Source of the DNA: Exiguobacterium antarcticum DSM 14480
GTDB lineage: Bacteria > Bacillota > Bacilli > Exiguobacteriales > Exiguobacteriaceae
Length of the DNA stretch: 64,000 nucleotides
Reading direction: 5' to 3'
NCBI RefSeq assembly: GCF_000685865.1
Contig: NZ_JMKS01000003.1
Location: 186,001 to 250,000 of the forward strand
A program made the position numbers and the translations under genes. Below are positions 1-64,000 of this stretch, one piece after another. The notes under the pieces were generated by a model. It was not told where the DNA came from. It was given only the letters and a program-made list of their open reading frames with translations, and ran no database searches. Numbering within the stretch: the stretch's first letter is position 1; each line of letters starts with the position of its first letter.

Positions 1-1092
1 GTCACGGATTTCATAAGGGGCACCGGTAATTTGTTTCGTGATCCGATTGACTTCATAGTTGATGATGTCATGCGTTTTTTCGCTTGTATCCCCCGTCGTC
101 CCCGTACCTTCAGGGAAGTTGATCGTCTCGTTTTCACCCGTCCCAGCTGTTCCTTCGTTCGCTGCTCCTGTATAGGCTTCCGCGACCTTCTCAGCTGATG
201 TGACAATTCCTTCGATCTTATCCGGGTCGACAGGTTCGACTAATTTTTGTTCTTCTTGACGTTGTGTGACATCGACATCCGCTGTCACGGATACCAATGC
301 TTTTTGTGGTCCGAGCACCACCGATAACATTTGTTGAATTTGTTTACGTAAATCGTTTTCCGTTGTCTTCTTTAATTGCATTGGATCCGTTCCACCAGCA
401 GTCTGTGCACCTTTACCAGGTTCATAGTATGTGAAGTACTGATCCATGATCGTGATGTTTTCTTCTTTTAGATTCGGAATACTCTTAGCGATTAAGTGGT
501 AAAGCCCTTGGACGGTCTGTTGGTTTAAATCGCTTCCGGCGCTTGACGTCAAGACAACCGAGACGGTAGACGTCTCTTCTTGATCAGATAAGAAAACACT
601 TTTTTCAGGTAGTGTGATCATGACTTTCGCCGCATCGATCCCATTGACTTGTGTAATGAGGTTTTCTAATTCTGTCTGCATCGTGTCTCGTTCTAAAATA
701 TTCATTTCCTTATCGGTCGTTCCAAAACCTGCGTTCTCACTGAAAAATGAATAATCGATTTGACCTGATTTTGGAATTCCAGCTGTTGCGAGTTCGACTT
801 TTAAATTTTCTGCGCTTTCTTCCGGTACAAGAATCGTTACACCGTCTGTTCCACTGACGACTTCCGACTTCACACCGTCTTCGTTTAATTTCTCTGTCAC
901 TTGACCTGCCTCTTGAGGAGACAACTTCGAGTACAGCGGTGTCATCGTTGGTTTACTGAACCAGATCGCCGCGACCACAATCGCTGCGATTAAAAATAAG
1001 ACAAGTCCGATGATTGTTGCCTTTTTAGCAAGCGACCATTCCTGCCATGTCGTTTTTAATGCGCCAAAACGCGTTTTTAGTCCTTCATTCAT
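1..1092 (-). CDS. fliF: Flagellar MS-ring protein FliF, C-terminal part cut off by the window edge
   Basis: FliF forms the membrane-embedded MS ring on which the flagellar basal body and export gate are built. The 364 visible residues contain a short cytoplasmic N-terminus, a transmembrane helix at about residues 24-44 and the periplasmic-type ring-building region; the family is usually about 520-560 residues, so roughly the last third, including the second membrane helix and the FliG-binding tail, lies outside. The ATG at 1092 is preceded by GGGAG at good spacing; an upstream ATG at 1099 runs into a stop after four codons. It is the fourth gene of the flgB-flgC-fliE-fliF order typical of Bacillales. 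Confidence 0.93.
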   Translation of the reverse strand, partial: MNEGLKTRFGALKTTWQEWSLAKKATIIGLVLFLIAAIVVAAIWFSKPTMTPLYSKLSPQEAGQVTEKLNEDGVKSEVVSGTDGVTILVPEESAENLKVELATAGIPKSGQIDYSFFSENAGFGTTDKEMNILERDTMQTELENLITQVNGIDAAKVMITLPEKSVFLSDQEETSTVSVVLTSSAGSDLNQQTVQGLYHLIAKSIPNLKEENITIMDQYFTYYEPGKGAQTAGGTDPMQLKKTTENDLRKQIQQMLSVVLGPQKALVSVTADVDVTQRQEEQKLVEPVDPDKIEGIVTSAEKVAEAYTGAANEGTAGTGENETINFPEGTGTTGDTSEKTHDIINYEVNRITKQITGAPYEIRD

Positions 1093-1120
1093 TAAACATC
1101 TCCCACGCTTTCCTCAACAA

Positions 1121-1408
1121 TCACAGTTGCATACGCATCATTTCTTGGTATGCCTCGATGCCCTTGTTCCGGACTTCGATAGCGAGTTGCATAGAAAGCG
1201 ATGCTTCTTCTGTTTTGATCATGATGTTATGTAAGTCGGTTGTTTTGCCGGTCGCAAGATCCACTCGTGCTTGTGAGGAAGCTTGTTGTGCATCATTCAA
1301 GCCGTTCATGGCTTGGCTTAGTACTTCACTAAAGTCACTGGGTGTCGTTTTCGCCACCGATTGTGAAGGTAATACCATCTGCATACTTTGGATTGGTTGA
1401 ATCGCCAT
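1121..1408 (-). CDS. fliE: Flagellar hook-basal body adaptor FliE
   Basis: FliE is the small adaptor joining the MS ring to the proximal rod. The 95-residue protein has the typical family length and the conserved C-terminal helical part ending in EAYQEMMRMQL, which resembles FliE tails that pack against the rod. It lies 15 nt after flgC and 28 nt before fliF, so it is surely co-transcribed with them. Confidence 0.93.
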   Translation of the reverse strand: MAIQPIQSMQMVLPSQSVAKTTPSDFSEVLSQAMNGLNDAQQASSQARVDLATGKTTDLHNIMIKTEEASLSMQLAIEVRNKGIEAYQEMMRMQL

Positions 1409-1423
1409 TATGACATCTCCTCA

Positions 1424-1822
1424 TTACTTCCCGATTTCCATCGCTTTGACTAACATTGCTTTTGTTGCGTTTAACGCCGTGATGTTGGCTTCATATGAAC
1501 GGGTCGCCCCCATCATATCCACCATTTCCTTTAATAGATCGACATTCGGCATTTTGACGTATCCTAAGTCATCGGCATCCGGATGGTTTGGGTTGTACTC
1601 TAATTTGAACGGTTCTTGGTCTTTTCGAATCTCACTGACCGTCACACCGTTCCCCGTTTCTTTTAAAACCGCTAATTTTCGTGCGTATGGTTGCCATTCA
1701 CCGTCGACGAGTTCACCACGTGTCGTCTGCGCATTGGCGATATTGGCTGAAACAGTGTCTAATCGTAGACGTTGCGCCGTCAGCCCTGTAGCAGATGTAT
1801 GAAATCCAGAAAACATACTCAT
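1424..1822 (-). CDS. flgC: Flagellar proximal rod protein FlgC
   Basis: FlgC is one of the axial proteins of the flagellar rod. The 132-residue product carries the N-terminal rod signature around residues 19-33 (RLRLDTVSANIANAQTT) and the C-terminal axial-protein helix with SYEANITALNATKAML, the two ends that form the coiled D0 region. Family length is about 130-150. It starts 3 nt after the flgB stop, so translation is probably coupled. Confidence 0.95.
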   Translation of the reverse strand: MSMFSGFHTSATGLTAQRLRLDTVSANIANAQTTRGELVDGEWQPYARKLAVLKETGNGVTVSEIRKDQEPFKLEYNPNHPDADDLGYVKMPNVDLLKEMVDMMGATRSYEANITALNATKAMLVKAMEIGK

Positions 1823-1825
1823 TGT

Positions 1826-2188
1826 TTAACGTCCTCCTCGGATGACCGATTGAATGCCGGAAAATTTCCGGTTCAATTGCTCGACCAGTGCTTCGTACTC
1901 AATTTGATTGCGTGATAATTCAGACATCTCAAGGTCAATATCGACACCATTTCCATCGTTACGCATCGCAGATGATTGTTCAACGATGCTACCGGAAGAA
2001 CCAATCGTCGCATGTCGTTTTAAACTCATCTTCATTTCCGAATCCAACATATCTCCAAACACAACACGTTTTGATTTATATCCGGGTGTATCAACATTCG
2101 CAATATTTGCTGAAATTACTTTTTGAGCTGCGACTGTCCGATCGACAGCCTGTGTCATCGTTGCATAATCTGAACCAAGCCAGTTCAT
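1826..2188 (-). CDS. flgB: Flagellar proximal rod protein FlgB
   Basis: FlgB is the first rod subunit added onto the basal body. The 120-residue protein shows the rod-family motif VISANIANVDTPGYKSKRV near residues 24-42 and a C-terminal helix matching FlgB (IEYEALVEQLNRKFSG). The ATG is preceded by GGAGG. It opens the flagellar operon and follows codY across a 248-bp gap, the same order as in B. subtilis, where this operon encodes the basal body, export apparatus and chemotaxis proteins. Confidence 0.95.
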   Translation of the reverse strand: MNWLGSDYATMTQAVDRTVAAQKVISANIANVDTPGYKSKRVVFGDMLDSEMKMSLKRHATIGSSGSIVEQSSAMRNDGNGVDIDLEMSELSRNQIEYEALVEQLNRKFSGIQSVIRGGR

Positions 2189-2372
2189 CTTTCAACCTCC
2201 ACTCTGATTTATATGATAAAACGTAGTATTATACCGTAAGCGATTAGTAACATATCTGAAATAATTGAAACAAATAGGTCAATGTTTGAAAAGAAGTTTT
2301 TTGTAAAAGAGGGGAATGAGATGTTAATTTTACGCTTTTTAAACCCTTTTTTTATAAAAATGATAAATAATA
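2189..2372 (-). promoter_or_regulatory. Upstream region of the flgB operon
   Basis: The gap between codY and flgB holds no reading frame. Read on the minus strand it has TATAAT in the context GGTATAATAC about 40 nt before the flgB start, without a convincing -35 at 17 nt, and TTGACC further upstream. No SigD-type GCCGATAT box was seen. A weak CodY-like core (TTTCAGA) lies just upstream of the TATAAT; it is too degenerate to call. Confidence 0.35.
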
Positions 2373-2413
2373 CCTATAAAAATAAGAAGACCTAGTAGTT
2401 TACTAGGTCTTCT
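2373..2413 (-). terminator. Intrinsic terminator after codY
   Basis: A perfect 13-bp stem (2385-2397 with 2401-2413) with a 3-nt loop is followed on the minus strand by a T-rich tract (TTATTTTTATAGG). It closes the xerC-hslV-hslU-codY unit and separates it from flgB. Confidence 0.88.
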
Positions 2414-2436
2414 TCATAATTCTAACAATTTCTATT

Positions 2437-3216
2437 TTAGTTTGATTTAATTCGCTCTAACTCGTAGAGGAAATTGTCATTTAAGATTTTGATGTACGTC
2501 CCTTTCATCCCAAGCGAACGTGACTCGATGACGCCGGCACTTTCCAGTTTACGGAGTGCATTGACGATGACGGAACGCGTGATTCCGACACGATCTGCAA
2601 TTTTTGAAGCAACAAGCAATCCTTCGTTTCCATCTAATTCTTCGAAGATATGCTCGATCGCTTCGAGTTCCGAATACGATAACGAATTGATCGCCATTTG
2701 AACGACGGCTTTTTTTCGCGCCTTGTCTTCTGCTTCATGAGCTTTCTCACGTAAGATTTCCATCCCGACGACAGTTGCCCCGTATTCAGCAAGGACTAAG
2801 TCTTCTTCGTTGAAATCTTCCATCATTCGCCCAAGAACAAGTGTCCCTAAACGTTCTCCGCCACCGATGATGGGAACGATCGTCGTTTTTGACGTTTCGA
2901 ACATGTCTCGGTTATCGATCGGGAACGCGGTGTGTTCACTATCAATCGCAATGTTTGCCGTTGTTTCCGTGACATTGAATAATTTTTTTGTATAGTCTTC
3001 CGGGAATTGACGTTCTTCGAGGAATCCACGAATCCGTGCATTCTCGATTTGTTGTTTAATTGCAATCCCTAATAACTTTCCACGACGGCTGACGATAAAG
3101 GTGTTCGACTCCATGACTTCACTTAACCGGTCCGCCATGACCTTAAAGTCGACATGTGTGCTTGCTTCTTGTTGTAACATCGTGTTGAGCTTTCGTGTTT
3201 TTGCCAGTAAATTCAT
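2437..3216 (-). CDS. codY: GTP- and branched-chain amino acid-sensing global regulator CodY
   Basis: CodY represses starvation genes when GTP and branched-chain amino acids are plentiful. The 259 residues equal the usual length: an N-terminal GAF-type ligand domain (about 1-155), a linker helix, and a C-terminal winged helix-turn-helix (about 195-250) with [20 protein letters not shown] as its core, the most conserved part of the family. It is the last gene of the xerC-hslV-hslU-codY cluster, 16 nt after hslU, and is followed by a strong terminator. Confidence 0.97.
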
Positions 3217-3232
3217 GATTTTCTTCCTCCAC

Positions 3233-4603
3233 TTATAAGATGAACTGACTTAAGTCACGATCATCTGCTACTTTTCCGACGCGGTCCATGACATATTGTG
3301 GTGTAATGGTCACGTCTGTTTCTGGCATCTCTGCCGCTTCAAACGATAATTCTTCTAAAACTCGTTCCATGATGGTATATAGACGGCGCGCCCCAATATT
3401 GTCTGTTTCATCATTTACTTGCGCTGCAATCCGGGCGATTTGACGAATCGCATCGTCTGTAAACGTGACATGGACTTGCTCAGCACCAAGTAATGCCTTA
3501 TATTGCTTCAGTAACGCCTGATTGGGCTCCGTCAAAATCTTGACGAAGTCGTCTTCCGTCAAGCTATCGAGTTCAACACGAATCGGAAAACGTCCTTGCA
3601 ATTCCGGAATCAAATCAGATGGTTTCGCCATATGAAACGCACCGGCTGCAATGAACAACATATGATCCGTCTTGACAGGGCCATATTTCGTGACGACCGT
3701 CGAACCTTCGACGATGGGTAAGATGTCGCGTTGTACCCCTTCACGGGACACACCAGCACTGTCTTGTCCTTTTGTTGCGATTTTATCGATTTCATCAACA
3801 AAGATGATGCCCATCTGTTCGGCGCGACGAACGGCTTCATCATGCACTTCATTTAAATCAAGTAACCGTTCTGCTTCTTCTGCCGTCAAAATCGGCCGTG
3901 CTTCTTTGACCGTCAACTGACGTTTTTTTGTTTTTTTCGGCATGACTTGCCCGAGCATATCTTGTAGGTTTGCAAGACCTTCCATTCCTTGTTGCCCGGA
4001 AAATAAGTCCATTTGGCGTTCTTCGATGTCGACATCAATCATGCGGTCTTCTAGTTGACCTTGGAATAATTGTTGACGAATCACCGAACGATCCGCTGTA
4101 TCATTTGCCGTTTCTTGTTCCGGTGGCTTTTGATTCCCACCAAACAACATTTCAAAGGGATTTCCTCCACCAAGTCCTGCTGATGATTTTTTCCCGACTA
4201 ATGCATCGACGATTCGTTCATTGGCAACGGCTTCAGCACGCTCTTTAAGGGCTTCCTTTTTTTCATCTTTTACAAGACGAAGGGATGCTTCCACCAAGTC
4301 ACGGACCATCGATTCGACATCACGTCCGACATAACCGACTTCGGTAAATTTAGTCGCCTCAATCTTGACGAAGGGAGCTCGAACCAGTTTCGCGAGCCGA
4401 CGTGCGATTTCGGTTTTCCCTACGCCAGTCGGTCCGATCATCAAGATATTTTTGGGTGTCACTTCATCACGTAAACTTGGTTCTAGTAACTGTCGACGAT
4501 AACGGTTCCGAAGGGCAATCGCAACGGCTCGTTTCGCATCGGCTTGACCAATGACGTGTTCATTTAGTTTCTCTACGATTTGTCTCGGTGTCAATTCATG
4601 CAT
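3233..4603 (-). CDS. hslU: HslU (ClpY) ATPase subunit of the HslUV protease
   Basis: HslU is the AAA+ unfoldase that feeds substrates to the HslV peptidase. The 456-residue protein has Walker A (GPTGVGKTE), the [14 protein letters not shown] stretch, the intermediate domain, Walker B ([11 protein letters not shown]) and the C-terminal QFIL end needed to dock into HslV. The start was placed at ATG 4603 because GGAGG lies 8 nt before it; a GTG two codons upstream would sit only 2 nt from the SD. The start overlaps the hslV stop by 8 nt, so translation is coupled. Confidence 0.96.
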
Positions 4604-5147
4604 CTGCACTTCCTCCGATCGTCTCTAAAATGACTTGGTCATTCGTGAACACACATAACTCTCCAGCTGTCTCAAGCGCCGCACGAGCGATTTCCTCAGC
4701 TGTCATGTGTCCTGCATGCCGTGCTAACGCACGACCCGCAGCAAGGGCATAGTTTCCACCTGAGCCAATGGCTAAGATTCCATCATCCGGTTCAATCACT
4801 TCCCCGTTTCCTGAAACGAGCAGTAGATGCGTTCCATCCATGACAAGCAATAACGCTTCGAGTTGACGTAACATTTTATCGCCACGCCATTCTTTAGCCA
4901 GTTCAACGGCGGCTCGTTGCAAATTCCCATTATACATTTCAAGTTTGGCTTCAAATTTTTCAAACAGTGTAAACGCATCGGCCACACTTCCGGCAAATCC
5001 GGCAATCACTTTCCCACCATAGAGACGTCGTACTTTTTTCGCACTTTTCTTCATGATGACTTGATTTCCGAAGGTCACCTGTCCATCACCGCTCATCGCA
5101 GATTGACCGTTATGTTGAATGGCAAAAATCGTCGTTGCATGAAACAT
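4596..5147 (-). CDS. hslV: HslV (ClpQ/CodW) peptidase subunit of the HslUV protease
   Basis: HslV forms the proteolytic double ring capped by HslU. The 183-residue protein matches the family over the core ([43 protein letters not shown]). The open frame extends far upstream, but ATG 5147 with GGGAGGAAACAGA before it is the true start. The protein begins MFHATTIFA: it keeps the Thr-Thr of classical HslV but lacks the Ser2 that I recall B. subtilis CodW using as its N-terminal nucleophile. Which residue acts here is open. Confidence 0.95.
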
Positions 5148-5160
5148 TCTGTTTCCTCCC

Positions 5161-6039
5161 TTAGGCACGCGGGTGCGCTTGCTGATAAACATGACGAAGA
5201 CGTTCCGTCGTGACATGTGTGTACTGTCCTGTTGTGGATAATGAAGCATGACCCAACAATTCTTGTACTGCTCGTAAGTCTGCTCCACGTTCAAGAAGAT
5301 CTGTCGCGAAGCTATGTCGTAAAGCATGCGGTGTGACATGTTTCGATAGAAGCGGATCACCCTTTTTTAAAATCTTTCGAATCCCATCCGTCGTCAGGCG
5401 GCGACCTGACCGTGAAAGAAATATCGCTTGTTCTTCGACTTCAAACGGTTGCCGCTCCTCTAAATAAAGACGTAGCGCTTTTCTCGCAAACGATCCGATG
5501 GGTGTAATCCGTTCTTTCCTGCCTTTTCCGTACACGTGAACGTACTCTAAATCTGGATCCAAATCCTTTACATTCAATCCGGCTAATTCACTTACACGCA
5601 TGCCTGTCGCATACAGCAACTCAATCAAGGCGACATTACGGGCACCAAATGCATCCGTCGTCCGAAATGCTTCCAAAAAACGTTCGTATTCAGAAGGTAC
5701 TAGAAATGTCGGTAACGTCTGCACACGTTTTGGCGCCTTTAATCCTTCAAATGGATTGATCTCATCCGTATCACGCGTCACAAAACGTCCGAACTGTTTT
5801 AAACAGGAGACTTTTTGAGCGATTGTTGATTTAGAGGCTTTTTGATCATAAAGGGCAAACAAATAACGCCGTGCAGTTGCCAATTCAATCGATCTCAACT
5901 GATGATCGAGGCAAAAAGCGGCGTATTGTCGAAGTGTTTGATCATAAGAACGGCCCGTATTTGGAGATAATTGACGTTCGATGTGTACATACCGCAAAAA
6001 AGATTTTCGCAGTACGTCAAACTCTGAGTCTACTCCCAT
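5161..6039 (-). CDS. xerC: Tyrosine recombinase XerC (CodV-type)
   Basis: XerC with XerD resolves chromosome dimers at dif. The 292-residue protein has an N-terminal SAM-like core-binding domain and a C-terminal catalytic domain with the Arg in ATGMRVSEL, the Lys in GKGRKERI, the HALRHSFAT box, the His in LLGHASLS and the nucleophilic Tyr in TGQYTHV. Of three possible ATGs, 6039 has the best SD (AAGGGGG, 7 nt away); longer starts at 6066 and 6093 would add 9 or 18 residues. It is the first gene of the cod cluster, 13 nt before hslV. Confidence 0.92.
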
Positions 6040-6168
6040 CTGTGAGCCCCCTTCTACCCATTTCATACTCGAATCGCCCTTAGCATAGCACACCGGAAGT
6101 AGTCTGACAATAGACCAAAAATCGGAAAAATAACAAAATTATCACGCTTTTATGACAAATTAAGAAAT

Positions 6169-6201
6169 GGGAGAAAAGAACGCTAAATCGCGCCTTCTCC
6201 C
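6169..6201 (-). terminator. Probable terminator after trmFO
   Basis: A GGGAGAA/TTCTCCC stem with an inner GCG/CGC pairing is followed on the minus strand by ATTTCTTAATTTG. The T tract is imperfect, so some read-through into xerC is likely. The remaining bases up to xerC at 6039 show no clear promoter. Confidence 0.6.
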
Positions 6202-6211
6202 CCATCTTGCC

Positions 6212-7516
6212 TTACATATCGGTAAAGTCTTTGATTGCTTCTAATGCACGTTCTGCAAAAAGCGCATACTTGTCTGGTTTTCTCATCCGTCCGGTCTGCC
6301 CGACAAGTGCTGGAACGAGTCCGAAGTTCGCATTCATCGGTTGGAAGTTCTTTCCTTCCGTCGTCGTGATGTAATGAGCCATCGCTCCCATCATCGTCTC
6401 TTTCGGGAAAGCAATCGGTTCTGCCTCATTCACGAGACGAGCCGCATTGATTCCTGCCGTCAAGCCGGATGCCGCCGACTCAACGTATCCTTCGACCCCT
6501 GTCATCTGACCGGCAAAGAACAGATCGTGGCGTGTCCGTGTCTGGTAGGTCGGTTGCAATAAGTTTGGCGAATTGACAAACGTATTTCGATGCATGACAC
6601 CGTAACGGACGATTTCTGCATTTTCAAGCCCTGGAATCAAACGAATGATTCGTTTTTGTTCGCCCCACTTCAAGTGGGTTTGGAAGCCAACTAAGTTGAA
6701 CAACGTTCCCGCTGAGTTATCTTGGCGAAGTTGAACGACCGCATACGGACGCTCTCCGGTCTTAGGATCTTCAAGCCCAACCGGCTTCATCGGTCCGAAT
6801 AAAAGTGTCTTCGGTCCGCGTGTCGCCAGTACTTCAAACGGCATACATCCTTCGAAGTAGATTTCCTTCTCGAATTCTTTTAACGGAACGACTTCCGCTT
6901 GAATCAACTCATTGTGGAAATGCGTAAACTCTTCTTCCGTCATCGGACAGTTCAAGTACGCGGCTTCTCCTTTATCATAACGTGACTTTAAATACACTTT
7001 ATCGCGGTCAATCGTATCACCGTCAAGAATCGGTGCTGCTGCGTCGAAGAAATAGAGATAATCTTCACCTGTAAACTGTTTTAATGATTCCGATAACGCA
7101 GCACTCGTCAAAGGTCCTGTCGCGACGATCGTTGGTCCATCTGGAATCGCTTCAAGCTCCTCATGATGAACGGTGACATTCGGATGATTTTTTAATGTAT
7201 CTGTCACATACCCTGCAAAATCATGTCGGTCGACGGCAAGTGCACCACCTGCTGGCACACTCGCAAGGTCCGCTGCCTTCATGATGAGCGAGTCGAGTTG
7301 ACGCATCTCTTCTTTTAATACCCCGACTGCATTCGTCAGTTGATTCGCCCGAAGGGAATTCGAACAGACGAGTTCTGCAAATTGGTCCGTATGGTGAGCA
7401 GGTGTCTGCTTTACTGGTCGCATTTCATATAAATCTACTTGAACGCCACGCTTCGCAAGTTGCCATGCTGCTTCAGAACCTGCGAGTCCGGCTCCGATCA
7501 CGGTTACTCGTTTCAC
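6212..7516 (-). CDS. trmFO: Folate/FAD-dependent tRNA (uracil-54-C5)-methyltransferase TrmFO
   Basis: TrmFO makes ribothymidine at position 54 of tRNA using methylenetetrahydrofolate and FADH2. The 434-residue protein has the N-terminal Rossmann FAD motif ([13 protein letters not shown]), the family motifs VCSNSLRAN and [11 protein letters not shown], and the C-terminal [14 protein letters not shown] flavin loop. The length is typical. It starts 3 nt after topA and is followed by a terminator before xerC, the same neighbourhood as in B. subtilis. Confidence 0.96.
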
Positions 7517-7519
7517 CGG

Positions 7520-9616
7520 TCATTCCTCCTCTTGCTCCTGATCGATGCGTGTTTCATGATGTCCGCAAGACGTACATTCTACTTTCACACCGTTCTTGAT
7601 TTTCTTTTGTACCATCATACTGCTACAGACCGGACAAGGTTCTTCGACCGGCTTATCCCATGAGACGAACTCACATTCCGGATAATTGGAACACCCGTAG
7701 AAGAGGCGTCCTTTTTTACTCCGTCGTTCAACGATTTCACCTGTCCCACATGTCGGACACTTCACACCAATCTCGACTTGAATCGGTTTTGTGTTGCGAC
7801 ATTCCGGGAAGTTTGAGCACGCCATGAACTTACCGTAACGCCCCATCTTGATGACCATCGCATGGCCACAGACTTCACAATCTTCCCCTGCTGGCTCATC
7901 TTTGATTTCAATCTTCTCGATTTCAGCTTCTGCTCGAGTCAACCGTTTTGCAAACGATTTATAAATCGGATCGACGACTTCTGTCCACTGCATGTCACCT
8001 TTTTCAATGGCATCGAGTAAAGCTTCCATGTCGGCCGTAAACTGGACGGTGATGAACTCCTGGAAATAATCACTGATCATATCAATGACAAGTTCACCAA
8101 GTTCCGTCGGCAAGAATTTTTTCTCTTCCAGCGTGACATACCCGCGTTTTTGAATCGTATCGAGTGTCGGGGCATACGTCGACGGTCGACCGATCCCAAG
8201 TTCTTCCATCGACCGGACGAGACGCGCCTCCGTATAACGGGGTGGCGGTTGCGTAAAGTGTTGTTTTGGTTCGATGGTTTCTTGTTGCAACACTTCTCCA
8301 TCGTCAAGCGGTGGCAACAATCCGTCTTTGACATCTGTTACTGCTTCATCATCCGTATCCTCGATGTATACTTTCATGAATCCTGCGAACTTGACCGTCG
8401 AACCGTTCGCGCGGAACATCACATCATTTGAGAGAAGGTCGACTTTGACTGTATCTAAAATCGCCGGTGCCATTTGGCTTGCGACGAACCGTTCCCAAAT
8501 CAATTTGTATAATCGGAATTGATCACGCGAGAGATACGATTTGACGAGTTGCGGATCGCGCATCGTCGAAGTCGGACGAACAGCTTCGTGGGCATCCTGC
8601 GAATTCGCTGCTTTTTTCTCTTTTCGTTTTTCAACCGCGATGTATTCTTTTCCGTACGCATTTTCAATGAATCCATGTGCTTCGACGTTCGCTGTTTCAG
8701 ATGTCCGTGTCGAGTCTGTCCGCATATACGTAATCAGACCGACCGTCCCTTCTTTTCCAAGCTCGATTCCTTCATATAATTGCTGAGCAATCATCATCGT
8801 CTTCTTCGCCCGGAAATTTAACTTACGTGCTGCTTCTTGCTGAAGGGAACTCGTCGTGAACGGCAATGCTGGATTACGGCGACGTTCTTTTTTCGTCACG
8901 GAATCAACCGTAAACGATTGCGACAGTTTAGCCAACACTTCGTTGACCTCTTCTTCCGAGTGTAATTCACGTTTTTTCCCATCAATCCCATAAAAGTTTG
9001 CTTCTAACTTTTCACCGTTCGCATCTAACTCTAATTTGATCGTCCAATATTCTTCTGGTAAAAAGGCATTGATTTCCTGCTCGCGATCGATGATCATCTT
9101 CACGGCAACGGATTGAACGCGTCCTGCAGACAATCCTTTTTTGATTTTTTTCCAAAGTAACGGACTCATGCTATAACCAACTAGACGGTCCAAGATACGC
9201 CGTGCCTGTTGTGCATCGACAAGATCATAGTTGATCTTGCGGGGTCTCTTGAACGAATCTTTGATGGCATCTTTTGTGATTTCATTAAAGACGACCCGAC
9301 ATTCCGTCGACTCATCGACGCCGAGGGCTTTCGCTAAGTGCCATGCGATTGCTTCCCCTTCACGGTCGGGGTCGGCCGCGAGATAAATTTTTTGTGCTTT
9401 TTTAGCGGCCGTTTTTAATTCTTTTAAAACCGGTCCTTTACCACGAATCGTAATATACTTTGGTTCATAGTCATGTTCTACGTCAACACCCATTTGGCTT
9501 TTTGGCAAATCGATGACATGCCCCATCGAAGCTTTCACGGTATAGTTCGAACCGAGATAACGTTTGATGGTTTTTGCCTTTGCAGGTGATTCGACAATTA
9601 CTAGATATTTTGCCAT
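7520..9616 (-). CDS. topA: DNA topoisomerase I
   Basis: TopA relaxes negative supercoils behind polymerases. The 698-residue protein has the toprim domain with Glu9 (VESPAKA) and DPDREGE at 82-88, the catalytic Tyr297 in GLITYMRT, and three C-terminal zinc fingers of the CxxC...CxNxPxC type at about 579-683; in the last finger the second cysteine pair is CTSCG. Length fits Bacillales TopA. It follows dprA by 47 nt and is 3 nt from trmFO, so the three form one unit. Confidence 0.97.
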
Positions 9617-9663
9617 TACAATCGCTCCCTATTAGAGGCGTACTCGTATTTTAATCTCACTTA

Positions 9664-10491
9664 TCATAGTAGTCTCGATTCCCATTTGTCAACGTTCATC
9701 AAGATACTTTTTGAAACTTCTTCTGGATTTAAGAGTGGAATCGCACCTTCAGCAATCAATTGATTTGTTCCTTGAAAGTGTTTTTCCGTCGGACAACCGG
9801 GTATACAATACACGTCCTTACCTTGTTCTAGAGCATGGCCTGCCGTGTTCATCGTCCCGCTTTTACGCGCCGCTTCGACAATGATCAATCCTGAAGATAA
9901 TCCAGAAATGATTCGATTCCGTTCTAGAAATTGATGTTTGTGAACAGGCGTCACAGCAGGATATTCAGACAATAGAAGTCCCATTTGTTGAATACGATGA
10001 AATAACGTCGTGTGTTGCTTCGGATAAAAGCGATCAAATCCGTTTGCCAAAACAGCAATCGTCGCTTGATGATGTTTGAGGGAAAGACGATGGACGAGGG
10101 AATCGATCCCAATCGCACCACCAGATACTGTGACAAAAGGTGATTGAAAAAACGGTCGTAAAAAGGACAGCCGTTTTGGGTGGGAGGTGGAGGGATCACG
10201 ACTACCGATGATACTGATCATCGGTTGCTCGAGTAACGAAGGATTACCTAGAAAGAACAATCCATAGACAGGTTGAGGAATCTGAAGTAGGTGCATTGGA
10301 AAATATGGATCTCCTGGGACGAGGAGGTTCGTTGGGACTTGATCCAATTGTAAGGCTTGCTGATATCGGTTTTTGATTGCTCGGGAAACAGGTAAATCCT
10401 CTACCGGTAAAAGACCATACCGTTCGATCAAGACAACGATTGAATACGGAACCCGGCAAGTCGCAAAACGTGCATACAGTTCTCTGTTCAT
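9664..10491 (-). CDS. dprA: DNA-processing protein DprA (Smf)
   Basis: DprA protects incoming single-stranded DNA during transformation and loads RecA onto it. The 275-residue protein shows the Rossmann-like core: IIGSRDPS, SGGAIGIDS, VLANGFDRFYP, RNRIISGLS and IVEAARKSGTMNTAGHAL. A C-terminal winged-helix domain, present in some homologues, seems to be missing, as in many Bacillales. The ATG at 10491 has AAAAGGAG 8 nt upstream. It follows the sucCD terminator, so it probably has its own promoter, not clearly visible. Confidence 0.93.
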   Translation of the reverse strand: MNRELYARFATCRVPYSIVVLIERYGLLPVEDLPVSRAIKNRYQQALQLDQVPTNLLVPGDPYFPMHLLQIPQPVYGLFFLGNPSLLEQPMISIIGSRDPSTSHPKRLSFLRPFFQSPFVTVSGGAIGIDSLVHRLSLKHHQATIAVLANGFDRFYPKQHTTLFHRIQQMGLLLSEYPAVTPVHKHQFLERNRIISGLSSGLIIVEAARKSGTMNTAGHALEQGKDVYCIPGCPTEKHFQGTNQLIAEGAIPLLNPEEVSKSILMNVDKWESRLL

Positions 10492-10504
10492 CCATTACGC
10501 TCCT

Positions 10505-10545
10505 TTTATATAGAAGAAAGCCGTCCTGAATAAATCAGGACAGCT
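10505..10545 (-). terminator. Intrinsic terminator after sucCD
   Basis: An 11-bp stem with one G-T wobble (10519-10529 with 10535-10545), loop of 5 nt, is followed on the minus strand by TTTCTTCTATATAAAA. It separates sucD from dprA. Confidence 0.82.
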
Positions 10546-10555
10546 GACATCTTGT

Positions 10556-11470
10556 TTAGTTTACAGTCGAACCTGTGACACACGCATCATAGATACCAAC
10601 TTCTTTGATGACACGAATCAAGGTCTCACCAATGATGGCTGGTGTTTCTGCAACTTCAATTCCATTTGCACGAAGTGTTTTAATCTTTTCAGCAGCAGTT
10701 CCTTTGCCACCTGAGATGATAGCACCGGCATGACCCATCCGTTTTCCTTCAGGTGCCGTTTGTCCACCGATGAACCCGATGACAGGTTTCGTCATGTTGG
10801 CTTTGACCCACTCAGCCGCTTCTTCTTCCGCCGTTCCACCGATTTCACCGAGCATGATGACTGCTTTTGTTTCTGGATCTTCATTAAACGCTTTGAGCGT
10901 ATCGATGAAGTCCGTTCCGTTGACAGGATCGCCACCGATTCCGACTGCTGTCGATTGACCAATTCCTGCCGTCGTCAATTGGTGAACAGCTTCATACGTC
11001 AACGTTCCAGAACGTGACACGATTCCGACATGACCTGGCGTATGAATGTATCCTGGCATGATACCGAGCTTCGCAACGCCTGGCGTGATGACACCAGGAC
11101 AGTTTGGTCCGATCAGACGAACCGGTTTGCCATCTAGGTAACGTTTCACTTTGACCATATCAAGGACTGGAATACCTTCCGTGATACAGATGATCAATGC
11201 GATGTTGGCATCGGCTGCCTCCATGATTGCATCGGCTGCGAATGCAGGTGGTACATAGATGATCGATGCATTGGCATCTGTTTTTTCGACAGCTTGTGCG
11301 ACTGTATCGAATACCGGTACACCTAATACTTCCGTTCCACCCTTACCAGGTGTCACACCACCTACGAGATTTGTTCCGTATTCAATCATTTGTTCACCGT
11401 GGAACATCCCTTGATTTCCTGTGATTCCTTGAATGATGACTTTTGTCGATTCATTTACCCAAATACTCAT
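10556..11470 (-). CDS. sucD: Succinyl-CoA synthetase, alpha subunit
   Basis: SucD carries the phosphohistidine and the CoA-binding Rossmann domain of the TCA-cycle enzyme that makes ATP or GTP from succinyl-CoA. The 304-residue protein has the N-terminal [10 protein letters not shown] CoA loop, GPNCPGVI, and the active-site histidine in [10 protein letters not shown]. It lies 13 nt after sucC and ends at a terminator, giving a two-gene operon. Confidence 0.97.
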
Positions 11471-11483
11471 CCTTAGCTCCCCC

Positions 11484-12644
11484 TTACTTCACGAGCGCAG
11501 CAATTTTTTCTGCGCCGTCTGCCATTGATGTAGCTGCTGTAATCGCTAGACCTGAATCTTTGAGAATTTGTTTCCCTGCGTCGACGTTTGTCCCTTCTAG
11601 ACGAACGACGAGCGGTAGTTCTAAGCCAACCTCTTTTGTTGCTGCAACGATACCTTCTGCAATGACGTCACACTTCATGATCCCACCGAAGATGTTGACG
11701 AAGATTCCTTTGACATTTTCGTCAGATAGAATCAATTTGAATGCTTCTGTTACTTTTTCTTTAGTCGCTCCGCCGCCGACATCAAGGAAGTTTGCTGGAT
11801 CACCACTAAAGTGTTTAATGATATCCATCGTCGCCATTGCAAGACCGGCACCGTTGACGAGACATCCGATGTTCCCATCAAGTGCGATATAGTTTAAGTC
11901 ATTTTTAGAGGCTTCGACTTCACGTGGATCTTCTTCTGATTCATCACGAAGTGCGACGACATCTGGATGACGGTAAAGTGCGTTTGAATCAAAGTTGAGT
12001 TTTGCATCAAGCGCCAAGACATCACCATCTTTGGTTGTGACGAGTGGATTGATTTCAGCGATTGAACAATCCTTATCGACGAAGAACGTGTACAATTTCG
12101 TCACCATACCAACAAATTTATTGACCAGCTTAACGGGAACACCCATCGCAAAGGCGAGTTTACGCGCTTGGAATGCTTGGAGACCTACTGCCGGATCAAC
12201 GACTTCTTTGATGATTTTTTCTGGCGTTGCTTCTGCTACTTCTTCAATATCCATTCCGCCTTCACTTGAACCCATGATGACGACACGACCTGTTACACGG
12301 TCGAGGACGATCCCGAGATAATACTCTTTATCAATCGCACAACCTTCTTCAACAAGAAGACGTTGGATGACTTTACCTTCTGGACCTGTTTGATGCGTGA
12401 CGAGTGTTTTGCCGAGTAACTCTGTCGCGAATTCCTTCACTTCTTCTTGCGATTTAGCCAATTTAACACCACCGGCTTTACCGCGACCCCCTGCGTGAAT
12501 CTGTGCTTTTACGACTTTGATCGGACCTGACAATTGTTCTGCTGCATCGACTGCCTCTTCGACCGTAAACGCTGCAATTCCGTTCGGAACGGGTACACCG
12601 TATGAACGAAGTAACTCTTTTGCCTGATATTCATGTACATTCAT
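11484..12644 (-). CDS. sucC: Succinyl-CoA synthetase, beta subunit
   Basis: SucC is the ATP-grasp subunit that binds nucleotide and, with SucD, interconverts succinyl-CoA and succinate. From [12 protein letters not shown] it is 386 residues, the standard length. Visible motifs include [12 protein letters not shown] in the ATP-grasp fold and [10 protein letters not shown] near the C-terminal domain. The open frame runs upstream into ylqH, but ATG 12644 with AAGGGGG 8 nt before it is the real start. A good promoter with a cre-like site precedes it. Confidence 0.97.
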
Positions 12645-12683
12645 GAAAAAATCCCCCTTAACCCCTTTAGTTTCGGCTCTTTC

Positions 12684-12712
12684 ATTGTAGTTAAAATTGG
12701 AAGCGCTGTCTA
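12684..12712 (-). promoter_or_regulatory. SigA promoter of sucCD
   Basis: On the minus strand TAGACA and TACAAT are spaced 17 nt, ending about 40 nt before the sucC start. This is one of the best SigA matches in the window. Confidence 0.75.
12698..12711. promoter_or_regulatory. Candidate catabolite-response element (CcpA site) within the sucCD promoter
   Basis: TGGAAGCGCTGTCT matches the cre consensus TGNAARCGNWWWCW at nearly every position. It covers most of the spacer and part of the -35, a position from which CcpA would block RNA polymerase. Repression of a TCA-cycle gene under good carbon supply is biologically reasonable; binding itself is inferred. Confidence 0.65.
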
Positions 12713-12732
12713 TCGTTATCGACCGAAAGCAT

Positions 12733-12993
12733 TTATTTCTTCGAAATTCCTGTTTGATCAAGCTGATATAAAAAGGCGAATAACTCGGCGATGACACCAT
12801 ACAACTCGTTTGGAATTTGTTCGGATACTTGCACCGCATCAAGTAATGTGACGAGCGTCGCATCTTCACGGATCGGTATACCATGTTGTAAAGCCTCTTC
12901 GAGTATTCGTTCCGCGACCCGTTCGGATCCTTTAGCGACGACCTTCGGAGCTTGCATCTGTTCTTCGTAAGACAAGGCGATGGCTTTTTTCAT
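12733..12993 (-). CDS. ylqH: Stand-alone FlhB cytoplasmic C-terminal domain homologue (YlqH-type)
   Basis: This 86-residue protein aligns with the part of the flagellar export protein FlhB that follows the NPTH autocleavage site: [19 protein letters not shown] corresponds to the strand-helix after the cleaved bond, and HGIPIRED and [20 protein letters not shown] to the rest of FlhB-C. It has no membrane segments and no NPTH motif itself. Its ATG overlaps the stop of the upstream FliK-like gene (ATGA). B. subtilis has a similar gene between ylqG and sucC. Its function is unknown; a role in export-substrate switching is inference. Confidence 0.85.
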
Positions 12994-13868
12994 ATCTGAT
13001 AATCCACCCTCCCATTTCGATCGGTTGGTTGAAAAGAAACCCGTTCTTTTTCCGATTCCACTTGTTCAAACCGGATCAATGTATACCCTTGATCGTGCAA
13101 CCGTTGTTCAATGACCGGTTGGTAGATCGACATGAACATCGCAATTCGTTCATCCGGATGAAAAACGGAAATCGCGATTTTCCGATCTGTGATCAATAAA
13201 TCCAATGCGATTTCGCCGATCTTCGGCAATTTTAAGTAAAACGCAATGCGCGCATGATCCGGGTTAAATTCTTTTTGATCAAACGGTGCTTCCATCGTGA
13301 CATCCACTTCTTCGAATGGACCAAACTGCGGTAATTGAAACAAAAAAATACCACGTCCCGTTTCGTTTGTTGCCTGGATGACTTGTTGACTCAATACATG
13401 GTCACTTGTTTTGCGATCAAGTTGGCCTTCCGTCGTGCCATCCGCCGCTCGAGCAAGTTGAACCAACTCGATGATGGTCTGCTTGAGTACAGGACCTGAA
13501 CCATCCATGACTTTTTGACCGAGTTGTTGCAACAATTCTCGTGTCGTTTGCGGGATGGACTCGCTCGGAAAATGAGATAGGCGGTCAAAGACCGGCAACG
13601 TCACAGCTTTACTCGGCGCCGCCTCTTGGGAGACGATTTTTAAGACGGGTTGTCCCTCTGTACTCGTGACTGTGAACCGATAGGTCGCTCCTTCTTTTAA
13701 CTCAGCCGTCGTTCCCGCCGTCAAGACACGCTGACCGACCTGTAACTCCATCAACCCGTCCGGAAGTAACTTCAATACCTTCCCGATGACATTTGCTCCT
13801 TCACGTAACGGCTGATTGGTTGGATCGATGATTTTAAACGGTAATAGGGCACGATGCTCAATCTGCAT
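12990..13868 (-). CDS. ylqG: YlqG-type protein with FliK-like C-terminal domain
   Basis: The 292-residue protein has no signal or membrane segment. The N-terminal 60 residues look like a small beta domain (GKVLKLLPDGLMELQVG); the middle is helical; residues about 205-275 read like the FliK/flagellar hook-length C-terminal fold: LKLPKIGEIALDLLI, then a segment ending QRLHDQGYTLIRFE. It is translationally coupled (4-nt overlap) to the FlhB-C homologue, whose full-length relative is the partner of FliK. The similarity is by eye and moderate; no function is established. Confidence 0.7.
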   Translation of the reverse strand: MQIEHRALLPFKIIDPTNQPLREGANVIGKVLKLLPDGLMELQVGQRVLTAGTTAELKEGATYRFTVTSTEGQPVLKIVSQEAAPSKAVTLPVFDRLSHFPSESIPQTTRELLQQLGQKVMDGSGPVLKQTIIELVQLARAADGTTEGQLDRKTSDHVLSQQVIQATNETGRGIFLFQLPQFGPFEEVDVTMEAPFDQKEFNPDHARIAFYLKLPKIGEIALDLLITDRKIAISVFHPDERIAMFMSIYQPVIEQRLHDQGYTLIRFEQVESEKERVSFQPTDRNGRVDYQI

Positions 13869-13888
13869 GAAAATTCATCTCCTAGCGT

Positions 13889-14641
13889 CTAGAGTCGGTC
13901 TAGGACCGGTTTAAATGTTTTTCGATGAATCGGTGTCACTCCGATCGTGTCGAGCGCCTGAAGGTGTTGTGCCGTTCCATAACCGGCATGTTGTTCAAAA
14001 CCGTACTCCGGATAGAGTTGTGCATACTCCGCCATCATCGCATCTCGTGTTTCTTTTGCGATGACGCTAGCTGCCGCTATCGAAATGCTGCGGGCATCTC
14101 CCTTGATCAAAGATTCTTGCGGAAGATCCACGTCAAGTGCCATCGCGTCCACTAACAAAGCGTCCGGCTTCAGCACAGCGACGGCTTGTTGCATCGCTTG
14201 TTTCGATGCTTGATAGATATTGATCCGGTCAATCTCTTCCGGTTCGATGATTCCGATGGCAATTTCTGCGACGTCTTGAATATGTTGGTACGCAACCATT
14301 CGTTGTTTTTTCGAGAGCTGTTTCGAATCGGTCAAACCGGGATGGTAAAAGCCATCTGGCAGTATGACGGCCGCCGCGACGACGGGACCCGCTAACGGTC
14401 CCCGACCGACTTCATCCACACCGGCGATCCGTTTATATCCTTCTGCTTGATAACGTGCTTCGAAGATGGAACGTTCCTGGAACTGGATCCGTTGTTGTTC
14501 TTCGGTTACCAGGCGTCGTTCCGCCTGGTTCAGAGCACTGACGACGCCTTTTCGTGCATCTTCAGCAAACTTCACTTTTAGTTTTTCGAATTCCATTCGA
14601 GATATCCCTGCTAATTGTGTTTTGATTTCATTGATATTCAT
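13889..14641 (-). CDS. rnhB: Ribonuclease HII
   Basis: RNase HII removes single ribonucleotides and RNA primers from DNA. The 250-residue protein has the acidic motif GVDEVGRGPLAGPVV, the second acidic residue in LLVDAM and GDARSISIAAASVIAKETRD. An N-terminal extension of about 70 residues, common in Bacillales RnhB, precedes the core. ATG 14641 has AAGGAGG 5 nt upstream; an in-frame start 18 codons earlier lacks an SD. It follows rbgA by 57 nt and precedes ylqG by 20 nt. Confidence 0.95.
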   Translation of the reverse strand: MNINEIKTQLAGISRMEFEKLKVKFAEDARKGVVSALNQAERRLVTEEQQRIQFQERSIFEARYQAEGYKRIAGVDEVGRGPLAGPVVAAAVILPDGFYHPGLTDSKQLSKKQRMVAYQHIQDVAEIAIGIIEPEEIDRINIYQASKQAMQQAVAVLKPDALLVDAMALDVDLPQESLIKGDARSISIAAASVIAKETRDAMMAEYAQLYPEYGFEQHAGYGTAQHLQALDTIGVTPIHRKTFKPVLDRL

Positions 14642-14698
14642 ACGACCCTCCTTTTGAAAAAAGCTTGGAATTCTCATCTTGAGAAGTCCAAGCATGTC

Positions 14699-15565
14699 TT
14701 ATTCGGTTACTGTCGCCCACTCTTCGACGGTTTCAAGCGTGACCCGACCAATTTTCTCCGTCCGTAGCTCATGGAGCAACATTTCGCTCGTCCGTTCAAA
14801 GTCGACATATCCACTCGTCACGAAACCACGTTTCTTCCCGACGGCTTCCAACACATCGACGGCTTCTCCTGTCACTTCATCTAAACGATAGCGTGCTTTT
14901 AATTGCTCCGGATAACGTGTTTTGAGCTCACGCATCGCAAACAAGGCGATATCATCGATGTTCAAGATATCATCCTTGATGGCACCTGTCGCCGCCAGAC
15001 GGTATCCAACCATCTGATCGTCGAACTTCGGCCAGAGGATCCCTGGCGTATCGAGCAATTCCATCTCACCCGTTTTCATCTTGATCCATTGTTGTCGTTT
15101 CGTCACACCGGGACGGTCACCTGTAATCGCAATATTCCGTCCTGCTAGTCGGTTGATCAAGGTTGATTTTCCGACGTTCGGAATCCCAATGATCAAGGCC
15201 CGAATCGCACTTGGATTTCGACCTTTGTCACGCATCCGATCATGTTTGTCTTTCATCAGACGTAGTGCTCCTTCATGAATCTGACCAAGCCCTTTGTTGT
15301 GTTTTGCATCCACAGCAACGACATCAACACCGTCTTTTCGTAATGCCTTCATCCACTGTTCCGTCAAACGAGCATCTGCCATATCCGATTTATTTAAGAC
15401 GATCAGACGCGGTTTTCCTGCCGTAATCTGTTCGACCATCGGGTTACGACTCGACATCGGTAATCGGGCATCCACCAATTCGATGACGACATCGATTAAT
15501 TTTAACTTTTCCATGACTTCACGCCGTGCTTTCGCCATGTGTCCTGGGAACCATTGTATTGTCAT
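14699..15565 (-). CDS. rbgA: Ribosome biogenesis GTPase RbgA (YlqF)
   Basis: RbgA is needed for late assembly of the 50S subunit. The 288-residue protein starts [16 protein letters not shown], the family hallmark, and has circularly permuted GTPase motifs: NKSD (G4) first, then [14 protein letters not shown] (G1), GVTKRQ (G2) and DTPG (G3). A GTG three codons upstream lies inside the SD (GAGGTGG), so ATG 15565 is chosen. The 200-bp region before it has TATACT (15672-15677 on the opposite strand) and a 19-bp palindrome. Confidence 0.96.
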
Positions 15566-15623
15566 ATCTTCCACCTCAAGTTTTCATATTGCTTGGACTG
15601 CTAATAATGAACTTCTTCTATAT

Positions 15624-15642
15624 CGTATATCACTGATATACG
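15624..15642. promoter_or_regulatory. 19-bp palindrome in the rbgA leader
   Basis: CGTATATCA and TGATATACG form a perfect 9-bp inverted repeat around one base. It lies between a TATACT box (15672-15677) and the rbgA SD, the position of an operator or of a short leader hairpin. No known regulator consensus was recognised. Confidence 0.5.
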
Positions 15643-15718
15643 TCCTGTTCGAGAGAAACGATCCATTCTCTAGTATACGCAACTTGACGAAAGAAAAGAA
15701 GTCTGTCTGAAAACGAAC

Positions 15719-15748
15719 AAAAAACGAAGTCCACCGAAGTGAACTCCG
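15719..15748 (-). terminator. Intrinsic terminator after lepB
   Basis: On the minus strand this reads upstream of rbgA in the lepB-distal direction: a 10-bp stem (15725-15734 with 15739-15748) with a TTCG tetraloop followed by TTTTTTG. A stable UUCG loop and six T residues make it a strong terminator for lepB, which ends at 15774. Confidence 0.85.
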
Positions 15749-15773
15749 CCGATTTGGTTTTCACTTCGCTGAT

Positions 15774-16322
15774 TCAATCAACAGACCGGACATCGTTAAA
15801 CGGATAAAAGACAAAGTTCGTTGTTCCAACAATCTGTTCTTCCTCCACAAACCCGATGTCGCGGCTGTCTTTCGAGTTTTGACGATTATCTCCCATCACA
15901 AACACTTTCCCTTTTGGGACGGTCACCTCTGCTGTTTTTTCTTCCAGCGTAAAGTCCTCTGTTAACGGAACACCATTCATTTGTGCCTTGAATTCATTCA
16001 GATAAGGTTCTTCGACTTTTTTATCGTTGACATATAACGTATCATCTTTGTAATACATCGTATCACCAGGAACTGCGATCACACGTTTGATATAATCCCG
16101 TGTTTCCGTCGCATGGAACACGACGATATCTCCACGTTCCGGTTCATTAAAGTAATAGGGAACCTTATTGACGATCATTCGATCCGAATTGTGTAACGTC
16201 GGCATCATCGATTCACCATCAACGATCACCGGTACGAATAAAAACGTTCGGATGATGAACGCAATTACAAGCGCCACGACGAGCGCCTTGACCCAGCTAA
16301 ATAACTCCTTCACGCGTTCCAC
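15774..16322 (-). CDS. lepB: Signal peptidase I
   Basis: This membrane-bound Ser-Lys peptidase cuts signal peptides from exported proteins. The 182-residue protein has one N-terminal membrane helix (about 10-30), the nucleophile Ser38 in ESMMPTL, the general base Lys79 in YIKRVIAVPGD and the C-terminal MGDNRQNSKDSR box. The size and single anchor fit the Bacillus SipS/SipT type. It lies between rplS and rbgA with terminators on both sides, so it is probably transcribed alone; TATACT at 16352-16357 (opposite strand) may be its -10. Confidence 0.95.
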   Translation of the reverse strand: MERVKELFSWVKALVVALVIAFIIRTFLFVPVIVDGESMMPTLHNSDRMIVNKVPYYFNEPERGDIVVFHATETRDYIKRVIAVPGDTMYYKDDTLYVNDKKVEEPYLNEFKAQMNGVPLTEDFTLEEKTAEVTVPKGKVFVMGDNRQNSKDSRDIGFVEEEQIVGTTNFVFYPFNDVRSVD

Positions 16323-16370
16323 TCCTTCAACTCAATCTCTTGCCTAAATCCAGTATACGCATAAACGATA

Positions 16371-16398
16371 AAAAAAAGAAGCTTGTCCGGAGACAAGC
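16371..16398 (-). terminator. Intrinsic terminator after rplS
   Basis: GCTTGTC and GACAAGC (16381-16387 and 16392-16398) form a 7-bp stem with a 4-nt loop, followed on the minus strand by TTCTTTTTTTT. It ends the rpsP-rimM-trmD-rplS transcript. Confidence 0.88.
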
Positions 16399-16413
16399 CA
16401 CTTTTTCACATGA

Positions 16414-16767
16414 TTAACGACGAATCTCTTTAATACGAGCCGCTTTACCACGAAGGTTACGGAGGTAGTAAAGTTTCGCACGACGGACTTTACCGTAACG
16501 AACGACTTCGATTTGCGCTACACGTGGTGAGTGAAGCGGGAATGCACGCTCTACGCCAACTCCGTAAGAAATCTTACGAACTGTAAACGTTTCGCTGATG
16601 CCGCCACCGTGACGTTTGATGACTACGCCTTCGAAAAGCTGGATCCGCTCACGCGTTCCCTCGACGACTTTAACGTGGACGCGGACTGTATCACCAGGAC
16701 GGAATGCAGGGACGTCTGACTTGATTTGTTCTTGTGTAATTTCACGGAACAATTGTTGTGTGTTCAT
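16414..16767 (-). CDS. rplS: 50S ribosomal protein L19
   Basis: L19 sits at the 30S-50S interface. The 117-residue protein has the full family sequence, including [31 protein letters not shown] and [15 protein letters not shown]. It is the last gene of the rpsP-rimM-trmD-rplS group and is preceded by a structured leader, so its level may be set separately from trmD. Confidence 0.98.
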
Positions 16768-16790
16768 GAATGATTTCTCCTTTTTTCACC

Positions 16791-16858
16791 AATGTTCGTA
16801 TCTTCATTTGCCTGAGGCATCCAACAGCGGAACATCGTTAATAGGTGGCTTTTGCCAC
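16791..16858 (-). ncRNA. Structured leader of rplS (L19-leader type)
   Basis: On the minus strand the 112-nt gap upstream of rplS contains a GTGGC-AAAA-GCCAC hairpin (16845-16858), then an outer stem GATGTTC/GAACATT (16830-16836 with 16791-16797) enclosing a TGCC-TCA-GGCA hairpin. Bacillota rplS genes are known to carry an autoregulatory L19 leader; the position and fold suggest this is one. I could not align it to the Rfam model, so the class is inferred. Confidence 0.6.
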
Positions 16859-16879
16859 ATGTTCTAACTTATCATAGTT

Positions 16880-17608
16880 TCAGTCGTTTGACAATCCTGA
16901 AATTGACTGCAAATACTGACGATCGCTCGCAGAAAGTACGACATGTTCCAATAAATCCGGTCTCCGTTCAAAGGTCCGTTTCAACGATTGTTGCCGACGC
17001 CACGTTTCAATCCGGGCATGGTTACCGGACAATAAGACGTCTGGCACCATAAGTCCTCTAAAGTTTGCCGGACGGGTATAATGCGGATATTCAAGCAGTC
17101 CCGTTGAAAAGGAATCCTCCTCGTGACTCGCTGACTTACCAAGTACGTCCGGTAATAGACGAACGGTCGCGTCAATCATCGTCATCGCCGCGAGTTCCCC
17201 CCCGGTCAAGACGAAATCACCTAGGGATACCTCATCTGTGACCAATTCATCATGGATTCGTTGATCAAATCCTTCATAATGACCACATAAAAAGACGAGT
17301 TCCGTTTCTTCGGACCATTCTTCCGCCAACCGTTGATCAAATCGTCGACCGGTGGGGGTCAAGGCGATGATCCGTCGCTTCGCTTCAGGAAGGGAAGCGA
17401 CCGCATCAAAAATTGGTTGTGGTGTCAGTAACATGCCAGCTCCCCCACCGTATGGGGCATCATCGACACGACCATGACGATTCGCCGAGAAGTCTCGGAA
17501 ATTGATTGTCTCGAGCTCGATTTGTTTCTCTGCTTGGGCACGGGCAACGATCGAATGATTCAATGCCGTAAACATTTCCGGAAACAAGGTCAAGACGGTG
17601 ATTTTCAT
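16880..17608 (-). CDS. trmD: tRNA (guanine-37-N1)-methyltransferase TrmD
   Basis: TrmD methylates G37 next to the anticodon to prevent frameshifting. The 242-residue protein has the SPOUT trefoil-knot features: [24 protein letters not shown], and the conserved SxSxxxxSF-type segment before LEYPHYTRP. It overlaps the rimM stop by 4 nt (ATGA), so expression is coupled. Confidence 0.97.
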
Positions 17609-18114
17609 CCCTCGATCAATCCCGGTAATGGTGTGATCTGAATCCGTTTGGCCTTTACGTCGATCGAAGCGACGACTTGTTCAATATACGGAATCAAGAC
17701 GTCTTTTTTCCCGGGACGTTTGATCGTCCAGACATCATTCGCACCCGTCTCTAAAATCTCCGAGATGATCCCAATTTCATCTTCCCCGTCAAAGACCGTG
17801 CACCCAATGATTTCATGATAATAATATTCATGTTCTCCGAGTTCCTGCAAGGCTTCCGGTTGTACATACAATTTTAAGCCTTTGTACTTCTCGACGTCAT
17901 TGATATGGTGCATGTCTTTAAACGTTACCATAATGAATTGTTTATGTTTCCGGTAACTCGTGATTGTAAATGGGACGTAAGCTCCATTCACTTCTAAAAA
18001 TACTTCATTTCCGACTTTAAATCGTTGTTCCGGAAAATCCGTACTCGCCAGAAGTTTCAGTTCCCCTTTTAATCCGTGGGTATTGGCAATCTTCGCGACT
18101 TCTAACCATTCCAT
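17605..18114 (-). CDS. rimM: 16S rRNA-processing protein RimM
   Basis: RimM helps assemble the 30S head around protein S19. The 169-residue protein starts [19 protein letters not shown], the family N-terminus, followed by the RimM N-domain and a C-terminal PRC-barrel ([21 protein letters not shown]). An in-frame TTG seven codons upstream is less likely than ATG 18114, which follows AAGAAGGAAG. In B. subtilis khpA (ylqC) and ylqD lie between rpsP and rimM; neither is here. Confidence 0.94.
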
Positions 18115-18162
18115 CCGTATCACTTCCTTCTTCAAAATATCCCGTTCTCATTATTTCGCCAT

Positions 18163-18193
18163 AGAAAAAGGAGGTAAGCTTTCGCTCACCTCC
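18163..18193 (-). terminator. Terminator between rpsP and rimM
   Basis: GGAGGTAAGC and GCTCACCTCC (18170-18179 and 18184-18193) pair with one mismatch and are followed on the minus strand by TTTTTCTAT. It probably lets rpsP be made in excess over rimM-trmD-rplS, with read-through supplying the latter. Confidence 0.8.
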
Positions 18194-18200
18194 AATCGTC

Positions 18201-18476
18201 TTACTTCGCGAGTTTCGCGTTGTGGAATTTCTCCATGATACCAGCTTTTGAGAAGAGGTTACGAACTGTGTCTGAAGGTTTCGCACCTTCAGCGAGCCAT
18301 TTAAGAGCAAGCTCTTCGTTAAGTTTTACTTCTGCTTCTGGTTTAGCAACCGGGTTGTAGTATCCGATTTGCTCGATGAAACGACCATCACGTGGTGCAC
18401 GTGAGTCTGCTACTACCACACGGTAGAAAGGTGATTTGTTTGCGCCCATGCGCTTAAGACGAATTTTAACTGCCAT
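18201..18476 (-). CDS. rpsP: 30S ribosomal protein S16
   Basis: S16 stabilises the 5' domain of the 30S subunit. The 91-residue protein has the family sequence [20 protein letters not shown] and [29 protein letters not shown] precedes the ATG. The 93-bp gap to ffh holds a TATACT box about 60 nt upstream (18534-18539 on the opposite strand), so it may have its own promoter. Confidence 0.98.
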
Positions 18477-18569
18477 TCGTAAGTCCCTCCAAGTAATAAA
18501 TAATTTTTTCGTTTAGTCAAATTGACAACTTCATTAGTATACAACGTTACAGCAAAAGAGAAAAGACTT

Positions 18570-19922
18570 TTAGAAGAATGGGAGGCCAAAGCCGCCTTTC
18601 TTTTTTCCTTTGCCCATTTGGCCGGAGAATTGTTTCATCATCTTCCGCATGTCTTCAAATTGCTTGATCAATCGGTTCACTTCTTGAATGCTACGACCAC
18701 TGCCGCGCGCAATCCGCTTCCGACGACTTGCATTGAGGATTTCCGGTTCAGTTCGCTCTCGTTTCGTCATCGATTGAATAATCGCTTCGACGTACACAAG
18801 TTGCTTTTCATCGATTTGGGCATTTTTCAAACCCTTCATCTTTCCTTTACCGGCACCCGGAATCATTCCTAACAACTCATCCAAAGGACCCATCTGTTTC
18901 ACTTGCTGCAACTGCTCGATAAAATCGTCAAACGTAAACGATGCATCGCGCATCTTGCCTTCGAGTTCCTTGGCGCGGGTAGCGTCCATTTGAAACTCTG
19001 CTTTTTCAATCAGCGTCAGCATATCTCCCATACCGAGAATTCGTGACGCCATCCGCTCGGGGTAAAATGGCTCGATAGCGTCTAGCTTCTCTCCAAGACC
19101 GACGAATTTAATCGGTGCTCCGGTGACTGCCTTGATGGAGAGCGCTGCTCCGCCTCGAGTATCTCCGTCGAGTTTCGTCAAGATGACGCCTGTTACGCCC
19201 AGCTTTTCATTAAAGCTTTCTGCCACATTGACTGCATCCTGACCCGTCATCGAATCCACAACAAGGAATATTTCATTTGGTTTGGCGATTTCTTTCACAT
19301 CAACAAGTTCCTGCATGAGGTCCTCATCGATATGTAAGCGTCCCGCCGTATCGATCAACACGATATCGTGGTGATGCTCTTTTGCATAGTCGAGTGCGCC
19401 AGTCACAATCTCTTGCGGACTCACCTGATCTCCCATTGAGAAAACAGGTAGTTCGAGTTGTTTCCCTAACGTCTCAAGCTGTTTGATCGCAGCCGGCCGG
19501 TAAATATCCGCTGCAACAAGCAGTGGACTGCGATTTTGTTTCTTCCGTAAATGATTCGCCAGTTTCCCGGTCGTCGTCGTCTTACCTGCCCCTTGTAACC
19601 CTGTCATCATGATGACAGTGGGAGGACGGTTCGATAACGTTAAGGGTGAAACTTCTGATCCCATCAGTTTTGTCAATTCGTCATGGACGATTTTGACAAC
19701 TTGCTGGCCGGGTGTGAGGGACGTCATGACATCTTGTCCGACGGCACGTTCCTTCACATCATTTACGAATTGTTTGACGACTTTGAAGTTGACGTCAGCT
19801 TCTAATAACGCAAGGCGAACCTCACGCATCATTTCCTTTACGTCCGCTTCAGAAATCTTACCTTTGCCTCGCATTTTAGCAAGACTGGCTTGAAGCCGTT
19901 CCGATAATCCTTCGAATGCCAT
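18570..19922 (-). CDS. ffh: Signal recognition particle protein Ffh
   Basis: Ffh binds 4.5S/6S scRNA and signal peptides and delivers ribosomes to FtsY. The 450-residue protein has the N domain, the GTPase G domain (GLQGAGKTTTTGKLA, DTAGRL, TKLDGDTRGGA) and the methionine-rich M domain from about 300, ending in a Gly/Lys/Phe-rich tail. It starts 11 nt after ylxM, the usual pairing in Bacillota. Confidence 0.97.
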   Translation of the reverse strand: MAFEGLSERLQASLAKMRGKGKISEADVKEMMREVRLALLEADVNFKVVKQFVNDVKERAVGQDVMTSLTPGQQVVKIVHDELTKLMGSEVSPLTLSNRPPTVIMMTGLQGAGKTTTTGKLANHLRKKQNRSPLLVAADIYRPAAIKQLETLGKQLELPVFSMGDQVSPQEIVTGALDYAKEHHHDIVLIDTAGRLHIDEDLMQELVDVKEIAKPNEIFLVVDSMTGQDAVNVAESFNEKLGVTGVILTKLDGDTRGGAALSIKAVTGAPIKFVGLGEKLDAIEPFYPERMASRILGMGDMLTLIEKAEFQMDATRAKELEGKMRDASFTFDDFIEQLQQVKQMGPLDELLGMIPGAGKGKMKGLKNAQIDEKQLVYVEAIIQSMTKRERTEPEILNASRRKRIARGSGRSIQEVNRLIKQFEDMRKMMKQFSGQMGKGKKKGGFGLPFF

Positions 19923-19933
19923 GAAAATGCCCC

Positions 19934-20254
19934 CTACTCTAATTGCTCAAGTGCCGTAATGGTCACGAGAGCTTCGCTCGGAAGGTCAAGTTGCTTCAAC
20001 TGGTCGAGGAGTAACTTTCTTTGTTCATATTTTTTGAACAAAGCGAGCCGCTCTTCGTATTGTTCGAGCATCGCTTCCGTACGTTTTATGTTGTCGTAGA
20101 CTGCTTGTCGGCTGACTTCAAACTCATCGGCGATTTCACCTAACGAAAAGTCATCTAAATAATAAAGTGACATATAATTTCGTTGTTTTGGCGTCAACAG
20201 CTCCTGATAAAAGTCAATCAGATAATTCATCCGGTTCGTTTTATCAAGTGTCAT
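19934..20254 (-). CDS. ylxM: YlxM-type SRP-associated helix-turn-helix protein
   Basis: YlxM is a small DNA-binding-like protein nearly always encoded just before ffh in Bacillota and thought to modulate the SRP. The 106 residues contain the sigma-like helix-turn-helix [19 protein letters not shown] at about 51-70 and a basic helical C-terminal half. The gene follows a strong SigA promoter and is 11 nt upstream of ffh. Confidence 0.93.
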
Positions 20255-20299
20255 CCGAGCACCTCCACGGTTGTTAAGTGAAATTCCTTTACAGATAGT

Positions 20300-20328
20300 A
20301 TAGTACAGCCCTCACAGTGTGTTGTCAA
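20300..20328 (-). promoter_or_regulatory. SigA promoter of ylxM-ffh
   Basis: On the minus strand TTGACA (consensus) and TACTAT are spaced exactly 17 nt. An A tract (AAGAAAAAAAC) directly before the -35 looks like an UP element. Confidence 0.85.
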
Positions 20329-20355
20329 GTTTTTTTCTTTACAAGGAAATCGAGG

Positions 20356-21360
20356 TCAGTCCTCTTCTCGGACTTCGTCGACTGTTTCTTTTTCCTCAAA
20401 GACATCCCCGAATAATCCATAGACAAATTGTTCCGCATCGAACGGTTGCAAGTCATCAATCTTTTCACCAAGACCTACAAATTTCACGGGGAGATTCAAT
20501 TCATTTTTGATAGCTAGTACGATTCCGCCTTTAGCGGTCCCATCCAATTTCGTCAACACGATGCCACTGACATCAGTTGCTTGTTTAAATGCCTTCGCCT
20601 GAACCATCGCATTTTGTCCTGTCGTCGCGTCTAATGCCAACAACACTTCGTGTGGCGCGCCCGGGATTTCACGTTCGATGACCCGTTTGACTTTCTCCAG
20701 TTCATTCATCAAGTTGACTTTGTTTTGGAGGCGTCCGGCCGTATCACAAATCAAGACATCGATTTTTCGTGCCTTGGCTGCTTGGACAGCATCATAGATG
20801 ACAGCCGCCGGATCCGAGCCCTCACCTTGGCGGATGACCGGAACACCGGAACGTTCGCCCCAGACCTGAAGTTGATCAATCGCTCCCGCACGGAACGTAT
20901 CCCCTGCTGCGAGCATGACTGTTTTCCCTTCCTGTTTAAGACGGTTCGCCAGTTTGCCGATCGTTGTCGTTTTTCCGACACCGTTGACACCAACAAATAA
21001 AATGACATTCAGCTCATGACTGAGATCAAGTTCCGTCTCTTCCTCTTCGATCAACATGTTAGCGACGACTTCAACGAGCACATCGCGGACTTCTTTTGAA
21101 TCTTTGACGTTTCTTCGTTTGACTTCGATTTTTAATTTCTCCACCAGATCCATCGTCGTCGTGACACCAACATCCGCCTGAATCAATACTTCTTCCAACT
21201 CTTCAAAAAATTCTTCATCCACTTCCCGGAAGCGGTACACTAAATCATTGACCGCACTTGCTAATCCGTCCCGTGTTTTCGTCAGACCTTCGGTGAACTT
21301 CGATGTCACTTCTTGGGTCGACGTCGTCAGACGGTCTTTTAATTTTTTAAAGAAACTCAT
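20356..21360 (-). CDS. ftsY: Signal recognition particle receptor FtsY
   Basis: FtsY is the membrane-associated receptor for the SRP. The 334-residue protein has a short N-terminal region, the N domain and an SRP-type GTPase domain (VGVNGVGKTTTIGKLA, DTAGRLQNK, TKLDGTAKGG, VGLGEKIDDL). As usual for Gram-positive bacteria it lacks the long acidic A domain. Its ATG overlaps the smc stop by one base (TAATG), indicating coupled translation. Confidence 0.97.
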   Translation of the reverse strand: MSFFKKLKDRLTTSTQEVTSKFTEGLTKTRDGLASAVNDLVYRFREVDEEFFEELEEVLIQADVGVTTTMDLVEKLKIEVKRRNVKDSKEVRDVLVEVVANMLIEEEETELDLSHELNVILFVGVNGVGKTTTIGKLANRLKQEGKTVMLAAGDTFRAGAIDQLQVWGERSGVPVIRQGEGSDPAAVIYDAVQAAKARKIDVLICDTAGRLQNKVNLMNELEKVKRVIEREIPGAPHEVLLALDATTGQNAMVQAKAFKQATDVSGIVLTKLDGTAKGGIVLAIKNELNLPVKFVGLGEKIDDLQPFDAEQFVYGLFGDVFEEKETVDEVREED

Positions 21361-24300
21361 TATTTTATCCCCTTTGATTCTACTTCTTCACTTAACGTCC
21401 GTCGTGCTTCCTCCAGTTTAACGGATAACACTTCTGAAATGCCGTTTTGTTGCATCGTGACGCCATACAGGACGTCGGCTGATTCCATCGTTCCTTTTCG
21501 GTGCGTGATGATGATGAATTGTGTGTCTCGGGCTAACTGATGCACAAATTCTCCGAACCGGGCGACGTTTGCTTCGTCGAGTGCCGCTTCGACCTCATCA
21601 AGGACACAGAATGGGACCGGTCTTGTTTTTAAGATGGCAAATAATAAGGCAATCGCCGTTAATGCCCGTTCGCCTCCTGATAACAGAGACAAGTTCTGCA
21701 ACTTTTTCCCGGGTGGTTTCGCTACGATGTCAATCCCACTCGTCAGTAAATCTGTTGGGTCGACTAAGATCAAATCTGCTTCTCCACCACCAAACAGTTC
21801 CCGGAACGTTTCGCGAAAATGTTCCCGTACGCTCGTGTAGGTCTGTTTGAACAGACGAATCACTTCCCGGTCCATCTCGTCGATGACGGCATAGAGATCC
21901 GTTTTTGCACTGACAAGATCGTCACGTTGCGTCGACAAGAATGTAAAGCGTTGGTCAACTTCTGCAAACTCTTCAATCGCCCCTAGATTGACGATCCCGA
22001 TTTCTTCGAGTTGCCGTTTGAGCAAATGTAGTTCTTCCTTTGCTTCTTCAAACGGAATCGTCAACGGTTCCATCAAGTCGACGACTAAGCCCATCTCCTC
22101 GAGCAGCTCGTGACGGGTCTCAAGACGCGTACTGAGTCGCCCTTGAGCCAGCCGGGCCTGATCGAGACGTTGTGTCGTCACCTGTTGATCTTCCTTGAGT
22201 TTGGCTTCTTGCATCCGAAGTAATCGTAACGCTTCCGTCGCCTGTTGAATTTGTTTCGTCACGGTCGTCAGTTTTTCCTCGACCGTCACCTGTTCGTGTT
22301 GCATCTGGACCTGTTCCGCATGTAAGGCTTCGATTTTTGCTTCGTCGAATCCTTCTGAGACATGTTTCAAATCACGTCGTTTATGACTACGCTCTAATTT
22401 GGCATGACTTAACGTCTCTTGCATCCGTTCGACCTCACGGCTCGCTTGTTCTTTTGTCATGCTGACCGTACGTTCCTCTAATAAGGCTTCTGCCTGTTGT
22501 TGTTTTAATTCTTCCACCGCCACCGCGCCACGCGATTGGGCTTCTTTTAGTTGATCGATCGTTTGCCGGAGCTCTGCTTGACGTTTCGTCAAACGTTCGA
22601 TGTCTGATTCAGATACCTTGATGATCTTTTTCGCTTCCGTCGCTTGCTCGACGAGACGATGGAGCTGACCATCGTGAACCGATAATTCTGAATCTGTGAC
22701 CGCCAAACTCCGTTTAGCATCTGTGAAGGCCTCGCGGACGATTTCTAATTCCGTTTGGACTGCTTGGATCTCACGCCCGGTATCAGCAAGCGTCTGGACC
22801 GACTCTTTCAGCGTGGATGTCAGATCGTCCCGGCGACGTTCTTGTTCTTTAATGACGGCTTGTCCCTGTTTTAATCCAGTTTGCAGTTCTTCTAATTCAC
22901 GCGATTGGCTAAACAGCGGAGTCCCTTTTTTCCGACTCCCACCAGTCATCGATCCACCGACGTTTACGACGTCGCCGTCTAATGTCACGATTCGGTAACG
23001 GTGACCCGTCGCACGCGCAATCCCATTCGCTTGTTCTAGTGTTTCGACGACTACCGTCGTCCCTAACAAGTTCTGTTTCAAGTGAACGAATTCTTCCCGT
23101 GTCGTCACAAGGTCACTTGCGACACCTAAATACCCTGACATCGAGGATAAGTTCGTCTGAACGGATGGACTCAGTTCACGACGTTGAATCGAACCAAGCG
23201 GCATGAACGTTGCCCGCCCGGCATTGAGACGACGTAATTCTTGAATCAATTTTCGTCCCGTCGCATCTGTATCGACTACGACGTTTTGCATCGCACCACC
23301 TAATGCCGTCTCAATCGCCGCTTCGTATCGTGCTGGTACGGTAATCAGCTCTGCGACGGCCCCGTGAATACCCGGTATTCGATCCCGTTGTTTCAATACC
23401 ATTTTAACGGCCCCGAAATAGCCGCTGTAATCGGCTTTGACCGACTCTAGAAATTCAATTCGATCTTCTGTTTTATCTCGGCGTCGATATAAGTCGATGA
23501 TCGATTGTTCCATTTGCCCAATCGTCTCTTGTTGCTGACGGTGTGTCGTCTGCAGGGCCTGTTCTTCTTGACGCAATCTATCTAGACGGTGTCGCAATTG
23601 CTCGACTTGGTCTGCCAACCGTAATGTTTCGGCTTCATAGGTCGAGCGGGCTGTTTGTTTCGTCCCTACATTTGCCGAAAAACTTGTTTGTTGTTCTTCC
23701 GCTTGCAGAAGGTCTTGTTTCGCTCGTTGATACGCATTTGTGGTCGCAGCCAACTGACTTGCCACTTCAAACGCTTCTGAACGTAACGATTCCGCTTCTT
23801 TTTCGAAATCACGATCGGAATACGATACAGCCGCATCTGCTGCTTCCCGTCTTTTGACAGCCGCGAGATACGATTGATCCGTTTCCTGCTGCTGACGAAT
23901 CGCGACTTGCACTTCCTGTTCAATCCGTTCGACACGTTGGTCAGACTGTGCTACTTCTTGTTCGAGACGTCGTTTCATCTCAGTCCCGTGTTTTTCTCGT
24001 TCTTTCGCAAGATTCAATGCCCCTTGAATTTCGACGAGTTGCGTTGACACATGGCGTAATCGTTCTTGCATCTCCGTCTCGAGTCGACGAACGGCTTCAA
24101 GATTCGTTTCCTGCGTTTCCCGTGTCGCGACGGTCGCCTGATAGCGTTCCTGCTCTGTCGTCAATTGTTGCTGGCACGATTCGATTTCTCGTGTCACGTC
24201 CGTGATTTGTGTCGTATACTGTTCGATCTCGGTTGCGAGGATCCCACGTTCGAGAACATCAAAACGTTCACGTGCGATCAAAAACTCTTTTGCTAAGGCT

Positions 24301-24926
24301 GCTTGTTCCCGTAATGGTTCGATTCGACCCCCTAATTCAAACAAGATATCGTCGACACGCGACAGATTGGTTTCTGTATCCGTCAGTTTCCGTTCCGCTT
24401 GTTTTTTTCGATGACGATACTTCAGCACACCCGCTGCCTCTTCGATGACCGAACGACGTTCTTCCGGTTTTCCGGAAATCACTTGTTCGACCCGCCCTTG
24501 TCCGATGATCGCAAATGCATCACGCGACAGACCGGTATCCATAAATAAGTCGAGGACATCTTTGAGACGACACGGTTTTTTATTTAAGAAATAATCACTA
24601 TCCCCATTTCGACTGACACGGCGTGTCACATTGATTTCCTGATAAGGCAATGCGACCGTCCCTGACTCGTTGTCGAGAACGAGCGTCACTTCGGCAAATT
24701 GTTTTCGATGTTCCGATACACTTCCAGCAAAGATGACATCTTCCATCTTCGCTCCGCGTAATGATTTAGCTGATTGCTCACCGAGCACCCAGCGCACTGC
24801 ATCCGATATATTCGACTTTCCGCTACCATTTGGTCCGACGACGGCCGTGACTCCTGGAAGGAAGTCGAGCTCCGTCCGACTTGCAAATGACTTGAAGCCG
24901 TTGATTTCAATTCGTTTTAAGTACAT
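21360..24926 (-). CDS. smc: Chromosome segregation ATPase SMC
   Basis: SMC forms the condensin ring that compacts and arranges the chromosome. The 1188-residue protein has the N-terminal head with Walker A GPNGSGKSNISDAV, a long coiled coil, the hinge at about residues 510-665 (IHGAVAELITVPARY, ALGGAMQNVVV), a return coil, and the C-terminal head with signature LSLLSGGERALTA and Walker B FCVLDEVEAALD. ATG 24926 is chosen over a GTG three codons earlier that lies within the SD (GGGTGG). It forms an operon with ftsY. Confidence 0.97.
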   Translation of the reverse strand: MYLKRIEINGFKSFASRTELDFLPGVTAVVGPNGSGKSNISDAVRWVLGEQSAKSLRGAKMEDVIFAGSVSEHRKQFAEVTLVLDNESGTVALPYQEINVTRRVSRNGDSDYFLNKKPCRLKDVLDLFMDTGLSRDAFAIIGQGRVEQVISGKPEERRSVIEEAAGVLKYRHRKKQAERKLTDTETNLSRVDDILFELGGRIEPLREQAALAKEFLIARERFDVLERGILATEIEQYTTQITDVTREIESCQQQLTTEQERYQATVATRETQETNLEAVRRLETEMQERLRHVSTQLVEIQGALNLAKEREKHGTEMKRRLEQEVAQSDQRVERIEQEVQVAIRQQQETDQSYLAAVKRREAADAAVSYSDRDFEKEAESLRSEAFEVASQLAATTNAYQRAKQDLLQAEEQQTSFSANVGTKQTARSTYEAETLRLADQVEQLRHRLDRLRQEEQALQTTHRQQQETIGQMEQSIIDLYRRRDKTEDRIEFLESVKADYSGYFGAVKMVLKQRDRIPGIHGAVAELITVPARYEAAIETALGGAMQNVVVDTDATGRKLIQELRRLNAGRATFMPLGSIQRRELSPSVQTNLSSMSGYLGVASDLVTTREEFVHLKQNLLGTTVVVETLEQANGIARATGHRYRIVTLDGDVVNVGGSMTGGSRKKGTPLFSQSRELEELQTGLKQGQAVIKEQERRRDDLTSTLKESVQTLADTGREIQAVQTELEIVREAFTDAKRSLAVTDSELSVHDGQLHRLVEQATEAKKIIKVSESDIERLTKRQAELRQTIDQLKEAQSRGAVAVEELKQQQAEALLEERTVSMTKEQASREVERMQETLSHAKLERSHKRRDLKHVSEGFDEAKIEALHAEQVQMQHEQVTVEEKLTTVTKQIQQATEALRLLRMQEAKLKEDQQVTTQRLDQARLAQGRLSTRLETRHELLEEMGLVVDLMEPLTIPFEEAKEELHLLKRQLEEIGIVNLGAIEEFAEVDQRFTFLSTQRDDLVSAKTDLYAVIDEMDREVIRLFKQTYTSVREHFRETFRELFGGGEADLILVDPTDLLTSGIDIVAKPPGKKLQNLSLLSGGERALTAIALLFAILKTRPVPFCVLDEVEAALDEANVARFGEFVHQLARDTQFIIITHRKGTMESADVLYGVTMQQNGISEVLSVKLEEARRTLSEEVESKGIK

Positions 24927-25052
24927 CTTGACCACCCATATGTTTAAATTTCTTTTAATTTTCTTTTAGTTTACCATAGCCGAAAGGTCTACAAAATGGT
25001 AGCTTTTATGGTAACGTTAAGTATAAAGAGATGAAGAGGAGATTTTAACGAC

Positions 25053-25253
25053 ATGACGATTGAACAAATGATTGAGGCAATTTTGGATAAATTGAATATT
25101 ATCAACAAAGGGGTCATCAAGGCTGAACAGTTCGACGGTACAAAAAATGACGACTTAAAAGAGATTTATGACTTCGTCATGATGCGGGAATCGTTGTCAC
25201 TTGCAGAAGTCGATGCGATTGTCGACGAATTAAAATCTTTGAAAACCGTCTGA
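25053..25253 (+). CDS. UPF0435 (DUF1128) protein, YfkK-like
   Basis: The 66-residue acidic protein matches the UPF0435 family (B. subtilis YfkK): EAILDKLNIINKGVIKAEQF and LSLAEVDAIVDELKSL align well. It is all-helical by appearance and has no signal or membrane segment; function is unknown. It is on the opposite strand to all neighbours, wedged between rnc and smc, genes that are adjacent in B. subtilis. GAGGAG lies 11 nt before the ATG and a bidirectional terminator follows. Confidence 0.88.
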   Translation: MTIEQMIEAILDKLNIINKGVIKAEQFDGTKNDDLKEIYDFVMMRESLSLAEVDAIVDELKSLKTV

Positions 25254-25265
25254 AGGTGACACAAG

Positions 25266-25301
25266 AAAAGGCATTCCATGTCAAAATGGATGCCTTTTTT
25301 T
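25266..25301. terminator. Bidirectional terminator between UPF0435 gene and rnc
   Basis: AAAAGGCAT(T)CCAT and ATGGATGCCTTTT pair with one bulged base around a short loop. On the plus strand it is followed by a T7 run; on the minus strand the stem ends in CCTTTTCTTGTG, serving rnc. Confidence 0.88.
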
Positions 25302-25303
25302 GT

Positions 25304-26074
25304 TTACAGACTATTTTTTAACACAAGCAACGCCTGTTTGGCAGCTTGTTGTTCTGCTTCTTTTTTGGAACGACCCGTTCCGATCCCTTCTAACTTGTCA
25401 GACACATGGACCCGTGAAATAAATTCGCGACTATGGGCCGGACCACGTTCTTCGATGATTTCATATTCAATCTGTCCAAGACCGACCCGTTGGATGGCTT
25501 CTTGGAGCTGACTTTTGAAATCTGTTTGTTCTTCAAAAAAACCAGATGCCACTTTCGGAAAAACCGCTTCGGCGAGGAATCGTTCTGCTGCATCGATTCC
25601 TTGGTCAAGATACAAGGCACCGATAAAGGCTTCGAACACATCCGCAAGTAATGCCGGACGATTTCTACCACCTGTCAGTTCCTCCCCTTTACCAAGTAGA
25701 ATCATTTCAGAAAATTGGTAATGATTCGCGAACTGGACGAGTGACGGCTCACAGACGATTGCCGCACGCAGCTTTGTTAATTCCCCCTCGGAACGTTCCG
25801 GATAGTGTTGAAACAGATATCGCGAGACTGTCAGTTCTAGCACCGCATCCCCTAAAAATTCGAGACGCTCATTGTCACCGTCTGATTCTCGTTGCTCATT
25901 GACAAACGACGAGTGGGTGAAAGCCTGTTTTAACAGATCGACATTTGAAAAATGAATGTCCAACCGTGTTTGTAAGTCGTCAAACTTTTGTTCGATTTGA
26001 GCTAATGCCCGTGAGTCTTTTCGCCGTTTTACATAAGGTCCTTTGCGGACACGACGTCCTTTTGGATTCGTCAT
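25304..26074 (-). CDS. rnc: Ribonuclease III
   Basis: RNase III cuts double-stranded RNA in rRNA processing and mRNA decay. The 256-residue protein has the catalytic signature [14 protein letters not shown], the second acidic motif [15 protein letters not shown] and a C-terminal dsRNA-binding domain ([15 protein letters not shown]). A Lys/Arg-rich N-terminus (about 30 residues) precedes the core. ATG 26074 follows AGGAGG. It ends the fapR-plsX-fabD-fabG-acpP run, as in other Bacillales. Confidence 0.96.
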
Positions 26075-26096
26075 AATGCCTCCTAAACAGCTAAAT

Positions 26097-26119
26097 CCCA
26101 CCGCAAATACCACGGTGGG
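26097..26119 (-). terminator. Hairpin between acpP and rnc
   Basis: CCCACCG and CGGTGGG form a 7-bp stem with a 9-nt loop just before the rnc SD. The following ATTTAGCTGTTTA is only weakly T-rich, so this is a leaky terminator or an mRNA-stabilising hairpin that keeps acpP mRNA above rnc. Confidence 0.45.
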
Positions 26120-26133
26120 TCTAGCCTGATGAT

Positions 26134-26373
26134 TTAGACTTGTGTTTCGATGTAGCTTACGACATCGCCAACCGTCTTCAAGTTTTCTGCTTGGTCATCT
26201 TCGATTGTGATTTCGAACTTGTCTTCGAGATCCATGACGAGTTCCATCACTTCAAGTGAATCGGCACCAAGATCGTCTTTAAACGATTTGTCGAGTGTGA
26301 TTTCACTTTGTTCTTTCCCTAATTTTTCTGCGATTGCTTCTTGTACGTCTACTAAAATTTGTTCTTTTGTCAT
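26134..26373 (-). CDS. acpP: Acyl carrier protein
   Basis: ACP carries growing acyl chains on a phosphopantetheine arm. The 79-residue acidic protein has the DSL motif ([13 protein letters not shown]) whose Ser takes the prosthetic group. ATG 26373 with GGAGGGATTTTCAA before it gives the standard length; longer frames upstream are not translated. It has its own promoter in addition to the fap operon transcript, which suits its high demand. Confidence 0.97.
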
Positions 26374-26395
26374 TTGAAAATCCCTCCATGAGTTG

Positions 26396-26424
26396 AGTAT
26401 ATAAGATGATTGCCGATTTGGCAA
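26396..26424 (-). promoter_or_regulatory. Internal SigA promoter before acpP
   Basis: On the minus strand TTGCCA and TATACT are spaced 17 nt in the 71-bp fabG-acpP gap. The -35 is also one arm of a small TTGCC/GGCAA inverted repeat (26410-26424). Confidence 0.68.
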
Positions 26425-26444
26425 AGTACTACCACAGTTATGAA

Positions 26445-27176
26445 TTACATCGTCATGCCGCCATCAACCGCCAAGGTTTGGCCAGTGATGTAACGGGCGT
26501 TGTCTGAAGCAATGAAGCTGACTAAGGAAGCGATCTCTTCCGTCTGCCCAAATCGTTTTAACGGGATTTGACCAAGTGTTTGATTCCGTTGTTCCTCGGT
26601 CAATTCGTCCGTCATATCCGTTTCGATGAACCCCGGGCAAATCGCGTTTGCCGTGACCCCTTTACTTGCCAGTTCACGTGCGACCGACTTCGTAAAACCG
26701 ATCAATCCTGCTTTCGCCGCGACATAATTGGCTTGACCCGGATTCCCCGTGATGCCGACAACCGACGCGATGTTGATGATTCGGCCACTCGATTTTAGAA
26801 GTGGTCGCGTCGCCGCTTGTGTGACGAGGAATGCACCTTTTAAGTTCGTGTTCAAGACGGCATCAAAGTCGGCTTCTTTCATCCGCATCAATAAACCGTC
26901 GCGTGTGATGCCGGCATTATTGACGACACAGTCAAGCTGTCCATACGTATCGAGCGTCGTCTTCAGCAACCCTTTGACTTGCTCCGCATCGGCGACGTCC
27001 GCCTGGACCGCGATGGCTTCACCACCTGAAGTGACGATTGCCGATACGACTTCTTCTGCTTTTTGCGTATTTCCGGCATAGTTGATGACGACTCGGAAAC
27101 CATCCGCCGCCAGACGTTTTGCAATCGCAGCGCCGATACCGCGTGATGCACCTGTTACGAGGGCTACCTTATTCAA
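26445..27176 (-). CDS. fabG: 3-oxoacyl-[ACP] reductase FabG
   Basis: FabG carries out the first reduction of the fatty-acid elongation cycle with NADPH. The 243-residue short-chain dehydrogenase has TGASRGIG at 8-15, the NAG motif (VVNNAG), the catalytic Ser and YVAAKAG, and ends in the conserved VDGGMTM. Its start overlaps the fabD stop by 4 nt (ATGA). Confidence 0.97.
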
Positions 27177-28093
27177 CGAATCGCCTCCGCTTCTAGTTGC
27201 TCAAGCGTCGTGATGCTGACGATCTTGACATCTTTTTTGATACGTTTGACGAGTCCACTAAGTGGTGAAGACGGACCAAATTCGATGAACGTATCCGCGC
27301 CTTCTGCAATCAGCTTTTCAACACATGCCTCAAAACGAACTGGCGAATACAATTGTTGGACGAGTAGACGAATGAGTTCTTCCGGCTGATCGTGGAAATC
27401 GTTATCGACATTCGAGATGAACTTCGTTTTTGCTGCTTGGAAAGGCGAAGAGACCAGGATGTCTTCAAAACGAGGTGCGAACGGTGTCATCAATGAAGAA
27501 TGGAATGCACCGGATACATCAAGTGGCAAGACACGTTTCGCACCGAGTTCTTTTAATTTCGCTGTCGCTGTCTCAACGGCTGCGACTTGTCCCGAAATCA
27601 CGAATTGTCCCGGACAGTTATAATTGGCGATTTGTACGATTTCTCCCGTCGCTGCAATTGATTCAATTGCATGATGGGCTGCCTCTACATCATCCAAGCC
27701 GATGACAGCTGCCATCGTTCCGCCTTTGACTCGATTCATTAAGTTCCCGCGTTCCCGAACAAGGTAAACCGCTTCACTCGCTGTCAAAACCGACGCCGCA
27801 ACGAGGGCACTGTACTCTCCGACACTATGTCCGAGTACGAAGTCTGGCCGATGACCAAGTGCCGCATAACGGTTCGCAAGTAATGTGCTGTGTGCGACGA
27901 TCGCAGGTTGTGCGATTTCCGTCGATTTCAAGTCGTCTTTTGTCCCCGTCGTCAGTAAATCCGTCAAATCAAGACCGATACGTGTACCAAGATCCATTAA
28001 CGCTTGACGTGTCTCGTCCTGTTGAACGAGTGTTTGTCCCATTCCTGGCATTTGTGAGCCTTGACCAGGGAACATCCAAACCGTTTTACCCAT
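27173..28093 (-). CDS. fabD: Malonyl-CoA:ACP transacylase FabD
   Basis: FabD moves malonyl from CoA to ACP. The 306-residue protein begins [14 protein letters not shown] and carries the GHSVGEYSA nucleophile elbow, an Arg in the VRERGNLM loop and the catalytic His in [11 protein letters not shown] 28093 with AAAGGGGTGAGACGG upstream is favoured over a 36-codon upstream extension. It lies 13 nt after plsX. Confidence 0.97.
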
Positions 28094-28106
28094 CCGTCTC
28101 ACCCCT

Positions 28107-29102
28107 TTAGATTTCTTTTGTCGCCTTTGCCTCGATGATTTTTGAGACCACTTGTTGCTCGACCATCTGTTCTGCTTGTGCCAGCGCACGACTGAACGCA
28201 TAGGCGTTACTCGATCCGTGTGCTTTAATCACAGGCGCAGCAATTCCGAACAATCCGGCTCCGCCATATTCTTCGTAGGCGAGGAGTTGTTTCATCTTCT
28301 TTAACTTTGGCTTTAAAATGAACGCAGCAATTTTTGAACTGAGTGAACTCATGAACTGTTCCTTCATCATCCCCATGATCATGCTAGCAGCCCCTTCTGT
28401 ACTTTTCAAAAGGGTGTTTCCAGCAAAACCTTCTGTCACGATGACATCCACATCCCCACTCATCGCGTCTCGCGCTTCGATATTTCCTACAAAATGAATC
28501 GGCGCTGTCTCAAGTAATGGATAGGTCTCTTTCGTCAATGCATTCCCTTTGCCGGCTTCTGAGCCGATATTCAGCAATCCGACTTTCGGTCGATCGATTC
28601 CTCTTACTTGTTCTGCGTAGACAGAGCCCATGATTGCGTAATCGAGCAAATGTTCTGCTTTCGCATCCGGGTTGGCACCGACATCTAAGATGACGACACC
28701 TTTTCCGTTTCGTGTCGGGAACGTCGGCGCAAGTGCCGGACGGTCAATCCCTTCGATCCGACCAATCACAAACAATCCGGCTGTCATGAGTGCTCCCGTA
28801 TTGCCTGCTGAAATCAAGGCATCTGCCTCTTTTGATTTCACCAGGTTTGCAGCCACTACGAGTGAGCTGTCTTTTTTTCGCCGGATGGCACGGACCGGTT
28901 CGTCTTCTCCGGTAATGACAGAGGGGGCATGAACAATCGTCACCCGCGGATCTTTGATGTCATATGAACGCAATTTCAACTCATCTCCGACTAAGCGAAT
29001 CTCGAGTTGTTGTTTGGGACGTTCTGCTAAAAATTGAACGACTCCTTCTACGATGGCGCGGGGAGCATGGTCGCCCCCCATCGCGTCTACTGCTAAAATC
29101 AT
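28107..29102 (-). CDS. plsX: Phosphate acyltransferase PlsX
   Basis: PlsX converts acyl-ACP to acyl-phosphate, the donor for PlsY in membrane lipid synthesis. The 331-residue protein has the N-terminal [17 protein letters not shown] motif and the [11 protein letters not shown] and [16 protein letters not shown] segments. The ATG overlaps the fapR stop (ATGA), so it is coupled to its repressor gene. Confidence 0.97.
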
Positions 29103-29668
29103 CTGGACTCCTCCTTACTGCTCCGATACACGGTGAATTCACCGATGAACACACACTCATCGCCAACAAAACTTTCGACGCTGATGTCGGACCGTCCATC
29201 TTGACGATGAGAACTGACGAAGGCTTTCGCCACGACACGTTCTCCCACGTGAACGGACCGGGTGAACTGGACATTGGCTTTTGTCGTCAATGCCAGTTCA
29301 TCATCAATCAACGCGATCGCAAGTGAATTGGCTTGCGCAAATAAAATATGTCCTCGCGCGATGGCATTTCGGCTAAACGCATGTTCCGGTAGAATTTCTA
29401 AGATCGAAATCGCCGATGTATCGAGTTTCAGGTCAATCATATCACCAATGACTTCATTTTCAGTTAACGTACGCACATCATCCAGTCGTTCCGTCGCAAC
29501 ATGTTTAATCCGTTCGCGTAATTCTGGAATCTTCATCTCCATCCGATCCAATCGGATCGTCTGGATGCTGACGTTGAAACGTGTTGCTAACGCTTCATCG
29601 GTGATGAACGGATTTTGTTCAATTGTATGCTGTAGTTCAGTTTGTCGTTCTTTTTTAGGTACCCGCAT
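29099..29668 (-). CDS. fapR: Fatty acid and phospholipid biosynthesis regulator FapR
   Basis: FapR represses lipid synthesis genes and is released by malonyl-CoA. The 189-residue protein has an N-terminal DeoR-like helix-turn-helix ([22 protein letters not shown]) and a C-terminal hotdog thioesterase-like fold that binds malonyl-CoA ([22 protein letters not shown]). ATG 29668 follows GGGAGGAACGTAC. A consensus operator overlaps its own promoter, so it is autoregulated. Confidence 0.97.
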
Positions 29669-29700
29669 GTACGTTCCTCCCACAAGAAGGATGACCACCA

Positions 29701-29717
29701 TTATTACCTGGTACTAA
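29701..29717. promoter_or_regulatory. FapR operator
   Basis: TTAGTACCAGGTAATAA on the minus strand matches the known FapR box (TTAGTACCTRGTAMTAA-like) across nearly all positions. It starts 4 nt downstream of the -10 of the fapR promoter. Confidence 0.9.
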
Positions 29718-29721
29718 TAGT

Positions 29722-29750
29722 AGTATATATCCCTTGTTGTTCACTTTCAA
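29722..29750 (-). promoter_or_regulatory. SigA promoter of fapR-plsX-fabD-fabG-acpP-rnc
   Basis: On the minus strand TTGAAA and TATACT are spaced 17 nt. The -35 begins only 3 nt after the recG stop. Confidence 0.82.
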
Positions 29751-29753
29751 GTA

Positions 29754-31784
29754 TTATTCAATTCTTTCTCCGTCAAGCAAACCTTGTTGCTCGATATACC
29801 GTCTTAAGACGGCATACTCGGGGTGTTGCCAAAAGGCATCCGATCGGAGCAAACGGACAGCATCATTTCGAGCCGTTTCCATGACTTGAATATCAAGTGC
29901 TGGATCGGTCAAAATAAACCGTGGCAATCCACTTTGTTCTGTTCCAAAAAAATTACCGGCACCCCGTAACTCTAAATCTTTTTCCGCTAACTTAAAGCCG
30001 TCATTCGTTTCCGTCATCGTTTTGATCCGTTCTTTCCCCGTATCCGAGGAAGGATCCGCAATCAAGATACAAAAAGATTGAGCGGCACCGCGACCGACAC
30101 GGCCACGTAGCTGATGTAGTTGAGCCAAACCAAACCGTTCCGCATCATAAATGACGATGATTGAGGCATTCGGAACGTTGACCCCCACTTCGACAACCGT
30201 CGTCGAGACGAGAAGTTGAACGTGATTGTCTTTAAACGCCTGCATGACGTCCTCTTTTTCCGACGAACTGAGGCGTCCATGCATCAGACCGACCCGATGC
30301 GTCGAAAAACGTTCGGTTAACAGATGATGCAGTTCAATCGCATTTTGTACATCAAGCGACTCAGATTCCTCAATCAATGGCGTGATGATGTAAGCTTGAT
30401 GACCGAGCAGCAATTCTTTTTCGACAAACCCAAACACACGATCGATTTGTTCCGGTTTAGCCCAATACGTCTCGATTTCTTTTCTTCCTGCTGGCATCTC
30501 GTCAATGATTGAAACATCCATATCGCCGAACACGGAAATCGCTAGCGTCCGTGGAATCGGTGTTGCCGTCATGTAAAGAACATCCGCTTGCTCGGCTTTC
30601 GCCCGAAGTCGTTTCCGTTGTTCGACCCCAAAACGGTGTTGTTCATCCGTGATGACAAGATGGAGATTTTGAAAGACGACGGTATCTTGAATCAAGGCAT
30701 GTGTCCCGACCAAAACATCGATTTCTCCTTGTCGCAAAGCTTCTAGCAACAGCAGACGATTTTTCCCTTTGACCGAACTCGTCAATAATCCAACCTTGAT
30801 TCCGAGCGGTTCCAGTAAGGGCGCTAAGGATGAGGCATGTTGTTCCGCTAGAATTTCCGTCGGTACCATCAAGGCTCCTTGTTTATTTGCACGGACCGTC
30901 GCAAATAAGGCGATGGCGGCCACGACCGTCTTCCCACTCCCGACGTCCCCTTGGAGCAGACGATTCATTCGTTCTGACCGATGCATATCCGCTAGTATTT
31001 CCTCCGTCACACGTTGTTGGGCACCGGTTAACGGAAACGGTAGCCGGTTGATGAACTGGTCAATCTCTTGTTGAAAGAGCGGTAAGGCGATGCCTTGTCC
31101 TTTTCGTTTTCCCAGGCGAAGTGTCTGTAACTTCAGTTGAAAATAGAGACATTCTTCATAGACATAACTCCGCCGGGCCGTCGTGAGATCCTGACGGGTC
31201 ACCGGAAAGTGTAGTCGTCTCAACATCGTCATCCGGTCCAGTAACCGGTATGTAGTCCGAATCGGATCCGGAACCCGTTCTTCTAAGGACACACTTTCCG
31301 CAAAGGCCAATTCGACGACGCGGCGAAACGTCTTCATCCGCATATCACCTTTCAACGAATAGACAGGCGTCAATTCGCCTTCAATCGCCCCGAACTGAAG
31401 CTCCGTCGCTGAAATCGTCATCCGGTGTAAATCCCATTTCCCGCTGACCGTCACTTCTTCTCCCAGTTTCAATTGTTCCTTGTAAAAGGCACGATTAAAC
31501 ATCGTCACCGTGACGCTGTACCGTTCTTCGACTAGCAACCGGAACGTCAAGCGGTTTTTCCCTTTTCCATAGTAACGAACGAGCGCTTCTGATTGTACTT
31601 GTCCGGTAAATTTGACTTTGTCTTCATGAATCGCTTCCGTCAAACTGCCGGTCACAAAATCGTCATAACGAAACGGGACGTGCTCGAGCACGTCCGCAAT
31701 CGTCAGGATATCCATTTCTTCTAGTTTCCGGGCTAAATCACGCCCGACTCCCTTTAGTTCTGTTACCTTACTTAATGGATTCAT
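29754..31784 (-). CDS. recG: ATP-dependent DNA helicase RecG
   Basis: RecG reverses stalled forks and branch-migrates Holliday junctions. The 676-residue protein has the N-terminal wedge/OB region (SKVTELKGVGRDLARKLEE), Walker A LLQGDVGSGKTVVAAIAL, the DEQHRFG box and the C-terminal helicase motifs ending QLRGRVGRG and ELRGAGNFFGTEQSG. The start at ATG 31784 has GGAGAG 7 nt upstream and lies inside the sdaAA 3' end (17-nt overlap); a frame extending further into sdaAA is not used. Confidence 0.96.
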   Translation of the reverse strand: MNPLSKVTELKGVGRDLARKLEEMDILTIADVLEHVPFRYDDFVTGSLTEAIHEDKVKFTGQVQSEALVRYYGKGKNRLTFRLLVEERYSVTVTMFNRAFYKEQLKLGEEVTVSGKWDLHRMTISATELQFGAIEGELTPVYSLKGDMRMKTFRRVVELAFAESVSLEERVPDPIRTTYRLLDRMTMLRRLHFPVTRQDLTTARRSYVYEECLYFQLKLQTLRLGKRKGQGIALPLFQQEIDQFINRLPFPLTGAQQRVTEEILADMHRSERMNRLLQGDVGSGKTVVAAIALFATVRANKQGALMVPTEILAEQHASSLAPLLEPLGIKVGLLTSSVKGKNRLLLLEALRQGEIDVLVGTHALIQDTVVFQNLHLVITDEQHRFGVEQRKRLRAKAEQADVLYMTATPIPRTLAISVFGDMDVSIIDEMPAGRKEIETYWAKPEQIDRVFGFVEKELLLGHQAYIITPLIEESESLDVQNAIELHHLLTERFSTHRVGLMHGRLSSSEKEDVMQAFKDNHVQLLVSTTVVEVGVNVPNASIIVIYDAERFGLAQLHQLRGRVGRGAAQSFCILIADPSSDTGKERIKTMTETNDGFKLAEKDLELRGAGNFFGTEQSGLPRFILTDPALDIQVMETARNDAVRLLRSDAFWQHPEYAVLRRYIEQQGLLDGERIE

Positions 31785-32664
31785 TCGATAACTCTCCAAA
31801 AATCTTCGATTCGAGCCAGCGCCCGGTCGGTGTGTTCGCGAGCCCACCTTTTGCCGTCTCACGTAACGCTGACGGCATCATTTGTCCGATCTCATACATC
31901 GCCCCGATTACTTCGTCGCAAGGAATCCGTGACGTGATTCCGGCTAACGCCATATCAGCAGCAACAAGAGCATTTGCGCCCCCCATCGCATTCCGCTTCA
32001 CACACGGTACTTCAACAAGTCCTGCCACTGGGTCGCAGACGAGTCCGAGCATGTTTTTTAGAGCGATCGCAAAGGCATGGGCTGATTGATCCGGTGTCCC
32101 TCCCGCCATTTCAACGATTGCAGCAGCAGCCATCGCCGTTGCCGAACCGACCTCTGCCTGGCACCCTCCGGCCGCACCGGAAATCGAGGCATTGTTGGCA
32201 ACCACGAATCCAAACGCTCCGGATGTGAATAAAAAGCGTAACATCTGTTCTCGACTTGGATTCAAACGTTCTCTCACCGCAAACAACGTCCCGGGGACAA
32301 CACCCGCACTACCGGCTGTTGGAGTCGCGCAAATTTTCCCCATCGCCGCGTTGACTTCATTTGTTCCAATCGCCTTACTGACTGCATCCAGCAATAAATC
32401 ACCAGACAATCCTTTGCCACTCGCCCGATACCGTTGTAGCAACACGGCGTCGCCCCCCGTCAGACCGGTAACGGATTCAACACCGTCACCTGTCAACGAA
32501 CGTTCAACTGCCGCTTCCATCACTTCGAGATTCCGTTCCATCATGCCCAACACTTCGTCCCGTTCTAAATGACGGACCGTCATTTCCTGCTCAATCATGA
32601 TTTCTGAAATCGGTACATTTTTATCCATCGCAAGTGCGACGAGTTCTTTTACGGATTTAAACAT
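31768..32664 (-). CDS. sdaAA: L-serine dehydratase, alpha subunit
   Basis: With SdaAB this iron-sulfur enzyme turns L-serine into pyruvate and ammonia. The 298-residue protein has conserved cysteines in AMGKICATPTAGSAG, SGAAGGCQAEVGS and GLVCDPVAGLVEVPC, the last two typical ligands of the 4Fe-4S cluster. It starts 4 nt after sdaAB. Confidence 0.95.
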   Translation of the reverse strand: MFKSVKELVALAMDKNVPISEIMIEQEMTVRHLERDEVLGMMERNLEVMEAAVERSLTGDGVESVTGLTGGDAVLLQRYRASGKGLSGDLLLDAVSKAIGTNEVNAAMGKICATPTAGSAGVVPGTLFAVRERLNPSREQMLRFLFTSGAFGFVVANNASISGAAGGCQAEVGSATAMAAAAIVEMAGGTPDQSAHAFAIALKNMLGLVCDPVAGLVEVPCVKRNAMGGANALVAADMALAGITSRIPCDEVIGAMYEIGQMMPSALRETAKGGLANTPTGRWLESKIFGELSNESIK

Positions 32665-32668
32665 CTCT

Positions 32669-33331
32669 TCACTCTCCCATCATGACAGAACGTTCCACTT
32701 GTGGTAACCGATTGATTTCTTCGAGTACAGCGCTTGGCATCCGATCATCAATTTCAATCGCCATCAAGGCCTGTTTCCCTTTTTCGTGTCGCGAGACTTC
32801 CATGTGTCCGATATTGATTTCATAATCTGCCAAGATACTAGTCACGGCTGCAATCGCTCCGAAGCGATCATGATGCAACACGACTAAGGCAGGTCCACCA
32901 CCGGATAGGCGTAACGGTACCCCATTCAGTTCGGTAATCTCAATCGTGCCCCCACCAATCGAAATCCCGACGAGTTCAAACTCTGCTTGCCCATCGGTCA
33001 GATGGACACGTGCTGTATTCGGGTGATCCGTCAACGCTTCACTCGTCTCAAAATGAATCCGAATCCCTTTTTGTTCCGCAATCTTAATCGATTCGGGAAT
33101 CCGATCATCAAACGTATCGTACCCCAATACCCCTCCGATAATCGCGACGTCCGTTCCGTGTCCCCGATACGTATCTGCAAATGACCCATAAAATGTAATT
33201 GTAATATCTGTTGGTAACTCCCCAAATAATTTCCCCGCCATCAAGCCAATTCGTGCTGCCCCCGCCGTATGCGAACTGGATGGTCCGACCATGATCGGAC
33301 CGATGATATCAAATACACTCCGGTACTTCAT
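32669..33331 (-). CDS. sdaAB: L-serine dehydratase, beta subunit
   Basis: The 220-residue subunit has the MVGPSSSHTAGAARIG motif of the serine-dehydratase beta fold and a C-terminal ACT domain (about 148-218) that may sense serine. It begins an sdaAB-sdaAA-recG unit, the B. subtilis order. The start follows AGAGGGGGAAATAAG. Confidence 0.95.
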   Translation of the reverse strand: MKYRSVFDIIGPIMVGPSSSHTAGAARIGLMAGKLFGELPTDITITFYGSFADTYRGHGTDVAIIGGVLGYDTFDDRIPESIKIAEQKGIRIHFETSEALTDHPNTARVHLTDGQAEFELVGISIGGGTIEITELNGVPLRLSGGGPALVVLHHDRFGAIAAVTSILADYEINIGHMEVSRHEKGKQALMAIEIDDRMPSAVLEEINRLPQVERSVMMGE

Positions 33332-33345
33332 CTTATTTCCCCCTC

Positions 33346-33392
33346 TCGTTTAAAAACAAAAATCCCACCTCTATTATCGCAGATGGTGGGAT
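33346..33392 (-). terminator. Terminator after fakA, containing a possible sdaAB promoter
   Basis: ATCCCACC-TCT and AGA-T-GGTGGGAT pair with one bulge (33362-33392), followed on the minus strand by ATTTTTGTTTTTAAA. GATAAT (33373-33378 on the opposite strand) sits in its loop, 17 nt from TTTTCA, a plausible weak promoter for sdaAB. Confidence 0.83.
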
Positions 33393-33420
33393 GTGTGAAA
33401 AGGTACGTTCACGTTTTATA

Positions 33421-35094
33421 TTATTCGACGCTTAAAATATAAGAATAAAGTGGTTGTTTCCCGTCGTGGACTTCTACTTCCGCTTCTGGATTAACCGATT
33501 CGATATACGCAACGAGTTCGTCCACTTCCGTTTGCGTTACCCCTTCGCCAAACAACACGGTAATGATCTCATCGTCTTCCGTGACGAGGATATCAACCAA
33601 TTTTTTGACGGCTCCAAGGCTCGAGTGATCCGTTGCGATGATTTGTTTTTCCGCAATCGCCATATGATCATCTTTTTTAATCTCAATGCCGTCGATGCTC
33701 GTGTCGCGAACCGCATACGTTACTTGACCTGACTTGACCGCGGCGATCGCATCCATCATATGACGTTCGTTTTCTTCGACCGTCGCTTCCGGATTGTAGA
33801 CGATTGTCGCTGCTAATCCTTGGGGAACGGTCTTCGATTTGACGACCGTCACACCACAAGACGCAACCGATGCCGCTTGTTCTGCCGCCATGATGATGTT
33901 TGAGTTGTTCGGATAGACATAGACATGCTCCGCATGTGCATCTTCAATCGCTTTGACGATATCTTCCGTTGACGGATTCATCGTCTGTCCACCTTCGATG
34001 ACGACACTGACACCAAGCGACTTAAAGAGTTCGCTGATACCTTCGCCCATCGCTACCGTGACGAGCGCCGACTGGGCTTTTGCTTTCGTCGCGACCGGTG
34101 CTGCCACTTGATTGACACCCTCTTCTTCGAGGATCGTCGAGTGTTGTTGACGCATGTTTTCAATTTTAACGGCAACCAGTTCACCAAAACGTTGTCCTTT
34201 TGTGATGACTTCGCCTGGCGTTTCGACGTGGACGTGGACTTTCAACAATTCTTCGTCTGCAACGACCAACAAGGAATCGCCGAATTCCGCTAACTCATTT
34301 CGGAACGCTTCCTCACTGAACGGTGTGTTTGCCAATTTATCGTCTTGGAATCGCACCATGATTTCTGTGCAGTACCCGTAATGGATTTCTTCCGTCGACA
34401 TGAAGCTTTGAGCCGATTTATGATGCTCTGCTTCGACGAGGGCTTCCATGACTGGAGCATGTGGTTTCTCTAACTCTTTGCCTTCGAGTGTCGCGAGGAA
34501 CCCTTCATAGATGCAGACCAGTCCTTGACCACCTGAATCGACGACGCCGACTTCTTTAAGTACAGGTAATAAATCTGGTGTGCCTTCGAGTGATACTTTT
34601 GATGATTCGACGATGCCACGCATTAATTCAAGAAGATCCGTTGTCGTCTCGGACTGAGCGATTGCCGCAACAGCTGTCTCACGGGCAACGGTCAAGATTG
34701 TTCCTTCGACTGGTTTCATGACAGCCTTATACGCTGTATCGACCCCTTTTTGTAACGCGTCTGCAAATTCCTTTGTGTTGATCGCATCTTTTCCTTCGAT
34801 CGACTTCGAGAAACCACGGAACAATTGACTTAAGATGACACCAGAATTTCCACGTGCTCCCATTAAAAGACCACGTGCAAAAACCGTGGCGACTTCAGAG
34901 ACAGAGTCTGTTGTTGTTTTTGATGCTTCTTTTGAACCGGATGTCATCGTCAAGTTCATGTTTGTTCCCGTGTCACCATCTGGGACCGGAAAAACGTTCA
35001 GCGAATCGACGAAATCCGCATTTTGATAGAGATTCGCTGCGCCATTCTGGATCATCTTGACCAGTTGCGCTCCTGTTAAACGATCTACGCTCAC
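33421..35094 (-). CDS. fakA: Fatty acid kinase subunit FakA (YloV; DAK/DegV-partner family)
   Basis: FakA phosphorylates fatty acids held by a DegV/FakB protein, feeding acyl-phosphate into the PlsX/PlsY pathway. The 557-residue protein has the N-terminal DhaL-like ATP-binding domain (NVFPVPDGDTGTNMNLTM with Asp cluster, GARGNSGVILSQL) and a long C-terminal part that binds the FakB partner. The start is set at GTG 35094, because GAGGAGG lies 8 nt before it and SVDRLTGAQLVKMI then lines up with B. subtilis YloV; an ATG 11 codons upstream overlaps yloU. Confidence 0.92.
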   Translation of the reverse strand: MSVDRLTGAQLVKMIQNGAANLYQNADFVDSLNVFPVPDGDTGTNMNLTMTSGSKEASKTTTDSVSEVATVFARGLLMGARGNSGVILSQLFRGFSKSIEGKDAINTKEFADALQKGVDTAYKAVMKPVEGTILTVARETAVAAIAQSETTTDLLELMRGIVESSKVSLEGTPDLLPVLKEVGVVDSGGQGLVCIYEGFLATLEGKELEKPHAPVMEALVEAEHHKSAQSFMSTEEIHYGYCTEIMVRFQDDKLANTPFSEEAFRNELAEFGDSLLVVADEELLKVHVHVETPGEVITKGQRFGELVAVKIENMRQQHSTILEEEGVNQVAAPVATKAKAQSALVTVAMGEGISELFKSLGVSVVIEGGQTMNPSTEDIVKAIEDAHAEHVYVYPNNSNIIMAAEQAASVASCGVTVVKSKTVPQGLAATIVYNPEATVEENERHMMDAIAAVKSGQVTYAVRDTSIDGIEIKKDDHMAIAEKQIIATDHSSLGAVKKLVDILVTEDDEIITVLFGEGVTQTEVDELVAYIESVNPEAEVEVHDGKQPLYSYILSVE

Positions 35095-35119
35095 TAAAAT
35101 TTCCTCCTCTATTCCCGCC

Positions 35120-35482
35120 TTAGACATTCGTCAAGCGGACTCCTTGGACAAAAATATTGACAGATGTTACTTCTAAACCAAGTGCCTGGCTGAGTGAATA
35201 CTTCACACGGCTTTGGACATTGTTTGCGACTTCTGAAATTTTTGTTCCATAACTCACGATGATATGCATATCGATATGAACCTGCTCAGAAGCTTGTCGT
35301 ACGATGACGCCACGTGCAAAATTTTCTCGTTTGAGCAATTCAGCAAGTCCGTCTTTAATTTGGGATTGGGATGCCATACCAACGACACCAAAACATTCCA
35401 TAGCTGCTCCGCCCGCAAGTTGCGCGACGACATCATTGTCTACATCAATTTTTCCATAGGTCGTTTTCATCTCGATCGCCAC
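35120..35482 (-). CDS. yloU: Asp23/Gls24-family envelope-stress-type protein YloU
   Basis: The 120-residue protein matches YloU of B. subtilis almost end to end (QLAGGAAMECFGVVGMAS, IIVSYGTKISEVANNVQ, VNIFVQGVRLTN). Family members sit near the membrane and are linked to cell-envelope and fatty-acid kinase functions, consistent with coupling to fakA 25 nt downstream. Start GTG 35482 (AAAGGGGG 8 nt upstream) aligns with the MSIELRTKYG start of YloU; ATG 35470 is a shorter alternative. Confidence 0.93.
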   Translation of the reverse strand: MAIEMKTTYGKIDVDNDVVAQLAGGAAMECFGVVGMASQSQIKDGLAELLKRENFARGVIVRQASEQVHIDMHIIVSYGTKISEVANNVQSRVKYSLSQALGLEVTSVNIFVQGVRLTNV

Positions 35483-35622
35483 CTGTGTAGCCCCCTTTAT
35501 TAATCTGTTCTTCTCATAATTCTACTATAAGGACCTACTATTGAAAAGTCGCCGTACTGACTATACAATGAATAAGTGAAAAATAGTAGCGGTCAAATGA
35601 ACTTTTACCATCATCCTCATTC

Positions 35623-35652
35623 ATTATTTTAAATTTTGAGGTTGTCTGTCAA
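35623..35652 (-). promoter_or_regulatory. Promoter of yloU-fakA
   Basis: On the minus strand an A tract (AAGAAAAAAAC) precedes TTGACA, which is 18 nt from AATAAT. The leader before yloU would be about 135 nt long with no clear hairpin. Confidence 0.7.
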
Positions 35653-35682
35653 GTTTTTTTCTTGTCAGCTACTTTTTTTATG

Positions 35683-35711
35683 TTGCAACCGTCTTAACAG
35701 CATGCTAAGAT
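35683..35711 (+). promoter_or_regulatory. SigA promoter of rpmB
   Basis: TTGCAA and TAAGAT are spaced 17 nt, about 50 nt before the rpmB start. It is divergent from the yloU promoter. Confidence 0.72.
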
Positions 35712-35764
35712 AGCAAAGTGTCTATTAGGACGAACGCAAAACAACATAAAAGGAGGCGGAACGC

Positions 35765-35953
35765 ATGGCACGTAAATGCTACGTTACTGGGAAATCGCCG
35801 AAGTCGGGAAACAACCGATCACACGCATTGAACAAAACGAAACGCACTTGGGGAATCAACGTACAAAAAGTACGTATCCTCGTTGACGGTAAACCTAAAA
35901 AGGTTTGGGTTTCAGCTCGAGCGCTCAAATCAGGTAAAGTCGAACGCGTATAA
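35765..35953 (+). CDS. rpmB: 50S ribosomal protein L28
   Basis: L28 is a small basic 50S protein. The 62-residue sequence begins [20 protein letters not shown] and matches the Gram-positive form with Cys5 but no further zinc-ligand pattern (only one Cys), the C-minus type. AAGGAGG precedes the ATG. It is divergent from yloU and monocistronic. In B. subtilis spoVM lies beside it; no such small gene is visible here. Confidence 0.98.
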
Positions 35954-35961
35954 GACGCAGT

Positions 35962-35997
35962 AACCGGATGGGAATCTTCCCTTCCGGTTCTTTTTTT
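35962..35997 (+). terminator. Intrinsic terminator after rpmB
   Basis: A 13-bp stem with one T-T mismatch (35962-35974 with 35977-35989) is followed by CTTTTTTTGG and a second T-rich stretch. Confidence 0.9.
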
Positions 35998-36093
35998 GGT
36001 CTTTTTTTATTTTTCTCATAAACTAATTGTCGGAACATTTGAAAACGCTTACAATAAGTGGGCAGTTATTTTTTTCAAGGGGGAAGGGTCAAC

Positions 36094-37497
36094 ATGCAGT
36101 TAAAAAGAGAAATGACAAGCCGGCATCTCTTCATGATTTCGCTTGGCGGCATCATCGGAACAGGATTGTTCCTCGGTTCTGGATTGACAATTTCGCAAGC
36201 TGGACCGCTGGGGGCGGTCCTCAGTTACATCGTGGGTGGGACCATCATGTATCTGACGATGTTATGTTTAGGGGAAATGGCCGTGCACATGCCGGTATCG
36301 GGCTCGTTCCAGACGTATACGACCCGGTTCATCGGGCCGGGGATCGGTTTTGCCGTCGGTTGGATCTACTGGCTAGGCTGGGCCGTGACGGTGGCGCTTG
36401 AAATTACAGCCGCCGGCAGTTTGATGGGACGTTGGTTCCCGGACACACCAATCGTCATCTGGTGTGCCCTTTTCACCGTTATCTTATTTGGTCTCAATGC
36501 CGTCTCGGCAAAAGCGTTTGGGGAAGCAGAATTTTGGTTTTCGAGTTTGAAGGTCCTCGCCATTCTCTTTTTCATCGCGCTCGGGGGAGCCGCTTGGTTT
36601 GGTTGGATCGATATGACCGCCGCACGTCCAGAAACCTTATTTGCGAACTTTACGGCAAACGGTTGGTTCCCGAACGGCGTGCTCGGCGTGTTGACGACGA
36701 TGATTGCCGTCAATTTTGCTTTTCAAGGGACTGAATTGATTGGTGTCGCTGCCGGTGAATCGAGTGATCCCGAAAAATCGATTCCAAAAGCCATTCGCAA
36801 TACGGTCTGGCGAACGTTCATCTTTTTTGTCCTCTCGATCACGATCATCGGTGCCTTGATTCCGTATGAAACCGCAAGTGGGATCAGCAGTCCGTTCATC
36901 ATGGTCTTTGATGCCATCGGAATCCCGTATGCAGCAGATTTGATGAATATCGTCGTCTTGACTGCCTTACTATCGGTCGGAAACTCTGGTCTGTATGCCG
37001 CGACCCGGATGTTATGGTCGATGTCACAAGAAGGGATGATTTCGAAAAGACTTGCGATCGTCAATTCACGTGGCGTTCCGATGCGGGCGTTATGTTTTAC
37101 GATGCTATTTGCCATGTTATCGCTCCTGACCGCTTTTTTCGCCGAAGATACCGTCTTCATCTGGTTATTGTCACTCGCAGGACTCGGGGCACAGGTCGGT
37201 TGGATTTCGATTTCCGCCTCACAAATCGCTTTCCGCCGTCAATTCATTAAAGACGGTCATTCGGTCAGCGAGCTGAAGTTTAAAACACCGTTCTTCCCGA
37301 TTTTACCGATTCTATCCTTTTCATTGAACATGCTTGTCTTGATCAGTCTGGCGTTTCAGGCAGATCAACGGATCGCGCTGTATATCGGCGTTCCCTTTTT
37401 CCTTCTGACATGGGCTTCTTACCATCTGTTCGTCAAAGGAAAACATATTGCAGCACAGACGGAACGGCAAGCTGCCAGTTCTACGTTGGACCAATGA
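36094..37497 (+). CDS. APC-family amino acid permease, RocE/RocC-like
   Basis: This 467-residue, 12-helix permease belongs to the amino acid-polyamine-organocation family. SRHLFMISLGGIIGTGLFLG, the signature of the AAT subfamily, opens the first helix, and the sequence stays close to B. subtilis RocE/RocC (arginine/ornithine permeases) including FAFQGTELIGVAAGES and LSLAGLGAQVGWI. The exact substrate cannot be read from sequence. ATG 36094 is favoured (GGGGGAAGGG upstream), though the frame opens at 36058. It is alone and on the plus strand. Confidence 0.88.
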   Translation: MQLKREMTSRHLFMISLGGIIGTGLFLGSGLTISQAGPLGAVLSYIVGGTIMYLTMLCLGEMAVHMPVSGSFQTYTTRFIGPGIGFAVGWIYWLGWAVTVALEITAAGSLMGRWFPDTPIVIWCALFTVILFGLNAVSAKAFGEAEFWFSSLKVLAILFFIALGGAAWFGWIDMTAARPETLFANFTANGWFPNGVLGVLTTMIAVNFAFQGTELIGVAAGESSDPEKSIPKAIRNTVWRTFIFFVLSITIIGALIPYETASGISSPFIMVFDAIGIPYAADLMNIVVLTALLSVGNSGLYAATRMLWSMSQEGMISKRLAIVNSRGVPMRALCFTMLFAMLSLLTAFFAEDTVFIWLLSLAGLGAQVGWISISASQIAFRRQFIKDGHSVSELKFKTPFFPILPILSFSLNMLVLISLAFQADQRIALYIGVPFFLLTWASYHLFVKGKHIAAQTERQAASSTLDQ

Positions 37498-37511
37498 TGA
37501 TTCATCTCAAA

Positions 37512-37751
37512 AAAACGGGGCTGACTCAAAAGTGAGGACCGTCTCTCGATTAAAAGGAATGAAGGGAGGTGGATTTCCGGTGTTTGATTCGGAAATCCAC
37601 CTCCCTTTTCCTTCGTGAACAATAAGAATTTGCATAGAAATGGCCGATGATTCCGTGAAAAGATGGAATCAGCGGCCATTTGATTGATGGAGGACGGAAC
37701 CGTCCGTCTCAAGGATTGATCTTGACCTGACTTATGAGTCAGCCCCGTTTT
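37512..37751. repeat. 240-bp nested inverted-repeat element
   Basis: Terminal inverted repeats of 17 perfect bp (37512-37528 and 37735-37751, core CGGGGCTGACTCA) extend inward with mismatches for about 10 more. Inside are three hairpins: a perfect 18-bp stem (37562-37579 with 37590-37607, 10-nt loop), a 17-bp stem with one mismatch (37638-37654 with 37665-37681, 10-nt loop) and a short palindrome (37692-37705). No reading frame fits. It fills the space between two converging genes, so it may be a MITE-like or other structured repeat, a bidirectional terminator, or both. Confidence 0.75.
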
Positions 37752-37756
37752 CTCTG

Positions 37757-38362
37757 TTAATCGGCAAGACTTCTGATCATGAGGATCTCACCTTTTTGAA
37801 CACGGATGTCCGCCACTCTTTGTCTGGTCCATTCGTTACTGACAGTCAATGAACCACCGACTGGAACGGTCTGCTCCATCAATGGATATTTGACGCCACA
37901 GAGCGTCAAGACTGTCGAAACAAGTGGAATGAAGGACAAGTAATGATACTGTTCCGCTTCGATTTCATAACGTCCTTCGGGCAAAAAACGTACATCTGCC
38001 TGTTTCGTCACAAGGCGCGCTTCGGGGAATTGTTTTAACAAATACACATTTTGAAGTGTCATATCAATCCTCCCGCCCGTCGCGCCAAAGATTAACAATT
38101 CCGTGACTTCATAGTGTTCATAGACATACCGTAACGCCAATTCCAAATCCGTCTCATCTTTTTCAGCAGGATGCAAAATAGCTCCCGTCGGTATATGACC
38201 AAGTGAATCAAAATCACCGATCGCCAGGTCAAAGTCGATGCCTTGATCCACCAAGGTCGCAATGCCCCCGTCGACGCCGATGACACGTGTGTTTTCGAAT
38301 AAAAACGGTTTTAGTAGCGGCACCTCTTCCGACGGACCGGCTGCGACGATGATGATCCGCAT
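37757..38362 (-). CDS. thiN: Thiamine pyrophosphokinase
   Basis: ThiN turns thiamine into TPP with ATP. The 201-residue protein has the conserved GVDGGIATLVDQG and AIGDFDSLG motifs of the catalytic domain and TDLELALRY, and a C-terminal beta domain. Its ATG overlaps the thiT stop (TGATG), so it is the second gene of the TPP-riboswitch operon, pairing uptake with activation of the vitamin. Confidence 0.93.
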   Translation of the reverse strand: MRIIIVAAGPSEEVPLLKPFLFENTRVIGVDGGIATLVDQGIDFDLAIGDFDSLGHIPTGAILHPAEKDETDLELALRYVYEHYEVTELLIFGATGGRIDMTLQNVYLLKQFPEARLVTKQADVRFLPEGRYEIEAEQYHYLSFIPLVSTVLTLCGVKYPLMEQTVPVGGSLTVSNEWTRQRVADIRVQKGEILMIRSLAD

Positions 38363-38922
38363 CAGACACCTCGTGCCGAATAACGAAGAAGTCGTGGCGC
38401 CGTCGTAAACAAGAGACCAGCAACAATTCCACATAGTAGATAAGACGGAACCATGTAGGTCGCATTATAAATCAGTGAATACGGCACGACCGGACCTTCT
38501 GCGTATTCGGCAAAGAACACGATGCCGCTGATGACGTGACAGACATACCGTAAGCCTGCACCAAGCAACGTCGCAATGAGAACAATCGTCATCAAACGTC
38601 CATTTTTCCCATCCGCTGCTGCTTTTTTGACTTGTCGGGCAAACAGTCCGCTCAACCCGACGACACCAAAGGCGATCGTATAATCGAGTAACGGTTGAAC
38701 GACCGTCAGGATTTGTGGGGCAAACATCAATTGAATGGTCCCGACAAGAGCTCCCGTCACGACACCACCAACGACACCATGACGAAATGCCATCACGAAA
38801 ATCGGCAACATTGCCAAACTGATAGAACCACCTTGAGGCATTTTAAACGGGATCAATAAATCAAAGACAACCCCTAGACTTGCAAAGATTGCAATTTCCA
38901 TTAACATTTGTAGCCGTTTCAT
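38362..38922 (-). CDS. thiT: Thiamine ECF transporter substrate-binding component ThiT
   Basis: ThiT is the membrane S component that captures thiamine for an ECF energy-coupling module encoded elsewhere. The 186-residue protein has about six membrane segments and the thiamine-site region near LRYVCHVISGIVFFAEYA, typical of YuaJ/ThiT. ATG 38922 has AGGAGG 7 nt upstream. The TPP riboswitch just before it confirms the vitamin specificity. Confidence 0.94.
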   Translation of the reverse strand: MKRLQMLMEIAIFASLGVVFDLLIPFKMPQGGSISLAMLPIFVMAFRHGVVGGVVTGALVGTIQLMFAPQILTVVQPLLDYTIAFGVVGLSGLFARQVKKAAADGKNGRLMTIVLIATLLGAGLRYVCHVISGIVFFAEYAEGPVVPYSLIYNATYMVPSYLLCGIVAGLLFTTAPRLLRYSARGV

Positions 38923-38957
38923 TCTTTTTCCTCCTAAAAATAAAATCGCAGGACGGC

Positions 38958-38988
38958 AAAAAGGCAGTACGACGGACGCCGTACTGCC
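38958..38988 (-). terminator. Intrinsic terminator of the TPP riboswitch
   Basis: GGCAGTACG and CGTACTGCC (38963-38971 and 38980-38988) form a perfect 9-bp stem, followed on the minus strand by TTTTTGCC. It sits between the aptamer and thiT, so TPP binding should favour termination. Confidence 0.9.
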
Positions 38989-38996
38989 TGCGTGCG

Positions 38997-39086
38997 CCAC
39001 ATCCCTACGTCCGTCTGAACGGAACAGGTTCGAAGGGTTAAAGTCCGATCACTTCTCTCAGCCGCTTGACGCGACACCCCTTGCGG
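38997..39086 (-). ncRNA. TPP riboswitch (THI element)
   Basis: Read on the minus strand the region has the aptamer signature in order: AAGGGGTG, CTGAGA, ACCCTTCGAACCTG and CGTAGGGA, with a P1 stem CCGCA/TGTGG closing it. It lies 28 nt after the rpe stop and controls thiT-thiN through the following terminator. Confidence 0.96.
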
Positions 39087-39114
39087 TCATCATTTAATTT
39101 TGATTTCTTGTTTA

Positions 39115-39771
39115 TTATACGTGAGCAGCGTTCCGAATACTAGTGATTGCTTCTGCATAATCCGGTGTATTGTAGATGGCGGATCCCGCAACAAGGACGT
39201 TTGCACCGTTCTCGATACATAACTTCGCCGTCTCGGCGTTGACGCCACCATCGATTTCAATCTCAAATGATAGATTTTGTTCTGCTTTCAAGGCGGCCAG
39301 TTGCTTTAATTTTTTCATGACACCCGGAATAAATGCTTGACCACCGAAACCTGGATTAACTGTCATCAATAGGACCATATCAACGTCTTCTAACACATGC
39401 TCAATCGCTGAAAGGGGCGTATGTGGATTGAGTACTACCCCAGCCTTAGCTCCCGCTGCTTTAATTTGTTGAAGGACACGATGGACATGATTCGTTGCTT
39501 CGACATGAAACGTCACGATATCGGCCCCTGCCGCAACAAATGCTTCGACGAAGTTTTCCGGACGGTCAATCATCAAATGAACATCGAGAACCATGTCTGT
39601 TTTTTGACGCAAACTGCTTAAGACCGGTAGACCAAACGAGATATTCGGAACGAACTGTCCGTCCATGACATCGAAGTGGATATAATCCGCTCCGGCCATT
39701 TCAACGGCTTTAACGTCCCGCTCTAAGTTTGCAAAATCTGCTGATAAGATTGATGGTGCGATTTTAATCAT
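39115..39771 (-). CDS. rpe: Ribulose-phosphate 3-epimerase
   Basis: Rpe interconverts ribulose 5-phosphate and xylulose 5-phosphate in the pentose phosphate path. The 218-residue TIM-barrel protein has IAPSILSADFANLE, HFDVMDGQFVPNIS, the metal His in DVHLMI, the VNPGFGGQAF loop and EIDGGVNAETA. It starts one nt after rsgA ends. Confidence 0.97.
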   Translation of the reverse strand: MIKIAPSILSADFANLERDVKAVEMAGADYIHFDVMDGQFVPNISFGLPVLSSLRQKTDMVLDVHLMIDRPENFVEAFVAAGADIVTFHVEATNHVHRVLQQIKAAGAKAGVVLNPHTPLSAIEHVLEDVDMVLLMTVNPGFGGQAFIPGVMKKLKQLAALKAEQNLSFEIEIDGGVNAETAKLCIENGANVLVAGSAIYNTPDYAEAITSIRNAAHV

Positions 39772-39772
39772 C

Positions 39773-40678
39773 TTAATACCTCCGCGTCCGATTCTTGATT
39801 TCCTCTACAAACATACCATAATTCGTATACCGGGAAGGCATGATTTCGCCCGCTTCCATGGCAACCTTGACCGCACACCCCGGTTCATTCAGATGAAGGC
39901 AACCTCGATATTTACAGTCATCTTGTAAAGCAACGAACTCTGGGAAACACCACCGTAATTCCTCAAGCTCCATCTCATGTGGGAAATCGAGATTCGAAAA
40001 ACCAGGTGTATCGGCGATCAATCCTTCACCAAGTGGAATCAACGTCACGTGGCGCGTCGTATGCCGACCGCGTCCAAGTGATTTTGAGATATGACTCGTC
40101 TCAAGCGCTAACGCCGGTTCTAAGGCATTCAACAATGAACTTTTACCTACGCCGGACTGTCCGGCCAAGACACTGGTCTTATCCTTGAGTAGTGGACGAA
40201 CAAGTTCGACACCAAGCAATGTCTCACTTGAAGTCTCGACCACGTGATAACCAATTTTTCGATACGCAGCAATCGCTTCGTTTACTTCCTGTGCTGTTTT
40301 CCCCTGCAATAAATCCATCTTCGTCAAGATGATGATCGGCTGAATGTCCTTCGCTTCAATCAAAACAAGAAAGCGGTCAAGGAGATGTGCAGAAAAATCG
40401 GGTTCTGCTGCTGAGACGACCAAAAGTGCTTGATCGATGTTCGCAACCGGTGGTCGGACTAAGAAATTTTGCCGTTCTTTTACTTCCAAAATGTATCCTG
40501 TTTCACTTTCGATGTGTAACACGACTTCATCCCCTACAACCGGACTGATGCCTCGTTTTCTGAAATTACCACGTGCCCGTGATCGAATTTCACCCTGAGG
40601 TGTCATGACATCATAAAATCCACCTTGCAAACGAATAATCGTCCCATCCCGATTTTCTTCGATTCGACTTTCTGCCAT
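39773..40678 (-). CDS. rsgA: Ribosome small-subunit GTPase RsgA
   Basis: RsgA checks maturation of the 30S decoding site. The 301-residue protein has an OB domain, the circularly permuted GTPase motifs (LTKMDLL, then AGQSGVGKSSLLNAL, then DTPGFSNLDF) and a C-terminal zinc finger (CKYRGCLHLNEPGC). ATG 40678 follows AGGAGGGCACAGG; the frame is open further up but overlaps nothing useful. It follows prkC, the order prpC-prkC-rsgA-rpe being widely conserved. Confidence 0.95.
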   Translation of the reverse strand: MAESRIEENRDGTIIRLQGGFYDVMTPQGEIRSRARGNFRKRGISPVVGDEVVLHIESETGYILEVKERQNFLVRPPVANIDQALLVVSAAEPDFSAHLLDRFLVLIEAKDIQPIIILTKMDLLQGKTAQEVNEAIAAYRKIGYHVVETSSETLLGVELVRPLLKDKTSVLAGQSGVGKSSLLNALEPALALETSHISKSLGRGRHTTRHVTLIPLGEGLIADTPGFSNLDFPHEMELEELRWCFPEFVALQDDCKYRGCLHLNEPGCAVKVAMEAGEIMPSRYTNYGMFVEEIKNRTRRY

Positions 40679-40716
40679 CCTGTGCCCTCCTGTTGGCAGG
40701 ATTATTTTCCTGCCCA

Positions 40717-42642
40717 TTATTCTTGTGATTTTGCCTGATTGTACGTAATCGTTTTGGAGCGATATACTTCATCGTCTTTATAAATCGTAATCTTTCCTTC
40801 GTCACCTGGATCAATCGTCAACGGAACATCAAATGTTTCATCTTGATCAATCGATTCTTCGATGACTGTTCGTTTGCCCTTCGCGTCCTCCGTTTCAATC
40901 CGGATGACTTGACGAGGAGCGGGTTCTTCTTCTTCACTGATGCCATCATACACCACTTTTTCAGGGAATGTAGCCGTAACCGTTTTTTCTTCTTCGCCAC
41001 GTGAGATGAAGACGGTCACCGAATCATTGGGTTCCACTTGCGCGCCCGCTTGCGGGTACTGTCGAATCACTTGATCCAGCGCGACGTCACTTGAGAATTC
41101 TTGTTCAAACGTTCCGTCTAGTCCCGTCTCGTCAAGATAAGCTTTCGCTTCGGCGCTCGACAAGTCTGTCAGATCCTTTAAGACAAACGTCGACGATCCG
41201 TTTGAAACCGTGATCGTGATCATCTGTTCTTTGGCAATGACTTCTGTTCCAGCTGAAATCGACTGTCGGATGACGTTCCCACGTTTGATGTCTTCTGACT
41301 CTTCTCGTTCGATATCGACTTTCTCAAATCCACTATCCTTAAGTATGGCAATGGCTTTTTTCTCTGTCTCATCTGTCACATCCGGAACTTCAACCGGATC
41401 ACTTCCTGTCGAAACAACAAGATTGACGGTCGAACCTTTTTTGACGGTTGCTTTCTCGCGTGGAGATTGACTGATGACGAAACCTTCTTCCACCGTATCA
41501 CTTGAGCGTTCGGTCGACTCGACGAGAAAACCTAGTTTCTCAAGTGTCGTTTCTGCTTCATCCGCATCTTCCCCTGCCACATCCGGAACAACGACTGTCG
41601 GATCAGGCCACATCGCAAACGTGGTCGCCGCTCCCCCTACTAATAAAAGAATCAGCAAGACCCACCACCAGCCGCGTTTTTTCTTCTTTTCCGGTTTCGG
41701 AGTGACGGTTGCGACTTTCGGGATCGATGCTGTCTGTGCAGTATCTTCTGTCGGTAGGGAAACCGGGCTGAGTACCATCGTTTGTTCCATTTGATCGTCT
41801 CCGCGAATCCCTTCATTTGCTCGCTCGGCAGACATCGCGGTTATCATGTCTTCCTTGAACGCTGCGACTGACTGTTGTCGATCGTGTGGGGCCTTCGCCA
41901 AGGCTTGCATGATACAATTCTCGAGTGCTTGTGGGACGGCAGGATTTAGTGCCGTCGGTCGCCGTGCTGTGTCTTGAAGGTGCTTCAAGGCGACAGCCAC
42001 CGGCGAATCGCCTTCGAACGGAACTTGTCCGGTCACGAGTTCATACAGGACAGCTCCCAGCGAATAAATATCTGATTTTTCATCGGCAAATTTTCCTTTT
42101 GCCTGTTCTGGTGAAAAGTAATGAACCGATCCTAAGACAGACATCGTATGCGTCAAGGTTGCATTTGACATGGCGACGGCGATTCCGAAATCCGTAACTT
42201 TTACGGTCCCATCCTCACGGACAAGCATGTTCTGTGGTTTAATGTCGCGATGGATGATCCGATGCGCATGCGCGTGGTCAATCGCATCACAAATCTGACG
42301 AATGATGTCAATCGCTTTTGACACTGGTAAGGCCTGACCTTCACAATAGGTTTTCAGTGTCATCCCGTCGATGTATTCCATCACGATATAATAAATGGCT
42401 TCTTCTTCCCCTACATCATACACCGCAACGATATTTGGATGATTTAAACTTGTCGCAGCATGTGCTTCTCGTTCAAATCGCCGAATGAATTGTTCATCGT
42501 GTGAAAACTCAGTACGTAAAATTTTGATTGCGACAGTTCGATTCAAGATTTCATCATATGCCTGATAAACGTTTGCCATTCCGCCATTTCCAACTAACCG
42601 TTCTATGCGGTAGCGGTCGTTCAATCGATCTCCGTAACGCAT
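40717..42642 (-). CDS. prkC: PASTA-domain Ser/Thr protein kinase PrkC
   Basis: PrkC senses cell-wall fragments and phosphorylates proteins of growth and wall synthesis. The 641-residue protein has an N-terminal kinase domain with Lys40 (AIK), catalytic HRDIKPQN (131-138) and DFG (151-153), a Lys-rich stretch and one membrane helix (about 325-345), then three extracellular PASTA repeats (about 350-553) and an extra 88-residue C-terminal domain. It lies 2 nt after its phosphatase gene. Confidence 0.96.
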   Translation of the reverse strand: MRYGDRLNDRYRIERLVGNGGMANVYQAYDEILNRTVAIKILRTEFSHDEQFIRRFEREAHAATSLNHPNIVAVYDVGEEEAIYYIVMEYIDGMTLKTYCEGQALPVSKAIDIIRQICDAIDHAHAHRIIHRDIKPQNMLVREDGTVKVTDFGIAVAMSNATLTHTMSVLGSVHYFSPEQAKGKFADEKSDIYSLGAVLYELVTGQVPFEGDSPVAVALKHLQDTARRPTALNPAVPQALENCIMQALAKAPHDRQQSVAAFKEDMITAMSAERANEGIRGDDQMEQTMVLSPVSLPTEDTAQTASIPKVATVTPKPEKKKKRGWWWVLLILLLVGGAATTFAMWPDPTVVVPDVAGEDADEAETTLEKLGFLVESTERSSDTVEEGFVISQSPREKATVKKGSTVNLVVSTGSDPVEVPDVTDETEKKAIAILKDSGFEKVDIEREESEDIKRGNVIRQSISAGTEVIAKEQMITITVSNGSSTFVLKDLTDLSSAEAKAYLDETGLDGTFEQEFSSDVALDQVIRQYPQAGAQVEPNDSVTVFISRGEEEKTVTATFPEKVVYDGISEEEEPAPRQVIRIETEDAKGKRTVIEESIDQDETFDVPLTIDPGDEGKITIYKDDEVYRSKTITYNQAKSQE

Positions 42643-42644
42643 AT

Positions 42645-43379
42645 TCAGATCCTCTCTCTTTCTTTAAAACGGATTGCAGCAATCGTAATGTTGTCTGCGC
42701 CCCCCCGCTCATTTGCCTCTGATGCTAAACGTTCGACGATTGTCTCGAGCGACTCATCTGCTTTTAGGAGTCGCTGCATCACGTCGTGGGGGACTTCATC
42801 CGATAATCCGTCACTGCAGACTAAGACGATGTCATAATCTGGTGCGTCTCGGACTTGGATGTCGACATCAACGGATTCATTCGAACCAACCGATCGTGTG
42901 ATGACATTACGACGGGGATGATTCTCAAGCTCCGCTTCCGATAATTCGCCTAGCTGTTTCAACATGTTGACATACGAGTGGTCGTCGGTCAGTTGTTTGA
43001 GCTGTCCCTCTTCGAGCGCATACACCCGACTATCTCCGACATGACCAATGACGAGCAGATTATCTGACCAACAGACACAGGCCATCGTCGTCCCGACAAT
43101 TGATAAGTTCTCGATTTTAGAAAAACGTAGGATTTGCGTATTCGCTTCTTTCACCAATTGTTCAATCCAAGAAGACAGTTCCATCGGTCGGTTCGGCATC
43201 TCGGTATAGGCCTCTGCAAAAATCTGTCGAACGATCGCACTCGCCGTCTCACCAGCTGCGTGCCCGCCCATACCATCTGCAACAACTGCCAATCCTTGTT
43301 TCGCATCCCCTACCAACAAGACAGTATCTTCATTTTTTGAACGGACCTTTCCGGTCGTCGTCAAATAAGCTAACTCCAT
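42645..43379 (-). CDS. prpC: PP2C-type protein phosphatase PrpC
   Basis: PrpC reverses PrkC phosphorylation. The 244-residue protein has the PPM motifs in order: RSKNEDT, VADGMGGHAAGE, GHVGDSRVY, SDGLSDEV and GGADNITI, which supply the metal-binding aspartates. It lies between rsmB (35 nt upstream) and prkC (2 nt downstream). In B. subtilis rlmN sits between rsmB and prpC; it is missing here. Confidence 0.96.
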   Translation of the reverse strand: MELAYLTTTGKVRSKNEDTVLLVGDAKQGLAVVADGMGGHAAGETASAIVRQIFAEAYTEMPNRPMELSSWIEQLVKEANTQILRFSKIENLSIVGTTMACVCWSDNLLVIGHVGDSRVYALEEGQLKQLTDDHSYVNMLKQLGELSEAELENHPRRNVITRSVGSNESVDVDIQVRDAPDYDIVLVCSDGLSDEVPHDVMQRLLKADESLETIVERLASEANERGGADNITIAAIRFKERERI

Positions 43380-43414
43380 ACCCGTCCTCCTCTTCGTTTC
43401 TGATCATCCATTCT

Positions 43415-44743
43415 TCAAATCGTTTTTTTGAAGGCAGCGATATAAAAACCATCCGTTCCGAGCGTCGTCGGCAAGAGTTTCAATTCTGCCCGTTCACCAA
43501 TCAAAGATTGGACCGATTCCGGCATCCGCGTTTTGAAACCTTCATCAAATTCAAACCCTTGACTGAGGATATACTCCGTCTGCTGTTCGTTTTCGAGCGG
43601 ATCCATCGTACAGGTCGAGTAGACAAACGTTCCACCGGTCTTGACGAGTGGGAGGACGGCTTCAATGATCTGACGTTGAATGACCGGTAACTGTGTCAGA
43701 TCCTCCGGACGTTTTGTCCATTTGATATCAGGTTTCCGGCGAATCACACCAAGTCCTGAACACGGTGCATCAACGAGAATACGATCAAACGATGCTGGGT
43801 CGAAACGGCTTCCCGCTTGTCGTGCATCGAGTACGTCTGTCTGAACCGTCTCTAGACCCAATCGCTTCGCTTGTTTTTCAAGTAATTTCACTTTATGGGG
43901 ATGAAGGTCAAGTGCGAACAAAGAACCTGTCGTCAATCCTTCCGCAATATGCATGGCCTTCCCGCCTGGCGCGGCACAACTGTCCAATACCCGATCAGAC
44001 GCTTGCGCACCAACAGCAGATGCGACCAGCATCGAGCTTTCATCTTGAAGTGACAGATAGCCCCGCTCCAGTAAGTCTGTTTGTTGGACACTGCCACTGA
44101 TGATTTCCAGTCCATCTGGCGCCGCATGCGCTAGTTTCGCGATGACACCCTGTTCTTCTAATAATTGAATCATTTCTTGTCTGTCTGCCCGTCTTTGATT
44201 GACACGAACCGTTACAGGTGCCGGTTCATTGTTCAGACGGCACATCTGCCATGTCTCGTCTTCTCCAAACAATTCAATCCACCGTTCAACGAGCCATGCC
44301 GGATGACTGGTCTCGATACTGATTCGCTGTACGGTAGAGGATATCGTCGAAAAATTAGGTTTCCCTTTTCGCAAGACATTCCGTAAAACACCGTTGACGA
44401 CTTTGGCGATATGTGGCTTGCCACGAGTCTTGGCAATCTCTACTGCTTCATTGATGACAGCGTGATCAGGAATCCGGTCAAGATAAAACAGTTGATAAAC
44501 GCTCATCCGAAGCAACGGACGCATGAACGGGTCTAATTTTTTTTGAGACGCTAAAAATGGTTCTAAAATATAGTCGAGTGTCAATTCACGGCTGAGCGTG
44601 CCATAGACGAGTTCCGTGTATAAACCGACATCGGCTTTGGCAATGGCTCGTTTCTCGAGCATCTGGTGGACGGAAATCGTGGAAAAAGCCCCACCTTGTC
44701 CGATTTTCAATAATGTTGTGACTGCTGCATCTCTGACGTTCAT
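43415..44743 (-). CDS. rsmB: 16S rRNA (cytosine-967-C5)-methyltransferase RsmB
   Basis: RsmB methylates C967 of 16S rRNA. The 442-residue protein has an N-terminal NusB-like helical domain (about 1-140) and a SAM-dependent Fmu/RsmB domain with SCAAPGGKAMHIAEGL, DAPCSGLGVIRR and STCTMDPLENE, the two cysteines being the catalytic pair. Its start overlaps the def-fmt stop by 4 nt (ATGA), so the three activities are co-expressed. Confidence 0.95.
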   Translation of the reverse strand: MNVRDAAVTTLLKIGQGGAFSTISVHQMLEKRAIAKADVGLYTELVYGTLSRELTLDYILEPFLASQKKLDPFMRPLLRMSVYQLFYLDRIPDHAVINEAVEIAKTRGKPHIAKVVNGVLRNVLRKGKPNFSTISSTVQRISIETSHPAWLVERWIELFGEDETWQMCRLNNEPAPVTVRVNQRRADRQEMIQLLEEQGVIAKLAHAAPDGLEIISGSVQQTDLLERGYLSLQDESSMLVASAVGAQASDRVLDSCAAPGGKAMHIAEGLTTGSLFALDLHPHKVKLLEKQAKRLGLETVQTDVLDARQAGSRFDPASFDRILVDAPCSGLGVIRRKPDIKWTKRPEDLTQLPVIQRQIIEAVLPLVKTGGTFVYSTCTMDPLENEQQTEYILSQGFEFDEGFKTRMPESVQSLIGERAELKLLPTTLGTDGFYIAAFKKTI

Positions 44744-46116
44744 GCTTGTTCGCCTACTTTCTGTCCGATCATGAGTGTCTGTCCGACACCTCGCATGAAT
44801 GTCGTGCCATCCATCCGTTTTTTGCCCGCTGGTTGTAAATCCGTCAATTTCAGAGCCATTCCTGATCCTGTCGCGATGACCGGACCGTCTGCTTCAAGCG
44901 CAATGATTTCTCCTGGCGTACCGGTTCCTGGGACTTTTTCTGCAAAATAGACTTTCAACCGGTCCGTACCAAGTGTCGTATAGGCACTCGGGAAAGGATT
45001 CATGCCGCGAATCTGATTGTAAAGGTCTTCCCCTGGACGTGAGAAATCGAGTCGTTCTCGTTCCCGGCTGATGTTCGGAGAAAACGTCACATCTTCTTCT
45101 CGCTGTGCTTCCGGTGTCAACGTCCCCGCAATCAACTGCGGTAACGTCTCAATCAACAGTCGGGCACCAGCGGCACTAAGTTTATCAAACATCGTTCCAA
45201 CCGTATCCCGTTCTTCGATCGGGACAATGATTTTTGACAACATATCGCCGGCATCGAGACGGTCGACCATATACATGATCGTGACGCCTGTCTCGGTTTC
45301 CCCGTCGATGATGGCCTGGTGGATCGGAGCACCACCTCGATACTTCGGAAGCAACGAGGCATGGACATTGATCGCGCCAAATCGTGGTGCTTCAAGAACC
45401 GCAGTCGGAACGATTTGTCCATAAGCTGCCGTAATGATCAGATCTGGTTTCAAGTCGAGTAAAGCCTGATAGTCTTCACGAATTTTAATCGGCTGCAAAA
45501 CTGGAATGTCATGAGCCAGCGCCACTTCCTTGACCGGTGTCGGTTTAATTTCACGTTTACGCCCGACCGGTTTATCCGGTTGAGAGACAACCCCCACTAC
45601 ATCGTATCCGGCATCGATGACTTCTCGTAACGTATTCGCAGCAAATTCCGGTGTGCCCATAAAGACGACGCGTGGTTTTTCGACGAGCTTATCGGTAAAC
45701 AGGATTCCGTCTAAATGATCCATCTCATGTTGAATCGCACGTGCAAAAAAGCCATTTGCCTTAATTTTTATGCTTCGCCCGAGACGGTCTTGGGATTTGA
45801 CGACGATTTGCTCGAACCGTTCGACCGGACCGAAAATCCCCGGCATACTAAGACAGCCTTCATCATCGATTTCTGAACCACTTGCTTCGATGATTTCCGG
45901 ATTGATCAACTCAACCGGTCCGGTTTCATCATCCGTATGGACGACTGCAACACGAATCGGCTGATTGATTTGCGGTGCCGCAAGTCCTACACCGTCATAT
46001 TCATACATCGTGTCAAACATCCGATCAATCATCTTAGCTAACTTTTTATCGAATTTCGTGACGCGTTGACATTGTTGACGCAATACGTCATTTGGTACTT
46101 CTACAACTTTATACAT
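44740..46116 (-). CDS. Fusion of peptide deformylase (Def) and methionyl-tRNA formyltransferase (Fmt)
   Basis: One 458-residue frame carries both enzymes. Residues 1-144 are a type-1 deformylase with GVGLAAPQI (42-50), EGCLS (86-90) and QHEMDH (129-134), the Fe/Zn site complete. Residues 148-458 are Fmt, opening KPRVVFMGTPEF and holding INVHASLLP (249-257), RLDAGDM and the C-terminal OB-like domain (TDLQPAGKKRM). Only about three linker residues separate them; no stop or separate SD lies there. In B. subtilis the same place holds two genes, def and fmt. The protein would add and later remove the same formyl group. It lies 9 nt after priA. Confidence 0.93.
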   Translation of the reverse strand: MYKVVEVPNDVLRQQCQRVTKFDKKLAKMIDRMFDTMYEYDGVGLAAPQINQPIRVAVVHTDDETGPVELINPEIIEASGSEIDDEGCLSMPGIFGPVERFEQIVVKSQDRLGRSIKIKANGFFARAIQHEMDHLDGILFTDKLVEKPRVVFMGTPEFAANTLREVIDAGYDVVGVVSQPDKPVGRKREIKPTPVKEVALAHDIPVLQPIKIREDYQALLDLKPDLIITAAYGQIVPTAVLEAPRFGAINVHASLLPKYRGGAPIHQAIIDGETETGVTIMYMVDRLDAGDMLSKIIVPIEERDTVGTMFDKLSAAGARLLIETLPQLIAGTLTPEAQREEDVTFSPNISRERERLDFSRPGEDLYNQIRGMNPFPSAYTTLGTDRLKVYFAEKVPGTGTPGEIIALEADGPVIATGSGMALKLTDLQPAGKKRMDGTTFMRGVGQTLMIGQKVGEQA

Positions 46117-46125
46117 ACTGCCACC

Positions 46126-48450
46126 TCACATGAATACAAATGGATTTAAATCCACTGTTACTTGGACTTTTTGTTTGATGCGTAATGCAAGCATCGCGCG
46201 GAGTGCCTCCCGCACGTCTTCTTGACCTTTATGTTTTAAAATGACTTGTTGCCGATACATGTTTTTTAATCGTGCAAGCGGTGCTTCAAGTGGACCATTG
46301 ACAATCAGATCGTCGGACTCCAAGTGCCGGAGTTCCAAAGCAATTGCTTCTGCTTCCGCCTGCGCTTCGAGCGGATGTGCCGCTGAAATCGTAATCAATC
46401 CTAAAAACCAGAACGGCGGATGACCCCCGAGTTTCCGAAGTTGCATCTCACGTTTGTAAAACGCTTCATAATCATGCTGTTTAGCGGTTTGAATGACGTA
46501 ATGTTCTGGATTGTACGTCTGGATGATGGATTGTCCAGCGAGCGCCCCCCGTCCTGCCCGTCCTGACACTTGGGTGATCAGTTGAAACGTCCGCTCACTG
46601 GCCCGAAAATCAGGGATTCCAAGTGTTGCATCCGCCGCGATCACACCAACTAACGTCACATTCGGGAAATCCAGACCTTTGGCAATCATTTGTGTTCCGA
46701 GCAGGATATTTCCTTCACCGCGTTCAAAGGCATTGAGCAATTTTTCATGCGCCCCTTTTCGCGACGTCGTATCCTGATCCATCCGGATGATTTTTGCTTC
46801 CGGAATCAAATGCGCTAATTCTTCTTCGATTTTTTGTGTGCCGGTACCAAACTGACGAATTTTCTTCGACTCGCACGCCGGACAGGTTTTTGGCATTTGA
46901 GCCTCAAAACCACAATAATGGCACTTCAGACAATCTTGATGTTGATGGTAGGTCAAATTGACAGCACAATGCGGACATTGAAGTGTTTCTCCGCAATCCC
47001 GGCACAAGACAAACGTCGTATAACCCCGACGATTCAGTAACAAAACGGTCTGTTCGCCCCGTTCAATCCGTCGTTTGATTCCTTCGATAAGCGGAAGACT
47101 GAACGGTGTTCGATTCCCACGCTCGAGTTCTTTGCGCATATCGATGATATCAACAGGGGGAAGTTCTCCCCCAAACCGTTCCTTGAGGGGTAAATACCGG
47201 TAGACACCCTTTTGAGCACGGGCATACGTTTCAAGAATCGGTGTCGCACTTCCGAGAACAACGGGACAACGGTGATAGGCCGCACGCCAGGTGGCGACGT
47301 CCCGTGTATGATATCGCGGATTTTCTTCCTGTTTGTATGTCGTTTCATGTTCCTCATCTAAAATGATGACACCGATGTTCGTCAACGGTGCAAAAATCGC
47401 GGATCGTGCCCCGACGACGACGTCGACTTCACCTTGGGCAATCTTACGCCATTCATCATACTTCTCACCTAACGACAGACCACTGTGGAGAACAGCGACC
47501 CGTTCCCCGAACCGGCGTTTGAATCGTTTGACCATCATCGGTGTCAGACTGATTTCCGGGACAAGCAACATCGCTTGTCGTCCACGTTCAAGCATCGTGT
47601 GAATCGACTCCAGATACACTTCCGTTTTTCCACTTCCCGTCACACCATGCAATAAGAAGGTACTTGTCTCATCCGGTCGAGTGATCGCGTCGACGGCCTG
47701 TTGTTGGTGGTCCGTCAACATCGACGGGACAAAAATATCCTGAACCAGATGTTCATAGGGATTGCGGTTGACATCAATCGTCTCCACCCCGATGACCCCT
47801 TTTTTTTCTAGACTGTTGATGATGCTGACCGTCAAATCGAGTTCATGCATCACTTCACTCCAGAGGACTTCCTGCCGTTCCATCAGATAATCACGAAGCA
47901 CAATCTGCTTCGTTGCTTGTTTTGACAATTCGATCGTTCCATCGAGCAGCCGGATGCGTTTGTCCGTTTTGGTCGTCTTTTTTTCTTTGACGATAGGTTG
48001 TAATTGAAGTTCACCTTGTTGTGCAGCCAGTAAGATTTGTTGTTGGACTTCGCTTGGAAACTGACTGATTTTTTTATGATTCCAGGCGGACAATCGTGGA
48101 TTCTCCGTCAAAATCAGTTTATCATAACTGACTTTCAAGGCAGCCGGTAACATCGCAAGTAATGCAGTCGCCTGATAACAAAGCGTCGTCTCCGCTAAAT
48201 AAGATGACAACTGCAGTAACTCTTCCGTATAGGTGGGCGTTTCATCGAGCACACGGACAATCGGTTTCGTCCGGGCGAGTTCCGTCTCCGCTTTGACCGC
48301 CACGACGATTCCAAGCAATGCGCGTGGACCAAATGGAACTTCGACTCGCATACCCGGTACAACAAGATTTTGCCATAATGCTGGCACTTCATAGTCGAAT
48401 GGTCGATCGACCGTCGCTGCTGCCACATCGACGATGACTTCAGCAATCAT
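46126..48450 (-). CDS. priA: Primosomal replication restart helicase PriA
   Basis: PriA reloads the replicative helicase at stalled forks. The 774-residue protein has an N-terminal DNA-binding part (about 1-110), Walker A HGVTGSGKTEVYLESI, the DEEH box, a zinc-binding insert with four CxxC pairs (CRDCGE, CPHC, CHYC, CPAC) and the C-terminal helicase lobe (GTQMIAKGLDFPNV, QVSGRAGRG). Its ATG overlaps the coaBC stop (ATGA). Confidence 0.96.
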   Translation of the reverse strand: MIAEVIVDVAAATVDRPFDYEVPALWQNLVVPGMRVEVPFGPRALLGIVVAVKAETELARTKPIVRVLDETPTYTEELLQLSSYLAETTLCYQATALLAMLPAALKVSYDKLILTENPRLSAWNHKKISQFPSEVQQQILLAAQQGELQLQPIVKEKKTTKTDKRIRLLDGTIELSKQATKQIVLRDYLMERQEVLWSEVMHELDLTVSIINSLEKKGVIGVETIDVNRNPYEHLVQDIFVPSMLTDHQQQAVDAITRPDETSTFLLHGVTGSGKTEVYLESIHTMLERGRQAMLLVPEISLTPMMVKRFKRRFGERVAVLHSGLSLGEKYDEWRKIAQGEVDVVVGARSAIFAPLTNIGVIILDEEHETTYKQEENPRYHTRDVATWRAAYHRCPVVLGSATPILETYARAQKGVYRYLPLKERFGGELPPVDIIDMRKELERGNRTPFSLPLIEGIKRRIERGEQTVLLLNRRGYTTFVLCRDCGETLQCPHCAVNLTYHQHQDCLKCHYCGFEAQMPKTCPACESKKIRQFGTGTQKIEEELAHLIPEAKIIRMDQDTTSRKGAHEKLLNAFERGEGNILLGTQMIAKGLDFPNVTLVGVIAADATLGIPDFRASERTFQLITQVSGRAGRGALAGQSIIQTYNPEHYVIQTAKQHDYEAFYKREMQLRKLGGHPPFWFLGLITISAAHPLEAQAEAEAIALELRHLESDDLIVNGPLEAPLARLKNMYRQQVILKHKGQEDVREALRAMLALRIKQKVQVTVDLNPFVFM

Positions 48451-49637
48451 CGTAATGCCTCAGCAAACTGTTTGATCAAGTTTTGGGCTAATGTCGTTTT
48501 TGACTGTTGCGCATATGGGGTGACCGTCTCGTCTTTTCCGTATACGGTCACTTGATTTTCATCACTTGAAAAACCAATGTCTGCCCGTGAAACATCGTTC
48601 GCCACGATGAAATCCGCCTGTTTTCGAATTAATTTTTGCTGCGCATGATGTTCCAGATTTTCCGTTTCAGCTGCAAAGCCAACAAGAACTTGTGTCGTCT
48701 TCCGTTCCCCAAGTGTGCGTAAGATGTCGGTCGTCTCTTCTAGCTCAATCCGTAACGGTCCATCGATTTTCTTTTGTTTTCGATCATAAGTGACGGTTGG
48801 TCGATAATCCGCGACCGCAGCCGCCATGATGACAAGGTCTTGCTGGTCATAATGCGTTAACATCATTTCTAACATCTCGTCACCTGACTCGACGTCAATT
48901 GTCGTGATGCCAGAAGGCAGTGTTCCCCGAATTGGACCATGGACAAGCGTCACCAGTGCGCCCGCATCACGTGCGGCTTCTGCTAATGCAATTCCCATCT
49001 TTCCAGATGAATCATTCGTCAAATAACGAACCGGATCAATCCGTTCAATCGTCGGACCGGCACTGATCAACACGTGACGATTTTCTAATTTTTTCGCTTG
49101 AAACAAACCAGACAAGGTCTCGACTAATTCCTCCGGTTCAGGTAAACGGCCTTTTCCGATCCATCCGCACGCCAAATTCCCGACGCCTGGTGCGATCAAT
49201 TGGACTCCGTCTGCCATCAGCCGTTCCATATTTCGCACCGTCGCCGGATGTTCTAACATATTGACATTCATCGCCGGTGCAACGACGACCGGACAGGTTG
49301 CGGCTAAAATCGTCGTCGTGATGAAGTCGTCTGCGATTCCATTCGCTAGTTTCGCAATCAGATTGGCTGTTGCTGGTGCAACGACAATCAAATCGGCTTC
49401 ATCTGCTAAATCGATATGCGCAATCTTGGATGCATCATGCTCGATGAAGACATCGTCATAGACCGGTTTCCGTGTCAACGCCGCAAACGTCGTTTTCCCG
49501 ACGAACTGTTGCGCATTTTTCGTCATCGCGACTTGGACATTCGCCCCTGCCTGGACTAACTTAGAGGCTAACGCAGCTGCTTTGTACGAGGCAATTCCTC
49601 CTCCGACACATAATAGGATGTTACGATTCGTTAGCAT
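48447..49637 (-). CDS. coaBC: CoA biosynthesis bifunctional protein CoaBC
   Basis: CoaBC joins cysteine to 4'-phosphopantothenate and decarboxylates it in CoA synthesis. The 396-residue protein has an N-terminal flavoprotein CoaC domain (LCVGGGIASYKAA, PAMNVNML, CGWIGKGRLPEPEE) and a C-terminal CoaB domain (HVLISAGPTIERIDPVRYLTN, KKIDGP). ATG 49637 has AAGGAGG 8 nt upstream. It lies just beyond the rpoZ terminator. Confidence 0.95.
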   Translation of the reverse strand: MLTNRNILLCVGGGIASYKAAALASKLVQAGANVQVAMTKNAQQFVGKTTFAALTRKPVYDDVFIEHDASKIAHIDLADEADLIVVAPATANLIAKLANGIADDFITTTILAATCPVVVAPAMNVNMLEHPATVRNMERLMADGVQLIAPGVGNLACGWIGKGRLPEPEELVETLSGLFQAKKLENRHVLISAGPTIERIDPVRYLTNDSSGKMGIALAEAARDAGALVTLVHGPIRGTLPSGITTIDVESGDEMLEMMLTHYDQQDLVIMAAAVADYRPTVTYDRKQKKIDGPLRIELEETTDILRTLGERKTTQVLVGFAAETENLEHHAQQKLIRKQADFIVANDVSRADIGFSSDENQVTVYGKDETVTPYAQQSKTTLAQNLIKQFAEALR

Positions 49638-49656
49638 GATGAATTCCTCCTTATTG

Positions 49657-49685
49657 AAAAAAACAGCCACAATGAGAAGTGGCTG
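49657..49685 (-). terminator. Terminator between rpoZ and coaBC
   Basis: CAGCCAC and GTGGCTG (49664-49670 and 49679-49685) form a 7-bp stem with an 8-nt loop, followed on the minus strand by a T7 run. Genes from coaBC on need read-through or another promoter; none was seen in the 20 nt left. Confidence 0.87.
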
Positions 49686-49693
49686 CTTCAAAA

Positions 49694-49897
49694 TTAGTCT
49701 TGCGGTTGGTTCGTAACCACGACTTCACCAGAAAAGAGTTCTTCGAGCGCTTTTCCGACTGGTTTGTATGATTTCGGGTTTGCTACTTTCACACGTTTCC
49801 CGTCTTGAATTTGACGTGCACGTTTCGCTGCTACCGTGACGATCGTGTATTTCGAAGGTACCTTCTTTTGAAGCTCGTCTACTGATGGATATAACAT
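49694..49897 (-). CDS. rpoZ: RNA polymerase omega subunit
   Basis: Omega helps assemble the beta' subunit into RNA polymerase. The 67-residue protein reads MLYPSVDELQKKVPSKYTIV and continues with AAKRARQIQDG and the KPVGKALEELFSG motif. ATG 49897 with GGAGG 9 nt upstream is the start; the longer frame would overlap gmk. It is paired with gmk, 1 nt after the latter's stop. Confidence 0.96.
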   Translation of the reverse strand: MLYPSVDELQKKVPSKYTIVTVAAKRARQIQDGKRVKVANPKSYKPVGKALEELFSGEVVVTNQPQD

Positions 49898-49898
49898 G

Positions 49899-50555
<657 letters not shown>

Positions 50556-50557
50556 TC

Positions 50558-50587
50558 ATATTAGCAGTAGAGATAGGAAGTTCGCAA
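50558..50587 (-). promoter_or_regulatory. SigA promoter of gmk-rpoZ
   Basis: On the minus strand TTGCGA and TAATAT are spaced 18 nt, with the start of gmk about 38 nt downstream. Confidence 0.65.
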
Positions 50588-50622
50588 GTGGTCTTTTTCA
50601 GCTCGACTGCTTAATCATACCA

Positions 50623-50642
50623 TAACAGAGCGCTTTCTGTTA
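50623..50642. promoter_or_regulatory. Inverted repeat between gmk and rqcH
   Basis: TAACAGA-N6-TCTGTTA is a perfect 7-bp-arm dyad in the 165-bp gap between the divergent genes, about 45 nt before the rqcH start. It resembles an operator; no regulator is known for it. Confidence 0.5.
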
Positions 50643-50684
50643 CCTTTAGAAAGTGGAAACGAAATCAAGAAAGAAGGTAATTTC

Positions 50685-52379
50685 ATGGCTTTTGATGGAC
50701 TCATGACGACACGTGTCGTCCGCGAACTCCAACCGCTCGTTGGAGCACGGATCAACAAAATACATCAACCGTATGCACTCGATCTGATTTTCAGTGTCCG
50801 GGCAGAACGAAAAAACGTGATGTTACTCGCATCGGCGAATGCCATGTATGCAAGACTTCATCTGACATCAGAGACAACAACGAATCCAAGTGAACCACCG
50901 ATGTTTTGTATGATGCTTCGGAAACATCTTGAAGGGGGCTTCATCGAATCGATTGAGCAACTCGGTCGTGACCGAATCATTTTGATGCGCGTCCGCTCAC
51001 GAAATGAACTCGGTGATGAGGAAGCAAAAAAACTCTACATTGAATTGATGGGACGCCATTCCAACATTTTATTGACGGATGGACAAGACAAGATTTTAGA
51101 TGCCATCAAACATCTTCCCCTTAGTCAAAATACGTTCCGGACCATCATGCCCGGCTTGCAGTATCAATTGCCCCCGGAACAAGATAAAGTCGATCCGTTG
51201 ACCGGTGACATCGAACAAACGTTACACCGGATTGATTGGAATGCTGGAAAACTGGATCGCCAATTGTTAGGTCTGTTCAGCGGGTTTTCGCCTCAAATCA
51301 CGACCGAGATCGTCTCACGTGCTGGACTGGCGAACCGGACCTCTCTTGCTCAAGCGACCCAGTCTATTCTTGATGAATTGACCGGCCCTTATTATTTACA
51401 ACGCCTGGAAAACGGCAAAGAACGATTTTCTCCTGTTGCCCTTCATCATGGTGAAGTAATCGATGAAAAAACGTTTACTTCGAGTGGCGATGTCCTCGAT
51501 GCCTTTTTCCATCAAAAATCCAATCGGGACCGGGTCAAACAGCAAGCTGCCGACTTGGAACGTTTCATCAAAAGTGAATACGATAAAAATATTCTCAAAC
51601 GATCGAAGTTAGAACGAGACCTTGCAGCAACGGATAAGATGGATGAACTGAAACATAAAGGTGAATTACTGACGACATATTTGTATCAGTTACAACGGGG
51701 AATGAAAGAAGCAACGGTCGTTGATTATTATGAGGAAGACGGCAAAGAGATTACGATTGCTCTCGATCCTCGTTTCTCTCCGAATGAAAATGCACAGCGG
51801 TATTACAAACGCTACAATAAATTAAAAACGGCTAAAATCGAAGTCGCGAAACAACTTGAAAAAAACCAGCTTGAGATTGACTACTTCGAAGCCCTGCTCG
51901 CCCAACTCGATGTCGCTTCACCTGAAGACATTCGAGAAATGCGCGAAGAACTCGTCGAAGAAGGATATGTCCGCGAACGCAGCAAAAAGAAAAAGAAACC
52001 GCTTGTTCCAAAACTCGAAGCGTATCAATCCTCGACCGGAATTCCGTTTTTTGTCGGGAAAAACAATAAACAAAACGATTACGCGACGTTTAAATTCGGG
52101 CGTCGTTCTGAGACATGGTTGCATACAAAAGATATTCCAGGGTCACACGTCATCATCCGAAGTGAACAGCCGGATGAAACGACGTTGAAGGAAGCGGCCG
52201 TCGTCGCCGCCTACTATTCGAACGCCCGTGATTCGAGCCAAGTCCCGGTCGATTTCACGGAACTCCGGCATGTGAAAAAGCCGAGTGGTGCGAAACCCGG
52301 ATTTGTCATCTATACGGATCAAACGACGCTGTATGTGACACCGGACGCGGATCTTGTTCAATCGCTCCGTGTTCATTAA
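50685..52379 (+). CDS. rqcH: Ribosome quality-control factor RqcH (NFACT family)
   Basis: RqcH binds stalled 50S subunits and adds C-terminal alanine tails that mark the chain for degradation. The 564-residue protein has the NFACT-N domain, a conserved Asp-Arg pair in LGRDRI (96-97) needed for tRNA recruitment, two coiled-coil segments in the middle and the NFACT-R domain (SETWLHTKDIPGSHVIIR). It is the homologue of B. subtilis YloA and divergent from gmk. Confidence 0.94.
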   Translation: MAFDGLMTTRVVRELQPLVGARINKIHQPYALDLIFSVRAERKNVMLLASANAMYARLHLTSETTTNPSEPPMFCMMLRKHLEGGFIESIEQLGRDRIILMRVRSRNELGDEEAKKLYIELMGRHSNILLTDGQDKILDAIKHLPLSQNTFRTIMPGLQYQLPPEQDKVDPLTGDIEQTLHRIDWNAGKLDRQLLGLFSGFSPQITTEIVSRAGLANRTSLAQATQSILDELTGPYYLQRLENGKERFSPVALHHGEVIDEKTFTSSGDVLDAFFHQKSNRDRVKQQAADLERFIKSEYDKNILKRSKLERDLAATDKMDELKHKGELLTTYLYQLQRGMKEATVVDYYEEDGKEITIALDPRFSPNENAQRYYKRYNKLKTAKIEVAKQLEKNQLEIDYFEALLAQLDVASPEDIREMREELVEEGYVRERSKKKKKPLVPKLEAYQSSTGIPFFVGKNNKQNDYATFKFGRRSETWLHTKDIPGSHVIIRSEQPDETTLKEAAVVAAYYSNARDSSQVPVDFTELRHVKKPSGAKPGFVIYTDQTTLYVTPDADLVQSLRVH

Positions 52380-52396
52380 TAGAAACATCAACTCCA

Positions 52397-52440
52397 AAAT
52401 GCCGCTCTCGTTGTTTCATTCAACAACGAGAGCGGCATTT
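52397..52440. terminator. Bidirectional terminator between rqcH and the FUSC-type gene
   Basis: A perfect 17-bp stem (52397-52413 with 52424-52440), loop of 10 nt, is flanked by AAAT on one side and ATTTGTCATTT on the other. It lies between two converging genes and probably serves both. Confidence 0.82.
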
Positions 52441-52441
52441 G

Positions 52442-53353
52442 TCATTTCATTTTTCCGAGTTGTTCCCGGTAATCAAGCAAGTGTCCGTTAATGATATCTT
52501 TTGCCTCACTCACTTCTTGATCGAAGGTGAACAGCGATTGGTTTCGGTCATGTGAAAAAATCACATCATAATGATGGCTCAGAAGAAAGTCGATTTCTTG
52601 CCCTAATCTTTTTTCCTGTTCATCCGACATCGGAAGATCCCGGTGACTCGCGATGCTTTCAAGTAGCAGGAGCAACTTATCCTCCAAATCGACCAGCTGC
52701 TTCAATTGAATGAACGCTTCACTTTGACCGCTGGCAACAAGCGGGTACTTTTGATCCTCTTGTAACATGATGATCATCTCTTCATGTTTTAAGACTTGTT
52801 TGCGAACAGCCAGTAATTTCGAATCATCTTTGACCAAACTACGCCAATCTTCCATTAATTGTTTCGTCGTTTGTTTGACGAACGTCAACAAACGTTCCTC
52901 GTAATGCGGTGGAAACACGATATAATTGACGGCGACGGCCGACAAGACACCCACTACTGTCAATAACGAACGCGTCAACGCATAATGCGCATAATCGGCC
53001 GTCGGACTCTCAAACATCAGGACAATCGCAAAAGCGGCAAACGTCGACATATCCGTCCGGCCAATCATCGAGTTAAAGACAAGCGAGACGATGACGGCTA
53101 GTCCAATCGTCAACGGATTGGCACCAAGCGTCGCAACGACGGCTAGTCCACAGACTAATCCAAGAATCGTCCCGAAAATCCGGTTAAAGACGATCTTAAA
53201 CGAACGATGAATCGTCGGTTGCATGGCAACGATTGCCGCCACCGCGCCCATGCCGGAGTAAATTCCGAACACATACCAAGAAAAACTGAGGGCAATCGCG
53301 ACTGCAATTCCGGTTTTAATCGTCCGGAGACCGACACGAAACTGTAGCTTCAC
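52442..53353 (-). CDS. FUSC/aromatic acid exporter family (DUF939-type) membrane protein
   Basis: The 303-residue protein has four to five N-terminal membrane segments (about 10-150) and a soluble helical C-terminal half, the layout of the aromatic-acid-exporter-like family. The segment IFGTILGLVCGLAVV and the YIVFPPHYEERLL boundary fit that family. Substrate is unknown. Its ATG overlaps the stop of the DUF4097-type gene (ATGA), so the two work or are regulated together. Confidence 0.8.
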   Translation of the reverse strand: MKLQFRVGLRTIKTGIAVAIALSFSWYVFGIYSGMGAVAAIVAMQPTIHRSFKIVFNRIFGTILGLVCGLAVVATLGANPLTIGLAVIVSLVFNSMIGRTDMSTFAAFAIVLMFESPTADYAHYALTRSLLTVVGVLSAVAVNYIVFPPHYEERLLTFVKQTTKQLMEDWRSLVKDDSKLLAVRKQVLKHEEMIIMLQEDQKYPLVASGQSEAFIQLKQLVDLEDKLLLLLESIASHRDLPMSDEQEKRLGQEIDFLLSHHYDVIFSHDRNQSLFTFDQEVSEAKDIINGHLLDYREQLGKMK

Positions 53354-54249
53354 TCGAGCGTCACCTGCCCGACTTCACTTTCAACGGTTACTTCTGGTTT
53401 TTCTTGTTTCGATAACTCAAATAAAGCGACATCCTCATCTTTTTGTTTCGTATACCGGTCGTTCGCTTTGATGTCCCCGTCCGTCGTCACGGCAATCGTC
53501 CCTGCGGCTTTCGTTGGTTTTAAGCGGATGGCACCGTCAATCGTCGACACGGACAAATCAAGTTTCGCCCCGTAGTCAGATAAGTTGACCGATTCTGCTG
53601 TCACATCCGCATGGACGGCATTCATGTTTTCTACTTTGATGTTTCCTCGACCTGTCAAGGAAACGTCATCGGCATCCACTTTATTTAAATCCATCGACTT
53701 AGCCGTCATTTCAATTGTCTTAGCAAATACCCCCATTCCTTTGAGTGTCTCTGCGTCGACATCGACTCGGTTCATATAACTCGGTAACCCGACTTGAATG
53801 GCGTATGCCCCGGGTTGCTCACTCGGACGATTGCCAAGTCGTGCGGCGAAGCCATCCCGACCTGTTACCGTCAACGTATTTCCTGACGTTCCAATTTTCA
53901 GCCGTTTTTGGCTCGACGCACTGTCGACCAACTTCAATTGAACATTTCCATCGGTACTCCGGACAAAATTGACTGTCGCGTTTGGCGCATCAATCTGTAA
54001 CGTTTTATACCGATTCGTCGTTTTAAATGTTTCTCCTCGAGACAGGGAATCCGTCGTCAGAAACAGCGTCACGGTGTATAGCACCACAAGTCCTAAGACA
54101 ACTGAACCGTAGACGATTAGTGGACGACGGATCGGTTTCCGTGCCCCGATCCGATCAAATGACGCGGCTACTTTCCGTCGTTTATCCTTCAATCGAGTAA
54201 ACGACGATTGTTTTCGTTTACGTTCTGTTCTACTCGTATTCTCCTCCAT
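53350..54249 (-). CDS. Membrane-anchored DUF4097-type beta-helix protein
   Basis: The 299-residue protein has a basic cytoplasmic N-terminus of about 45 residues, one membrane helix (about 44-66), and a long extracellular part with repeating strand-turn units (SLTGRGNIKVENMNAVHADV) as in DUF4097 adhesin-like domains. No catalytic motif is visible. ATG 54249 follows GGAGGTAGACCG; an ATG six codons upstream would place the SD inside the gene. It starts a two-gene operon with the FUSC-type gene under a strong promoter. Function unknown. Confidence 0.72.
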   Translation of the reverse strand: MEENTSRTERKRKQSSFTRLKDKRRKVAASFDRIGARKPIRRPLIVYGSVVLGLVVLYTVTLFLTTDSLSRGETFKTTNRYKTLQIDAPNATVNFVRSTDGNVQLKLVDSASSQKRLKIGTSGNTLTVTGRDGFAARLGNRPSEQPGAYAIQVGLPSYMNRVDVDAETLKGMGVFAKTIEMTAKSMDLNKVDADDVSLTGRGNIKVENMNAVHADVTAESVNLSDYGAKLDLSVSTIDGAIRLKPTKAAGTIAVTTDGDIKANDRYTKQKDEDVALFELSKQEKPEVTVESEVGQVTLE

Positions 54250-54276
54250 CGGTCTACCTCCATCCAATTCTCTCCC

Positions 54277-54306
54277 ATTATTCCGAATTTATGATTCGTC
54301 TGTCAA
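54277..54306 (-). promoter_or_regulatory. SigA promoter of the DUF4097-FUSC operon
   Basis: On the minus strand TTGACA (consensus) and AATAAT are spaced 18 nt; the spacer holds a CGAAT/ATTCG inverted repeat (54284-54298). Confidence 0.75.
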
Positions 54307-54370
54307 CATTCCTTCTTAATCATACGAAATGTTTCACATATTGCCATCGGGCGGAAGATGGAGCGCATCA

Positions 54371-54405
54371 AAAAAGAGAGCCTTCCCTATCAGGAATCAC
54401 TCTCT
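54371..54405 (-). terminator. Intrinsic terminator after the UPF0173 gene
   Basis: AGAGAG and CTCTCT arms with an inner TTCC/GGGAA pairing are followed on the minus strand by TTTTTTGATG. It ends the UPF0173 transcript before the next promoter. Confidence 0.8.
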
Positions 54406-54414
54406 CCGCTTGTT

Positions 54415-55104
54415 TTATAGCTCCAAAGATTGGTCAATCGTTAAAAGATGTCCTGTCTGCCCTTGTGCTTCTAAGTTTTCACAAAAGGCACCGGCATCCT
54501 GCTTGATCAAATCGAACGTATCATAATGGACCGGGACGATGGCTTTCGCTTGTAACATGTCTGCCGCAATCAAGGCATCTTCTGGTCCCATCGTATAGTT
54601 ATCGCCAATCGGTAAAAAGGCAAGATCAATGTCATTGTGCGTACCATACAACGCCATATCACCGAACAGTGCCGTATCGCCGGCATGATAGATCACTTTG
54701 TCTTCGATCGTCAGTAAGAATCCAGCAGGCATCCCCATATATGTGATGGTCTGCTTCGCTTCATCGATGATGCTCGAAGAGTGGAAGGCTTGCGTCAGCT
54801 TGACTTTACCGAACGGAAATTCAAACTGTCCGCCCAGGTTCATCGGATGGACATTCAGACCTTTAAAACTGAGATACGTCGCGAGTTCGTGTGTGGCGAC
54901 AATCGTCGCGCCCGTTGCTTTCGCAATCGCTTCCGCATCCAACATATGGTCAGCATGCGCATGCGTCAATAAAATGAAATCTGCTTTGACGTCTTCCGGC
55001 TTCGTCATCGCCTGATCGTTGCCGCTGAAAAACGGATCAATCACGATATGTTGTCCGTTCGTTTCGATGGTTACGGTAGACTGTCCATGATAAGTCAACT
55101 TCAT
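54415..55104 (-). CDS. UPF0173 metallo-beta-lactamase-fold hydrolase
   Basis: The 229-residue protein has the metal-binding [10 protein letters not shown] motif (about 47-56), FHSSSI, a second His-Asp pair in [11 protein letters not shown] and a C-terminal [10 protein letters not shown], all of the UPF0173 (YtkL-like) family. It binds two metals and is probably a hydrolase of unknown substrate. AGGAGG precedes the ATG. It stands between the hxlR gene and the DUF4097 operon. Confidence 0.9.
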
Positions 55105-55143
55105 CTAAAAAGACCTCCTGAGATTATGATAACAACAGAAAGA

Positions 55144-55443
55144 TTAGTTCCCTTCTCCCCACGCACATAAACCTTTCATCGCCGGTTGCAGCGTATAGGC
55201 GGCATCTGTCAACCGGTACTCGACATGCAAGACTGCTTCATCGAATTCAATCCGTTCGACCATCCCGAGCCGTTCGAGTTCCTTTAGTTGATCCGTCAAA
55301 ACCTTCCTTGAAATGCCCGGAATTGACCGATGCAATTCTAGAAAACGTTTCGGACCGCCCTCTAATGTGCAATATAACTGTGGACGCCATTTTCCGCCGA
55401 TGATGGCGAGCGCCCGATTGACTGGAAATTGTTCTGCCGTCAT
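55144..55443 (-). CDS. HxlR-family transcriptional regulator
   Basis: The 99-residue winged-helix protein has the HxlR pattern AIIGGKWRPQLYCTLEGG and SRKVLTDQLKELERLGMVER. The conserved N-terminal Cys that many HxlR/YodB/HypR-type sensors use is replaced by Phe6 (FPVNRAL); two other cysteines (about 25 and 94) remain. It is divergent from a VOC/oxidoreductase pair with a 24-bp dyad between them, so it probably controls itself and that pair. Confidence 0.88.
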   Translation of the reverse strand: MTAEQFPVNRALAIIGGKWRPQLYCTLEGGPKRFLELHRSIPGISRKVLTDQLKELERLGMVERIEFDEAVLHVEYRLTDAAYTLQPAMKGLCAWGEGN

Positions 55444-55462
55444 TGCTACCGTCTCTCCTTCA

Positions 55463-55486
55463 AGTAGTTACTTTAAAGTGCGTACT
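55463..55486. promoter_or_regulatory. Operator-like dyad between hxlR and the VOC gene
   Basis: AGTA-N3-ACTTTAAAGT-N3-TACT is a symmetric 24-bp site around a perfect 10-bp palindrome, typical in size and place for an HxlR-family operator. No clear -35/-10 pair was found for either gene near it. Confidence 0.6.
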
Positions 55487-55549
55487 ATGCAATCGAGTGT
55501 ATCGTAAGTTATCGTTGTCGTAAATCAAAAAGCAAAGGAGATAACAAAC

Positions 55550-56041
55550 ATGACTTATCCACGCAATTTTTCACACATCGGACTTTCGGTCCCGGATTTA
55601 GAAGCAGCGATCACATTTTATTCTGAGGTGATGGGATGGTACGTCATCATGGAACCATCCGATGTCATTGAGGATGAATCGCCGATCGGTGTCATGTGCA
55701 CGGATGTATTCGGAGCAGGATGGAAAAAATTCCGCATTGCCCATATGGCAACGGGTGACCGGGTCGGGATTGAATTGTTTGAGTTCCCAAACAATGAACA
55801 ACCGGAAAACAACTTTGAATTTTGGAAAACCGGTATTTTCCATTACGCGATTCAAGATCCGGATATCGAGGGCATGGTCGAAAAGATCGTCGCCCACGGC
55901 GGCAAACAACGGATGCCGATTCGGGAATACTACCCGGGTGAAAAACCGTACCGGATGGTGTACTGCGAAGATCCGTTCGGCAACCTCGTCGAACTGTATT
56001 CTCATTCATATGAATTAACCTACTCGGAAGGAGCGTATTGA
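55550..56041 (+). CDS. VOC (glyoxalase/dioxygenase-fold) family protein
   Basis: The 163-residue protein has the two beta-alpha-beta-beta-beta modules of the vicinal oxygen chelate fold. Possible metal ligands are His9 (FSHIGLS), His in FHYAIQDPDI and Glu in NLVELYSH. Such proteins include glyoxalases, thiol transferases and ring-cleaving dioxygenases; the substrate cannot be named. AAAGGAG precedes the ATG. Its TGA overlaps the ATG of the next gene (TGATG). Confidence 0.85.
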   Translation: MTYPRNFSHIGLSVPDLEAAITFYSEVMGWYVIMEPSDVIEDESPIGVMCTDVFGAGWKKFRIAHMATGDRVGIELFEFPNNEQPENNFEFWKTGIFHYAIQDPDIEGMVEKIVAHGGKQRMPIREYYPGEKPYRMVYCEDPFGNLVELYSHSYELTYSEGAY

Positions 56042-57015
56042 TGATGAAAGCATGGCTTAATGAAACCGGAACGACGGTCGAGAACTGGGTATACACGGAT
56101 GTCGAAACACCGACTCCATCAGCAGGTGAAGCACTGATTCGTGTCCAGGCCGTCGCCTTGAATCCGGTCGATTATAAAGCAACGCGGAATCCCGCTTGGA
56201 GTTATCCGCATATTCCGGGTGTCGATTTGACAGGCGTCGTCGAACAAGTGGGACCGGACGTAACGGATATCCAAGTCGGAGAACGTGTGGCGATTCATAC
56301 GAATCTTCAAAAAAATGGTGCCTTTGCGGAATATGTCGTCGTTGATGCCCGCGCTCTGGCTCACATTCCGGATGCCGTCAGCTTTACGGACGCAGCCGCG
56401 ATTCTCTGCGCCGGGATGACGGCTTACGAAGCGATCCATCAAAAAATGAACACGACGGATAAACAAACGATTTTGATCCATGCCGGAGCCGGTGGTGTGG
56501 GTGGTTTTGGGATTCAACTGGCAAAACGGTTGGGGCTCAATGTCGCAACAACCGCTTCTGCTGATAATCACGATTGGGTCAAACGGCTAGGCGCTGATCT
56601 CGCGATCGATTATCGGAACGAGGATGTCACGCAGGTGATTCGCGACTGGACGAATGGACGTGGTGTCGATTTGATTTTAAATACGGTCGGACGTCAGGAA
56701 GCGACCGATGATTTGGACCGTCTCGCGTTTTCCGGTCAACTTGCTTACATCGCGGGAGGTCCAGATCTTTCCGTCGTCACACCGTTCACATTGTCGCCGT
56801 CGATTCACGAAGTCGCGCTCGCAGCCGCTTATGCGAGTAAAAATGATCGTGCGATTCGCAATCTTGGTCTGATGGCGTCGGAACTTTTACAACTCGTCGC
56901 GAACAAACAACTCGATCCCCTCGTGACGAAAGTTGTTGCTGGATCTGAGATTGCAGAATACCTTGAGTTGCTGTCAAAACGTCACGTCCGCGGAAAAATC
57001 ATCGCGACATTCTAA
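56041..57015 (+). CDS. Zinc-independent quinone oxidoreductase-like MDR protein
   Basis: The 324-residue protein has the medium-chain dehydrogenase/reductase fold: N-terminal GroES-like domain (IPGVDLTGVVEQVG) and a Rossmann domain with AGAGGVGGFGIQLAKRLG. The catalytic zinc cysteines and His of alcohol dehydrogenases are absent, so a quinone oxidoreductase or enone reductase role with NADPH is likely. The start is at ATG 56041, where GGAG lies 7 nt upstream and the base A is shared with the VOC stop. Paired with an HxlR regulator it suggests response to quinones or electrophiles (inference). Confidence 0.85.
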   Translation: MMKAWLNETGTTVENWVYTDVETPTPSAGEALIRVQAVALNPVDYKATRNPAWSYPHIPGVDLTGVVEQVGPDVTDIQVGERVAIHTNLQKNGAFAEYVVVDARALAHIPDAVSFTDAAAILCAGMTAYEAIHQKMNTTDKQTILIHAGAGGVGGFGIQLAKRLGLNVATTASADNHDWVKRLGADLAIDYRNEDVTQVIRDWTNGRGVDLILNTVGRQEATDDLDRLAFSGQLAYIAGGPDLSVVTPFTLSPSIHEVALAAAYASKNDRAIRNLGLMASELLQLVANKQLDPLVTKVVAGSEIAEYLELLSKRHVRGKIIATF

Positions 57016-57038
57016 ATCAATACCTTTTTTATGTACAC

Positions 57039-57083
57039 AAGCAGATGCACTCCTGATTGTTCAAGGGAGCGCATCTGCTTTTT
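57039..57083 (+). terminator. Intrinsic terminator after the VOC-MDR operon
   Basis: AAGCAGATGC and GCATCTGCTT pair over 10 bp with an inner CTCC/GGGAG helix, followed by TTTTTCG. It may also end the opposing GNAT gene. Confidence 0.85.
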
Positions 57084-57098
57084 CGTGCAGTTAGCCTG

Positions 57099-57908
57099 TC
57101 ATTGGTACTTCGGCCGTTTCGTGATTTGAACCGAACGCCCGACCAGTTCAAATCCAATGGCTTGATAAATCTTATTAGAGGTCAGGTTCGACCAGTCGGT
57201 GTAAAGGGAGACCATCGGATAGCTTGTCAATAAATGATCGGCTAGACAGGCAACCAAGTAAGACGCGATGCCTTGTTTCCGCCATCTTTGAGGGGTAAAG
57301 ACGTACGAAATCGTCACGCCGGAAGAGGTTGGTCGACTGGACGATGCCATCGCGAGCAATTGATTACCGTCAAACAAACCAAACAAGGTCCCCGCCTCGA
57401 TATGTTTTCGAATCGTTTGTTGATTCTTCAGCCGGCTTCGTTCCGTCGCCGGTAAGGCACCGGTCTCTTTGATGAATGCCCATCCGAACCGCACCGCATC
57501 ATCCGTAAAAGACGCATCGATCACACGGAATGTATAATCAAGCGCAGCAGGCGGAATCACTTTTCGTAGCGCGTAAACCCCCTGATCCATCTTGATGTGA
57601 AAAGGACTATGAGAAGCCAGTAATGGTTCGATGATCGCCTGCTCTCCGATGTATCCCGGACAGTTCAAAATCCGGGATAACTTCCGGGTTCCATCGTATG
57701 TAAAGGCGTCTCCTGCTAAAATCGCTTGCTCTTCGATCGTTTGAAGCACAACGATCGTCCGGTCTCCTTCTCGCGCAATCGCCATCAAGATTGGAATATC
57801 GCCACGTTCCAAGATTCCGAGCGGCAATTGATGAAGATCAGAACGCTGCTCAAGCAACGGAACGGCAATCTGTTTAAAACTTTCGTAATCACGATAATGA
57901 GTCAACAT
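57099..57908 (-). CDS. GNAT-family N-acetyltransferase
   Basis: The 269-residue protein has a poorly conserved N-terminal half (about 1-125) and a C-terminal GNAT domain with the acetyl-CoA loop RWRKQGIASYLV and a NKIYQAIGFELVG end. Substrate unknown. ATG 57908 follows AAAGGAG and gives a clean start; a longer frame adds 13 residues. It lies alone between two terminators. Confidence 0.85.
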   Translation of the reverse strand: MLTHYRDYESFKQIAVPLLEQRSDLHQLPLGILERGDIPILMAIAREGDRTIVVLQTIEEQAILAGDAFTYDGTRKLSRILNCPGYIGEQAIIEPLLASHSPFHIKMDQGVYALRKVIPPAALDYTFRVIDASFTDDAVRFGWAFIKETGALPATERSRLKNQQTIRKHIEAGTLFGLFDGNQLLAMASSSRPTSSGVTISYVFTPQRWRKQGIASYLVACLADHLLTSYPMVSLYTDWSNLTSNKIYQAIGFELVGRSVQITKRPKYQ

Positions 57909-58017
57909 CTGAAAAACCACTCCTTTTCTCTTTTTCCAGTGTATCAAAAAAAAGAAGCGGACAACGCATTCGTCTGGTTTTTGACGGAATCGTCCGGAGA
58001 CCGGTCGTCCATGCCAT

Positions 58018-58077
58018 AAAAAATACTCGTTGCACGCACCACTAGCGAAACAGCGCGTGACAAACGAGTCATTTTTT
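58018..58077. terminator. Strong terminator after the pyr operon
   Basis: ACTCGTT and AACGAGT (58025-58031 and 58063-58069) with an inner CACGC/GCGTG helix are flanked by six A on one side and six T on the other, so it can act on both strands. The 33 nt between it and the pyrE stop and the 100 nt beyond toward the GNAT gene show no reading frame. Confidence 0.87.
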
Positions 58078-58110
58078 GGGGATCAACATGTGATATTCTA
58101 CTTTTTACGG

Positions 58111-58748
58111 TCAGTTTTGTTTCGCGGCCACCATGAACGCTTCACTCCATTTGACCGGATCGATGGCCCAGTCTTGCAGACGTTCCTGTTCTTCCCGCGA
58201 AATGTAGGATGTCTCGACAGCAGTCTCAAGCAATTCGGAAAATGTCAGCAAAGCATCCGCGTTAACTTGGGCATCCTCTAGATTTTTCATTAATCGTGTC
58301 ATCCCATAAGAGAAAATCGCTTGAATCCGCACGACGGTTGCGCCCGCTGCTTTGACCGCTTGTGTCGCTTCAATCGAAGACATGCCGGTCGACAACAAAT
58401 CCTCAATGACGACGACGCGTTGCCCCGCTTCGATCCGCCCCTCAATTTGATTTCCCTTTCCGTGTGCTTTCGCGCTGCCCCGGACATAAATCATCGGCAG
58501 ACCCAGTCGCTCCGCAACGAGTGCCGCATGGGGAATTCCGGCTGTCGCCGTTCCGGCAATCACATCGACGTGCAACGGTTTGATTCGTTCTGCGAGTAAA
58601 TCCGCAATCAATGTTCGAACGTCGGGACTCGACAACGTCAAACGGTTGTCACAATAAATCGGTGAGCGTAAACCACTTGCCCACGTATACGGTGTATTTG
58701 GCGCAAGCGTCACGGCTTCGATATCGAGTAATGCTTTAGCGAGTTGAT

Positions 58749-58752
<4 letters not shown>
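58111..58752 (-). CDS. pyrE: Orotate phosphoribosyltransferase
   Basis: PyrE joins orotate to PRPP to make OMP. The 213-residue protein has the PRPP motif VVVIEDLLSTGMSS and the hood segment RGSAKAHGKGNQIEG. ATG 58752 overlaps the pyrF stop (ATGA) and has GGAAGGGG 8 nt upstream. It ends the operon. Confidence 0.97.
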
Positions 58753-61075
<2,323 letters not shown>

Positions 61076-61079
<4 letters not shown>

Positions 61080-64000
61080 CGAGTCACCGCCTTTTTCATG
61101 TAGTCGAACTGCTGAATCGGACTGGCTTCAAAGGACAGACTTTCGATGACCCGTAACAACGCTTCCGCCGTATCAAGTGAGGTCAGGCAGACGACGTTAT
61201 TTTCTGCAGCTGCTCGGCGAATAATAAATCCATCTTTTGTGACTTGGGAGTCACGACTCATCGTATTGATGACATACTCGACTTCAGCCTTTTCGATCAG
61301 ATCAAGCATCGATCCTTTTTCTGAACCGATTTTTCCAACGACTTGGACTCGTAATCCCTGTTCGGATAAGAATCCTGCCGTTCCGGCTGTTGCTAGGAGC
61401 GTGAATCCAAGCGCCGTAAACCGTTTAGCGAGATTGAGCATCTCTTGTTTATCTTGGTCCGCGACAGTCATTAGGACCCGGCCATGTTCTGGGATGGCCA
61501 TCCCGGATGCCAGCAATCCTTTATAGAGTGCTTTTTCAAGTGTCCGGTCTGTTCCGATGACTTCACCGGTCGATTTCATTTCCGGTCCGAGCGATGGATC
61601 CACCTCTTTTAATTTCGCAAACGAGAAGACGGGTACTTTGACGGAGACAAGTTCTTCTTCCGGTAAGACACCACTCGACAAGCCATAAGACGCAAGTGTC
61701 TCTCCTAAAATGACGTTCGTTGCGAGCCGGGCGACCGGCAGTCCAGTGACTTTCGAGATGAACGGCACGGTTCGACTCGCCCGCGGATTGACTTCGAGAA
61801 CATACAGCTCCCCGTCCGCGAACACGAATTGAATGTTGAGTAATCCTTTAATCCGGAACGCTTTGGCAATTCGTGTCGTATAGTCGACGATTAAGTCTTT
61901 GATCGATTGCGGCACCCGTTGCGGCGGATAGACACCAATCGAGTCACCGGAGTGAACCCCTGCCCGTTCGATATGTTCCATGATCCCTGGTATCACGACA
62001 TCTTCTCCGTCGCAAATCGCATCGACTTCCAGTTCCATCCCCGTCACATACCGATCGACGAGAACCGGCCGTTCCGGTGAGGCAATGACGGCATGTTTCA
62101 TATAATGTTCCAGTTCTTGTTGCCCATAGACGATTTCCATCGCACGTCCTCCCAGCACATAAGACGGTCGAACGAGAACCGGATAACCGAGTCCCTCTGC
62201 TGCTGCGGTCGCCTCTGCGACCGTGACTGCTGTTTTCCCAGGAGGTTGTGGGATTCCTAGCTGCGTCAAAGCGGCTTCAAACTGTTTCCGGTCTTCCGCC
62301 CGGTCTAAGTCTTCTAATGCCGTCCCCAGAATCGTGACACCTTCTGCTTCCAGCGATTCTGCGAGGTTGATCGCCGTCTGCCCTCCAAACTGAACGATGA
62401 CACCGAGTGGTTGTTCATTTCGAATGACCTCTAACACATCTTCCGTCGTCAACGGTTCAAAATACAGGCGGTCGGAAATGGAGAAGTCCGTTGAGACCGT
62501 TTCGGGGTTGTTATTGACGATGATGGCTTCATAGCCCGCTTCTCGAATCGCTTGGATCGAATGGACAGTGGCATAGTCGAACTCGACCCCCTGCCCAATC
62601 CGGATAGGTCCTGAACCTAAGACGAGTATGGAAGGACGTGTCGTCGGCATCGCTTCATTCTCGACCTCGTATGTCCCGTAATAATAAGGGGTATCAGAAG
62701 CAAACTCAGCAGCACACGTATCGACCATTTTATAGACCGGATGCAAGCCTGCGTCATTTCGAAGGTGCCGGATTTCAGCCTCTGTTTGGTTCGCGACCCG
62801 TGCGAGCATCACATCACTGAACCCGTAACGTTTCGCGTGACGAAGACGTTCTGCTGTCAATCCCTGTTCGATGATGTCCTGTTCGATCCGGTGGATATGA
62901 TGGAGTTTTTCTAAAAAGAGCCGATCGATGCTCGTCCACTCATGTAACTGGTCGACCGAATACCCCCGTTCAATTCCGGCATATAGCGCAAACAGTCGTT
63001 CGTCTGTCGCTTTGACGATTTGACGGTGCAGGTCGGCCTCCTCCATTTCAGCGAAACGAGTCATATGCAAGTCTGACTGTCCGATCTCGAGTGACCGAAC
63101 CGCTTTGAGCAAGGCTTCTTCCATCGTCCGCCCCATCGCCATGACTTCACCTGTCGCCTTCATCTGTGTCCCAAGTGTCCGGTCCGCTGACTCGAACTTA
63201 TCAAACGGCCAACGTGGAATCTTCGCGACGACATAGTCGAGTGCTGGTTCAAACGAAGCAAAACTGGTTTCCGTGATTGGATTCTTTAATTCCGATAACG
63301 CGTAACCAACGGCGATTTTAGCCGCTAGTTTCGCGATCGGATAGCCCGTTGCTTTAGAGGCAAGCGCAGATGAACGAGAGACCCGTGGATTCACTTCGAT
63401 GACATAATACGTGAAGCTCGTTGGGTCGAGGGCAAACTGGATATTACAGCCTCCTTCGATCCCAAGCGCCCGAATGATGTCGAGCGAGACGTTTCGCATC
63501 ATCTGGTAATCCCGGTCTGATAACGTTTGTGTCGGAGCAAAGACGATCGAATCTCCTGTATGGATTCCGACAGGATCAAAGTTCTCCATCGCACAGACGA
63601 TGATCGCTTGATTCGTCCCGTCTCGCATGACTTCGAACTCGACTTCCTTCATGCCGGCAATTGATTTTTCGAGTAAGACTTGTGTCGCAGGACTCGCCTT
63701 GAGTCCGCCTTCGACGATTCGGATGAATTCATCCATCGTCTCCGCAATCCCACCACCCGTTCCGCCCAGCGTATAGGCCGGACGGATGATGATCGGAAGA
63801 CCGATCTTGGCACAAAATTGTTCTGCTTCTTCAACCGTATGCACGATTTCACTTTCCGGGACACCATGACCGAGTCGGAACATCAATTTTCTGAACAAAT
63901 CACGATCTTCAGCTTCTTCGATTGCCGATAATTTTGTTCCCAGCAGTTCGACGCCATACTCTGCTAAAACACCCAGTCGATCCAGTTCAACCGCGAGATT
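61076..64000 (-). CDS. carB: Carbamoyl-phosphate synthase large subunit, N-terminus cut off by the window edge
   Basis: CarB makes carbamoyl phosphate from ammonia, bicarbonate and two ATP. The frame runs open to base 64000 with no start; 974 residues are visible of about 1070, so roughly 90 are missing. Present are the first ATP-grasp domain ([14 protein letters not shown]), the oligomerisation domain, the second ATP-grasp domain ([17 protein letters not shown] onward, [14 protein letters not shown]) and the C-terminal MGS-like allosteric domain ([12 protein letters not shown]). It follows carA in the usual pyr operon, which lies outside. B. subtilis calls it pyrAB. Confidence 0.96.

Follow-up and report, generated by a model that had tools for sequence, protein, structure and literature searches.

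One gene of Exiguobacterium antarcticum DSM 14480 carries both peptide deformylase (Def) and Met-tRNA formyltransferase (Fmt), and we consider it highly probable that its product is one bifunctional enzyme, which most simply goes back to a single fusion in the common ancestor of the Exiguobacterium family and has kept both active sites. The gene was studied in a window of 64,000 nucleotides (NZ_JMKS01000003.1, positions 186,001 to 250,000), to which the coordinates given below refer. Addition and removal of the formyl group are opposite steps, the former taking place on the tRNA before initiation and the latter at the ribosome exit. A version of both enzymes in one protein, especially where it is the only copy in a genome, lets one ask whether the two steps need to be balanced or co-located. 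Fusion of def and fmt in this genus is already known, and the gene described here belongs to the published Exiguobacterium fusion (PMC12690207; Mol Biol Evol 2025).

The fused gene and its conservation

The def-fmt fusion gene (44740..46116, minus strand) is a single frame of 458 amino acids running from ATG to TGA. The first-pass annotation had described a stop-free frame from Def into Fmt; its coordinates were exact and both families score above their cut-offs. The peptide deformylase domain (45676..46116, minus strand; residues 1-147) is recognized by Pfam (Pep_deformylase, PF01327, residues 1-147, 169.9 bits against a cut-off of 22.8) and by the NCBIfam equivalog TIGR00079 (163.8 bits against 103.95), which identifies a type-1 peptide deformylase. 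It contains the motifs GVGLAAPQ, EGCLS and QHEMDHL, and the stretches GVGLAAPQI, EGCLS and QHEMDH that had been read as intact were confirmed in the translated frame. The N and C domains of Met-tRNA formyltransferase (44743..45672, minus strand) occupy residues 149-458 and are matched by Formyl_trans_N (PF00551, residues 149-325, 138.8 bits) and Formyl_trans_C (PF02911, residues 348-443, 78.9 bits), both above cut-off, while the Met-tRNA formyltransferase equivalog TIGR00460 scores 323.1 bits against a cut-off of 201.5. The junction (45664..45681, minus strand) comprises residues 146-151 (EKPRVV) within FTDKLVEKPRVVFMGTP, and the linker is about three residues long, as first estimated. The nearest solved structures are the deformylase 1ws0 for the first part and the Fmt 4iqf for the second. 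An AlphaFold model of the whole protein is confident inside the domains (mean pLDDT 93.1), but, with a pTM of 0.71, its placing of the two domains relative to each other is tentative.

The gene is flanked on the same strand by rsmB (43415..44743, minus strand), the start of which overlaps the stop of the fusion as ATGA, and by the upstream neighbour priA (46126..48450, minus strand), which ends 9 bases before the fusion gene. A ribosome-binding site region, TGAGGTGG (46120..46128, minus strand), overlaps the priA stop. Both the coupling to rsmB and the closeness to priA proposed earlier agree with this ATGA overlap and 9-base spacing. Elsewhere in the window a TPP riboswitch (RF00059; 38985-39091, minus strand; 66.9 bits against a cut-off of 54.3) lies at the beginning of a gene for a thiamine transporter (Thia_YuaJ; longest frame 38362-39000), which is followed by a gene for thiamine pyrophosphokinase (37757-38434). 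The riboswitch and the thiamine genes are set in a rpe-rsgA-prkC-prpC-rsmB-def/fmt-priA run, in which the names rpe, rsgA, prkC and prpC are our own assignments.

In 38/38 genomes of the family, which come from two genera, the fused frame runs without interruption through at least query residues 1-455; the order contains the same 38 genomes. A separate collection of named records was searched with a junction pattern that required HEMDH and a gap of 45-75 bases. Among the 38 stretches with this pattern, 14 are Exiguobacterium records with both motifs in one frame, and both domains are visible in 13 of these 14, the remaining one (L076) being truncated where the stretch ends. The other 24 stretches are unfused, with a stop or frame change between the pair, or are chance matches. 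Among the named records examined, the closest is that of Exiguobacterium sp. KRL4 (L062), with a protein 98% identical and an identical junction. A sequencing or assembly error that erased a stop separating two normal genes is thus practically refuted by the unbroken frame in all family genomes together with the named records, and the search of related genomes that had been proposed with the annotation is thereby answered. The pattern misses fusions with HEIDH or HELDH, and phyla beyond Bacillota were covered by this narrow pattern alone. A restriction of the fusion to Exiguobacterium, as the HEMDH pattern would suggest, is wrong, since fusions with HEIDH and HELDH exist in Bacillota.

Conservation extends to the functional motifs, which were scored in 34 rows, namely the window itself and loci that represent 33 of the 38 family genomes, one of these being the window's own genome. 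The Def motifs G.G..A.Q, EGC.S and QHE.DHL, defined as in PMC12690207, are all present in 34/34 rows. The same holds for the Fmt motifs NVHASLLP and RLDAGD (the latter scored with the expression V[DE][KR]LDAGD) and for the QPDKPVGRKRE loop. We take these three Fmt stretches to have catalytic and tRNA-loop roles. In non-saturated pairs, dN/dS is 0.010-0.126 in Def and 0.010-0.119 in the Fmt N-domain; these values are rough, as for many pairs between genera no value was obtained and the others are near synonymous saturation. Judged from such comparisons, both halves of the fusion are under strong purifying selection. The linker, in turn, drifts in length while the reading frame is kept, the junction being 0-7 residues longer in the relatives read than in the window.

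One polypeptide with two activities

In the proposed mechanism, the C-terminal part of the fusion would formylate Met-tRNA(fMet) as the sole Fmt found in the genome, and the N-terminal type-1 Def would deformylate nascent chains beside a separate deformylase of the Gram-positive type. If the fusion were translated whole and then cut, or if an internal Fmt start were used, separate Def and Fmt proteins would result. We regard this as very improbable. The variation of the linker in length and sequence is what one expects of a cleaved linker, as well as of an unconstrained one, and a GTG is present near the junction, at -9/-10 or 0, in some relatives. None of these codons is conserved, however, and an internal Fmt start was rejected because the relatives share no candidate at the junction. 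In the window no in-frame ATG, GTG or TTG occurs between the ATG of HEMDH and that of VVFMGTP (residue 153), and this latter ATG falls within the Fmt strand that comes first in the AlphaFold model (residues 149-154). Inspection of the sequence ahead of it revealed no SD-like stretch; an internal start with its own SD near 45675, which the first-pass annotation had considered as evidence against a single protein, was thus not found. Also, the linker of the window has just three or so residues, which speaks against separate proteins. Folding of the junction RNA, where a structure for frameshifting or re-initiation was sought, is no better than that of shuffled sequence (z +0.81). The fusion gene therefore probably yields a single uncut protein of about 50 kDa.

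The genome encodes a second deformylase (C3:315846-316343), about 84 kb from the fusion. It is of the Gram-positive type and closest to the PDF structures 2okl, 1lqy and 1lqw; a second deformylase hit is present in 38/38 family genomes. No other Fmt was found in the genome, the only other match to the formyltransferase domain being a 195-residue frame at C5, which we take to be PurN. The earlier suggestion to look for another def or fmt is thus answered by a second Def and no second Fmt. Two of the 38 family genomes (G013 and G009) have an extra Fmt-like gene, a frame of 286-290 residues with 30-31% identity, perhaps encoding a sugar or other formyltransferase.

The ubiquity of the second deformylase in the family lends some weight to the idea that the Def half has become an idle remnant, with deformylation in Exiguobacterium left entirely to the separate enzyme. 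YkrB, the second deformylase of B. subtilis, is reportedly the main one there. Nevertheless, we consider an idle Def half unlikely. Def and Fmt evolve at similar low rates, the three Def motifs are kept throughout the 34 rows, and a complementation experiment points in the same direction: according to PMC12690207, a codon-optimised fusion from E. alkaliphilum rescues an E. coli def-fmt deletion, and the rescue is read there as requiring both activities. One polypeptide with both activities is hence supported as the right reading, with the experiment having been made on the Exiguobacterium homologue from E. alkaliphilum. The view that a single protein both formylates and deformylates, already put forward from the window alone, is borne out by this rescue. 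The fixed 1:1 ratio postulated along with it probably holds for the fusion, but does not set the total deformylase of the cell because a second deformylase gene exists. Losing fmt is described in PMC12690207 as a common escape from deformylase inhibitors; in fused genomes this escape sits in the same gene as the drug target.

Origins of the fusion in Bacillota

Within the class Bacilli (299 genomes of 117 genera), 28 genomes of the Exiguobacterium family have the unbroken fusion, and none of the other Bacilli among the matches listed is unbroken across both domains. By the simplest account, the Exiguobacterium fusion would have arisen from an adjacent def-fmt pair in a single event in the family ancestor. 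The short end of Def, the Def stop and the Fmt start would have been lost, with both active sites intact since then. The benefit in Exiguobacterium may be no more than fixed co-production of Def and Fmt.

A search of the phylum (249 genomes, of which 211 matched) revealed, among the matches listed, at least six unbroken Def-Fmt frames besides G000, namely in G316, G358, G394, G470, G422 and G516; long-linker fusions can appear as Fmt alone in this search. All six belong to one other class of Bacillota, that of Thermaerobacter. With the fused G358 protein as query, 74 of 81 sampled genomes of this class gave a match. Profile HMMs based on the retrieved loci, applied to 73 of these 81 genomes, placed Def and Fmt in one unbroken frame in 45 genomes, in two separate genes in 24, and in 3 genomes Fmt was found without Def on the stretch examined. 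Many of these genomes are high-G+C drafts in which long chance frames are common, and the claim of fusion rests on both domains sharing one frame, not on frame length. In one further genome, G559 (L160), Def and Fmt also share a frame, but a stop codon interrupts the Def part, through either an error or a broken gene.

Three fused proteins of the Thermaerobacter class were examined with Pfam, and all three domains are over cut-off in each. Among the 45 fused rows, the Def motifs are found in 45/45 (motif I), 42/45 (EGC.S) and 44/45 (HE.DH) and the two Fmt motifs in 44/45 and 45/45. The exceptions are EACLS in G548, G555 and G564, HEMEH in G616 and NVHPSALP in G612. In G616 (L112) the HEMEH variant of the fused Def occurs together with a second deformylase, possibly indicating decay or tuning of the fused copy. 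Four loci of a Thermaerobacter-like genus (L084-L087; g125) differ from the window protein by an insert in the Fmt C-domain region that is rich in Gly, Pro and Glu and several tens of residues long.

A profile search revealed no second deformylase match in 37/45 fused genomes; such a match is present in G536, G551, G555, G557, G572, G586 (partial), G588 and G616. Many fused genomes are in many contigs, and the absence of a second deformylase is firm for the complete ones only. Of the 37 fused genomes listed as at least 90% complete, 31 are without a second deformylase match, among them G358 and G316, each a single contig. Fmt gives a single match above the TIGR00460 cut-off, and this in a frame of fused length, in 45/45 fused genomes, and a further Fmt match below this cut-off is found in G548, G569 and G587. 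The complete formyl cycle may hence run on one enzyme in the Thermaerobacter class.

The relation between both groups of fusions was addressed with a tree of concatenated Def and Fmt domains (57 fused rows among 101), a quick reconstruction with SH-aLRT support only, in which several forks are weak. All 12 rows of the Exiguobacterium type fall into one clade (support 100), away from the Thermaerobacter class. This clade adjoins the unfused Bacilli loci L038 and L039 (support 99) and lies inside unfused Bacilli. At least 10 changes over four groups are needed on the 101-row tree. A topology test was made with 33 of the 101 rows, picked after seeing the larger tree. On this set, a single clade for all fused rows is rejected (log-likelihood 131.9 lower, p-AU 9.8e-5), and a clade that unites the fusions of the Thermaerobacter class alone is not (p-AU 0.225). 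Two fusions of independent origin, one per class, are the simplest reading of these trees. One very old fusion followed by many later splits may also account for the distribution, since change counts cannot separate gain from loss. Keeping to the simplest reading, we lean slightly towards the view that fusion of Def with Fmt happened two or more times in Bacillota and that it provides, at 1:1, the sole Def and Fmt that profile searches detect in the 37 genomes of the Thermaerobacter class counted above. If this is true, every nascent chain in such cells would be deformylated by a protein that also binds initiator Met-tRNA, and repeated fusion may mean a real gain, such as keeping both steps close to the ribosome, and not a chance neutral event in a single genus.

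Comparison with known systems

The unfused operons closest to the window are those of the Bacilli L038 and L039, in which the gene order is as in the window. They match nearly the whole query with 58% and 56% identity and one stop codon inside. In these unfused Bacilli Def ends with SKVIRYCDLEELEG followed by a stop and Fmt begins anew, unlike in the window. The general statement that def and fmt are adjacent in most bacteria needs qualification, as PMC12690207 gives co-localisation of the two in 58% of species.

Deformylase has been described to bind the ribosome via its C-terminal helix (PMC8712518). In the fused enzymes Fmt stands in that place. The ribosome-binding helix is presumably that of the E. 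coli enzyme. The first-pass annotation had proposed that Fmt replaces a missing Def tail, an idea that turned out to be weak. The tail past HExDH is just 13-26 residues long in 20 unfused loci outside the Thermaerobacter class, and the distance from HExDH to the Fmt GTP motif is 19-26 residues in the 12 fused Exiguobacterium-type rows; replacement of the tail is thus unsupported. In 24 unfused loci of the Thermaerobacter class the tail has 19-96 residues. Since unfused deformylases are often without a long tail, no ribosome-binding tail need have been lost through the fusion.

The fusion of the Thermaerobacter class has the same domain order as that of Exiguobacterium, and the same Pfam domains in the three proteins checked. 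The distance from HExDH to the Fmt motif differs, being 25-87 residues in 44/45 rows of that class. A further difference is that most fused genomes of the Thermaerobacter class (37/45) show no deformylase match besides the fusion, whereas the whole Exiguobacterium family has a second one. Among open-licence PMC papers we found none naming both Thermaerobacter and deformylase, nor, partly judging by title or the start of the abstract, any report of a Def-Fmt fusion besides PMC12690207. Within that literature, the wider spread of the fusion is not found in print.

The closest known system is therefore the published Exiguobacterium fusion itself. PMC12690207 reports a screen of 5,042 reference genomes, in which the four from Exiguobacterium have def fused to fmt, and a second PDF in Exiguobacterium with all critical residues. 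Lineage, domain order, second deformylase and single Fmt are the same as in the window. The experiment there was made with E. alkaliphilum, while the window gene comes from another species or strain; by analogy, the window copy would be expected to behave as its E. alkaliphilum homologue.
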